Part shown: positions 1 to 64,000 of the stretch, in pieces
Layout of the letters: every line of letters starts with the position of its first letter
How positions within the stretch are numbered: position 1 is the first letter of the stretch
NCBI GenBank assembly: GCA_023159155.1
Contig: JAJNNX010000014.1
Coordinates: 806,001-870,000, forward strand
Reading direction: 5' to 3'
Origin: Ustulina deusta
Lineage: Eukaryota; Ascomycota; Sordariomycetes; Xylariales; Xylariaceae
DNA length: 64,000 nt
The notes under the pieces: model-generated
Seen by the model: the letters and a program-made list of their open reading frames with translations, nothing else
Databases searched by the model: none
Told to the model about the DNA's origin: nothing
Program-made: the position numbers and the translations under genes

Positions 1-970
1 CGCATAAGCAGCTTTACTATATAAATCTATAGGTTTAGTACCCCACAAAGTAGAAATAGGATTCCTAATACTATTTTATTTCGATTAAAAAAATAAAACC
101 GTTAAAAAAAAAATAAACAAATTACCAGTATAAAAAAAAGCCCTAAAAAAAAACGTATAAAAAAAGGCCAAAAAAATAATCCAGTTTATTAATATAGCTA
201 AATCATATTTATAAAATATATAAAATTATATAATATAGCAAGCTAATAAAAGCTATAAAAATTCTAACTTTAATATAAAGGATTATATATTTATACTAAA
301 AAAATAACAAATGTTTAAAATTCTAGCGCATATTAATAATACTTTTATACTTAAAATACCTTTTTTTTAGCAAGCTATAAACAAATATTACATTAATAGA
401 TTATAAAAATACCCTAATAACCTATTATTAGGGCAAAAAGAAAAAAACCTAAAAAACAAAATAATTAAGCCAAAAAACAAAAAAAAGTTTATAATAAAAA
501 AAATAAAAACTTTAAAAATATATTATAAAAAACTATAATACTAAATTAACTAAAAAAGCTAAAATATTAATAATAAATAGTATTTAATAAAAAACTTTAA
601 AAATAGTATAAAAGCGCTAAAAAAGTTCTATAATAAAAACTCTAAATTAGCAGGGCTGCTAAAAAGTTAGAAAAATAGCTAAAAGCTACAAAAAATAACA
701 AATTTAACAAAGCATACCTTAACAACAATAAAACTACGCTAAAAAACATAAAAAGGTTTTAATAAAAAAACATATAAAACAACCCTATACTTAAATTATA
801 ATATAATAAAATCTTTTAATATTATATATAAAAAAACCTATTTAATAATATAATAAAATAAAAGCCCGGATCAAAATTAATAAGTAAATATTTAAAGCTA
901 TTCTTTTTTTAACTAAAAAACACTTATTTAAATATATATAAACATATCTTTTTTTTTTATAGAAAAAGTA

Positions 971-1962
971 ATTATAGTATAGTAGCTAGTAGCCAGTAAC
1001 ATAGCTGCAACCTACAAGCTACACAAACCGCAATTTTTAATTTTTAAGTTATATAACTTATATTTAGCTAGTACTTAGTAATTATTTAATAGCTACCTAT
1101 ATTTTCTATTAATCTACCTATAAAAAACTTATAATATATTTTTATAAAATTAGCTTTTTTTTTTTTATACTTAGATTTTAATACAAAGTTTGCTTTTAAA
1201 ATAAAGCCTTACTTTCTATAATTGCTTAACGCGTAATAGTTTCTAAGTTTTTTAAACATAAGGATTACTTATTTTATTTTTAGAATAATTATACTAAAAA
1301 AAAAAAAAAATTTCTTTTAATATAAGCTATTATATACTAATTAATTAAATTTATAGCTTTTTTATTAAATTTTTTTTGCTTATAATAATATTAATAATTA
1401 ATAAAAATAAAATTAATAATAGCTTGCTTAAATTTATTGCTTATTTAAATAATAATAAGTTGTTTATTTTTATTATTATTATGTTTAGCTATAATAAATT
1501 AATTAAACAAAGGTTTTTATATAAATAATATATTTAATAATTATTATTATATATTAAAGCAAAGTTTTTTATTAGATTAAAGTATATTTTTTTTAAAATT
1601 ATCTAATAAAAAATATACTTTTTTACGGGCCACATTTTCTATATAAGCACACTTTTTTAGGGTTTATACTATACTACTAAAACAAAAGCTAAGTTTTAGC
1701 AGATAGTTTAAAGTTATAATATATGCTATATATAAATTGTTTAATTATTTAGGAAAATATTTAAAAGTAGTCCTAATATACTTTATAAAAACAATATTTA
1801 GATTATTATACGTTAAGTAATTATAAAAAATAAAGCTTTATTTTAAAAGCAAACTTTATATTAGAATCTAAGTATAAAAAAAAAAAAAGCTAATTTTATA
1901 AAGATATATTATAAGTTCTTTATAGGTAGATTAGTAAAAGGTATAGGTAGCTATTAGGTAAT
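971..1962. mobile_element. Left part of an old element with long terminal inverted repeats
   Basis: Positions 971-1290 are an inverted copy of 1745-1962 followed, across a later insertion, by 14618-14727. Reading 1745-1962 and then 14618-14727 in reverse complement reproduces 971-1290 in order, with RIP-type transitions. Before the insertion this was therefore one element of about 1.1 kb with terminal inverted repeats of about 300 bp and a core of about 450 bp without a visible gene. This resembles a non-autonomous DNA transposon or fold-back element. No clear target duplication is seen at its outer ends. Confidence 0.65.
1085..1290 (+). repeat. Inner section of the left terminal inverted repeat
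   Basis: This segment, beginning attatttaatagctacctat, matches the reverse complement of 1745-1955. It includes a shared poly-T tract and the downstream stretch ending in tgcttttaaaataaagc. The two arms differ mainly by transitions. Confidence 0.7.
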
Positions 1963-2323
1963 GTAGTAGGGCTAGTGCGCACGTATAAGAAACAGGTCCT
2001 TAGTTATAGAATAGAACGCATTCTCGGAAACCTCGGAGATTATAGGACAAAAAGTATAAAAAACGCGCGTTTTTATTTGAAACTACGGAACATTTTTTTT
2101 TTAAAAACTAAATAATAAAAAATTATTATAGAATATTAAATAAGAGTTAAAAATTTGTTTTATTAATTAATTATTGCGTTTTTATTTATAATTATAAATT
2201 AGATTTTGATTTAATATATATAAAGATTTGTAAGCCAAAAGATATAGTCTAATATAGAACTATTAGGTAAGTTTAGTTAATTTAAATATATAATACGCTA
2301 ATTAGAAACTTTGCTTTATTTTA
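1963..2323 (+). repeat. LTR 1 of retrotransposon 1
   Basis: This aligns end to end with 14250-14612 and with the reverse complement of 10681-11046. The first 130 bp are lightly mutated (ggtccttagttatagaatag is almost as in the clean copy). The rest is heavily converted to A/T. Confidence 0.8.
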
Positions 2324-5300
2324 TTAGTATTTTTAATAAAATAATAAAAATTAATATTATTTAATGTTTTTTAAAGTATAACTTATAATTAAAAACTAAT
2401 ATTTTTAGTTAATATATTTAATATATAAAAATTAACTACTAATTATACTAATTAGTTATATTTTTTTTAATAAATTTTCATATAAAGCTAGATTTTTAAT
2501 ATAATTTAATAATATAATATAAAAATAATAAAAAACTAACTATAATAAAAATTAAATAAATATAAAGCATTAATAAAACTATTATTTTTAGAATAACTAA
2601 TTATAAAAATATTAATAATATTATATTATTTTTATTAAATCTATAAAAAAAATATAAAATCTAATTATAATTATATTAAAAAAGCTAATATATTTGCTAA
2701 ACTTAAATATATATAAGCTTTTAATAAAAAACTTATAAAAGTATTATATTAATTATATATATTTATATAGTAATAAAAATTATAAAATATTAAATAAGAA
2801 AATATTATTAAAACTTAAAAACTATTATTTTATTTTTAAAATATTTATTATTTTATTATTTTTATATATTAATAGTTTTAATTAATAATTTAAAATAAAT
2901 AATCTAAACGTTTTAAAGCAACTATAAAACTTTAGGCTTTTTCTAATAGGGTTTATTTTAAATATTTTAATTATAAATATATTTATTTCTAATACTATAT
3001 TAACTAATAATTAAATTAATAAATACTAACTAGTTAAGTTTTTAATATTTATATAATTAGTTTTTAGAAACGCTATAGTTTTATATATTATTAGTTTATT
3101 TATTTTTAATTTTATATTTTGCTTTTAGAACTAATTTAATAAAAAGAATATAACCAAATAGCTTTATAAAATAAAAAGAATTTTTAAGTTCTATAGATTT
3201 TTGCAAGCTAAATAAATTAATTAATTATTATACTAAACAAAAATTATAATTAAAAAATATATAATCTAATATATTATTAGTTTTTATATTAATTAAGATT
3301 AAACTATTATAAGCTTAAAATAAAAATATAAAACAATTAATTTTAAGCAAACCTAATTATAAAAAAAACAATTTATTAAGCTTTTTTTAAATATTAAAAC
3401 AACTTTTTAAAATTATGCTTAATTTTTTTTTAGATATATAGCTTTAGTTAATAAACTTAGCTAAAAAAAAGTTTTTAATACTTAAAAAGTTTTATTTATA
3501 TAACTTAATTAAATTAATTTTTTTTAATTATTTTAGAAATATTTTTAATAAATATAAAATTATTAAAAATAATTTATAATAAAAAAAATATATTAATACT
3601 ATAAATATTTTTAAATAATAAGCTAACTTAGAATTTTTTTTTTAGTTATAAATAATAATATTAAGTTTTTTAAATAATATTATTAGTTTAGAACTATTAC
3701 TAAATATATTTTTTTATTTTATTTAGTAAGCTATATAAATATAACTATTTTAAGCTTTATTAATTATTTTTTTAACTTAACTATTTATAATTATTTTTTT
3801 TATTATATTTTTAATAGTTTATATATATATAAACTTAATGATTAAATAATTAATAGCTAAAATAAAAAGCTTTTTTATTTATAATACTTAAATAACTAAA
3901 ATAATAATTAAAATAATATAATTATTAATTAACTAGAATTAATACTATGTTTTTTTTAATTAAATATTTTATTAAAAAATTAGCTAGTAAAGCAAGTAGT
4001 AATATAAAAATAGCTAATTTAAAGCTTTTACTATTTAAATATAATACTTAAACTTTTAAAAATATAATTAATTAAGTAGCTAGAATAATTTTAGAAATAT
4101 TAATAATAATTTATATAAATATTAATTTTATAAAGCTAAAAATTATATATAATAAAGCTATAAATTAAAAAAAAAAATAAAAAACTTTAAAGCTTTATAT
4201 AAAAAATATAATTTTAAAGCTTATTATATTAGTTTATTATATATATTTTAGTATATTTGCTTATTTATAATTAATCTAGATAAAATATTAAAAAAAAAAA
4301 AAAAAATTTATATTTTTAGCTTTAATATAGATTTATTACAACTGTTCTAGTAAATATTTTTTAGTAGCTCCAGTAGTTTATAAAGCTTTATATAAATTTA
4401 ATTATATTTTAAAAAATCTAAAATTTAAAAATAAAACTTAATTATAAAACTTAAAATTTAGTAAAAATAAAAATACTTTAAATAATTTAGCTTAATTACT
4501 TGTTTTAATATTTAAATAACTAACTATAACTAATTAGCCCAACTTTAAAGTAAGATTTTAAACTAATTTAGTTTTTATAAAATAATAAAAGCTTAATATT
4601 CTAGCTAGAAAAAATTATTTAAAATTTTAATATAATAAATAATAAAAATATTAAAATAGGCAAAAGTTTATAGTACTAAAAGCAATTAATCAAGTTATTT
4701 TTTTAAATAATTTATTAGTACTTATAATTTTAGACTTTATTAGTATATTTAATATATAAGCTTATATAAAAACTATAATAGTAAAAAAAAAACATTTAAA
4801 TAAAAAAAATAATATTACGCTTAAAACTTATAATATTATTTAATTTTATAAAATAACTAATATTATAATAAATATAAGTACTAATTAGTAAATATTTTTA
4901 TTTGTTTTAAAAATAAAAAAATATTAAGTATTTTTTAATAAAATTAATAATTTGTTTAAAACTAAAGTAAAGTTAACTTAAGAAAAGCTATTAAGTTTAT
5001 TTTTTAATATATTAGAATTATTTATAGTATAAGCTTTTAAAATAAAATGAATATTAGGCAAAAAAACAATTAAATTAAATTAATTAAATAAATTTAAGTT
5101 TAAAATAAGTAATTAATAAATATTAAATATATTTATTTTAAAAATTAATAATATATATATAATACTACAAAAATCTATAAAAAAGGTTTATAAAATTTTT
5201 AAAATAAGTATATTTTTATAAAATATAAAAAACTATATAAAAGCTATACCTAAAGTTATAATAAAAATTAAAAAATTACTAAAAAGCTTACTAATTATTA

Positions 5301-8300
5301 AACCTTTTAATACTAATGTTTAATTATATATTTTAGTAAAAAATTATATTAAAAATAATTAATTTTTTATAATTAATATTTAAATAATTTAAAATAAATA
5401 TTTTACTAAACTAGAAATATTTTTATAATTATATAAAAAAATTATTGTTTAATTAGTATAAATTGCTAAAAATATATATATAAACTGTTTTTATATATAT
5501 AATATATATATTATTACTTTTATAACTTTGCTTATTTAATTATGTTTTTATAACAAATTAATAATTAGAGCTATAAAAAACTAATAGTTATTTATATATA
5601 AAAAACTGCTATAAATAGTTATAATTAGTTTTTAATTAATATTTAAATTTTATTTTTATTATATACTACTAAAATAACTTTTAATTTAATATTAAACTTA
5701 AATAATAAAATTATATAAAAATATTTTTATAATACTAATTAGCTATTTATAAACTATATAAACTAAATATTAGAACTAAATAATAATATTTTTTTTATAA
5801 GTGTTTTATTAAATAGTAAATTTTTAATAGTTTTTAGAACTATTATTTATAGAACTATAAAAAAAAAAACTTTAGTAAAAATATAGAATTAATATAAATT
5901 AAACAAAACGTTTAAAAAAAAAAGGATTTATTTAAATATTTATTTATGTTTTATTATATAACTTAAAAAAATTTAATTAATTAAAAAATATTTTTAAAAA
6001 ATTAAAAAAAGTATAAAAATATTAAAACTTATTAATTAAAAAAAAAAGCTTTTAGTTAAAGTGTTATATAAATATAAAATAGCTTTAGTTTAAAATTTTA
6101 GTAAAATTAAAAAAATATATAATAAAATTATATTATTATATAAGATCTAGATAATATTATATAAAGCTTAGTAAATAAAAAAAAAAATTATTTTTATATT
6201 ATTATAAAAAGAAATATTAAATATATTTAAAATCTAACTTATAAATAATATATTAAAAAAAAATATAGCATATATTAAAATATATAGTTTATAGTAAAAA
6301 AAAATTAAAAAGCTTAAACTAATTAATTTTGCTACTAAACTAAATATAGTTATAATTTAAAATATTTTTTTATTAAAAAGCTATAATAAATTTACTAAAA
6401 AATTTGTTATATATAAAATCTTATTAGTAATTAATTTTTTTTTTAAATCTAATTAAATATTTTTTTTTTTTTTAGTTAAATATTAATAGCTTTTTTTATA
6501 TTATTTAAAATTTTATAAATAATAATATTTTTTTAAAATATGACAAATTTAATAGTTTATTTTTTTAAAATAGTTAGTTAAATATTATATAATATTATAC
6601 TTAAAAAATATAAACTATTTTTTAATAATATAAAAGTTAAAAAGCTTATTATTTATTATAATAATTCAAAAATTGCTTTTAGTATATAATAATTTATTTT
6701 TAAATATATTAAAAATATTAATATAATTTTGCTAAATTTTAAATTAATAAATATTATTATAAATAATATTAAAAACAAATAATATAAGCTAATAGTAATA
6801 CTAGTTAAATATTTTTGTAAAACTAATAATTATAAATTTATAAAAGCTAAAATATTTAAAATTTTAAAATAAATAGCATATAATAATATTATAAAAATAA
6901 AAGCTTTTTTAGAAATAAATAGTTATTATTAAATATAAATAAAAACATATATTATAATAATATTTTTATTAATTATATTTTTTTAATATTAAGTTTATTT
7001 AAAAAAATAATTAAAAATAAATAATAATAATATTATAATAAGCTTTAATAATTATTTTTTGTTTAATTACTTTAGATTATAAAACTAAAAAAATCTAGCT
7101 AAAATTAATGCTTTAAAAAAAAAATAAAGCATTATATTTTGTTAACTAATTAAAAATAAAATATATTTGTTTGAATATAAGTTAGAAATTTAAAAAAAAC
7201 TTAAATTAAATTATAATATAACAAAAAAAAAGTACTTAAAAATTATTAAAGTTTTTTGCTAACTATAAAACTTTTTATATAAAATTAGATTTTATTTAGA
7301 AATAAATATAAAAGTACTAATTATTTAGCTAAATAATAAATTTTTTGTATTATTTAGTGTAGTTTTAATTTAAGAGGTTGTTTTTATTAAAATATTTAAT
7401 TTTAAATTATACTACATTTTTAAAAAAAAATATATATAATAATAAACAAACTATTATATAAACTAAAAAAACTATTAAATAAATTAAATAATTAATAAAA
7501 AAAAATATAAAAAATTTTATTAATTTTTAATTTTATATTATAATAGTTAAACTAATAATTATTTTAAATATTACTGCTTTTTTTAAACTAAAACAAAAAT
7601 AATTAATATATTTATAAAAACTAATAATATATTTTATTACTAAAAATCTATTTAATTGTTTTATAATAGTAATATAAAAAAAAATCTATAAAAATTGCTT
7701 TTAAAAAAAAATAAAACTATTATACTAGATCTAATATTATATTAATAATTTTAATAATTAAAAATATTTTTTTTTAAAAAAGTTATATATAACTAAAATA
7801 TTAAAACTAAAACTTTATATATTATAAAACTACTACTTAATATTACTAAAAAAACTTATATAAAAATATTAATAATATTTTAAAAAGTTATAAGTTATAT
7901 TAATAAATATAAAACAAACAATTTAAAAAAAAATATTATTATAATAAAGCTAAAAATATATTTATAAGCTAGGTTTTTAATATTTAATTTATATTTAATA
8001 ATAATAAGTTTAAAGCAATTATCAAAACTAAATATAAAATATTAGTTTATTTTAAAGCAATATTACTTTAATTAGCTAATTTTAAAAATATTGCTTAATT
8101 TATTAAGCAATATATTATTTATTAGTATAGTATTTCTATTAAAATTAAATATAATAATAGTTTTAAAAACAAAAAAAAAGTTATAATAGTTAAAATATAA
8201 CTTAAATTTATAATAATTTATAATATAATATATTATTTTTAAAGCTAAAAATTTATTAAGTTAAGCTATAAAGCAGTTATTAATAGCTTTAAAAAAATAA

Positions 8301-10680
8301 CTTAAAAAATAAAAAAAAGCTAAACTAAATAATTTAATAAAATAATCTAAGCTAATAAAACTATTATTTAATATTATAGTTATAATATATATAAAATATT
8401 TTATAGCTAATTACTAGTTTTATTAATTAAAAATATTATTTTAATATAGCGGATTATTAATTAGTAAAATATTTTTAATTATATATTTTTTTTAATATAT
8501 AAAATATAGCAATTTAAAAAAAAAAAAAATATAGCTAAGGTCTAACGTATTATTACTAAAAAAAAAACGCTAAGCTATAAAATAAGCTAATTAGTAATAT
8601 ACTTATAAGGTCTGCTTTATAGTTTTAAAAAAAAAACCTTGTTTTTATGTTTAATATTTTATTAAATAATAATAAATTTTAAAACGCTAAACTTTTATAT
8701 AAATAAAAAAGCTTATTTTTTATAGTATTTAAAAAAAAAAAAAATATAAAATAAAAGAGCTAAAAGGATATATAAAAGTAAAGATTTATATATTAGATAG
8801 CTTATAATTATTTATTAAAAATAAAACTAAATATTAAAAACTAATTAATTTTATTACTAATAAATAAATAATAGGCTTATTAAAAAATAATTGTTATAAA
8901 AAAAATATAAATATAGCTAGAATAGCTCTAATTAAAGCTATAATATACCTAAACAAAAGCTAAATAAAGCCTAAAATATAGCTAGATATAGCTAAAATAT
9001 AATTAAAATAAGCTTAAATAAACTATAATATAGCTTAAATAAACTAAAAATATTAAAATATAAATAAAACAATTAAAAAAAATTAAAAAATTATTAGTAA
9101 TAAAGCTTTATTATATTAAATTAAGATTTTAATTAAAATAAGCTTAAAAACTAAATATTTAAGCTTTAATAATTTATAATTAAAAAAAAAGTTAATTAAT
9201 TAATAAGCAATATTTTTTTAAATTTAAAAACTAGAAAAATAAACATAACTAAAATTTATAGATCTAATATTACGTATTATAACAATATTATTTTAATTAG
9301 CCTAGATTTATTATAAAGCAATATTTATTACTTATACTTTTGTTTTTTTTTTTTTTTTTGTGCTACTTTTTTACTTTTAAGAACCTATTTTAAAATAGCA
9401 ATTTTACTACTGCTTTATGGACAGATTAACTAAAAAATATATAAAATAGTATATAATAATTTTTATTTAATTAGTTTAAATTAAAAAAATTTTTAGGCTG
9501 TTTTGCTTATTTAGATTTTTATTTTTATTTTTTTAGGTTGCTACTATATATAAATAAATATATTTAATATTGCTTATATAATATTTATAGTCTAGTTAGC
9601 TAATTAAATAAATATAATTGCTATAAGTATTAGATTATAAAAGATTTATTAATTTATATTTAAAAAATAGCTATATTCTAAAATAATTATTATTTTTAGA
9701 TTTTTAGAATTAATAAATATATAACTAATAAAAAATAAAGTTAAAAGTTCTAGTTAATTAAATAATAAGTATTATTAGTTATACTAAACAATTAAATATT
9801 ATAAAAAGATATTTGTTAAATAGACTATTATAGTATAGCTTAATATAAAAAAATATAAGCTTGCTAGTAAATATTATAACTATTTTAAATATAGCTTTAT
9901 TATTAAATATTATAAAAAATAAAAAATAAATATTTTAGTATATATATTAACTAGTAGTATAATTATTTAGAGCTTTAATAATAAAATAATAAAAAATTTA
10001 ATAATTATATATAAAAGTTAAAAAAGGAATATAAGGTTTATTTATTTATATTAATTAAAAAAACTATAATATTTATTTTAATTATACTTAAAAGTTTTAT
10101 TAGTTTATTAAAATCTTTTAGTAATATTATATGTTTTAGAACTATAGCTTTAAAAAAATATATGTTTAAAAAAAATATAATTAAAATTATTAAAGCTATA
10201 CTAAATTTTAACTAAAAATATATAATATATTATAATTTAGTACTAAATAATAATAAAAATAATATAATAGTTATTTTAAAAATATAATTTATATACTAAT
10301 TAATTTAATTAAAATATTTATTAGCTCTAATATATATTATTTTAATTAGTATTTAATTATTAAAGCTTTTTTTATAATTTAGCTTTTTTTTGATTAATTA
10401 TAATAAAAAATCAAGGTTATATAAGCTAGTTTAAAACAAAAGATTTTTATAATTAAAAAAAAAATAATTAAGCATTAGGTTTGCTAATAATAAAATAATA
10501 TAGCTAAAAATAATATATAAAATTTAATATATATAATAATAGGTTAGTTAGTATAAAAACTTTAAATATATTTTAATTAATAATATTTGCTTTTTTTTTA
10601 ATTGTTTGAACTTTTAGATTAATTTATAAAATAATTAAAGTTTAAAGCTTTAATTGTTTATTAGTAATCTAACTAAATAT

Positions 10681-11046
10681 TGAAATGGAGCAGGGCTCCT
10701 GATCGGCGTGTCGCACACTAAAACCAACCAAACCTACCTGATCGTCCCGTATCGGACTACGTCTTCCGACTCGCGGATCTTCGTGCAGATTAGGTCAAGA
10801 TCTAATACGTAAATATAAATAAAAATATAATAATCAATTGGTAAAAACAAATCTCTAACTCTTATCTAGTATTCCGTATTCTTTGTCCGTCTATTCGTAA
10901 TTCCATAAAAAAGAAGTCTTCTATAGCTTCAAATAAAAACGCGCGCTTTTTATATCTCTTGTTCTGTAATCTCCGAGGTTTCCGAGAATGCGTTCTACTC
11001 TATAACTAAGGACCTGTCTCCTGTACGCGCGCACCAGCCCTACTGC
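10681..11046 (-). mobile_element. Solo LTR, nearly free of RIP, target duplication aatat
   Basis: This 366-bp island of normal composition inside the AT block is the reverse complement of the retrotransposon-1 LTR. It is flanked by aatat at 10676-10680 and 11047-11051, so it is an independent insertion inside the older element, reduced to one LTR by LTR-LTR recombination. It begins gcagtagggctggtgcg and ends ccctgctccatttca in LTR orientation. It is far less mutated than LTRs 1 and 3. Confidence 0.8.
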
Positions 11047-14000
11047 AATATAGATATATTTATATAATATTTAATATAACTAATATAAAAATAATAATTA
11101 TATAGCAAACAAAAATAACTAAAAAAAGCTAGTATATATTTTTTGCTTTAAAATAACTAATTATTAAATATTATAAAAAATAATAAAAAATAAAAATATA
11201 TATTATAATATATTATATATAAACTAATTATTATAAATTAAATAAATAAAATTAAAAATATAAAAAAGTATAAATATAAATATAGTTTATATAAAAAAAT
11301 AAATAAATAAATTAAAAAAAAAATTAATTTATATAAAACTAATAAATATTATTTTTTATAAAGTAATATAAATAAAAAAGCTTTAATTAGTACTTTTTTT
11401 TAATAATAATTTATATTAAAAAAAAATTAATAAAGTTTTTATAAAAAAGTAATATAAATTAACTAAACTTATATTAGCTTAGTAAACCTTATATTCAGCT
11501 TTTAATTATTTATTTTTTAGTTAATATATTTTATACTACTAGTTTTTAGATTTTATTTATTAATATATAAATTATATATTTGTTATATTTTATTTATATT
11601 TTTAATTATTAATAAATAAAACTAATATTTTGTTTTAATATTAAAGCTATTATATAATTAGTTTATTTTAGTATTATTATTTTGAATTATTATACTTAAA
11701 ATATTATTAAAAAGATTTAGGAAATATATATGTTTTTTTTAATAGTATTATTACTATTATATTATTTAAGCTAGTATAATATATATTGCTAAATAAACTA
11801 TTATATATAAATTATTATAATAAAAAACTATTATTTTATTTTTGCTAAAAATATAAAAATATTTTATATAACTATAAAATTTTTTTAAGTATTATAACTT
11901 AAGTTTTTTATAATTTGTTTAGATCTAGATTAATTAATATATTTTAAAAAATATAATATTAGTAGCTAAATATATTAAAAGTTAATATATTAATTACTGT
12001 AGTAATTAGTTATTTTAAATTATAAGTAGTATTTATAAATATTTTTGTATAAATATTTTTTTAGGCTTAAAATAAAAGTTTTAATAAGAACTATTTTATT
12101 TTTTAATTTTTTAAAAAATAGGATAGATCTATTAGTTTTGTAATATTTAAAACAATTAAAACAACTAGAGCTAAATATATTTTTAATTATTAGTTTATTA
12201 TAATTTATAATATTAAATAAAAAATACTATATATTATAGATTTTATTAATAATAGTATAATAATTAATGTTTATTAAAAAGTTTTTATTACTTTTAATTA
12301 TATTTAAGAATTATTATTTAATAGTTATTTACCTAGACTTAAGCTTACAATATTAATTTTTAGTATTTAATAAAATAATAACTAATATTATAGTTATTTT
12401 TGTAAAACTTATATATTTTTAGCTTTTTATAAACTAAAGCTTTAAAAAAAAATAGTAAATGTTATAAATAAAAAACCTTACAATTTAAACAAAAATATAT
12501 AAAATAATTTATTAAAATATAAAAACTATATTATAGTTTATATAAAAAAGCTAGTTTTAGATTTCTAGTTATAGATTTAATTGATTTAGCTAGCTTAGCT
12601 AATTTTTTAATAAAATTAGTTAATTTTTTAGTTAATTACTTTATTTATTAATTTCTAATTTATAAAATTTAATTATAAAAATATATAGTTAGTATAATTT
12701 AAAATATAAAAATATTTTATTATTATTATAATATTTAATAGTTAGTAGAATTAGAATTTTTATTAATATGCCTTTTTATAACAATTATTAATATATAAAT
12801 AATAAATTTTTTAAAAAATAACTGATTTTTTTTTTTATTTCTAAAAATATTTAAATAACTAATAGCTTTAGTACCCGGATTATTAATATAATAATTAAAC
12901 AAAAATAATATACCTAAGTTAATACTATAAATATTAAAATATAATTTATTATTTAGCTTTATAAGCTAAATATAAAAATAGTTTATAAATAATTATTTAA
13001 ATTATTTAATTATTTTATTGCTTAATTTATACAACTTAATAAAAAAGTAGTTATAATTATATTAATTTTTAAAATTAAATAAATAATATTTAATAGGCTT
13101 AAACTTTTTAAAGCAAATAGTAACTAATTAAATTATTTTTTTATTATAATTATTAATAAATAAAAACAAACTATTTATTTTATTAATTTAGTTTTTAAGC
13201 AAAATAAAAAATATTAATAATTTATTTATAATTATTAAATATAAACTTTTAAAAATATTATTAGTTAATAAACCTTAAAGCTACTTTTTAATATATTTTT
13301 TTTATTTTATATATATAGCTTTTTTATATATATTTAAAATAATTAGTAAAACTATAGTTTAATATATATTATTTATATAATATTGTTTTTTAAATATTTA
13401 AGTATTTTTTTTAAAGATTTATAACTTAATAGCTAAAAATTAATATTTAATAATTTAATAGTAAGTATTAAAATTATAAAAAATTATTTAAATATTATTA
13501 AAAAAATAAAATTATATATTAAAATTATAGTTATTAAAATAAAGCTTTTTTTTTAATTAATACTATTTAAAACAAAAAAATAATCAATAATTATTTTATT
13601 TTATAAAGCTAATTAATTAATAAGTAATAATATAAGTATATAAAGTATATTTTATAGATTTTTTTTTTAAATTAAATTAGATTTTTTTATAATAAATATT
13701 TTTATTTTTTAGTTTATTTATAAAAAAATAATAGTTATTAGATTACTTAAAAAATTAATATAAAACTAATTAAAAAGTATTTTAATAATTATATTTAAGT
13801 TTAAAAAACTTAATTAAAAATATAAATATTTTAATATATTTAATTTTAATAAATAATACTAATTTTTTTTAATAATAAAAAAGCTTAAGTTATAATTTAT
13901 AAAAAATTTATTTATTACTAGATTTTTTTTATATTTTAAAAAAATAATATATATAATAATATAAAAAATTGTTTTATACTAAACTTTTTTATTAAATAAA

Positions 14001-14249
14001 AATTTTAAAAAATATATAATTTATAAATATATATAATTAATTAAACAAATATTAAAAAATATAAAAATTAAAAAGCTGCTCGAAAAGTGCTAAGTATATA
14101 AAAAAAACAAAAAGTCAAATTATTAAAAATAAATATAAAAACTAAAAAAGCCTAGTAATAAAAATCTAAAAAAAATAAATAATTAATTAGTTATAGTTTA
14201 AATTAATTATTATAATTTAAAAATAAAAACTTAATAATTTAAAAAGTTT

Positions 14250-14612
14250 ATAGTAGAACTAGTATATATATATAAAAAATAAGTTTTTAGTTATAAAATA
14301 GAACATATTTTTAAAAACTTTAGAAATTATAAAATAAAAAGTATAAAAAATATATATTTTTATTTAAAGCTATAAAAAAAACTTTTTTTTTAAGGACTAA
14401 ATAACAAAAAATTATTACAAAATATTAAATAGAAGTTAGAAATTTATTTTATTAATTAATTATTGCGTTTTTATTTATAATTATAAATTAGATCTTAACC
14501 TAATATGTACAAAGATTTGTAAGCTAAAAAATGTAGTCCAATATAGGACTATTAGGTAGGTTTGGTTGGTTTGAGTGTGCAATATGCCGATTAGGAGCCC
14601 TGCTTCATTTTA
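14250..14612 (+). repeat. LTR 2 of retrotransposon 1
   Basis: Direct repeat of 1963-2323. Here the pattern of decay is reversed: the first 200 bp are heavily mutated, while the last 130 bp (containing aggtttggttggtttgagtg) are close to the clean solo LTR. Confidence 0.8.
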
Positions 14613-14617
14613 GTAAT

Positions 14618-14727
14618 TGTTAAGTGCCGGCCAGGTATAAGTCATATGACCTAGGAATTAAAGATTGCGGTTTGTATAGCTTGTGGGTTGTAGCTATACT
14701 GCCGGCCACCAGCCACTATACCATAAC
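14618..14727 (-). mobile_element. Right end of the old inverted-repeat element, split off by retrotransposon 1
   Basis: The reverse complement of this stretch matches 971-1085, sharing for example acaaaccgcaat and the atatgac/atataac region. It keeps normal G+C (gccggccagg, gccggccaccagcc), whereas the left copy is strongly AT-shifted. Confidence 0.7.
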
Positions 14728-15566
14728 TCTAAACATATTTTTATTAAGCGCTTTTATACTAATATATATACCTAAGCTAAAAAAAAAAACCTTAATATAA
14801 TAAATTATATGTTTTATTATAGCTATTACTTAAAAACATACTACTAATATATTTTTCTTAAACTTAAACCTAATAAATAAATTTTTAACTTTATAATTAA
14901 ACAACTAGTTAATTAATAAATAAAATATAATAAAAGCACTTAGTATATTTTTAAAAAAGTACAAAAATAACTAGATTTATATTAAAAAAATAATCTTTTA
15001 TAAGCAAAAAAAGTGGCAATTATTTCGCAAAATATTAATAAGATCTAAGGGCTAATATTTAATATTTACTAGCTAAAAAAATAATAATTATTTTATAAGT
15101 TACTAATAAGATCTAATTAATTAAAAGTACTACTTTATATTTAATTATAACTATTAAATTTTAATAAAAGTTTTACTATAACAAAAAAAAAAAGTTCTTA
15201 AAAAAGCTTATTAATTATTTTATAACTAATTATAGCTATTAAATATTATTAAAAGTTTTATAATAACAAAAAAAAACGCTTTTATAAAGCTTATTATATA
15301 TAATATATAAATATATTTTATTTTAAATTATTATATAACTAATTATAACTAGTAAATTTTATTAAAAGCTTTATTATAATAATAAAAAAATATTTTTATA
15401 AAATTTACTATTTATAATACTAGAATATATATAAAAATAGTTTTATATAAAGTAATAAAAAAAAAGCTTTTAAAAAGCTTATTAATTACTATATATTTAA
15501 TTATAGTTACTAAATATTATTAAAAGCTTTGTTATAGCAAAAAAAAAATATTTTTATAAAGCTTAT

Positions 15567-15705
15567 TATAATAGTTAGTATAGTCTTAGCAAAACTTGCA
15601 AAGACTTTAGACCTATATAGCAATAAAATAAGAAGTTTGCGTACGGACCAACCTAACTTTACAGCTATATATATAAAGTTTATATTTACTTACTTTATAA
15701 ACTCT

Positions 15706-15741
<36 letters not shown>

Positions 15742-15806
15742 TTTAAAGTTTTTATTTATAATATTAATAAACTAGCTATAAAAACTTTATTTAACTAATT
15801 ACAATA
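15567..15806 (+). repeat. Left LTR of retrotransposon 2
   Basis: 240-bp direct repeat of 21412-21645. It contains a run of about 29 T residues near 15711-15739. Less mutated in places (ttgcgtacggaccaacc) than the right copy. Confidence 0.8.
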
Positions 15807-18800
15807 CTACTTTAAGCTTATTAATTATTTATTAATAAGTATTTAATAAATATATATTTTTTATTTTATTATAATTAGCAAAATATAAATAAACTTTTTT
15901 TTTTAGTTATATATTTAACATAAAAAATTATATATTTTTTAATATAAATCTAATTTTAATATAATTTTAATAAAACTTTTAATTTTTATATTATTTAAAA
16001 GCTAATAATTTATAAAAAACCTAACTTTAAATATTTTTATTTTATTTTTAGTTTTTAAACAATTAAAATAATTTTAATTTTTAAATATAGCTAGTTTTTT
16101 ATTATTAAATAATTTTAAAAAAAAAATTTTTATAAAAAAAAAAAAAGATTAAGTACTAGATTTTTTTATAAACGCTTTAGGTGAACTAATATTTAAAGAA
16201 AAATTTAAAAAAAATAAAAGATTAAGATTTAAAAAAACAAAATTTAAACTAGAACTAGAACTATTTAAAATAAATAATATATTTAAAAATATAATATTAA
16301 ATATTATAGCTATATAAATTTATAATTTTATATTAGTTTTAATAGAACTTTTTTAATAAATAAAAAAAATAAAGCGCTAATTTTTTAATATGTTTATTTT
16401 AGTATTTTTAAAAAATAATTATAATTTAACTATAAAAAATATATTTAAAAATATTAATTTTAAATTTTTTAGTTTTATTACTTTATTTATTTTTTATTTT
16501 ATTAGTTTATTTTTTAATATTTTAAACTTTATTTATACTAAAAAAGCTAAAATATAAAGAACTAATTTTAGTAAGTTTGCAAGAAATAAAGCCCTATTTA
16601 ATAACTAGGTTTATAAACTAGCAAAAAAGCTAAATAAAAATATTACTATGTTTTAAACTAAAAATAACTAATTTTAGTATATTATAAACTAGTTAAAAAA
16701 ATATATTAAAAATTTAATAAAAATATATTTTTATTTAATTAAAAAATTATTTAATAATATTATTAAAATATTTTAAGTTTTATTAATAATTTATTATAAT
16801 TTTAATTAAATAATTATAATTTATAAAATATTTTAAATTTATATATATAAAGCTAATAAAAATATTAATAAGTTTATTTTTATATTTAATAATTTAGCTT
16901 AAAAATATTAACTAGTTAAGTTATAATAAAAATATAAATTATAAAATTATTTTTATATAAACTTAAAAAAAAACTTATATAAAGTTTTTATAAATTTAAA
17001 TATTTTTTATAAATTATTTATTAATAAAATTATTAAATTAATATATAATATTAAGTAAGCTTATAAAAATTATTAATAAATTAAACTTATTAGTTTAATT
17101 AAATAAAAATCTAACTTAAATAATTAAGTTTTTAATAAACTAGCTTATTAATTTTTAGCTAACTTTAAAAGTTTTAAAATATTTATTTTAAAATAGTTAA
17201 AATAAGCACTAATTATAAAAAAAAAAAAAACTTATTAAAATAATAAAACTTGCTTTATTTATAGTAAAAAAAAGTATATATTAATTAATTGCTTTAATTA
17301 AAAGCTTAAAATTTTAAACGTTTAATTAGCAAAAAAAAGCTTTAATAAAAATAGCTTTAGTAGTTTATTTAATTTAAAAAACAAATAAAACTAATAAAAG
17401 TTTTTTTATTAGTTTTTTTATTTATTTTAGCTAAAATATATAATTAAAACAAATTAATTATTTTTAAAATATTTATTTAATTATAAATTAATAATATTAA
17501 AATAAAAACTTTAGTTTTATATAATATTAAAGCTTATATTTTTTTAATAATTAGTTATAAGTTTATATAATAAGTTAAGTAATAATTAAAAATAAAAATA
17601 ATTTAGCTAATTAAACTTTAAAAATTTTATAATTATTAAAGCAAAATAGTTAGTAAAATTTATAAATATTTATATATATTATAAAAATTAATAATTAATA
17701 ATTTAAAAACTAAACGTTTTAAATTATTAGTTTTAGTTATAATATAATTATTAATATTAAATAATTAATAAAATAAAATATTTTAATAAAAACTTAAAAA
17801 TAATAATTAATCTAACTAAATAATTTATTTTTATTAGTTTAATTTTTGCTAATAATTATAGTTAAATTTTTTAGCTATAAATAATAAAATATAGACCTAA
17901 AAATATAAAAAATATAGATTAATATAATTAAGCGTTAAAAAACATTATTAAATATTAAAACGATTTTTTAAAAATAACTAAAACTAAAAAAAATAAAAAA
18001 AAAACTTAGAACTTTTAAATTTAAAACAAAAAAAGTTTATATAATAACTTTTAAAAAAAAAAACCAAGCTATTATTAAAAAAATTATATAAAACTTTTAA
18101 AATTATTTTTATTAAAATAAATAAAAATAATTAATTAAAAAAACTTTAAACAAATTTATTATAATTAAGTTTGTAATAACTAAAAATAATTATACTAAAC
18201 TATTTAAAAAAAACTTAAAAATAATTAATATTTTGTAAAAAAAATAGATTTAAATTAATTAAATAGTACTATAAAAAACTTTTAATAATAAACTAATCTT
18301 ATTTTTAAAAAAAAAAATTTCTAATATATAAAATTAATATAAAGCTTTTTGTTTTTTTAACTATTATATTTAAAAAAGTTTTTTTTAAAAAAAAAATCTA
18401 AAACTTTATTATTATTATAACTAAAGTTTAATATAGTACTAAAACTTAATAATAAAAAATATATTTTTAGTTTTTATTAATATTATATATTTATATAGTT
18501 TATTTTATTTAAAAAAAAGTTTATAAATAAACTACTAGTTATAAATTTTATTAAACAAAATATAAATCTAAATATTATTTTTGTTTTATTTATATTTAAA
18601 CTAAAATTAATTAAATATAAATTTATAATTAATTATTAATAAAAAAATATATATTTAAAAAATTAAATTATATTAATTTTAAATATTAGTAATATTATAT
18701 TTAATTATTATAATATTATTTAATTTATTAAACTAAATATTATTAAAATTTTTTATTAATTATTATTAATTATAAAATTATATTAATTTTTTTTTTTTAA

Positions 18801-21411
18801 ATTTATAAAAAAATATTTTAATAAAAAGTTTTATTTTTTAGTTTAAAAATAAAACCTATTTAGTACCAAGCTTTTATTAATATACAAATTTAAAAATTTT
18901 TAAATAAGTTTACAAATATTTATATAAATAATATTTTAATTTATTTTAAAACTAAAAAATAATACTAAATTTATTATAAAAAAATAATTTATTATTTATA
19001 TTAAACTAAATATTAAAAAAATATTAAAAAGTTTTGTTTTAATATATTTATTATTAATTATTTAAGAATAGTTATAAAAACTAAAATAAAAATTAGAATT
19101 AATTTTGCTAAAATTTAAGCAATTTTAAATTAAAATTTTAATAATTTTAAAAATATTAAATTAATTTAGTTATTTTTTAAGTTTTATAATTATATTTATA
19201 TATTTATTTATTATATTAGTAAAATTGCTGTTTTTTTAAATTAATTATTAAAAAAAAACAAGCTATTTATAATAGCACTAAAATAAAAACAAATTTTTAA
19301 ATATATAAAACTACTAGTTTATAAAATATTTGTTTTAGTTTTTTTTAAGCTTAACTAATTAATATAAATAAAAATAAATATTTTATATAATATAATAAAA
19401 AAAGTTATTTAGTAGTAATAAAAAAATATAACTTAAAAATTTATAAAATATTTTTTTAAAATAATAATATTAACTAAATAAGTTTATTTAATTTAAAACT
19501 ATAAATTTTTAATAATAATATAAATTTTAAAATATTACTACTTAAAGCTTTTTAAAACTAAGTTTTTTATAATAATTAATTATTAAGTTTTATTATATTT
19601 TTTAAATAAATAGATTTTATTAATATAATAAATATATTAAGCTAATTTTTTATTAAATTTTAATATTATTTTTTAATATTAACTAAAATAAAAAAATATA
19701 ATAACTAATGCTTTATTAAAAAAAATAGCTAAACTTTTTATAATTAAAGCTAAAAAAACTAAAAAATAAATAATAATATTAGTTCTATTTAATATTTTTT
19801 AAAAAACTAATTTAATAAACTTAATTAAATAAAAAAACTAGTTATAAAAGCTAAAAAATAAAAACAAAAAATTATATATATTTAAAATTATTTTAAATAA
19901 AATTATTTTTTTTTATATAGCTTTAATTTAAAAAGTTTATATATTTTTAATTATTATATATTAAAATTAATATAAAATAATTAAAATATTAAAATAAAAA
20001 TATTATTAGTTTTATTTAAAATATAATTATAAATAATATATATATAATTATTATAACTATAAAAAAAACAAAATATTATAAAATAAAACTTTTAGTTTTT
20101 TTTTTTTTTTTTTTATATTAGCTATAATATAGCAATATATAATAATAAATAGCAAAAATATATTATTTAACTAATAAAATTATAACTATATATAAATATT
20201 TATAAATAAGTTTAGCTATTTAATTATAATTTTATTTAATAAAAAAATAAATATTATAAAATTATTAATTATATAATATTATAAAAGTTTATATAAATTT
20301 TTTAATATATTAAATATATAAATATTAAATAATATAAAACTGTTTATTTTTAAGTTTATAATAATAATTAATAGTTTTATAAATATTAAACATTATTTTA
20401 GTAATATTTATTACTTTTAGACCTAAAAAGTAATAAAATTAACTAATTAAAAACTAAACTAATACTTTTATTTTTATATTAATAAATACTAGAATAATTA
20501 GAATATTTATTTTTTTATTTTAAACTTTATATATAATTTTTTATAATATTTATTAATTAATATATTATTACTAAAAATAGTAATAAAAATTAAAATATAA
20601 AACTTTTTAATAATAAATATTAATAAAACTATTATAAATTTTAATATTAAATAATAAGTACTTAAACTAGTTTGCTAAACCTAAAATATTTAAAAAATAA
20701 TATATAATATAGCAACTTTTATATAAAAATAATATAAACTATAAATTAACAAAAAAAAATGGTTAATAAATTTTAAAATGCTTAATAAATTTTAAAATAA
20801 AAAATAAATTTTAAAATAAAAAATAAAGTTTTTTTAAAAAAAAAAAGTTTTATAATATAAATATTAATTATTAAATTAGACTTTTAATTAGTTAAACTTT
20901 TTAAAATTTTAAAAAAATAAAAATTTAGTTATATTTTTGATTTGCTTAATTTTTATAAAATAAAAAACTTATTTTATGTTAACTAATTATAAAAAGTAAG
21001 CAATAATCTTTTATTTTAATAAATTTAATTATTATTTTTAGCTAAAAATATTAATAATAAAGCAAAATTTAAAATTAAATAAATTAAATAATTAAAAATA
21101 TATAAAAAAAATAAAAAGTTATAATACTAAATTATTTAAAAAAACTATAATTTTAATAATATTTAATATATAGTTTAGAATTTTAAAAATATATTAATTA
21201 GATTTAACTAATTTTATAAAACTTATAAAAAAGCTTTTAAACTTTTTATAAAATTATAAAAATAAATATATATAATAATAATTAATAAGTTTATAAATAA
21301 TTATAAAAATAATAATAAAGCAATATAATATAAAAAAACTATATAAACTTAATATTATTAATAATTTTAAATTAAAACTATATTTAAACTTTTAGTTTTA
21401 AAAAAAAGTAA

Positions 21412-21645
21412 TATAATAGTTAGTATAGTTTTAGTAAAACTTATAAGAACTTTAGACCTATATAGCAATAAAATAGAAAGTTTATATATAGATTAACTTA
21501 ACTTTATAATTATATATATAAAGTTTATATCTACTTACTTTATAAACTCTGATTTTTTTTTTTTTTTTTTTTTTTTTTAGCTTAGAGTTTTTATCTATAG
21601 TATTAATAAACTAGCTATAGAAGCTTTACTTAACTGATTATAACA
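21412..21645 (+). repeat. Right LTR of retrotransposon 2
   Basis: Direct repeat of 15567-15806, with the same poly-T tract and the same following segment (attaataaactagctat). It is followed by the target duplication cttat. Confidence 0.8.
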
Positions 21646-22289
21646 CTTATTATATATTATATATTTATTATAACTATTAAATATTATTAAAAACACTATA
21701 AAAAAAAGATTTTTATAAAACTTATTATATATAATATATAAATATATTTTATAATACTACTATTATAACTAATTATAGCTACTATATACTATTAAAAGCT
21801 TTATAATAACAAAAAAAAAATATTTTTATAAAACTTATTATATATAATATATAATACTACTAGTAAAAAAAAAAGCTTTTAAAAAGCTTATTATATATTT
21901 ATTATAGCTGCTAAATACTATTATAAATACTAATTAAACTTATTATAATTTATTATAGCTATTATATACTATTAAAAGTTTTATAAAATAATTAATATAA
22001 AAAAACATTTTTAAAAAACTTACTACTATTAATAATAAATACTAATAATAAATTTATTATATATACTAGAAAGCTAGCTATATATTATTATATTAATATA
22101 TTATAAGATTAGCACGTAGCTATATATTTAAACTTTATATACTTTAATTAAAAGATCAATATAGCTATAAAGCACTAAAGCTACGTTTTCGAACGTTATA
22201 TCTTTGATTAAAAGATCGTACTAAAGAAATAATACTATAGACTAGGAATAAAAATAGCTATATTAGCAAACCTACAAATACTACTCTTA

Positions 22290-22640
22290 ACTAATACAAG
22301 CATATTAACGCTAAATATAGAAATTATTAAACCGAACGTATTAACGCTAAAAATTAAAATTATTAATATAAGCATATTAATGCCAAAAATAAAGATTATT
22401 AATAACTACTATTTTTAATTAATATAAACGTATTAACGCTAAAAATAAAAATTATTAATATAAACATATTACTATTAAATATAAAAATTACTATGTTTAA
22501 AAAATTACTTATAAATATTTATAAATATATAAAAAAACTATTATATATGCTTAATATAAACGTATTAACACTAAATACTAAGATTACTATATATATCTAT
22601 ATATATTTTTAACTAAAACAAGCTTATTAATACTCTACGT
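22290..22640 (+). repeat. Degenerate tandem repeat with about 36-bp period
   Basis: The motif (a/g)c(a/g)tattaacgctaaa followed by an A/T stretch with attattaa recurs near 22299, 22336, 22371, 22427, 22463, 22557 and 22620. Spacings are close to 36 bp or larger where units are damaged. It lies directly at the edge of the AT block. Confidence 0.6.
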
Positions 22641-22689
22641 TAAAATTACCAAATATATACAGACTAATATATACTTATATGCCGCCTTT

Positions 22690-23780
22690 AAATATAGTTA
22701 TATAGATAGGCAAGGCTACTAAAGTAGCCTTACCTAAAGAGGTATGTTGGATTAAATAGTGGCTAGGTAGTGATGTGAGCCATATAGTGGCTAGTGAGAG
22801 GTGCCTTTATAGGGGGTATGCCCTTAGCAAATAGAGCGTTATATGGCTGAATGAGTAGATCTATACCTAGCTGTATAAGGGATATATATGTATGTAGGGT
22901 GTAGAATATACCTATACAGACCTATAACAACAATAATACAACAGACCTTCTGCGGGCAATACGTGGCGAGATCGCTAGTGCTAAATCTGACAGCGGCAAT
23001 AAGAATACGGAGGAGAAAAACAATAACAATGATTCAGACTCCGATTCTGGTATCGACACAATTGCCGATGTATTGAGGGACATCGGCGGACTAGCCGTGA
23101 CTATGGCCAGCGCAGGCATGGCTCAGACTTTCTACGAGAGGTGGGCGAATCGGCTAGAGAAGAGCCTTATGCGGACGTGTTGAAGCTGTTCCCTGTTCAC
23201 ATGCAAGCCGCTCTTCGGGGCCTTGATGATAACAGGGATTTGATGCCATCGATGTTTCATTCAGCAAAGAGGATACACATGTTCTAGCATCGAGTTGCCT
23301 TTCAAGCGCTCTATGGCTAGTCCGTTACTTTGTTGATTCCTATGATCCCGCTACACCTCTCTATTTGAGAACTCAGTGGCTAGGAATAAATTATGTAGCC
23401 AGAAGTGGCTTTGTAGGACTACTCTAAGCCCTATTCCCCACTCGCACGGCTCCAGAATATAGTAGCTGTGAAAGTAATATGTGTGGCATGCTTCGACTCA
23501 GGATTTCCCCTTTTGACCTGTCATTGCTCTCATTTTTACAGTCTCAACCCACATCAATTTACCGATTGGATGACCAAGGAGCTGCCTTATGCTGAAGGCT
23601 TGTGTAAATCCATTACAGACATCGGCATTGTTGCACCCATCCCATCTGCTTTTCTTCTGCCGGATATCACAATATTGGAGCATCACGAGCAGGTGTGCCA
23701 TGATTGACACATAGACCCCAAGTGGCCACCTCATATGTTCTATCTTTGGCATATAAGTAGTATCTCTTGAGCCAGCTGAC
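22690..23780 (+). pseudogene. Decayed coding region of unknown family
   Basis: A frame running from about 22926 to 23181 reads as ordinary protein: Asn/Asp/Ser-rich, then DTIADVLRDIGGLAVTMASA and YERWANRLEKS. It ends in a stop. A second frame continues at about 23147-23286 (EEPYADVLKLFPVHMQAALR) and also meets a stop, and the same frame reopens at 23468-23707. No start, splice set or family could be fixed. I read it as a gene relic broken by at least one frameshift and several stops next to the heterochromatin border. A short 9-bp hairpin (22712-22731) lies upstream. From 23,780 to 24,310 I see no gene; this stretch probably holds the promoter of the next one. Confidence 0.35.
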
Positions 23781-24310
23781 ACCCCTCTAACTGTGTAACA
23801 GCGTAAGCGTGAAACGCCCTAGGCCGTATTATACTACACTTCGCATTTCGGTTCATCGGCACCCCTCCCGCCACAAGGCACCATTAAACCGCAGTTGGGA
23901 GGGGGTTTATGATCTCAACACATTAGGCAACAGCGATTTTAACCTCGTCCACGAAAAATCCAATTCAGTCGTCTTTCTCAAGGCGAATCCTGCAGGAGTA
24001 GAGCCGATCCGAAGTGTGTCATTCCACCTTGATGGGGTTGCAACGAATCCTGTCTGTGAACCCAGGTGTCTCGTGTAGGTTTCCATCTTCGATGGTGAAT
24101 ATCGATTGCAAACGTATACTTTCAAGCAAGAAGAAACCCCGCGTAGCAATTCAACTGCCTAATTTCAGACCAACGTCATCCCGTAATGATACATTATTCA
24201 AGTCATTTTGCCGTCTACAAATTTCCACTGTTCTTCTCAGTTCTTTCACTATGTAGCTCCTTAGCCTCCGTTTGTCATGTAAGTAGCCACGTACAACAGA
24301 AACTTTTTCG

Positions 24311-25501
24311 ATGACAACTTCATCTTCCGTTCCCCTTGTTCCCCTTGTGAGTGGGGAGGACCCGACCACGCCAACGCAAGAACCGAAAACAACGATACAG
24401 CAGTACCCGCCGCTTACGACAGTCTTCACAGCACCGCCAGAATGCTCTACGCCGTTCTTTAAGGATGGTTGTGATACCCAATGCTCTGGAGACTATCCGC
24501 CATTCTTGAAGTCATCCGGCACTTTGGTGCAATGCTGGCCTGAAGTTATTCAATTGGAGGATGGCGACTTAGAAGGGCTGAATACCTACTCACCTGGGCT
24601 GTATTGTCCTCATGGAATGACCACGGCCACAAGTCTTGCGGATAGGGGACTGAATGTATGCTGCCCAAGGTTCGTGCATCTTTATGATATACATCACTAC
24701 GGAATGTCCTAATCCCACGCCATTAGCGGGGCGTCGTACGGCGAAAATTATCCATCTGCTTGCCACAAATTAGTAACAACGGGACCAATTTGGTATGGCT
24801 CCTATGCGGGCATAGGATATACTGGATCCATACTGTCGGCAGATGAGGGCATGCATCTGGATGCTAGCTCGTATTATATTTTGGCTGATCCGGTGTATTG
24901 CGCACCGCCGGGTGATACAACCCAACCAAACCAGCCGACAGATGCTGGTCAATCAACGTCAACGCGCACGTCTCAGGGCTCAAAATCCACAGCGCCTTCG
25001 GGTGTTTCTTCGGATATTACGACGATCAAAGTAGGCGCTTCACTGGGAAGCGTTCTAGGGCTCGTCTTACTATCCGCACTAGGATACTTTTTGCTGACCT
25101 GGTACCGACGAAAAAGACTTGCGGCCCGGCACCTCCCCTTGCATTCTGATTTCTTTAAGATGAAAAATGAAGTAGCCGAAGTTAAGAACTCTAGCAAGTC
25201 GCGACTAAGTCACAGGGAGCAGCATCCACGCCGCCCGTGGAGCACACACGTGAAGCTGAACCGGATGTCAGGATATGTCGAGTTAGAAGGGACTCCGGTG
25301 GAAGAACCTGGTCCCGGAATTTATGTGTTTAAGCCGGAACTTGAGGGCACGGCCGGAACACCGGGACTGCGAGGCGTGTACGTAAGAAAGAAGTCGGAAT
25401 TATTTGCTGATAGTCGTGAGACAAGTTTCCGGGTAATGAGGAGCCCTGTAGGAGAAACATTCGAGTCTCCAATCCTCGGGCACGTACCACCATGTAGCTA
25501 G
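24311..25501 (+). CDS. Single-pass membrane protein with cysteine-containing ectodomain
   Basis: Two exons, 24311-24669 and 24727-25501, joined across a 57-nt intron (donor gttcgt, branch ctaat, acceptor tag), give 377 residues. The N-terminal half (about 35-180) has a TTVFTAPPEC start and eight or more cysteines (CDTQC, CCPS). This ectodomain is typical of fungal cell-surface proteins that carry a Ser/Thr-rich stalk (here about 192-218) and one membrane helix (about 222-245, VGASLGSVLGLVLLSALGYF). Basic residues (RRKR) follow the helix and mark the cytoplasmic side; the tail of about 130 residues is polar. No classical signal peptide is seen at the chosen ATG, so an upstream exon is possible. 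The function is unknown; a wall-sensing or anchoring role is inference from architecture only. Confidence 0.75.
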
Positions 25502-26170
25502 ACGGGACGAAGAGATGGTATGGGCAAAATGGAGCCCGACGGCTTTGAGTGTTAGCTTTCAAGCCCGCTGTTCTCCTTCCCTCTCGAGTCGTCGAGATAC
25601 GAAAGGCCTCTTAGGAAGACAACAGGCATGTATTATATATACTGAAGGAGAATTAGCGCAGGACGGGTTGTTTTTATTACTGTTGCTTCCGTTTTGCAAT
25701 CAAATGTTGAAGAGTTGGTATGGAAGCCGCCAGGACTGGAGGTTCTGGGATCCGAACATGGGAGTCCCCATACCATCTGGGGTTCGCAAGTGGGAAAAAA
25801 GAGGGTTAACAACAGCTTGTTGGCCAGCCGAAGGAAATGGCTGTGGCGCTCGGTGTGGTGATGAAACGGGATAAAACGGTCAAGTACAGAGTAGTACGTA
25901 CAGTCAGGGAAAGAGTCGAACTCAAGGCTGTTGAAACGCAGCATCGCCTTATCACACGTCATCACGCAGATGCGCTGGGCGTCATCGAGTCCACTCTAGA
26001 CCCCATCAAATCGCTAGCGTCCCATCAAAGACCCACATTCTAATATTAGGCCGCAGGTGGGCGGGTCCATCACCAGCCACGTGTCGGCTCCGCAGCTATA
26101 CTGGCGCATTTCTCATTTCTCTACTGCGCGTGTTTGTCTTGTTTGACTCTTTTTGCCTTGCACGCACATA
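25502..26170. other. Intergenic stretch containing one copy of a dispersed 80-bp repeat
   Basis: Only short frames without convincing start or composition occur here. Positions 25692-25775 are about 80% identical to 60230-60312 (see repeat entries). Nothing else is recognised. Confidence 0.5.
25692..25775 (+). repeat. Dispersed short repeat, copy A
   Basis: It matches 60230-60312 in the same orientation. The core contains tggtatggaagcc, caggactgga and ttctgggatccg, and both copies are bounded by tggtat and atacca, a 6-bp inverted pair. Confidence 0.65.
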
Positions 26171-26851
26171 ACAGAGGCTGATTGATCCACGATACCGGCG
26201 ATTCTGGGATCATGACCCCGGCACAAACTGCGTAGCCGCCAGGCCAGTCACACTTCCCGATACCGAGACCGCCAGCGACATCGACCACGGCGCTGACGCC
26301 ATTGTGAAGCACGACGGAACCAACGACCTCGGGCAGCATTCTCTCAATGCTGTCGTCGGCCGCCTCGACAATGGACACAGGCCCATCTACAGGCCTCGTG
26401 TGTCGATCGCCAGAGCGATGCCGATGTGGATGACCTCGATCGAGATGAAGATGGGCTGTCTCTACATGCAGTCATTCCCGACCTCAAGCGCTTCATTAGA
26501 GCGATGACCAAAGGAATCCCCCCTCGGGCGAGGGCTGTGGCCTTAAATGCTATGCTGGTTTTCCAGGGGCCCCCGCCGAGGCGTATGCATGAAGACGTCG
26601 ACGTTGACGTCGGCGGCAGCCCCTGCTTTGACATCGAGGCAGTTCCCTTTTCTAACTATGGCGATTGCATTATGGAGCTGGCTGCTTTATATCGGCTTCT
26701 ACTGCTGTTCGACTTCTACCTCGGGCCCCGAGTGCTTCCCCACTTCGACTCAGCCCAAATCGATCAGCCGCCCTGCCGCGTCGACCGTAGCCATCTTTTC
26801 AACCAACCCTACGAGCCTTGCATTGCTGCTGTTTTGATCGCTATGGCTTAA
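26171..26851 (+). CDS. Doubtful hypothetical gene
   Basis: Two overlapping frames look protein-like. One (about 26171-26507) begins after a possible acceptor (cataacag) with an acidic stretch containing FWDHDP and DTETASDIDHG. The other (about 26397-26851) reads DADVDDLDRDEDG and then LKRFIRAMTKGIPPRARAV, ending at TAA 26849-26851. A 45-nt intron (26352-26396, donor gtcgtc, acceptor cag) would join them in phase, but the donor is poor and no convincing ATG start was found. I do not recognise the product. It may be a real short gene, a relic, or chance open frames in GC-rich DNA. Confidence 0.25.
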
Positions 26852-29565
26852 ACAAACGGCTTTTCTATAGACTAGTTGGTAGTAAGGGTAAGTTGCCATT
26901 TTTGCCTATCGCATAGAAACTGACGTACTATGTTGTTTCTTTTGCAGCAGATATAGCTGCTCTTTACGCACTGTGACGACGACCAAGATATGCACGTCTA
27001 TACCGCGCGTGAGTTTTAGCTCTTGCTCGAGCGCTTCCGATACCCTAACCAACCGCCTACGACCTGCGCTTGCTCCTATACCACGCTGTCCCTTATCAAA
27101 CTGCAGCACATGCGTGTGTTATATAAGCCCAACGACACCTTCTGCTGTCGATCCTAGCCGCCGTGTCGGTTACTGCTACTACTATGCGTGAGGATGACTA
27201 CTCTGGCTGTCGGAAACGAGAGTCTTTGCATGTATGCGATGTAATAATAGACCTTAAATGACGCTGACGAGAAGGCCTACGAACCCCCCTTTACAACTTA
27301 GACCCGAATCGTTACCATGCATAGCGGCATTATGAAGTCAAGTGTGGGCAAGCCACATCTATAGGTTTATCTTGTTAATATTATCTGTTGTTGTGTTCTT
27401 AACTACAACTGGTCTTAATATTGCTTCCCGGATGCCTCTAGCATCAATGCAGCCCCACGCGTCTTGCCAGCACGGTGTCGGGACAGACAAACGCCACAAC
27501 TCTCGGCAGGTTGTGCTCAAGTGACTCTGCATCATGCCGTCCTTGAGACATGGGCTTCAGGTGGGATGCAGTCACATCGTCGCAGGGCGGATCCATCATT
27601 GCGCCGAGGCAAGCGACACGTCGCAATCCCAGCGCAAATACGTATGGCTGTTAGACGTGATTAGTTCAAGGCCCGCCCATGCATGCGAATAAGTGCCGCT
27701 GAGCGAGTCGGTAGTACGTGGTAGAACAACGTGAACGAGGAAACCGATGCGCCTTGAGCCACAATCGCGCTCACGCAAGCAGCACTTCAGAATCCTCTAA
27801 CCAGATGCGCTTTGTTACTTTCTGCTTCTCGATTCAAGCGCTTTTAAGACGCGTGCTATTACACGATGCCTTAATTTCACGGTGACGAGCAAGCACGCAC
27901 TGACTAGTGCACTCCGCCTGAATCAGTTGCCTAAAAGACTCCCCACTGCTAGTTCCTGGGGCGCCAACGAGCAGTTTGCATTCCGAGTGGTTGTCGAGGC
28001 CACAAATGCGCGCATTCTCCCATACTTCGCAGACGAGTCGGTGTTCAACCATACTTTGGTCGGCCCCAACACGGCCTTGCGGAATACCTGCTAGGATTGC
28101 AAAGGCACCAAGTTGCCTCACGTAGCCTAACCGAAGCGAGGGCGGAACAGCTCGTTCTGACTTATTGCGTAATATAGCGTACCGAAGCCCGAGACTACGA
28201 GACAAATACTGGTTAGGTAACACGTCTTCCTTTTTGAGGCTTACCACTCTCACGTGATTTACTATACCAATTAAGTTTCCGCGAAGCGCCTGTTCCGAAC
28301 ACCCTTGTTGCCAAACATTAGTATATCGTGGGGGCCTGTGTCATTAAAATGCCTTCCAGCACTTTGCTAGTGTAGCTTGTTTCGTAATTTCCTTTACTTT
28401 TGCTGTATATATAAACGCTATGGACTTGCCGCTTGGGGGGGAAATGCTCCTAGAACTGGACCTAATGCGTTTAGAACTCGACAGGCGAGTGGGAACGAGG
28501 GGAAAGTTCCCAGATGCGTTGAGACTTGAGTAGGTAGTGCAGGTGTAGGTTATGTGGGGTGATCGGTTCGAGCGGGTTGCCTCGATGAAAGCGATGGGGC
28601 TAGACTAACCTAGTCGATCTATCAAGATAGTGTATCGTGGGAGATAGGATGTTAGATGGACGTAACTATAAATAGAATATGTAGTTGACACTTTATTGCA
28701 TTGTATAGGACAAAAAAAAAGCAAGAAAGAAAGAAAAAGCTCCCCATAAAAGACAATAAAATACATTTACATAAGTATAAATGATTTACAGAGTAGTGTA
28801 CTAACAGCGAGGCGATTTAGTAACAGGAAGCATATTCTCAAATGGTTTATTAATAAATATTTTGCTGGTCCCATAATACCCAGCTGACAAGGTTACCACT
28901 CCAGGTCATGGCCCCTGGTAATAATTTATCTCAACCCTTGATGTTCGCTTAATGTACAGCCACTACCTATCTATGTCTTGGTTTTTCGGGCACAACCAAC
29001 CTTAAGGAGATGATCAAAGTCAACACTCACCTAGAAGCCCCCGGAACTCATTTAGTATCAATAGCAATAGACCTGGAGGCCTGAGGTAGTCCGCCTACCT
29101 AGGCAAATCCCACATTGTCACAGCACTAAGCCCCTGATGCCGGCCCTTATGCCACTCAGCCTATGTAAACTACATGATAACTGGACTAGGGTAATACAAA
29201 TAGAACCTCCGTTTTAGGTAGTAATAACCATCATTTTCAGGAGCCGTGGTATGATTAGTGTATATCAGGCCATGGTGATACATCTTAGAATATTATCTTA
29301 TAGATGGCTGCGCCTCGAAGACCATCGTTTGTCGAGGGGGCTTGATCTCTTGGTCGCTGAAGGCGCACGCACCCCTGCCATCACCTTGCGAAACTAACCC
29401 GATGTAACCTCACGTATCAGGGGTGCCGACATTGGGTTCTTGCATCTCGCTGGCGCTCGATTCCCATTAAAGGGAGGAGTACTCAGCATAGTTTTACTCA
29501 ATCTTTGTGCTGCAAGCATCCGTCCTTCAAGACGTCTCTTAACAACAACTGCAACCAATCCCGTC
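26852..29565. other. Gene-poor stretch, nothing identified
   Basis: Several frames of 60-139 codons occur (the longest is 27834-28253 on the minus strand, which lacks an ATG at its start), but none has supporting splice sites or a recognisable domain. Base composition is normal, with an A/G-rich tract near 28712-28738. Parts around 28,400-29,300 read like old non-coding repeat remnants, but I cannot assign them. Confidence 0.4.
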
Positions 29566-31664
29566 ATGTTAAGCCATCGCAACTCGTCAGATCCCTGCTA
29601 CTGTCAACCCTGGCACACAACCTGCGAGCCTTCAGCATGCTCGCAAGCAAAGTTTGCTTCTGGAGAAACAGTGCCGCCTGCTTCTCTCAAAGATTTTCGC
29701 AGGAGCGGCAAGGAGGGCTGTCCAACGTGTGCTATCATTACTAGCGCTCTTGACATCCCAAACATTAGAAAAATATGGCAACAGTCTATCGAATCTGCTT
29801 TCCTAGCTCAACGTAGTGGATTAATTACTAAGATGCGCAATGACGAAGAAGAGATACGAATAATACTTATTGTCGTCGACCACGGACACGGGCGCCGAGT
29901 CTTGCGAACATGGGCATCTGATGGCTCAGAAGATTGGAGGCATTTTAACTTCTGGCGCGAGGGACACTCTAGTAAGAGCCACAAAACCAGAGCTACGAAT
30001 TGTTGTCATTAAACTCGACTCATAACAGACCAGCGAGATGACGGCTGTAGGGCTTTTCCTGCGCTTATATATCATCCTGTAGAGCGCACAGATTCAGCAC
30101 GCACCATAGAACACTTGAAAAACTGGAGTAGAACTTGCGTCGAGAATCATACATGTTGCTCAAGGGATGATCCAATTCTCCCGGCACGTGTTGTCAAGGT
30201 CACGGTGAGATCGCCAATGCCAATGTTACATGAAGATATCATATCAGACTAATAGATCTTAAACAGGAGGGCCGCGTATGGGTGTTCGATACTCAAGGCA
30301 GACGGGGTCGATATACAACCCTTAGTCATAGATGGGGTATTAACGAGACATTCACACTAACGAGAGTAAACATGAACATCATGACTGACAGTATTCCTTG
30401 GGACTCAATCCCAAAGATATATCAAGAATCTATAGAGGTAACGCGGCTCCTCGGCATCGAGTACATATGGATCGACACCCTCTGTATCGTCCAAGATGAT
30501 GCAGAAGACTGGAAGAGAGAGGCTGGGAAAATGAAATCCGTATATGGCAACTCGTATTTAAATATATCTGCCACTCAAGCCGTAGACTCCCACGGGGGGT
30601 TGTTCACATCGAGCAACCTAGGCACGGAATACCCTGCCCAGATAGTACCCCGAGATCCCTCGATACAGATCCGACCCCAACCCCACCTAACCCATCGACA
30701 CTTCGGCAGCAACTACACTAACCTTCCCACCGATCCCCCCCTCATGCGGCGCGGCTGGGTTTTACAAGAGCGCATTCTCTCACCACGGGTAGTGCACTAC
30801 GACGCGGATGAGATAAAGTGGGAATGCCAGGATACGACCGACTGCCAGTGCGGTGGTATGGTGGTGATAGCGAATTTCAAGCGGGACTACTACGGAAGCT
30901 TGAAGCCCGACGGAGGCCCCCCACTGCCGTACCAGTGGATGCGGATCAGTGAGAGGTACTCCGCTCTCAAGTTCACATACGACAGTGACCGGTTAGTTGC
31001 GCTGTCCGGCCTCGCCGAGCAAGGCCTCCAATCCGGCAAGGGGGGGAAATACCTCGCCGGGCTTTGGGAGCGCAGTCTCGCGCACCAGTTATGCTGGAAT
31101 ATCTTCAATACGCACAGACGGCCTGACGTCTCCCTCGCGCCGAGCTGGTCGTGGCTTTCTGTTTTTGGGACCGTAGGGTACCCGAATCGCATGGACTTCA
31201 CTTCGCGGTGCTCGAATATCGATGTCAAGATTACGGAAGCGAGTTGCCTGAGTGCAGAAGGAGCCATCCCCACCCCGAGTACCAGTCCTATTGTGGGATT
31301 CATACGGCTCAAGGGGCGAGGGCTAGAAATGCAGGCGGAACTCGCGGACCCTGGCACCACGTCGCGGCCGCCTGTTTACTGCTTGCAAAGAGAGAGTAGC
31401 GATGGGAAGGGGCTCAAAATCTGGATTCGAGCGGACTATGTAATGACTCGACAAGACGCCAGCGCCATCACTGAGGTATTTTTGTTGTTTTGGGGTCGTA
31501 TGTGGCCGAACCAGAACGCATTCCTTGTTCTCAAATCGGTCTCAACTGAGAGCCACAAGTTCGAACGACTTGGCATAATGTGGCTTCCGCAGGCAAGTGG
31601 AGCAGAGGACTTGGGACGGATACTGGCACATTGCAAAATGGAGGATGATATCGTTATAGTCTAG
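29566..31664 (+). CDS. HET-domain protein
   Basis: Three exons, 29566-29971, 30029-30204 and 30267-31664, with introns of 57 and 62 nt (donors gtaaga and gtgaga, acceptors aacag and aaacag, branch gactaat in the second), give 659 residues. The N-terminus (1-190) carries cysteines of the kind seen before HET domains (CYC, GCPTC, CVENHTCC). The HET domain starts at about residue 210 with TLSHRWG, then IEYIWIDTLCIVQDD, then YLNISAT...GGLF, and later RRGWVLQERILSPRVVHY. HET domains act in heterokaryon (vegetative) incompatibility and are multiplied in filamentous ascomycetes; which partner or allele this one senses cannot be told. The start is the first ATG before GC-rich coding sequence; an in-frame opening further upstream begins only with TTG. 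All key motifs are intact. Confidence 0.9.
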
Positions 31665-32465
31665 CTAGCTCTTGCACAAGAATATTGCGCCCGCTGATGC
31701 GAGCATGTTAGGAGGCTGGGGCCCCCGCGAAGGAGAAATTGGGGTTGAAACAAGTTCGAGATCATGGAATATAGAATAGAACGCCTGCGATACAGCATCT
31801 CCTCGCGGCCACTGGTGCTTACCCATAATCTATCTTAAGAGTAGAGCATAACAGGTACAAAGTTATACTAATGAAAAAAGCGAGGGTGTTTGTGTCTGTC
31901 ATAAATCTTGAGTTCTAATATCTAGAAAAACTCTTAAAGCACCATTGAGCTAATCTAGATTTTCCCTGATGCAAAAAGGGGTTCGTCATAATGGCCTAAC
32001 GTCCACCGGCTACAGATGAATGAAAATACAGCGTGTTCTGCTGCATCTCCCTGAATCGAAAATGTGCAACAAAGCGGACAGCAGCTCTGACGAGCAATAC
32101 AAATAGTCTGCAAGTTCGACCTTAGACCAAGATAGGGCCATTTCATCGGCTTCTGGGCGATTCGTCCGGCATCGAAGAGATATTGAAGCGGACAATGTAA
32201 GTAGGTTCAAAATAGGGGTACTAAGGAGATAGGGCAAACCTATACGTCCAAGACAATAACTAGACTTTTCAATTAGGCAACCTCTTGGTCATAATAAAAC
32301 TAATTTGAATTTAATGTATAACAACCTAAACGCGAGTGATTATGGTGATTTCCACCGAGAGATCTAGCTGGGCTAATGATGTTGACTATATCGTAGGTTT
32401 ACATAGCCACAAGGTGGCTATGTAACCACCGCTTAGCCACATACACACTACCCCTATTCCGATAC
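31665..32465. other. Intergenic space between convergent genes, with an 11-bp hairpin
   Basis: The HET gene (+) and the aldo/keto reductase gene (-) converge here. At 32400-32424 a perfect 11-bp stem (tacatagccac / gtggctatgta) encloses a 3-nt loop. Otherwise no gene or repeat was found. Confidence 0.6.
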
Positions 32466-33613
32466 TCAAGTCTCCAACGGTGCAGTGTCAGCAAAGGCAC
32501 CAAACATGACGCCCCGATCCCCACCGACCCCGGCCTCCGACACCAGCTTTCTCAGCAGTTGCTCCTCCTCCACCGTAAGGGTGACCTCGGACGCAGCAAA
32601 GTTCTCCTCCAGATATGCCGTCTTCTTCGTGCCAGGGATGACGAAGATGTTGTCTCCTTGCGCAAGCAGCCACGCGAGGACCAACTGCCCACTTGTGCAA
32701 CCCTTGCGTCTCGCCACCTCGGCGAACTGGTCCACGAGCTGCAGGTTCTTCTGGAAGTTCTCGCCCTGGTAGCGGGGCAGCGTGGACCTCGCATCGTCGG
32801 CGCCAAAGTCCGCGGCGGAGCGGAAACGCCCCGTCATGATCCCGCGACCGAGTGGCGAGTAGGCGAAAACAGCCACACCTAGTTCCTTGCAGGTGTCGAG
32901 GATATGTGTGCCGGAGGGCCCCTCGATATCGAGCGTCCACGGGTTGTACTCGAGTTGTACGGCGTGAATTGGATGGACAGCATGCGCCCGACGGAGAGTC
33001 GCGGACGAGACCTCGGAGAGACCGATGTACTTGATTTTCCCTTCACTGCGGGACATTTAGATGCCGGGGTTAAAAACGAAGCAAAGGATTATCTTGAGAC
33101 TAACTTTACTAGTTCTTTGAGGGCATTCATGGTTTTCTCGATTGGGACTTCGGGGTTGGCCCGGTGCATGTAATAGAGATCGATCTGATCGACCCCGAGA
33201 CGCTGCAAGCTGCTCTCGACGCACCGTCGGCAGTGCTCGGGCGAAGAGTCAACCGTGATGCCGGCGGCTCCATCAGGTTTGAGGCCAAACTTGGTAGCGA
33301 GGAAAATATCCGCGCGCCGCTCAGGGTGAAGCTTAAACCACTTCCCAATTGTGTCTTCGCTGTCACCGTATACATCGGCGGTGTCCCAATTGGTACAGCC
33401 AAGCTCCCACGCCCGATCAAGCAGTTTGAAGCGGTCCTCGTCGGCTCTGATTTTGAAAACGTTAAAACAGTGCCCGGGATCCGCAGAAAGGCACTACACT
33501 TACTCGGTCGCGCCATAGCCAATACTGAATCCCATAAGGCCAAACCCGGTGGCCGGGATCCTGGGGCCTTCTTTGCCGAGTTGGCGGGTGAGAGTTTGTT
33601 TCTGTGGGGCCAT
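32466..33613 (-). CDS. Aldo/keto reductase (NADPH-dependent, YakC/AKR13-like)
   Basis: Three exons on the minus strand, 33613-33504, 33446-33105 and 33045-32466, with introns of 57 and 59 nt (donors gtaagt and gttagt), give 343 residues, the usual size of the family. The protein is a cytosolic TIM-barrel oxidoreductase that reduces aldehydes or ketones with NADPH. The catalytic tetrad is complete: Asp58 and Tyr63 ([10 protein letters not shown]), Lys89 ([10 protein letters not shown]) and His131 (LYYMHRANP). The N-terminal strand reads [15 protein letters not shown], and the C-terminal half has [28 protein letters not shown] and FVIPGTKK, the last being part of the cofactor site. The second junction ([16 protein letters not shown]) required choosing gttagt rather than the nearby gtaaag, which would lead to a stop. 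The substrate is unknown. Confidence 0.9.
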
Positions 33614-35556
33614 ATTGCCGGGATGCTGCCGATGTAAGATTGGGGGGGTTTATCGAGAAAGAGGCGGATCTAGCTCAGCAGATACAATAACTGTAGGCCT
33701 AACGGAGAAGTGGGAAATGCAAAGCCAACAGCTGGCCACTCTTATATATTCCATTCCATGTTTCCCAACTTAGGACCTCCTCGTCGGTTTCAAAACATTT
33801 GTAAGCCCGTCGTTGTTGCCATGACATTCGCATAGGATCTATGCACTCTGCTTATGGTGGTCTTCCAAGAGGACGGTTGAAAATCAATCCGCCGGCCGGC
33901 GCGTACACTAGGTATATATCATGACCGGAGGTTTCCCGTAATTACGAACGTCAGGGATGTTAGCGGCCAACAGCGCCGGCCGGGTGGAGAAATGGAACCC
34001 ATAAACCCCTCCTCGCTTGAAGCACCATTGTTTTTCGGGACTAGGTAGTATTAATACATCAAGACTGGATGAGTGGGTATTATAGAGTGGAGTTAAAGTG
34101 GATTCCACTGCGAGATACCAAAGTAATTCTGGTGCGTTATCCAACTGTAGTCGAAGTTCTATGCTAGACGCCAAGTAAAGAAATTGATGAGTATATACCT
34201 CGGCAGTTTTGAGAGTCCTGATACTGTGTTCCTATCCTCGCGGAGCATGGTAACGCTACTCTGGAGTTCAAATCGAGCATCCTAACGGCATTCCTGGCCT
34301 TGTTCCCACAATTCCCGGAATTCCGCTAGTTAATTAATTATTATATCCAATAGGTGTTGATTAGTCTACCCAGTAGTTTCAACATTAGTATCCCGCGAAC
34401 TGGTCTCTGTATTTCACATTCTTGGAGTAGTTAGAACTTTCTAACTGATGCCTCTACTTGAGAACACTTGTCCAAAGCTTCGCAGGCGGCTCCAATGGGG
34501 GACGGTTGGCAAATTCTAGACCGCGACTGAAATGCGCAGAGAAGAAACAGGCAGGACATGGAGGGAACAGGTGGCGCCAAGACGGAGCAGAACTCACATT
34601 GGCGATGGTGGAGGAAAGGAGACTAAGATAGACGAGGGAATAGCCATCTCAACAGAATACCATATTGGTCTTCCTCAATTCGCTTCGTAAGGGGAAAGAG
34701 GACTCTATTTGGTAAGAGAAGCAACTAATTCCATCCTCTACATTCCCTCCCACCGTATTTGCCAGACGCTGCAGGAGCAGCCACTTGATATGACAGGCTC
34801 CAATAATGGATGGCATCGCACAGTGCCGTCTTCAAAAACGATAACCCCTTGAGATTGTTGTGAAGGCGTGACGCCTCCGGACAAAACACAGAAATTCTAT
34901 ATCCGAGGTCTTCGCAGCCGAATATAAAGGGGAATTAGAGGGGTAAAATCGACACGTACTACGGCCAAGGAGCACTCTTTAGGGTTTCCCTACGGGCGAT
35001 ATGGCTCGTAGATTAGGCCTTCCAAACGGTAAAGCTTGTCTAATACATGTGCGAGTGTTATTGAAAAGAAGGCAGCGACGGAGTTTTCGATGCATAATGA
35101 AGCATGCAACTATGTCAACTTGAGGAAGTTCTCCTGGAAAGCACAGGTCGAGCTATCCGAGGAGCCGCAATATACCTGCTCTGGGGGGAGTCTGGACCCG
35201 TTGGCCATTGATCCGGCCATGCTGTGGACCATGCCATTTCTATAGCAGCAGTAGCTAGGATAGTAGCTCAGATATAGAAAGTGGCTGTGTTGTAACAGTA
35301 TCACCCTAACCAACCGTGTATTTAAATGTATCCTGAAAAGCAAGTTCAAGGTTTAGTAGAGATGTTCACAAACAACTAGCGTGTGCAATTTTGTCACAGT
35401 GTTGTTCGAAAATCTTTCCTATGCTTTTTTACTGCCTAATTGAGTAGCGTAGTTACTGAAGAAGAAACAAATCACCGTATGTAGACCAGCACTTTGATAC
35501 CAGGGCAGTTGGGGGCGAAGGGGGCCGCCAAGATATGAAACCAGGGCTAATCGTGT
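33614..35556. other. Intergenic, nothing identified
   Basis: About 1.9 kb between the start of the reductase gene and the 3' end of the phosphoesterase-ATPase gene. Short frames (for example 35036-35245 +) lack family resemblance, and the 33908-34174 minus frame has no ATG start. No repeats or RNA genes were recognised. Confidence 0.5.
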
Positions 35557-38500
35557 TTACGCCATGGCATACGAGAACTTGGTGCCCTCCTTGGTCATTG
35601 CCGCGGACATGACCGAGAGTTGACTTTGGAGCTTATCACTATCCTCATCATCCGACGCGCCCCGCGCAGAACTAATCAAGTAGTCGCTATGAGTGACGAC
35701 GAGCTGGAAGTCCGTCCGCGCCATGAGTTGCAAACACCACCGCACGACGGCTGCCTGGCCGGCTCCATCCAGGCTGTCAAATGCCTCATCGATGAGTATG
35801 TAGCGCGCGCGATGCCTGCTATGGGCTTGCAAGATCTGCACGAGAGCGAAGAAGACGGCCAGGTCGATGCGTTTGCGTTCACCGCCGCTGCGCTTCGCAT
35901 AAGACAGTGTCTTGGTCACACCTAACGTCTGGTCGAGGACACCGCTGCTTTGTGGGCTTTTGGGATCCTGGCCGTCTTCGGGGTCGGTGGCGATTATCGA
36001 TCGTAACATGCCCTTTGTGAGTTCACGAGCATGACGAGTGTTTTCGTACAGGACGAGCAATATATTCGAGGCTACAGCGTTGAGCTCCTGCAGACTCTTC
36101 TCGAACATGTAACCGCGGAAGGTCGAGGCTGTGGCTGATTTCGTGCGTCGTCGTGACAACGACTCGTCCCAGAACAGGAACAGCTCCCGCGTAGACATCA
36201 GCGACTCCATCTCCGCTTTTGTAGAAGCGTGACTGGAGCGTTGCTCCTCAAGCGTCGAGGTTTCTTCCTTCATCAATTTTTGATATATTGCGACTTCCCG
36301 TTCTTTTTCGGCCAGCTTGTTTAGAACGGCGGCCCGCCTTCGTGCCCCCTCCCTGATGTTGTTCATTTCCCGCTGGTGTTTAGCCTGCAGGTCATGCAGA
36401 ACACCCTGCTCCTTCAATAATCCCGACAGGTGATTGAGCGAAAAGGAGAGTTGTTGCCTCGCCTCCTGCAAGTTGATGTTCGAGACATTGTTCGGTAGCG
36501 AGCGCACGGTTTGTTCATTGAGCCCTCTGTCCAATACCGCCTTGGTGTCACCCCTCTTTTTGATTGGCTTGATGATCTTCGATTCTCCCTTGGTGAATTT
36601 CGTTCCAATCCTCTCCACTATACTCTCAATTGCGTCTACATATTGCTGGTGCTGCCTAGAAACAGAGGACGCAAACTGTTCTTGGAGGCTGTTGAGATAA
36701 TTTGAGAGTCGTTCCAATGACATTAACCCAATTCGGATGAAATGCAGCGCCATTCGGTTCACAGCGCTCTCTGAACTGAGAAAACCTGTAGCGTTCAGGG
36801 CATGTAATCGCAGCCATGATATGGTTTGAGCAAGATGTTGAAGTGTTTTTTCGAACAAGTGAATGTGCTTCATCGTTGCTGGATCGGGCTGTCGTGGGAT
36901 GAGTCCCAGCAGCTCGTCTCGGAAGGCCTGATATTGACTCTCGGTTCCGTGAATACCTTGATCTGATGCCGACGGCTTTGGGGGAACAACTTCACAAGCC
37001 TCGGCATTCTTTAGGACAGATTGGGTTTGATTCACTGCATGTTGACTTTCCCTGATCTTGGACTTGAGATCTTCCAACCTTGTACTTACTGTTTTTAGGT
37101 CTTCCTCGACTGCGTGATGGGCTCGGTGGCCTTTGAGATCGTAATCGCCCGTTTGGCCTTCGCCAGACCCTGTCTGCATCAAGCGGACTGCTTCTCTCGC
37201 TTCTTCTTCTTCTATGCGCAGGCGTCGCAGCTCCCTTTCCCTGTTGGCAATGCGATCTTGAATGAGGGACACAGTCTGTTCGATTGTACTGATTCTGCTG
37301 CGAAGGGCGGCGAGATCGTCGTCGATTTCACGCATCGTTATTCGGGATAAATCAGCCGATTTATCTAGCGTGGATAGCCCGAGTGTTGATTCGATCAACT
37401 CATGACGCTGGGTGGGCGTTGAGCTTAGAAAGCTAGCAGCGCTCTCGTGCCCCAAAACCACCATTTTGATAAACTCGTCATAGTCAATACCCAAAAGATC
37501 GTCCAGTGCGGCTTGGCTGGTACGAGCCTCGCCATGCTCGAATTGTGGCTGGTCTATGCCATGAAGCGAAACTATCACACGATTTCCGTGGATCTTGTGC
37601 TTCCGAAATCGAGTGATTGTGTACCCATTTGAAAAGGATAGAGTGACCATGCAATCCTTGCCAGTGATGTCATTAACAACATCCCCGACTGACAGCCCTT
37701 TTCGGATACATCGCCCGAACTGACACCAGACGATAGCTTCAATGAGTGTGCTTTTCCCTGAGCCGTTGTCCCCAACAACGAAAGTCAAGCCACGCCCCAG
37801 GTCCCCGTCAAAATCAATAGTGCATTCGCCTTGGATGCCGAGAAAGTTTGAAATTACAATCGAGCGTGGTCTTGCCACGAAGACCTGTTTGCTAGGAGTC
37901 TGCGAATCGTCCGGAGTGGCGATGGAATAGGATGGGTCTAACAGTGCCTTGTAAGCCGCATCGTCACCAAAGGAAGTTGTAGACTCGGAGGCCATTATCA
38001 GCCTTTGGCCCAATTCAATCGTTTTCTTCTCGTGCATGGATTCAACCGCCAAAGACCGAACGTAATCAGGCACATATTCCACCAGGTCAATTTTGCTAGA
38101 TGGTATGTCATCGGGCTGTGATGGCGCTCCTGACTCATCAACAGTCGATCCGGATGTTTCCCCAAGCAAACCACCTGATTCGACAGATCTAAGAGCAATA
38201 TCCCGATCGCTTGCTGGGATGGAAGCGCCCAAGCCGTGGTATGCGGATGAATTCGAACCATCCCCCCACAGTGGTCTTGCTTGTGGTTCACGCACACTCT
38301 GGGCACCAAGCGACAACAACTTGTCCCGTGCAGTCCAGTGCTGAAACCGTGTGAGCCTCCCAAGCATCATGACGTGTTTGTCTTGCACAGTCGAAGCGTC
38401 GACATTATCATCGAGGACCTCCAAGCCCTGAACAGTGATATAGCCTACAGCATGAGGGTTGACGACCAGCTCGTGCTCTAATGTCGCGGGGTCTAGCAGG

Positions 38501-39340
38501 ACAACACCGCGATCTTCATCGCAGAGGTCGGCCCAAGTCAACTGCAAAGGAGCACCCAAGTAGGCGACGCTACCCTGCAGGCGATTCTCACCCCCAGCCG
38601 CCGAGGCATGTTCGTTTGATTGAAGAATGACTTGATGACTGTGAAAGTGGCCGGTGAAAGTTCTACATGCGTGAGACAAAAGTCAGCGATGAGCAGCAGC
38701 GTCGGAACGCAGGAATTGGCACTAGCCTAGCAAGCGTCCTGAAATGATCGGGGCCAGTAAGCCCGCGGTACCGGACGGAATGCCCCATGTCGCTGCCATC
38801 GTCGCGGACAACGTGACGCTGCGTCACGGCCCGGTTGAGGGCCAGATGGGCAAACGCGACGGTGCGGGCGGCCGCCTCTGGGTCGAGCTTGGCCACGGCG
38901 GCCGTCAGCTCGGTTTGGTCTTCGCGGAAGGGCAAAACCAGCACGTCTCTGCCATCCCAGCTGTGGCTGCCGACGTCGTCGTAGAGCGAGACGAAGGGCT
39001 GCAAGCGCGGCATCTTGAGCGCCTCGAGGGCACTGGTGCTGTAGTCGCGGCGGTAGGCGAGGTCATGGTTCCCGAGGATCACGTCGACGTGCGGCACGCA
39101 GCCGCTCAGGTCGGCGAGGAAGCGGTACGCGGCCGAGAGCACCGCCGTCGGCTGCATCGAGCGCGCCGTCAGCACGTCGCCGCACACGACCACACGGCTC
39201 AGGCCAGGCGTCTGTCGCGCCACCGACACAATCCATTCCGCCGTCCGTCTTGTGCGTTCGAGGTCGTGCAGTCGGAAGTGGATGTCGCTGAGCAGTAGCC
39301 ATCGTGGGTGTGGTAGCAGTGGCATGGCTACTGGGTGCAT
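35557..39340 (-). CDS. Fused Mre11/SbcD-like metallophosphoesterase and Rad50/SbcC-like SMC ATPase
   Basis: Two exons, 39340-38727 and 38662-35557, give 1239 residues (1234 if Met6 is used). Residues 1-215 are a calcineurin-like phosphoesterase with all metal motifs: D19-x-H21, D55 (CGD), GNHD at 90-93, H165 (FAH), and GHFH at 209-212, the last formed across the splice. Residues about 230-310 resemble the SbcD capping region. An SMC-type ATPase follows: Walker A GDNGSGKST at 502-510, a coiled coil at about 640-760 and 935-1060, signature SGGERKRIDLA at 1130-1140, Walker B ILIDEAFDSLD at 1160-1170, and H-loop THSD at 1195-1198. By family, this predicts an ATP-controlled DNA end nuclease in one polypeptide. 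No CxxC zinc hook is visible, and the Q-loop position reads LGHES. The intron is best read as GC-AG (ag^gctagt; branch ctgac; 64 nt), since the nearby GT donor breaks the frame. Substrate and cellular role are inference. Confidence 0.88.
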
Positions 39341-39801
39341 TACCGAGGTACATCGAAGTGTGAATGCCGCGCGTGATGTCCGTACTAACTAAGGCAGCCA
39401 GCGATAGGTACCCACCTGTCATCATTCTGTTAGGGCAGTTTAGCCCCCGCCTACTTTCCAAATCTGGTTAAGTGCCTGCCTTAGGTACAAAATCAACCCC
39501 ACTAGAATCTCAAACTTCACTCTGTAAGTGCTACATACTTAAACAGCTCCGTCCTGTAAGTCGAGGTAACGCACAATTGTCTTGGTATCCTAAATTTTCA
39601 ATCCTAACTGTACAACATTTTCACGAACCGGTCATGCCCCATCGGATCCAATCCATTCTTTTGTCTCTTAACCTATATCCCTCCAATATCTCCGTACTCC
39701 TTATTTACGCCTCTTTTTGTTATCCATTGTGTCCCGTGGTAGCTGTTGCGCTTCCAACGCATATCCTCCATCTAAAGGTAGGGAACGAACATTGGGCCTC
39801 C
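39341..39801. other. Short intergenic region between two co-directional genes
   Basis: This 461-bp spacer lies between the end of the 838-residue gene and the start of the phosphoesterase-ATPase gene, both on the minus strand. It must hold the promoter of the latter. Pyrimidine-rich tracts on the plus strand around 39,590-39,720 are the only visible feature. Confidence 0.5.
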
Positions 39802-42318
39802 CTACTTTCCCTTCAGAACAAACGTATCTCCAGTCCATCCAAAGGCCCTGTTCAGCCTCCTGCCGTATCTCCTTGCCGTCGTAAACGGGAATTTTCCGCG
39901 AGGATGCGGCTCGTGGAATTGGATTCTGCTCTGGTCGCCCTCGAGCCTCTCGAACTGCCAGACGGAGCCGTACATCTTCTCGGCCATGAAAAGCCCCGGG
40001 GAAGTCATCGCATGCAAGAACTCGTTCCAGGATACCTCGCCGGGCGAGGAGGTCACGGCGGGGTTGAAAAACAGGGTGCGGAAAACTTTGAACGAGCGGG
40101 CATCTACGGCAACATGAACTGGCACCGCGGGCTCCTCGCGCGATTCATCGTTTTGGATGACAGCAGGCAGGCTGTCGGCCGGTTGAACCGAAGCGTGTGT
40201 CTTCGTTTTCGTCTTGGTTGTTGAGGTTATTGTTGAGGTTTTATCTCCCGTCAATTCGCCGATGTAGATTGTAGAAAGCGGTTTGTATAGGTCGACCAGA
40301 TCGGGATCCAAAACGGCTTCTCTACCCGAATTGGTGGCAGTCGTTGCAGGCTCAACCCACTCCGGTGTACGTCGCATTACGCGGCGATGAGTCGGCGCTG
40401 CCGATTGCCCGCATCTTGTGTACACAACACGGTCTACGGCGGCCCAAAACTCATCAAGGTTCTGTTCGGCTCGTCGCAGTGCTTCTACGTTCTGTTTGGT
40501 CCGCCTCTTCTCCACCGGGTAGCTGAATCTCTTATCGGACGGGGTACCGAGTCTAACTACCTGGCCGAGGTTCCTTTCGTTGAGAGCTGACATTACCGCA
40601 CCCCAAGGTTTAGTCCGTTCACCAAATTCCTTCTCGATATCTCCCAGCCGCTCAGCTAAGGCGTTCTCAAACCGCCGAGCCCATGGCAAGTAAAGGTTAA
40701 GCTGCGCGATGCACTGTGAGACGATAGCCAGGTCGCCAACCACGCTAGCAATGCGTGCCGATAATAGATCTTGAGCACGAGGTTCTGTCTCGAGCAATTT
40801 CCCCAGCTCATCCACTACCAGCGGGAGGCCAATGAAAAAAAGATCCCGGCCATTTTCCCACAGGAGACGGAGAAGGTAGAGGAGTTGTTCCTCGATGGGG
40901 TTCATTTTCACACCAGGCTTTGACATCACAAGGATCTCGGTAGTAGTCGAGTTTGGGGGCGGTTGGCGAACAAAGTATGAACGCCAGGGGGGAGAAGCAA
41001 CGACGCATTCCCGGAGTTGATTCAGCGGGCCTTTCGCTGTTTGGTATAGGTAGTGCCGAAATTTAAGGATGGTGTTCATGAATTCTTCCGGTAAGTCCTC
41101 GGTCGCTGAAATTGTGTCTTTGTGTTTGTCATGAAGCAGCCGCAATATCTGAGCTTGTTGATGCAGCTCCGTGAAGGCTCCAAGCTGCACGTAAGCCTCA
41201 AAAGCAATTGTGCCACATACACGAGCCCACAACGGTTTTCGATCGATGACCTTCAGCGCAGGATGACTCGCACCAAGCGTGTCCTTCAGTAATTCTTGTC
41301 TGTGTTCTTTGACCTCGATAAGTTGTTCCACAAAATACGCAGGATCTTCCCTCAATGCCCATTGATGGTCTTCAGCGGCAACTACTCTGCTACCGAGGAT
41401 TGACTCAACACGCGTCAGATCTAGCTTACTAGGCAGTCTATATGGGGCCTCAGCGGCTATGACCGCCAATGAATCGAAGCCAGTAGATTCTTTCTCCGTC
41501 TTAAGACGTGGCTCCGGTTGAACCGGGAAGGTAGGCCCGGTAAGATCCTCGGCTGGGATTTCGGCAAGGATTTGGGAACAGCTATCAACTAAAAATTGCA
41601 GAAGTTTCTCCTGCGCTTCGAGAACCAGTAGCCCTTCGCCTGGAAGGTATTGCGTACGCGATACCATCCAGTCGAAGGCATCGGGGTGGTCATCCCATGA
41701 TAACAGCTTACCGTATTCGGCGGCATCCCGGGCGCCATGCAAGACCATGGTATGACCATTCAGAAACACCGCGGTTAGATTCTTCGACACTAGTCCCAAG
41801 TGCATGGATTCAAAGTCAGCGGCGGCAAAACTAGTCGGTGGATTGCGTCCTCGCGCGTTCAGCAATAAAAGCAAGGTCTTGGGTTTGAGGAGGTCATCCT
41901 GATTAATGTGCGGCCATGTGTAGTGACTCTTGAACAGATCTCCTGATACTGCTGCTCCTTGCACCCTGTTGGTCCGACGGAACGCATCGAAATCAGGACG
42001 ATGAGATGCTGGCATGCCCGGCCAGGTGTCCAACAAGACCTTCTGCCTCTGCTGTCGCGTCTTCTTGGACCAACGCTTCTGAATCGTCAACTCGTGGCGA
42101 GATAAGATGGCGCGCAGAGTCTCGTAACTAGCGAAAATATTCCGTGACCTCATGCGAGCCTCGTTACGAACTTCTGTTGGAGTTGCCATGTGCACTGATG
42201 GGTCCATCTGCCTAACAAAAGCTTCGGGGTCCAATGAACCCCAGTCTGCTGGGTCATCGTCAACGCCCTCGCCCGTGGCGGCGAGCATATCCAATAATTC
42301 CTGATTTCTCCAAGTCAT
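39802..42318 (-). CDS. Conserved large fungal protein of unknown function
   Basis: One uninterrupted frame of 838 residues starts at ATG 42318 (MTWRNQELLDMLAATGEG). The layout recalls a widespread but uncharacterised fungal family: an N-terminal section with KKTRQQRQKVLLDTWPGMP, then a core LLLLLNARGRNPPTSFAAAD with FLNGHTMVLHG, SWDDHPDAFDWM and PGEGLLVLEAQEKLLQFLVD, and a C-terminal end with VSWNEFLHAM, SVWQFE, FHEPHPRGKFPF and ARRYGRRLNRAFGW. I recognise the pattern from memory of fungal genomes but know no biochemical function. No signal peptide or membrane helix is seen, so a cytosolic or nuclear protein is likely. It lies 461 bp upstream of, and co-directional with, the phosphoesterase-ATPase gene; any functional link is unproven. 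Confidence 0.85.
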   Translation of the reverse strand: MTWRNQELLDMLAATGEGVDDDPADWGSLDPEAFVRQMDPSVHMATPTEVRNEARMRSRNIFASYETLRAILSRHELTIQKRWSKKTRQQRQKVLLDTWPGMPASHRPDFDAFRRTNRVQGAAVSGDLFKSHYTWPHINQDDLLKPKTLLLLLNARGRNPPTSFAAADFESMHLGLVSKNLTAVFLNGHTMVLHGARDAAEYGKLLSWDDHPDAFDWMVSRTQYLPGEGLLVLEAQEKLLQFLVDSCSQILAEIPAEDLTGPTFPVQPEPRLKTEKESTGFDSLAVIAAEAPYRLPSKLDLTRVESILGSRVVAAEDHQWALREDPAYFVEQLIEVKEHRQELLKDTLGASHPALKVIDRKPLWARVCGTIAFEAYVQLGAFTELHQQAQILRLLHDKHKDTISATEDLPEEFMNTILKFRHYLYQTAKGPLNQLRECVVASPPWRSYFVRQPPPNSTTTEILVMSKPGVKMNPIEEQLLYLLRLLWENGRDLFFIGLPLVVDELGKLLETEPRAQDLLSARIASVVGDLAIVSQCIAQLNLYLPWARRFENALAERLGDIEKEFGERTKPWGAVMSALNERNLGQVVRLGTPSDKRFSYPVEKRRTKQNVEALRRAEQNLDEFWAAVDRVVYTRCGQSAAPTHRRVMRRTPEWVEPATTATNSGREAVLDPDLVDLYKPLSTIYIGELTGDKTSTITSTTKTKTKTHASVQPADSLPAVIQNDESREEPAVPVHVAVDARSFKVFRTLFFNPAVTSSPGEVSWNEFLHAMTSPGLFMAEKMYGSVWQFERLEGDQSRIQFHEPHPRGKFPFTTARRYGRRLNRAFGWTGDTFVLKGK

Positions 42319-43167
42319 GTTCTACATGCGAGAGGTCAGCGCACAAAGCTGCTCAATGGTGAAAGCCATCTAAATCACCCCATGCAGCTTACCTAATGTT
42401 AGAAGCCTGGTAGCTTAAGATCATTCAGGGTGGGGTGTACTCCGAGTCAGATTTGAGCGGGCGAACTGTCATAGTAAAATAGTGCGAACGGGCAAATGGG
42501 TTGGGGGAGACATCGACCTCCCTGCACCGTGAGGGGTAGCCCGGAGTCGGCCCTTACAGTGGCTCAAAAAAAGTCCCGTCCGCATTTTTCGGACCGAAAT
42601 ATCTTCACACAAAGTGTAATGTCTGGCCTAATTCATAAGTAAATTCATAAGTAAAGGATAAATAAAGGTAATTTTCTAAAGTATAACCTCTTTTTTTAAT
42701 ATCATGTAATTTTTTCAAATTATTTGCTTTTAAATTTGCGGAAAGGTACAAGGGACAGTTCCTATTTCTTACCCCTCACGGTGGTTCCCATGTCAATTAC
42801 TCCGTCCTTCTCACAACTTCGAACAATACAACTTTCTATGGTGAAGGGTTTTGAACTTGAACAGAAAAGGGACGGGACTTGTTTCGAGTGACTGTAGGTA
42901 CGATGCAAGGGACAGTGTCTATAATACCCCTCACAGTAGATGTCACGTAACTGAGTCTTCATTCACATCATCCTTGATACAACCAATTGCTCAACAATAG
43001 CAGAGATTACCCCTTTCGCTCGTCTAGATATATGCCACTCCGATGCGGCACTCCTCAAGAGCACCAGTATTATCCCCCCTTTAATAACCATAATTGAGAT
43101 AAACATGCCCTCAGCAGAGGAAAAAACAATCCATGAGGCGGCTCTGAGTAGGTTATTAGCTTCTGAG
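42319..43167. other. Intergenic region containing a MITE-like element
   Basis: Apart from the element at 42526-42937 nothing is recognised. An AT-rich patch (about 42,620-42,740) lies inside the element. Confidence 0.5.
42526..42937. mobile_element. MITE-like element with terminal inverted repeats
   Basis: The left end accgtgaggggta (42526-42538) is mirrored by tacccctcacagt at the right end (42925-42937). The inverted similarity continues inward for about 80 bp: acagtggctcaaaaaaagtc on the left against acagtcactcgaaacaagtc read from the right. A further copy of the right terminus (about 38 bp, ending 42782) lies inside. There is no coding capacity. The bases ta follow the right end and ca precedes the left, so a TA target duplication, as in Tc1/pogo relatives, is possible but not certain. 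Confidence 0.65.
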
Positions 43168-45526
43168 TCAACTTGGATCCGAGGGTAGACTCACTGCAGG
43201 GCTAAAATTTGATGACCAGCTCCCCGTATCACATCTCGCACGGCCCGTGCTCGCGGCCGTGCTCCAACTCTGCGCCCCAATTGTGAACTGTATATAGTCG
43301 CTGGGATTCCCGCCTGCTTCGGGCGTGATGACGAGTGAGAGGGGCAGCTTCGAGTTGAAATCGAGCGAATGGCCATCACCAGCACCGATAAGCGCGGGAT
43401 CTACGCCGTTGGGCGCGAAACCAAGCGTGCCGATGACATTACCCGCCCCGTCCTTCATCGTCGCTTGTTCGATAAAGTAATTGAATAGCCGTTCGGTCCC
43501 GGGGCCGTTGGTTCCCTTCCATTCCTCGTCTTCTTGGAGGTGGACCGAGCAAGTGCCCGGCGTGTAGCCCTGGTCGGTCGTTGGGACGATGTCGTAATTA
43601 ACCCAGCCCGCACCTAGCTTTCCGCCGTGTTTCCAGTTCAATGGATTGTTGAGGTCATCTCCGTCGCAGCCTGTATGATTCCGTTAGCACAGAATGGGCA
43701 TGGAAGACACGAACTAAAAATAAGCCCATCTAGTCCATATAGTCCACGGAGACCTCACTATCCATAATGGTGGTCATATTATTGACACAGTTAGCCTCCA
43801 TGTTTTCCGAAATATCCAGGCCTTGTGGCCAATCGATTCCAAGCCGGACTTCGTATCGTGTGCCTGAGTTATAAGTACGGCTAATAGAACCACTGTTGTA
43901 GTCGTGTTCCCCCTGTGCAGTAGCATCGGTACAGAATCTGGCAATCTTCCCGCTGAGATCATCCCGGCCGAGGAATTTGTTAACTCCACCCCCTGTGCAA
44001 CGAAGGCCCTGGGGATAACCCGGATCCGCGGGTCCTGCGCCTGTGGCGCCATATTTTAGCACTTTATCGATGACAGCACTCGACATCTCTGTGTACCCCG
44101 AGCCCTTAAGATGCATGATACGCGCCCAAGCAATTGGGAGAATTCCGTACTTGGTATCCTCCTGAGCTAACTGGTTTAAAACGGCTGTCATCGAGTCTAC
44201 GCTGTCGTATGCGGAGTTGAGCGCAGAGAGATTTCCGTTCGCCGCTTGGATCTGATCTGTTGTCGATTTGCCATCTTTCGGTGGGATCAAGATAGAATCA
44301 ACCACATCGAAAAGTGTGCCAGGGCCTAAACCGTCTATCGAGGAAGGATCTCCATATGGGCTCCCGTAGTGTATGATCCATGTCCGCTGGTCGATTGGCA
44401 TCCTGTGGTAGGTGTAGTCGCTTTCCACTTCACAAAATCTGTGTCCGTCGAACTGCTGCTCAAATTCGTCCACAAAGTAAATCCCGCCAAGGGCGGTCTC
44501 TAAACTGTTAACGACTTCCCTAATGACATCATTGAGTCTAATTCTAGTCAACTAAAAGGGAACTTTCATAATTGCGGTGCAAGACGTACCTCAGAATAAG
44601 AGAGTTCATGTCTTGCCGAAGGCTTGTAGTGAGATAAGCGGGAGTTTTATACAACGGTGCCCAGCTGGTCGTATCACACTGTGTGTTGTTATCATTCCAA
44701 AGCCGAATGTACCCGGTAACGTATCTACGGATAATGTATTAGCTCTTATTACCTTTTTCATAAATGGGATTTCCTATCGCGAATTCACACACAATTGAAA
44801 TTCAGGGTTAGCCGTCCTTCCCTTCGCCAGAATGTTCGTGAGGCTATTGGCAATTTGAAGCTCAAAAGTCTTGTTGGGACCATTCAACTTTCCCTGGGCG
44901 GCTGTAAGGGCAGCACTGCAATCCATCTAGTCAGAGTTAGTTCTCTAGGTTGGTAACTGAAAACTAGAAGAGGAAGTGAACACTTACGCCGTACCCAACC
45001 CATTGATATAGGCAAGAATTAAAAATCTGGCGTAACTCTTAACGACTATCCACTAATACTCAGATTATAGGGAATATCTTACTTCTAGAAAACCAAGGTC
45101 ATCCCACGAAAGACTCACAGTCCCTATCTGTGGATTTTCCATCTTGGGAAAATTTGCTTTTTGGTTTGGCAATAAAAGGTCGATCTGGTTATCGGCATCC
45201 GTATTCGGGTCGGAGCAAGATGCAAAGACGAAAGTTCGTGAGCTAGTGTTCCCCGGGAATCTCTCGTCCTGATTCATCTGATTGGGATATGACATCTTGA
45301 AACGACTGCAGGCCCCATTCAGCAAATCGCTAGGCACATCTGCGCTAATGCCGGCAGAGAAGGAGTCGCCAATGGCAAACCACTCTGTGATATCTCGATT
45401 TAGAGCTGGAGGGACATATTTGGGGATGGCTGGATCGACGTCGCGAGCAATGTTTTGATCGGAAGGATTAGCTGAGCCTAGGCTGAGCCCGACCAGGAAA
45501 GCTAGGGGAAAATGAGGTTGAAACAT
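43168..45526 (-). CDS. Secreted GDSL/SGNH hydrolase-like protein
   Basis: Six exons on the minus strand, 45526-45083, 45026-44988, 44926-44793, 44724-44590, 44543-43759 and 43670-43168, keep frame through all junctions and give 679 residues. A signal peptide (MFQPHFPLAFLVGLSLGSA) is followed by the SGNH block I nucleophile region WFAIGDSFSAGI (Ser55). The His block appears as FDGHRFCE (Asp283, His285). SGNH enzymes hydrolyse ester bonds of lipids or acetylated sugars outside the cell. Block III, usually GxND and part of the oxyanion hole, here reads SLSWDDLGF (141-143), so activity may be altered. The C-terminal 180 residues (WKHGGKLGAGWVNYD, QEDEEWKGTNGPG, QFTIGAQSW) form an extra domain I do not recognise. 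The substrate is unknown. Confidence 0.82.
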
Positions 45527-47187
45527 TGTGCAAGGCTGGTTATATGGCTTGCTGCTCAAAATAGTCTGAGCGTGGCGAGTTTGAATGATGAACGGACGTG
45601 ATCCGGCGCGATTCTTAAAGATTGGGCTCTCAGGTTATGTATATACCCATGTAAGCAAGGCAAGGGAGACGCTGCTGATAGCAGAAACCGTACCAAAATC
45701 CAGGAACAGCAAACAGCTAAACAAACTTGAAACAACACGGGACAGGGATTGTGTAGCAGTCTGGCGCCTTAGAAAACGATAAAATATACCTAGGTCAGGG
45801 TATTTTGGCCCCGTGGCCTCCCATGGTAAAACTTTTTCAGCAGTTCATATTTAAACCCATCCTTTCCTTTGCCCCTTATCCCTCCAATCCAAAGCGATCC
45901 AATGGTTTTCTGGAAGGAAACTGTAAACCTAGCTTGTGAAGACGAGAGAAAAACTTGGTTGCGACATTTTTGGGTATTTCACTCGGCTTAACAGGGAAAA
46001 GAAATAAGAGAATATATTGGGTCCCAGGGTACAACTCTACTGTACACATCGCCTACCACATCAAATTAGCTGATGTATCTGGAATATAAATAGTACCCAT
46101 TTAGCGCATGTCTGTTGCGCCGTGGGCCTTTAGTGACGGACGCATATATCCGTTGGCGCGAATTTCGTTCCCTCGCCGGCAGGTTAATTTTGAATCGGAC
46201 CTTCAGCCACATATGACAACATTAAACGCGAAGCGACCTCCCACAGACTGGAAGATGCCGATGCGAACAAGTTCGACTATACGTCTGTCTCGGGCCATTC
46301 GCTCAGTTGTAGAGCCCTCGCCTCTTTGGGTTGTTTCTTCGTTTGGGAGACAATTAAGCGCATACTCGTGCACATGCTCATGCACTTCGATATTCGTTAT
46401 GTGGAGGTTTGTCAGAAGCGCCTGGTGGATAAGATAAGCCGGATGGCTTTCTAGTGTTGCGGAAATTTGCTACTCCTCGCCTATACTTTGCACACAAGAA
46501 GTCGTGACAAAGACTTCGTATCCGAGTGCAGTACCAAGAACGTGGCAAAAGCGCCAATTGAACACGGGTCTTTACCACTCATTGGAAATTTCGAGACTCT
46601 CAATAAAAAAAAGTTAATTGCTGGCCGCCGTTTACACTTTCTTGGAGCTGACGTGTTTGCGTAGGATGGCCAATGTTTTCTCCCAAGTTTCCAGGTCTAC
46701 CACACTCATCTGCAAGATCTAGTCTGGCGCACCGTACTTGCGCTTTCTGGGACAACTATACGGAATAGACCAATTATCATTGCTAGAATGGAATCTTAGG
46801 ATCCTCGACTTGTTTACTCCAGCTTGAGAATGGTAATCCTGAAAAGAACACTCCGGCCTCTTCCACGAAACTTGGACGGGTGAGCAGGAATGGCCCCTCT
46901 ATCACCAAGAATTACAATCCTAGACTAATTGAATATTAAGTTGAGTTTAGATAATGCCTATCCCAATACGGCGATCTCCCAGACGCTGATTGGCCAATTC
47001 GAGAAGGCGCTATAGGAACTATCGTCGACGTCATCGACTCAATGCTAGTTCATTACGTCAGAGCCTATGGTAATACCACCTTGTTGCAAGCACTGCAGAC
47101 TTCTCTTTATTTAGAGAGTGTGTTGGGTTAGAAACGCCACGATTGGCCAGAGAAAGTCATCATCAAGTCTCATTCCTACCTACCAAC
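45527..47187. other. Intergenic, nothing identified
   Basis: Divergent promoters of the GDSL gene (-) and the small disordered-protein gene (+) lie here. A 109-codon frame at 46108-46437 (+) has its own ATG but no recognisable composition or splice context, and I do not call it. Confidence 0.5.
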
Positions 47188-47744
47188 ATGGAACCTTCCG
47201 GCGCACTACAACCCCCTCGAAACGCGGCCTATGAGACAGAAGGCAATCCCGTAACATCGACCCCAGCGGAAGAACGCGCAGCTCACCATCATGGCCACGG
47301 ACGCCCTGTAGCCGAGCGCGTTCCTGGGAATCAGTCTTCGGGTATCCAAGACGCGGTCCCCTCAAGTCTAGGGTGGGGCGTGCATGGCGCGCCGGCCGGA
47401 GAAGAGCGATTTGGCCGGACGCAGGAGGAAGTTGGGTGGCATGGCGAGTTGGAGGGCGATCAGATGCGAGCACTCGGGGAGGGCCAGGTAGCTGAAGCCG
47501 TGGCTCGCAAGTCTGGAGCTACCGGGTCACAACCGGACCTGGCGAGTGAGCTTGACCGGTGGGTGCACTTTCTTTGCGGTGGTTTCTGTGGGAACACAAA
47601 GTACAATTACTTACGACATCCGCCGATAGGAAGAAAAGCGAGCAGGCTGAGGCGAGGGGTGCCATGAAGGAGCGGAGAAGACGCGGAGAGATTGAGAATG
47701 GTGGGACTCGTGGAGTGGATACTGAACTTGACAAGGCTTTCTGA
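47188..47744 (+). CDS. Small disordered conserved fungal protein
   Basis: Two exons, 47188-47558 and 47630-47744, separated by a 71-nt intron (donor gtgggt, branch cttac, acceptor gatag), give 161 residues. The protein is hydrophilic and lacks hydrophobic core segments, signal peptide or membrane helix. Recurrent features are GNPVTSTPAEERAAHHHGHG, a GWGVHGAPAGEE stretch and the basic/acidic tail KKSEQAEARGAMKERRRRGE. I recall similar small proteins in other ascomycetes, but none with a defined role. Unspliced, the frame would end in an unrelated tail (to 47667), whereas splicing restores a charged helix. The ATG at 47188 was chosen because the longer frame begins with TTG. Confidence 0.75.
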
Positions 47745-48195
47745 GATAGGAATAATGGGTTTACGAGAATTTATAAAAGTAATTATTCGTGATGATCTCC
47801 TCTGACACCTCGTGAAAATAAAATGTCACAATTGTGCTCTCCCTGTTACCTAGTCTGCTTTCGCCAAATCAGCAAATAATAGACACTGTGTGCCCAAGGC
47901 TAGACTACCCTCATCGCGCCCCAGACGGGATGAAGTCATGAGTCCCGATAAAATTAGTGTGATTGTACGCATTTCTAATCTTAAAACTCCAAGAAAAACA
48001 ACTGCCGCGATTTTTGGGTCCCTTCTTCCGGTCGGGGAGGACATGCAGGGGGTCGATTATATCCGCGCGGGGTTAGGGATAGCAGATCACCAGCATGTTC
48101 AAATATCGTCGCTTATATTCCGTAAAAGTCTCGGAGTTTTCGTTATTACCTAGCTTTCTTCTTTCCAACTGAGATATCCGTGACAGAAATCAAAC
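47745..48195. other. Intergenic region upstream of the aldehyde dehydrogenase gene
   Basis: 451 bp holding the 3' end of the preceding gene and the promoter of the dehydrogenase. No repeat or gene seen. Confidence 0.5.
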
Positions 48196-49791
48196 ATGGC
48201 GACCAGTAACGGCCAAAGCAACGGAAACCCGGCGGACTCGTCGTCAGCCAGGGATCTCAGTGAACCACAACAGCTCTTCGTTGATGGCGGCTATACGCCG
48301 AGCTCAGATGGCGCGACCTTCCCCGTGTATAACCCGATGACGGGTTCGAAACTGTACGACTGCGCCTCTGCGACCGCGGATGATTACGAGCGAGCGATTC
48401 AGTCCGCTTCCGCCGCTTTCAAGACATGGTCACGCACGGGGCCGTCCGCCAAGCGCATCATCTTCCTGCGCGCGGCGGATATCTTGGAGAGGTACATGGA
48501 GACCGAGGCGCCCGCACTCATGTCAGCAGAAGTATCGGGGACGAAACACTGGACCAAGGTCAACTCCATCTCGGGCGTGGGCAATCTGCGGGAAGCGGCC
48601 AGCCTGGTGTCACAAATTAAGGGGGAAATCATGCCAACGGATACGCCTGGTACCACCGTGTTAGTAGAGCGGCAACCCCTAGGGGTCGTATTAGCGATTA
48701 GCCCGTGGAACGCCCCGGTAGGATGATCCTCTTTACTATATCCGGGAAAAAGCAGACCGCGTTACTAATCCGAGCAGGCGAGTCTGACGGTTCGCGCCAT
48801 CGCCACCCCATTGATATGCGGTAACACTGTTATCCTAAAGCCATCCGAGTACTCTCCCAAGAACCAGCATCTTGTGGTTCGCTCGATGGTTGAGGCCGGT
48901 CTGCCCAAGGGCTGCCTGCACTTCCTCCCTGTCTCTCCGGAACGCACACCCGCCATAACCGAATTTGCCGTGAAGCACGAGCTTATCCGACATGTCAATT
49001 TCACCGGGAGCGACCGCGTAGGGCGCATCATCGCGGGTTACGCGGCCACATGTCTTAAACGGTGTGTGTTGGAGCTAGGGGGCAAAGCTCCCGTCATCAT
49101 TCTCGAAGATGCAAATCTTGACGACGCCGTTGAGGCCGTGGCCTTCGGGGCGCTGGCGAACGCAGGCCAGATTTGCATGTCGACGGAACGGGTGCTACTT
49201 CACGAGTCGATAGCCGAGCCTTTTAAAAAGGCATTGCTGGCCAGGATTCAGAGCATCAAAGTCGGAAATCACGAAGAAGACCCCCATGTTTCCATCTCCG
49301 GCTTATTCACACCAGCATCGACGAAACGTGTCCAGAGACTTCTGAACGACGCCGTGTCCTCGGGTGCGAGGTTGTTGTGCGGCGATGTAGCGGCCTCTGG
49401 TCCAAACTTGACTATTATGGCGCCGCACGTCGTGGACGGTGTGTCGCCAAGTATGGAGATCTTCCAACGCGAGAGCTTTGGTCCTCTCGTGTGCCTGACT
49501 ACTTTCGCGACAGATGAGGAGGCTATTGCGCTTGCAAATAATAGCGACTATAGTCTCAGCGCGGCGGTTTTCTCAAGGGATGTAATGCGAGCTCTTGATG
49601 TCGCGCGTCAGGTCCGGGCGGGTAGCTGTCATGTCAACAACCCGTCTGTATACATCGCGGCTGGGACCCCGAATGGGGGTGTTGGTGGGAGCTCGGGGTA
49701 TGGTCGGTTCGGCGGAATGGCGGGTGTACTTGAGTTCACGGAACTTAAGATTATAAGTCTGGGGAAATCCGGCGTCAAATATGCAATTTGA
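48196..49791 (+). CDS. NAD(P)-dependent aldehyde dehydrogenase
   Basis: Two exons, 48196-48717 and 48778-49791 (60-nt intron, donor gtagga, acceptor gagcag), give 511 residues, full length for the ALDH superfamily. It oxidises an aldehyde to the acid with NAD(P)+. Visible motifs are SPWNAP with oxyanion Asn172, ILKPSEYSPKNQ in the cofactor site, FTGSDRVGRIIA, the general base Glu273 in LELGGKAP, and the catalytic Cys307 in NAGQICMSTERV. ESFGPLVCLTTF, LSAAVFSRD and GGSSGYGRFGGMAGVLEFTE follow. The sequence is closest in feel to vanillin/salicylaldehyde-type dehydrogenases, but the substrate is inference. It is convergent with the endoglucanase gene (124 bp apart). No targeting peptide is evident, so it is probably cytosolic. 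Confidence 0.92.
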
Positions 49792-49915
49792 GCAATATAA
49801 ATCACATTCATCCCTGAATATCAGTTTACCACTTTTTTCATTTATACACGTGAGAATTCTAGGTAATAGTAGATGATGCACTAATGAGGAGAAATTGCAG
49901 CTCTCTAATCTAGAT

Positions 49916-51792
49916 TTAAACGTTCAGTGTATAGTTCACTGAATTCCCGGCGACTCTGGGGAAGAAGTCGAACGTGAATGTCGTCGCCACACCGGCCGCG
50001 ATAACAGCGTCGACTGTCGCTGCAGTGAGGATCAAGTCACTCCCATCCCAATTCCATTGTCCGCTATATGTGCCATAGGCCGCTTGAAGGTGTCCTAGGT
50101 ACTGGGTCCAGTCATCGAACAGGTATACCCCGTCGGTGCGTAGCATTTTGACGGCTGCAGGCTCGTTGATACCAGCCCATGTAATGGGAATGCGAAGGTC
50201 GGCGCCGGAGACAGCTGTGGATGACGTTGACCCGAGCTTTGGCAAATCCCACTGCACAAAATTCACGCCGGCTGTGGCACCAGCTGAAAAGGTGAGCGTG
50301 AGATTCACTTTGCTGCCTGGCGATCCCGATGATGAGAAATAAGTAGATAGGAACGAAGACGTGAAGGTGATGTCTCCGTCAGACGTACGATAATCCGTTG
50401 ATGGGCTAAGTTCTGTCCCCTTTTCGGTGGCAATCGACATTAAAGTGTTCCCGTTTAGATAAACGGATATTGTCTGATCAGTGACAGCGTCGCCGACCTT
50501 GTGAAATACGTATGCGGAACTAGATTGCTCGGTAGCTGTTGCATCAGTCGTATAGCTAGAGAGACTGTTGCTGACACCAGCAGCGGCGTTGAGCAGGATC
50601 TCGAGAGACTGCGGATCTTTCCATTGCTTTGTGTTGCGGTCGAAGTGATCTAGACCATTGTCCCAGACCATTACTGCCGTGTCGAGCTCTTTGGCTTTTT
50701 GAACTACAACATCCATGTACTTCCGCCTTGCGGCTGGTTCTGTACTGAGGGGACTTGCATCAAACTCCCCAATCACAAGCGGCACATCGGTAAAGTTAGC
50801 ACGGATATTTTCAAGATCGCTCTCGATCGTCGTAATATCCGAGTCAGATAGTATGGTTTTCCCCCTGTCATGTTAGTCAGCGAGGAGTTTCCAAGGGACC
50901 TAGGGTATATTCTCACCATGCGCTGAAAATAAAGTCGTATGGCGAGTAATAATGATACTGCAAAGCCCAAGGGTTGTCGTAGCCTGTGGGTGCCTCAAAC
51001 CATTGTGATGTCTTTATGCTATCCATGCTAGGACCAGCGAGAGTAACCACCCGTTGCGTATTAAAGCCCCCTGAGTCCTTGAGAGCTTCAAGAAATATGC
51101 CGTTGAGCTTATTCAATTCCGCTGCTTGTTCTTCGGTATCAACAGGCGGCTCGTTTATTGGCTCAAACCCGACACTGGATGACTTGCAGCCCAGCTTCTC
51201 GCCTATTTGAAGCCAGGTGTGATACGTTCTCTCTTCGATTGCTGTCAGATTTGCCCCCGCAGCCGATACGTCGGCCCACTGCCACGAGTCTATCAATAGT
51301 GAGTATGTAATCGTACTGGTGCCAATATCACTTTGCACATACCATGGTGGACATTTGTTAAGACATACAGCCCGGCATCGAGAGCCATGTCGACCACATC
51401 CGAAACTCGTTGGAGCCAATCCGAATCTATTTCCCATCCAGGCGAATTACCCACGAAATGGTCGGCATAAGTGACTGTATCGTATAGTTAGGAGCTATGA
51501 CGAGGCGCTGCTTGTTGAGGTTCATCCTACCCGGTATTCGCACGCTCTGGAAGCCTGCCGCTTTGATATCGGTGAATGTCCCAGCTTGTACTGGGGGGTT
51601 ATTCCATGACCCTTCATCCGGGATGGCATCTAGAGTATTGCCAAGATTCCAACCCGGGTTGATGGCGGCGACATATTCGGAAGCTGATATTGGTTTGAAG
51701 GTACCGGCGCAATTCACTGCTGCAAGTGCTGTACCCTGTAGCAGTCCGAAGGCATGCGCCAGCATCAGGGCACCAGTATTAAACTTCGGCAT
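49916..51792 (-). CDS. GH5 endo-beta-glucanase with C-terminal CBM_X2-like module
   Basis: Four exons, 51792-51531, 51474-51343, 51289-50917 and 50864-49916 (introns 52-56 nt), give 571 residues. A signal peptide (about 1-24, ending GTALA) marks secretion. The glycoside hydrolase family 5 domain shows WNLGNTLDAIPDEGSWNNP, VRIPVTYADHF, LTNVHHDSWQW, the acid/base Glu178 in PINEPP and the nucleophile Glu289 in VIGEFD, with MVWDNGLDHFDR after it. Residues about 379-465 resemble an X2 (Ig-like, cellulose/wall-binding) module: HKVGDAVTDQTISVYLNGN and LSPSTDYRTSDGDITFTSSF. The protein likely cleaves internal beta-1,4-glucan bonds of plant cell walls. The final 100 residues form another beta-rich region I cannot name. 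The ATG at 51792 was chosen because it starts the signal peptide. Confidence 0.92.
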
Positions 51793-53966
51793 TGCGGTGG
51801 CACCGATGTCAAATCTCTGTTGACCTTCTCTTTGCTTAAAACCAATGGTCGTAGTAGAGTTCGCCAATGAGCCGACTTTCGTCCGTATATACATACAATA
51901 ACCTTAGTTCATAATTATGAGGTGATTATATGTGCTCTTCTCAGACTGCCAACTAGATAGCGGGTCGTAGAGCGGGGATCATCACTTAAAGTAATACAAT
52001 TGGTTATGGTAAAGCCGTGACGGAAGCTCTTTTGTGGAAAATTGAACGGCCATTTGATGAAAGTTGAACGACGGTGTCTGCGGGAGAGGAACGGGACGCA
52101 ATGCCGAAGATTTGCGTTGCGAAGAAAGGCACCCCGTCAGCCACCAGTTGATTCACGATGGCTCGATACACGGTTAAATCTCCCAAGACTCCGATACGGC
52201 CGTGCATGAAAGCACGCTCCTTCTATAAGCGGGGGACCGATGTGTTGATCTTCCATTCTCAACGTGGCATTCCGTAAACGGGCGTCGCTGTTGATCTTCC
52301 GTGGTCCTTTTCGGCTTAGCATCGGGGAGCTGCCACGGCGCCGTGCATTGGAGCTAACTGGGGATGATAACCCGGGCAGAAACCAGACATGTCGGTAAAT
52401 ACGGATGAGAAAAAAAGAAGAAAAATGTAATCATACATTTCTTCATCCGGGGGATTGTGATTGCTGGATCGTGGAGTCATCTAGAGCAGGGAGAACCATG
52501 ATGCATTGGCACATAAAGACCTAGCAGTGGCCAAAGAAACCAGCAAAATGAATACCACGGTCAGTCGTAGGATATAAACTAAATATATTGTATCTCTAGA
52601 GAGTGCGATACCGCAGATGATCCAATTAAAGGGTAAGGTTGTCTGGGTTTTTGAACGTTTACCTGTTTCTAACAGCCCATGCCACTGCGTATACTGCGTG
52701 CACTAACAGGGTAACAATTCGCTACGGGCGATTTCAGCGTCCGCGGCACCTTGTGGAGCGGGCTGACATCGCTCAGAGTGTTTCAATTGGCGGCTAAGCT
52801 CGGGCTTACCATCCCCCATGTTTGCAGAAGAGCAGGTTTTGGGGGAACTTTCGAGCACTGCTGAGAAACATCTCATTGATAGGTAACGTAGCGCAAGCTG
52901 CCGAGATATTACTCAGTAATCTACTTACTTACCTAAGTACCTAGGTCTCATATCAGGGTACTTATCTAGCCCCTAGATTCCCTCAGTGTAACCCGAAACC
53001 CCCTGAATGAGGTCATTATGCGGAGTCAAATGGCGGACCCGGACTGTGGGAATACCAAATGAGGTATCACATATGTTTGAGATAAGGGACAGGATGGGCT
53101 CCTAGCTGGGCAATGTGCGATGCTCGTACCCAATGATATTTACTACACCATCATCTTGGTGAGACGGATATCCAAGACCATGCAAACATTGCCACAATAT
53201 GTAAGGGCGGTATAGGGGGTTTCCAAAGCCACAAGCCAGCGTTTAGGGCAACCTCGCCTGCGCCGCACCTCAAGTAGCAAGCTGAGGAGAAACATTGGAG
53301 ATGCCTCATCGTGGCCTACTCTCATTACATTTGGGTCCTTACAGAAAAGACAATGGGCGCCACTATCGCTACGAGTCTAAGTATCCCGCCTCAACGAAGC
53401 TGTCATGCCAGCGCTTATAGCTCAGTCGGGCCTCATCCCATACGTACATGTTCGTTCATCCCTTGCTCCGTGCAACGTAGCTGGGCAAGGCGAAGACAAC
53501 ATACTATGTGCGGGTCTGATGCCACGCAAACGGTTCTGTAAGGTTATTCAGACCCGAGCGGCTCCACTCGAGAGTTAGTGAATACGGGCGTGGGCTCTGT
53601 TGGTTCCACGAGAGAAAGGGGCCTGAGAGAATCTTTGGGATCATTCTCAGACGTCCACATAAGGTTGAATGGGGATTTCAGGTATTACAACCTCGGCCCA
53701 ACGGTTTTGCCTAATAAATTAAAACTATCTTTGTTTTGACAGGGAATGCTGCTCATCTGTACTACGATACACGAAGCCGCGAGCGTTGATCATAACACCC
53801 ATAACAGGTTGATGAAGCAAAGGGGCACTTTTTCCCGACCAACACTATTCGACACGATGTGATATGGTTATAAAAAAACAAGAAGCCAACCACAAGAAAG
53901 TCAATTCCTCTGTATCCGTCAAAACCGCCGGTTCTTATTCTCTATTATGAAATTACAGTCGGCAAC
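51793..53966. other. Intergenic, nothing coding identified
   Basis: A 2.2-kb region between divergent genes. It contains a short cluster of tacctaagtacctagg-type palindromic motifs at 52924-52950, related to those at 62427-62550. A segment near 53,415 (tagctcagtcggg) resembles a tRNA D-arm but has no matching remaining arms. No gene called. Confidence 0.5.
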
Positions 53967-55376
53967 ATGGAGCCCATCCTTGATGAACCAATGATCAATA
54001 CTATTCGCTTATGCGGCGAGGTCCGGACGCCGAAGCCGCCTTCCGAAGATGCGTATGAATCGATGCTCAGAATACGACGAGCATACGAAGCGGACCGGCC
54101 CTTGTATCCTTATAATGGTATCAACGATTTATTACGATTTACGGTTGAATGCAACGCAAAACCTACCACCCTCAAGATGTATCGAGATTTGGACTATTTT
54201 GGCGATGAGCAGTGGTGGGCATTCTCTGAGGAACAGTTGCAGTGAGTAACCTCTTTCCTTCGGATTATCGTACCATACATGGATGAGAACACGAAAGGCT
54301 CGAAAGGATGCATTTCTCATCGGACTAATAGAATAAGTAACCAGCTAACCTGAAACAGGTCTGCTAAAATAGATCTCTCGCCCATCCAGTGGTTAATCAC
54401 AATGCCATTCGTCTGCAGCCACCCCGAAAAAACCCTCACGAGAGCCTTTTCCCTTACACCAATGCAGAGCATTCATGACTCGGCATGGAGAAAGTTGAAG
54501 GATAGAGTTAGGGACGTTAGTCCCGATTTTGGGGCCATGTTTGGCCTTCACCAAATTCAAAAGCGATTCGTGGATAATCGATCAAAGTGGAATAGTTCGA
54601 ATTATAAAACCAACATTGACACAGCTGTCAACAATGCAATTGCTCAGTGCTTCACTCATGATCATCAGCCTTTTACAAAAGTCTTGGTTATTGGAGCGGG
54701 TAGCCTCGAGCTAGACATCGCCAATCATCTGGACCATGGGAGCAACAACTGGCCATCTATGACACAACATGCCTTTGCGCTTGATCTCAAGAATACCTTG
54801 GACGGTTTATCACACCTTCCCACTGAGCTAGTTCTTCAGAATCCAGAGTATACAGATGTTACTGCGGAGGTCTTAAGACTGCAAGAACCTACCGTCAGAG
54901 TAGTTAGGTACGACACATTAGACGCAGTATTCGGCGTCGACGACCATACTCTACTGTTTGCGGTGAACTGTACGGATTTCCCGCTGAAGCAAATTATTGC
55001 GGAGCATGCGACAGCCAGCCCATGCGAGCAGCGTTTGCCTAGGGTCATTATTTGGGAGGAGGGTGTTCATGTTACATGGGAGAACATGGAGAAGATGGCT
55101 TTAACGGAGTGAGTCGATTTACAACCCCTTTTTGTGTCAACAGTCATCCGAGGATTCTTTCGTACTGACTTTGGAGACAGAGATCTCACGGATTCCGTGG
55201 CATCTGCGGACAGGACATTTCGTGACTCTCCCCGAACGAACAGACTTGAAGAAGGGTACGACAAATTCGAATTCCCTACCTCAGAAGAAGGGGACCCAGA
55301 TCCATTTGCTACAAAACCGAGACTTGCTATATATGTACGCAAGCAAGCCCCTACTCCGAATACAACCCCCAAATAA
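53967..55376 (+). CDS. SRR1-domain protein
   Basis: Three exons, 53967-54241, 54359-55108 and 55181-55376, give 406 residues. Introns of 117 and 72 nt both start gtgagt; the second has a tactgac branch 13 nt before gacag. Domain recognition rests on KVLVIGAGSLE, the THDHQPF region, TQHAFALDL, LVLQNPEYTDVTAEVL and VDDHTLLFAVN, which follow the SRR1-like order (glycine-rich GLGS-like loop, QDP.YT, DD.T). SRR1 was first described in plant light and clock signalling; the fungal versions are mostly uncharacterised, with an N-terminal extension as here (about 1-120) and a C-terminal KFEFP...AIYVRKQ ending. Probably cytosolic or nuclear; no signal peptide. The last junction is the least certain, because nearer acceptors lead to a stop. 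Confidence 0.78.
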
Positions 55377-56707
55377 TACAGCATCGCCTACCTATTTCGA
55401 CATTGGCTGGGATAGTGGATACTAGACTCTCCTTCCCCCAATTAGTGCCTACGAGGAATGTACTAGGCGGCACTTGGTAATCCACATGAATGCGTTTTTA
55501 TTTTGATCTGCCTCTCTTAACGTTCATTTGCTACTTTGGTTTATACATCCCTTTCAGGGGATAAAACAACATGCTGGATACCACAGAGTTAAGCTCTTGT
55601 TCACACGTCGGTCGAGTAGTGGTCATTTGCCGGTCAGGTGGATTTCAGCCTGCCGGGGGGTAATAGGGGCTCTCGTAGAATTGTAAAAGAGACCGGATAG
55701 GAAAGTTTAAGTTTTTGTATACTCCAAAAGAGACAACTGGAAATATGAAAATAATTACGGGTTATAAATGCGATGGGCTAATTCCATGCCACAATGCATC
55801 CGATTTGCTATGATTGTCTTGTTGAAATTTACTGCAATTAAGTAAGTACGTATTCAGGTTACTTTGAAGTTGAATTGCGACTCATATTAGTGGATGGTCT
55901 ACAAGTCTTAGGGTTTCTCCGCTCCCGTTCCCCGCTGTGGCTTGTGCATTAGGTACATAACTACAGCGGAGAAGGCCGCTAAGCTCACTGCAATTACAGC
56001 GCAGTAAGTATTAGATACTTAGTAGATAACCCAAGCTGCTGGCAGGAGGTTCGCGGCGTTAACAAAAATTCATCGTTCAACCCATAACCTTCTATGCCCA
56101 GTTCTACTTTAGATCACTCAATATCATAAGCAATACATCAGCATCCATACCAGGGCATCTCCTTTCTAGATGCGGCACAATCCTTTCCAGAATCCGCCTT
56201 GTCTCTGTCTAACATGAGATGTCTGTGAGCGAAACGAGCCGGTCCTTCTCGAGACCACGTGGCACCCTCTAGATGATCCTCGAATCTCAGAGAATGAGTG
56301 CTACAGAGTTGACACATCTGAGCCTTGATACCCTGGATCACACTGTCAGCATGATGAATGCTGAGACCGAGTAGGCAATAGGTGTGATATCCGCTGCGAA
56401 AGGTCGCTGCGATGTCGTTTCGGTTTGAGCACGACTCTAGTCTCGAGCCCACTGAGGTATCCATGCATGGACTATCTATTAGGTAGTCTAGCTGGTTGCC
56501 CTTATTCGACTTATGACGCATTGTCCTGTTCGCACTGTTCCATGACTGCCCTTCCCTTTGTTGTTATCTTCCGAATCCGGACACATTATTCGCTATTCCA
56601 TTCCGAAATTGTATCTCACCTGCAGCTCTAATTGGAAAAGTAATAGTTGTGGTTACCCTCTCGCCCTCTAGACGGGTCTGACACGACCGTTATATTGATA
56701 TTCCGCC
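55377..56707. other. Intergenic, nothing convincing
   Basis: A 127-codon ATG-started frame on the minus strand (56521-56138) has no recognisable motifs and is not called a gene. No repeats were noted. Confidence 0.45.
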
Positions 56708-59700
56708 ATGGACAGGCTAGGGCGTTCGAAAGATTTACCGTCATCACCATGGGCAGACCGATTTCCAATAGGAGACTGCACATTTATATCGGAAAACACA
56801 AACCACTCACTACTTGCACCAGAATATCCAAGGATAAATGATCCAAAATACTACGACCAAGATCCAATCTTCACCAATGCGCCTCCCCAAAGCTATGAGG
56901 ATATTGATAAGCTACTGTGGAGTGAAAAAACTCAAAGAGACAAACTCTTCGGTCTTCAGACATGGCAAGTTGCTGCATTGCATCGTTATCTCCGATTCTC
57001 ACCAGATACTGGTTTCCTATCTGGGGGGCACCGGCCAGCAGATGCGAGGATGACAGGCCTCCCTTTTGCACACATCTCGACACTTCGGCCATCCTTACCG
57101 CTTCCTGGCCTTCGGACGTGGCCAGCAGATATGGGAACGAACGAAGAGAGAAACTTCAGAGTCTATCAACGCGAAAGGATCAAGGTTGACGAAACGCAGT
57201 GGTTCCCTTTTTTGCGTAAAGATAGATGGTTTGACTGGACCCACGTCTCTCCAGATTTTACCCAACCGCCAGGGAGAACCTGGAGTGTAGATGATCCGAA
57301 GGTCTGGGAAGTTTTGAGTATTATTCTCGAATTGGTAAATCGTATCCTACAGGCTCTGATCAGAGACAAGCACGAAGGCGGTATGTAAATAAGCACCTCC
57401 TTAATATACTGAACCTAACACTAAAATCGTCGCAGTGAGTGAGATAATGATTACCTGAGGCCTTCCTATTCGATATTCATAAGGGCGGCTATCATGGGCT
57501 TACAATTCCTAGCTCCAAACGATTCTCTACGGACGAGTAGACTACTGGGAAAATTATGTCGACGAACTTGGTTCTCCGCCTTCAGCGAACGCTACGGTCC
57601 TCCTAAGCTATCCTACTGAGCAGAAGATCTCCCATCATAGAGGGGAACCTGTCTGCGTATGGAATTTCAGTGAGTAAAATCAACCAGCAACTATTAATTC
57701 AAGTAATTGGAGCTTGCTAACCTCTGGTCGATTACAGTCCTTACGAAGACTAGTAAAGAGTGGAGTGATAGACTTATCACACTTCTCTCGTCGCTAGTAT
57801 GGACTTTTCAAGAATTAGGCTCGGTTGAAGCCATAACTCATCCGCTACCCGAATTCGATGGTCGACATTGGCCATACACGGCAATAATCCTACTCAATCT
57901 TCGAAACTTTGAAACCATGCTAAAGCCAAATTTAGCTCTGGGAGAGCTGTGTACGATGCAAGTTAACTCCGCAATAACGGTGAGAAAGCCTAGATTTCGA
58001 TCGTACAGAAAAATTTTGTATTAATTTATCGTTGGCTAGGTTGTGCATGAACTCATGCACGCAATACTTCAAGCTCGTTATTTAAATGATGACTATGTTG
58101 GGAATTTGTTGGATTATAAGAGAACTGGCAACACCGCAGCAGAGGAGCCCGTATGCTTTCCATGAGAAACGTTTATAATGTTCCTCTTCGACAAATGAAC
58201 TAAGATATTCAAGTTCTTAGATGGCGAGGGTATAGCCGAGGCTGGACACTACATGGAACAGCTTTTCTTTGGAGGCTGCGAAATTCGGTATCGTAAGTTC
58301 GTCATACCAATAAACTTAAAGGGAGAAGCTACATTCGAGACCAAAGCTTCAACGCATAAAGTAATATCTAACCTTTTACAGCATTATCTAGCTCTCAAAA
58401 TGACAACAACACTCTACCGCTAACGTCAACCTTCACCGAATGGCCGTGGGCTTGGTCTGGTCAACGGACAGCCCCGACAGGTGCTTTCTTACAAGACGGT
58501 CATATAGGTAGAGCGTATCATATACCTTTGACTTGGATCTCTAAGATGTTGTCCGAGTCATTCTGGCAAGACCCAGCATTCCCTAAGAAAAGTGAACGCT
58601 TCTTCCACAGGAACACGATATTCATGATAGAATACGAGATCGCAGATCGGAGTGCGAAGAAGATCAATCCCAAGATCCAAGACTTGAGATCACTCCCATA
58701 TAGCTATCCTGAAGACGCAAAAGTACTGGAGGCTTGGAATGAAAGGAGCGAACTCTGGGATAATTATCGAGCGCCGTGGTAGTGAGTAATTATCGGAACT
58801 ATTTCCCTCTTACTCGATGGCCGTAATGGCACTTTATTAGGCCATATTTATACTCTCGTCGCTGCCCATTATCTCAAAACGCGGCAGCAGGCCCAAAATC
58901 CGTATTGCTGACCCTGAGTGTTGTAGTGATAGGGTCAATGAAGAAGTATGTAATCCGTCCTTTTATTCGGTACCACACTACGTAGAATAGCAGCTTAGAT
59001 CTGAGCTATGCTAATATGTGCTGTGCTGTGCTGTGCTAGTGGGAGGGGAGTCCAGTATGTGAGCCCGAATTCGCCCTTTCACGGGTTTTCAAGCTAATCA
59101 GGGTTATTAATTGCAGTGGAGTAGTCTGTTCAAACGGAGAACCCTCTACGAGTTTATGGATGCTTTCTCAAAGAAAGACCTATTGGCATGTTATAAGGCT
59201 GGGACCACTTTAGCAAGGCAGACTAGAGACTCTCGACCTTCCAGATTTATACAGCGTATGCCGGTAAAAGGTCAACATCCCGGTATCTCTTATGCCCGCT
59301 TTTTTTTTTCTTTTTTAAAAAATTTTAATTGTTTTAGGAGCATTAGGAACAAAAGCTTCATACTGAGGGGTTTTCTACTCTTGTTACTCCTGCAAGTTTC
59401 CAAAACGCATGATATCGTCTATTATAAGTAATGATCGCTGACGCTATATCCCTGAATACAGACAAACATTCGTCTTACTGGATGTGGTATGTCATCGGTA
59501 AGTAGGTCGGGTCCGGCTCTTAATCTGAATTAAGAAGTATCCAAGTTAGTCTTTAACAAACACTGTTCTCCTTCTGACCACGCCACCACCAGGACTCCTT
59601 ATGCTGGCATCGATTCCTGTCCATCACAAGAACCTCGAGCGAGTGCCATCAAGTGTTCATTGGACTACCGAAGTAGCACCGAGTAGAGAGGCTGCGGCTG

Positions 59701-60125
59701 CCGGCCATGCACATATAGTGCATGTGAATCCCGACAATGGTATCATGGAGGGTCATGTCAGCATATCGCGCAGAAAGTTCTATAATCAGATCAGGTACCA
59801 GGGGCGTCAAATCCCCAACTACACACAACTCGACTATCTAGAACTGATTGACGACGTGATTGAATTAATCACTTCACTCGATGCGGTCGTACATGTCAAC
59901 TTTCTAGATGCCATCAACACCGCGAAACAAGCGCTCCTTGCGGACCGACAGGACATGGTTGCAAAATACGGGGTTGCGCATGTTAGTAGATGGGCCTCGG
60001 ATTGGTTTTTCAACATCCCGGCATACAATCCAACTACCTGTTCCTTCGTTGATGGAAAATGGACACCGCAACCCCCGATAAGCGTCTGGGGTAATAATCA
60101 TGAGAGCTGCGAAGTAAGGATGTAG
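56708..60125 (+). CDS. HExxH metallopeptidase-like fungal protein (ten exons)
   Basis: Exons 56708-57380, 57541-57669, 57738-57979, 58040-58150, 58214-58292, 58382-58781, 58888-58945, 59117-59255, 59462-59497 and 59593-60125 keep one frame and give 799 residues. Exon 4 opens with VVHELMHAI (His351, Glu352, His355), the zinc-binding HExxH of metallopeptidases; exon 5 has DGEGIAEAGHYMEQLFFGG, where Glu394 could be the third ligand. N-terminal to this lie QTWQVAALHRYLRF and VWEVLSIILELVNRILQAL. A hydrophobic segment (about 616-633, YWMWYVIGLLMLASIPV) may cross a membrane. I recall uncharacterised fungal proteins with this HExxH plus E-x-G layout, but no proven activity. The acceptor of exon 2 and the joins of exons 6-9 are the weakest points; the gene could instead stop at TAG 58780-58782. 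Intron 7 contains a (tgtgc)4 tract at 59017-59036. Confidence 0.65.
59017..59036 (+). repeat. Microsatellite (tgtgc)4
   Basis: Four perfect 5-bp units inside a predicted intron of the HExxH gene. Confidence 0.9.
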
Positions 60126-60991
60126 AAGTATCTACTCCGGGTAAATGACATTGGGCTAAGATAGCTCCGATTCGTGAGGTCAATTCAGGGAGAGCAAGGA
60201 AATTCTAACCGGTGAGACATTTATGCTATTTTGCATACAAATGTTGAAGTGGTGGTATGGAAGCCTCCAGGACTGGAAGTTCTGGGATCCGGAAATGGAA
60301 GCCTCGATACCACGCTCGACCCACAGGACAGAGACTTTCACGTGACCCTCACCCCACGAATGCGAAACAAGATCATTGATTGAGGTCGCTTTCGCAGCTT
60401 CGGCCATAGAATAAAGCTGGAAGAAGCGCAATTTTGAATAACATATTACGATAGATTGTCACTGACACCAATATTTCTATATATTGAAGTGGGCAACTGT
60501 AATTAGCTGTCTGTAATCCGTAGAAACATTACAGCGCCCCTACACTAGGAGATGGGCCGAACCTACACTTCCTAGTATAGTAATCACTCAGTTCTTGTGG
60601 GGAATCAATTGATCAAGTGCATGAATTCAGAAGTATCAAATTCTTCGCAGTGTCTAGCTATGTTGTGTGTGTCTCCCGAATTCCTCATAAAAATCAACGT
60701 CCATGGTGTTTTTACCACCCCCCCTCCCCCATACGAGGACAGCCACCAAGTGGCTCATGCATGTGCCGGACCCCTGAATGATGGTTGTTACTATTAATAG
60801 AAGGAGAGGACTGTGGCGCGGGGGTTGTGGCGACGGAACGGAAACAACCGGTCAAATTCTGTTTAAGAACGGCGAGTTACGGTCGCATTGCTCAATTTCA
60901 TACGAACAGATGCTCCCGACTCCCAGGGGAAGATGTCCCTGACAGGGCTAGGCCAAGCTGCAATAATCTCGAGATTCAACACAAGAGCTCC
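60126..60991. other. Intergenic region between convergent genes, with dispersed repeat copy B
   Basis: No gene seen. Positions 60230-60312 match 25692-25775. A C-rich tract (caccccccctcccc) lies near 60716-60729. Confidence 0.5.
60230..60312 (+). repeat. Dispersed short repeat, copy B
   Basis: About 80% identical to copy A at 25692-25775, in the same orientation, with the same tggtat/atacca boundaries. Confidence 0.65.
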
Positions 60992-62170
60992 TTAATCGGA
61001 AAATGGACCTGGTGTCAATAACGGTTTTAGGTGGGTTCCAGACCATGAGCCCTCATGTGTTGTGATGTGGTAAAGTCGGCCTTTGATCTGAATAAGGGCA
61101 CGAAACCGTGTTGTTTTGGATGATTTCTGGTCCTTGCCAATCAAGGCCAAGCAGGACGCCGCCGGGAGACCCTGAGGAAATGTAATGCGTTCAATCATGT
61201 GCCATTCGTTGGGGGTAGATGCCGTTCGGACGAAGTGAAAAACGCCGCCTTCTGCAGAGGGCACTAGGAGGTCTAACTGGTTTTTTTTTCCCTTGACGAG
61301 CACGGGGTTGCCCGTTACCTCACCTGGGTGATGGATTCTCGTTGATGTCTGCACGTGCCACTCCCTCAGATCGTACCAACAAGAACAGAGAAACCCCTCG
61401 ACCGTATGCAGTTGAGCACCTGCAATGCATACCGCCACAATTTTTGTGTCGGGATAGCCGTGGAAATCGTTTTCAGTACGTATTGCGGCGATTGAAACTG
61501 CCGAGATAACACCTAAATCCGTGGCGACAAGTTCTGCGGGCTGCCACACGGTCTGTCCCGATACTAATTCGTTAGTTGTCGAGGTGTGAAGCAGGCCGCC
61601 TGACTGACAAGAAACGATCAAACTCCATCGCTCTGGTCTGAAGTCATCATAGTCGCAATCGTAGTCATACTCATCGTCCTTTCCATTTCCATCAATCAAC
61701 GCAACAGCGGGTGTGCCGCTAACAAGGTAACTTGGAAAAGGGCTGACCGGGTCCACCGTGAACGATAAATCGGCCGTTATAGAACGGTAAAAGGTGCGTA
61801 AATATCCGTTCGAGACACAGTACACATTTAGGCGTTCAAAACTCCTGTAGATTGCCAAACCAGATACGGACGAATTGTCTAGCTTCCATGGCATGTCGGG
61901 GAGTGGCCGGGGCGCAGACCAAGGCGTAGAATCGTGGTCTCGGATTCGCTTGAAATAGAAAAGACCACTAGGACCGGCAGCAACTACCTCTTCTGATTGA
62001 GTCATGGCGATCTGGCCAATGTCAGGAAACATAGGCCTCCATGAAGTCGGACTCAAACTCGTGACGGGTAGTGGGCCTGACAGTGCCATCAAAAGCGAAG
62101 CCTGACTGGTATCAGAAGCTGCAGGTGCTTCTCTGCCCACCAGTGTTGGCGAGCTTGTGTCCGGATTCAT
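60992..62170 (-). CDS. Conserved fungal beta-propeller-like protein
   Basis: One exon of 392 residues from ATG 62170 (MNPDTSSPTLVGREAP); an in-frame opening upstream lacks an ATG. The sequence is built of repeated short beta-strand blocks with W/F at regular spacing: GLFYFKRIRD, SVSGLAIYRSFERLNVYCVSNG, LRTFYRSI, WSLIVSCQSGGLLHTST, QLDLLVPSAEGGVFHFVRT and RALIQIKGRLYHITT. This is typical of a lectin-like or WD-unrelated beta-propeller. There is no signal peptide. Similar proteins occur in other ascomycetes to my recollection, without assigned function; sugar binding is only a guess from the fold. An acidic insert (GKDDEYDYDCDYDD) lies near the middle. Confidence 0.75.
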   Translation of the reverse strand: MNPDTSSPTLVGREAPAASDTSQASLLMALSGPLPVTSLSPTSWRPMFPDIGQIAMTQSEEVVAAGPSGLFYFKRIRDHDSTPWSAPRPLPDMPWKLDNSSVSGLAIYRSFERLNVYCVSNGYLRTFYRSITADLSFTVDPVSPFPSYLVSGTPAVALIDGNGKDDEYDYDCDYDDFRPERWSLIVSCQSGGLLHTSTTNELVSGQTVWQPAELVATDLGVISAVSIAAIRTENDFHGYPDTKIVAVCIAGAQLHTVEGFLCSCWYDLREWHVQTSTRIHHPGEVTGNPVLVKGKKNQLDLLVPSAEGGVFHFVRTASTPNEWHMIERITFPQGLPAASCLALIGKDQKSSKTTRFRALIQIKGRLYHITTHEGSWSGTHLKPLLTPGPFSD

Positions 62171-62657
62171 CTCTTCCCGGAACGTGCAGCTGATCTGTTG
62201 CTTGGGGCAGCTCTGATTCTTTAGATTTCGTATAGCGATTATTGGCAGTCGAAGGCGCAAGTTATGCGGTGAGATAGTCAAGTGAGTATTGGAATGAGGT
62301 GTTGGGGGTGGTACTGGTGGTGAGGAGAGATGAGATGTGGATGGCTTGGGCAGTTGTAGAAGAGATGGGACAATTCACACACCACATAAGCTGAGACTGC
62401 ATGTAGGAAGGTACGGGACCTTGGGTACATACCTAGGTACCTGGGTCTAGGTAGCTTCAAATGTTTGTCAACACCCAGGTCTATAGACCAGTACCTATGC
62501 TACTTGAGTACCTAAGTAGGTAGCTTAGGCTAGGTACCTACACCTGCATGTTCATCATATGTTGCCAAAAGTGGCATTTTGCTTCGTACTAATAATGATG
62601 CAACAAAGCTGTATCTTTCTAAAAACGTCACCGCGATGATCGTGATAGTACATATCT
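62171..62657. promoter_or_regulatory. Promoter region with clustered tacctaggta-type palindromes
   Basis: Between 62427 and 62550 the palindromic string acctaggtacct and related ctaggtag, gtacctaag and aggtacct motifs recur about seven times. The region lies upstream of the propeller gene and downstream of the HAD/UPRT gene. A similar small cluster lies at 52924-52950. Binding-site function is a guess; the motif could equally be a short genomic repeat. Confidence 0.35.
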
Positions 62658-64000
62658 TCAAGGTAGCCAAGTCGTGTTGAAGAGCCGGTTTCCAGTATCC
62701 GTAGTGCCCTTGCCGGAAAACTTGTTGTCAGAGAGGCGCAGAGCAATGATATTCAGACCACTGTCGTGCGCGAGCGTGTGGGCAAGGCTACCCTTTGAGA
62801 CGGATTGCGATTGAACAACGCCGGCAATGACCACGATGCGAATCCCAGGACAGATTGTGCGGACGCGCTGAACAAATTGCACCACCGTCTTTCCGCTGTT
62901 CACCACCGAGTCAACCAAGATGACGGTGGATTTTCCAGCTAAATGATGTTCCCCCACATCGTCGGGACCGTTGGCGTGGACGAACGCGGCACTTGGCAAG
63001 ACATCGCTAACACCAAAAGCCATGGGTTCCCCACCGCGCATCAACGCGACGATCACGGTGTGCTGCTCGTCACGCAACCGAAATCCATCAGTCTGATGGC
63101 CCTGCACATGGGGGATCGCGTATTCTTCTAGTCCCACCAATTCGGTTAGGAATCCGGTTGCAAGAAACCATCCGATGCGCCGATGAGCTTTTCGTAAGTC
63201 TGGGCCATTAATATTAGCATCGCGGGTCGGCGTCATGAGTAGCTTGGCTGCATTGCCTCCTGTCGCGTGACGGATTTGAGAGCCGGTACGTAACCCATTG
63301 CGGCGGCAGAAGACTGAGTTGGTGAATTCGGGCCCATTAATCTGTATCAAGGGGAGGTCGGCAACGTTCAGCCGGGGTACTGCATGACTAGGCAGCAAAG
63401 CCTGGCTCGCCTGGAGACCGTCTTGCTCCATGGCTTTGTGCAGAGCTGCGTCCATGCTTTTGCTCCTGGTGTTTTCCTCGCCGACCACAACGATGGCCTG
63501 ATCAGCCGCGCTAAGCATGGGCAAGTCCAGTGGGCTATCGCCAAATGCCACGACGTACAAGTGATGGACATCCCTCAGACGAGAAACAAGACCAGCCTTC
63601 ACCTCGGCGGTCACCACAAAACCATCCGTAATACGCCCCCCGCCGATGACTTTTACCATCCCGGATAGGCCCTTTGTTTCTAGAATTTTCTCCCAGACAC
63701 GGCGCAGTCCACAAGTCATAACCAATGCGCCGACATGATCTTGCTGCGCCACGAGCCGCAGCAACGACAGAAATTCAGGATGAATGTCGACTGCTGATGC
63801 GACGGCGGTGCAGAGGCCGTCAAATTCATTCTCGTCGACCGCCTCTTCGTACATCAGTACGGCTTGGCGGAAGGCCGTGTAAGAGTAACCAAGCGGGCCG
63901 CCGAACAACTCCTTCAGCTGATCTGTGTCGTGTTGGCCCTGGAAGGCGGTCGCCCAAAACAGTTCGCCCGTATCTTCAGCAGCTAACGTCTTGTCAGCGT
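62658..64000 (-). CDS. HAD phosphatase / uracil phosphoribosyltransferase fusion (5' end outside window)
   Basis: An open frame runs from the right edge to the stop at 62658, so only the C-terminal 446 residues or so are present. It starts within HAD motif I (ADKTLAAEDTG; the first Asp lies beyond the edge) and continues with motif IV GDSPLDLPML, a HAD-superfamily phosphatase core. After a linker, the uracil-phosphoribosyltransferase domain shows QIRHATGGNAAKLL-like helix residues, VALMRGGEPMAFG and the PRPP-binding loop VILVDSVVNSGKT, then IRIVVIAGV and the C-terminal TDTGNRLFNTTWLP. UPRTases make UMP from uracil and PRPP in pyrimidine salvage; the attached phosphatase-like domain and the rather diverged active site leave the true substrate open. 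Cytosolic by family. Confidence 0.85.
   Translation of the reverse strand, partial: ADKTLAAEDTGELFWATAFQGQHDTDQLKELFGGPLGYSYTAFRQAVLMYEEAVDENEFDGLCTAVASAVDIHPEFLSLLRLVAQQDHVGALVMTCGLRRVWEKILETKGLSGMVKVIGGGRITDGFVVTAEVKAGLVSRLRDVHHLYVVAFGDSPLDLPMLSAADQAIVVVGEENTRSKSMDAALHKAMEQDGLQASQALLPSHAVPRLNVADLPLIQINGPEFTNSVFCRRNGLRTGSQIRHATGGNAAKLLMTPTRDANINGPDLRKAHRRIGWFLATGFLTELVGLEEYAIPHVQGHQTDGFRLRDEQHTVIVALMRGGEPMAFGVSDVLPSAAFVHANGPDDVGEHHLAGKSTVILVDSVVNSGKTVVQFVQRVRTICPGIRIVVIAGVVQSQSVSKGSLAHTLAHDSGLNIIALRLSDNKFSGKGTTDTGNRLFNTTWLP

Follow-up and report, generated by a model that had tools for sequence, protein, structure and literature searches.

On its minus strand, the window (a 64,000-nucleotide stretch of an Ustulina deusta contig, analysed as a whole) carries a gene whose segments 39340-38727 and 38662-35557 join in frame into a single chain of 1239 residues, an Mre11/SbcD-type nuclease followed by a Rad50/SbcC-type ATPase. 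Exon 1 (38727-39340, minus strand) encodes residues 1-204 and ends two bases into the codon of Arg205, which is split at the splice, and contains the motifs D19xH21, GD55, GN91H92D and H165; read unspliced, it meets a stop after 225 codons. The intron (38663-38726, minus strand), given by splice prediction and backed by homologue alignment, is 64 bases long with a GC donor and a TAG acceptor. Exon 2 (35557-38662, minus strand) sits inside a 1041-codon open frame and encodes the rest of the nuclease with GHFH at 209-212, a capping domain, a helical linker, the Rad50-type ATPase and the stop. On the same strand within exon 2, the alignment marks a conserved stretch between nuclease and ATPase (residues 396-432, 37981-38091), and alignment and Pfam together delimit the ATPase N-lobe (residues 466-640, 37357-37881), with Walker A 502-510 at 37773-37747, and the C-lobe (residues 1051-1201, 35674-36126), with the signature from S1130, Walker B at 1159-1164, the D-loop and H1196. 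Between the lobes run coiled-coil arms (about residues 641-1050, 36127-37356), delineated by motif counts and the fold model of the homologue P0044 and devoid of a CxxC zinc hook. A preliminary description had read the two frames as one spliced gene, a reading borne out by the in-frame product and by the recurrence of the fusion in many species. Because the fusion occurs as a single chain throughout a family spread over many species, two neighbouring genes or a chance juxtaposition were set aside. The same description had the GHFH metal motif built across the splice, which proved incorrect, as exon 2 contains all of GHFH; what does span the splice is the nuclease domain, with its first motifs in exon 1. 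Bacterial or phage contamination is ruled out by the intron, the 1.05 Mb contig and the fungal-type neighbours.

The best protein match of the window protein is a U. deusta protein (99%). The public U. deusta model, P0002, has 1219 residues, starts at Met6 of the 1239-residue version and lacks the 15 residues just before RTFTGHFH (window 38663-38771); a 109-base GT-AG intron with its GT donor at 38771 yields exactly the P0002 sequence. The segment before GHFH is present in the version with the 64-base intron and is kept in 152 of the 164 homologues with a complete span. The spacing from FAHLA to TGHFH is 45 with the 64-base intron, a value common to 59 rows, and 30 in P0002, a value found in no other row. 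The phrog_100 score, 71.9 bits for the 1239-residue version against 79.1 for the shorter P0002, speaks slightly against the 64-base splice. We accept the predicted 64-base GC-AG splice over the public model; P0002 likely reflects an erroneous gene model, through which part of the nuclease is missing from the public record. Translation may alternatively start at 39325, where P0002 begins. Certain Xylaria and Nemania gene models also deviate beside GHFH.

The metal ligands, Walker A, Walker B, signature and H-loop are all present in the window protein, at the positions first assigned to them except for the H-loop histidine, which is residue 1196 and not 1195. That both enzymes possess complete motifs, as originally claimed, agrees with an alignment of 20 family members, in which H21, D55, N91, H92, H165, H210 and H212 never vary and D19 almost never does, one aligned member (P0055) having Asn in place of the first metal Asp. 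With the Pfam profile Metallophos, the window protein gives no match at E 0.1, and the 28 genome matches of this profile all fall on contigs other than that of the fusion gene; three of the four scanned family members do match at E 0.1, the exception being P0002. The nuclease of the window protein is detected by phrog_100 (E 8e-20). The available fold model, which is that of P0044 and not of the window protein (pLDDT 69, pTM 0.48, moderate overall and poorer in places within the nuclease), shows helices 378-388 and 399-415 between nuclease and ATPase. According to PMC3175470, a helix-loop-helix of Mre11 contacts the root of the Rad50 coil, and in the alignment and the model residues 396-432 appear to occupy its place and may share its function. 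After Walker A, residues 517-523 (37728-37708) read WCQFGRC, and a cysteine pair at this site, small variants allowed, occurs in 143 of 150 members and in 0 of 22 comparators.

The coil lacks the zinc hook that its relatives retain. A CxxC between Walker A and the signature was found in 0 of 150 scorable family members (drawn from 190 proteins, window protein included, after exclusion of 40 fragments or motif misses), and a smaller count of the same kind gave 0 of 116. In contrast, all 23 comparators have it, namely the 20 phage, plasmid and viral-contig ATPases tested, E. coli SbcC, the host Rad50 and the fusion of Tenacibaculum phage PTm1. In 17 of the 150 members a different close pair of cysteines, not CxxC, lies beyond the ATPase N-lobe: in 11 it is a Cx3C at a single position where the coil begins at its foot, and in 6 it sits further out; these pairs could bind metal. 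PMC6969161 presents the zinc hook of Rad50 as a stable module for dimerisation, comparable to, and replaceable by, an SMC hinge. The fungal fusions presumably dimerise by other means, dimerisation of the nuclease and the covalent link being the obvious candidates.

Five of ten neighbouring frames match Pfam (HET, a lectin-like domain below the cut-off, aldehyde dehydrogenase, CBM_X2 and SRR1), and Rfam returned nothing in the window. The HET (heterokaryon incompatibility) domain frame lies at 30234-31664 on the plus strand; upstream of the fusion gene, about 460 bases away on the same strand, an 839-codon frame at 39805-42321 has no Pfam match. Positions 1-22000 of the window are extremely AT-rich (7-18% GC per 2 kb), with RIP-like indices of 1.29 for TpA/ApT and 0.34 for (CpA+TpG)/(ApC+GpT), a signature of the nearby degraded block that the fusion gene, at 0.48 and 1.29, does not share. 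Together with a frame that stays open over 1239 codons, intact motifs and conservation across orders, this makes it very unlikely that the gene is decaying or unexpressed, as the GC donor and the short models of some species, e.g. 415 aa in F. graminearum PH-1, might otherwise suggest.

The family extends well beyond U. deusta, where the fusion is present as a single copy; a pattern scan of genome contigs matched 20 stretches, none of them a relative. A search with the window protein gave 215 matches at E ≤ 0.001, of which the best 120 were listed, a search with the Apiospora protein P0096 gave 229, again with the best 120 listed, and a profile of the N-terminal 561 residues, whose length limit keeps out most full-length fusions, gave 45, all listed. 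Among the matches listed, all organism names belong to Sordariomycetes except one, 'Lasiodiplodia mahajangana' (P0036), a label we doubt, on a 5 kb contig with 66% identity to the window protein. The orders listed are what we take to be Xylariales, Amphisphaeriales, Hypocreales, Sordariales, Diaporthales, Magnaporthales and Ophiostomatales; the order was checked by look-up for Ustulina (Xylariales), Diaporthales, Magnaporthales and Apiosporaceae. As the protein search depends on shared 5-residue words and 95 and 109 matches lie beyond those listed, more distant members may exist outside these taxa. The fusion is a conserved family in several Sordariomycete orders and not peculiar to one fungus, which extends the initial description and leaves in place its designation as a second MR-type machine.

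That designation rests on the canonical genes, which the preliminary description had expected elsewhere in the genome and which we found there. Canonical Mre11 lies on contig C102, with E 9e-190 to a solved fungal Mre11, and canonical Rad50 is a 1359-codon frame on contig C32, with E 0 to the solved Rad50 of C. thermophilum. Because both lie apart from the fusion, the latter is a second, additional MR-type machine. The host proteins (L053 and L054) belong to the same superfamilies as the fusion but differ from it in their separate loci, in the Mre11 DNA-binding domain PF04152 and in a CELC hook, none of which the fusion has. PF04152 matches the genome only at C102:649556-650160 (2 of 2 matches) and is absent from the window protein and from all four scanned family members.

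The SbcC-like phrog_77 matches the window protein and three further members with E 4e-53 to 7e-58, and the SbcD-like phrog_100 matches the same four with E 8e-20 to 1e-27. Among cellular profiles, NCBIfam sbcC reaches E 5e-24 to 6e-21 in four members and NCBIfam sbcD passes E ≤ 0.01 in one of four (E 0.005), so that the phage gp46/gp47 profiles outscore them by far. At the level of single sequences, 1569 phage records were matched by tblastn, none covering 80% of the query in one place; 0 of 894 plasmid records had one place covering 80% of the query, and megablast of the fusion gene against plasmids gave no match. In nine named phage records and the plasmid record the two genes are apart, with the nuclease gene upstream of the ATPase gene. 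The ten viral contigs used also have separate genes, the nuclease being first in seven and the ATPase in three (L019, L020 and L040). In L021, L022 and L024 the stop-to-stop frames of the two genes overlap by about 20 bases, offering a ready template for fusion.

In a viral fold library, the best matches were long proteins of Listeria phage LMTA-57, Tupanvirus, other giant viruses and Tenacibaculum phages, with alignments over 1,200 columns at TM 0.2-0.4; judging from length and name, the giant-virus matches would be fusions. The best of all, the LMTA-57 protein, is annotated as one protein at KJ591605.1 59521-62550, a region that holds two genes in most related Listeria phages and measures 3030 bases in LMTA-57 and 3031 in most relatives. 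Owing to this difference, the single protein may reflect an error or have arisen recently, and it was not counted as evidence of an old fusion. PF13476 detected PTm1 and did not detect pT24.

Deep phylogeny was reconstructed with non-fungal rows from 10 of 22 viral-contig loci, nine named phages, one plasmid, E. coli and the host, with PTm1 in one tree and with vir_L028 and vir_L036 excluded from the ATPase tree. In all three trees the nine fungal rows form one clade (100/100) on a long stem (1.86, 1.76 and 1.67) with no firm sister. A clade of fungal and cellular rows, the latter represented by a single canonical row for bacteria and another for eukaryotes, was not rejected by the AU test (p 0.209), nor was a clade of the fungal rows with the phage fusion PTm1 (p 0.319). 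Viral origin is the likelier reading of the fungal fusion, short of being demonstrated, because the phage profiles score best but the sister in the tree is not firm. Duplication and fusion of the fungus's own mre11 and rad50 would be compatible with the tolerated cellular affinity and with the Mre11-then-Rad50 order, which suits any MR source; we regard it as highly improbable given the lead of the phage profiles, the restriction of PF04152 to the canonical locus and a CxxC that host Rad50 has and the fusion lacks.

Within the fungi, the gene tree does not follow the orders. A tree built by a quick method from 85 of the 120 listed window-protein matches, hand-picked as named and reasonably complete, places Xylariales, Diaporthales, Magnaporthales, Apiospora and Clonostachys each on one side of a branch; the nine Sordariales rows group with eight of nine Fusarium rows among Hypocreales, and Diaporthales stand beside Apiospora. 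On a second tree (35 rows, five of them from the P0096 search, LG+G4, bootstrap unsettled), AU tests reject a single clade for Hypocreales (p 2.45e-6), Sordariales (5.5e-4) and Sordariomycetidae (4.3e-83). The conflict appears to reflect either passage of the gene from order to order or an ancient paralogy followed by losses. It weighs against a further explanation, in which an ancient MR fusion of eukaryotes, akin to those of moss, diatom and slime moulds, descended vertically and was lost from most fungi. Such fusions do exist in eukaryotes according to PMC3175470, and Xylariales, Diaporthales, Magnaporthales and Apiospora each hold together in the tree of 85. The three rejected clades, and a list of matches with no name outside Sordariomycetes but the one doubtful label, nevertheless render vertical descent unlikely.

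The same p values and the joint grouping of Sordariales with Fusarium would also suit a horizontally moving Sordariomycete gene, possibly a genome-conflict nuclease directed against foreign or hairpin DNA and not a repair enzyme. As old duplication and loss would give an equal conflict, and no transposon domain occurs among the Pfam matches of the ten neighbouring frames, we hold this to be rather unlikely. None of the 29 genome matches of DUF3435, which we take to be the Starship captain, lies on the contig of the fusion gene (C30), and Starship cargo at this locus was rejected on that count. Assignment to a PADLOC defence family was likewise rejected, as all matches listed, the best being LmuB (8e-20) and mad3 (4e-19), align to the ATPase part alone.

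Taken together, we consider it likely, reasoning from sequence, that the gene encodes a single-chain, hookless MR nuclease of phage gp46/gp47 type, held by Sordariomycetes beside canonical MRN and predicted to process DNA ends or hairpins. We infer its activity, dimer, substrate, loss of tethering and place in the cell, and the fusion is probably active. Two chains would most likely dimerise via their nuclease domains, and ATP would clamp the Rad50-type heads onto a DNA end or hairpin, a movement that the helical linker would couple to the metal-dependent nuclease; hydrolysis would reopen the clamp. Fusion would set a 1:1 ratio and tie the nuclease to the heads. With the zinc hook lost, the enzyme would therefore act locally, as a nuclease that processes ends or hairpins, and would not tether DNA over long range. 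A more specific scenario, in which the hookless nuclease was derived from phage, captured once by Sordariomycetes, passed between orders and acts on incoming or palindromic DNA apart from repair, is put forward tentatively and is rather unlikely as a whole. If it is true, a captured phage nuclease would represent an MR machine that gave up long-range tethering. The hookless fused family would provide a natural test showing which functions of MR depend on the zinc hook, would add fungi to the scattered eukaryotes with virus-type MR fusions, and includes tractable hosts (Trichoderma, Podospora) in which the role of an extra MR machine beside MRN can be addressed.

In the literature searched, outside which subscription papers and preprints mostly fell, none of the papers listed concerned a fungal Mre11-Rad50 fusion, so that the statement that no fungal example had been described stands within that scope; MR fusions as a kind have been known since 2011. 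In that year Yoshida, Claverie and Ogata reported thirteen of them, Mimivirus R555 and twelve others, and proposed a viral origin and recurrent fusion; their paper (PMC3175470) names Mimivirus, moss, diatom, slime moulds, green algae and plasmids and lists no fungus. What is new here is the missing zinc-hook CxxC and a gene tree in conflict with the fungal orders; neither these nor the affinity to phage proteins had featured in the preliminary description. The bacterial counterpart, SbcD/SbcC, is encoded by two genes, with a 1048-residue SbcC bearing a CPLC hook. T4-type gp47 and gp46 (PHROG 100 and 77) give the best PHROG matches for both halves of the fusion but are separate genes, in contrast to the single fungal chain, and the phage and viral ATPases and nucleases share about 20-32% identity with the fungal family over the matched parts. 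The PTm1 fusion, absent from the list in PMC3175470, is a single chain of 1318 aa that retains a hook (CPTC), unlike the fungal family. Fusions of the Mimivirus R555 type share with the fungal family the arrangement of an N-terminal Mre11/SbcD nuclease and a C-terminal Rad50/SbcC ATPase at similar size, and in most cellular hosts, according to PMC3175470, MR fusions sit beside canonical separate genes, as the fusion does in U. deusta.
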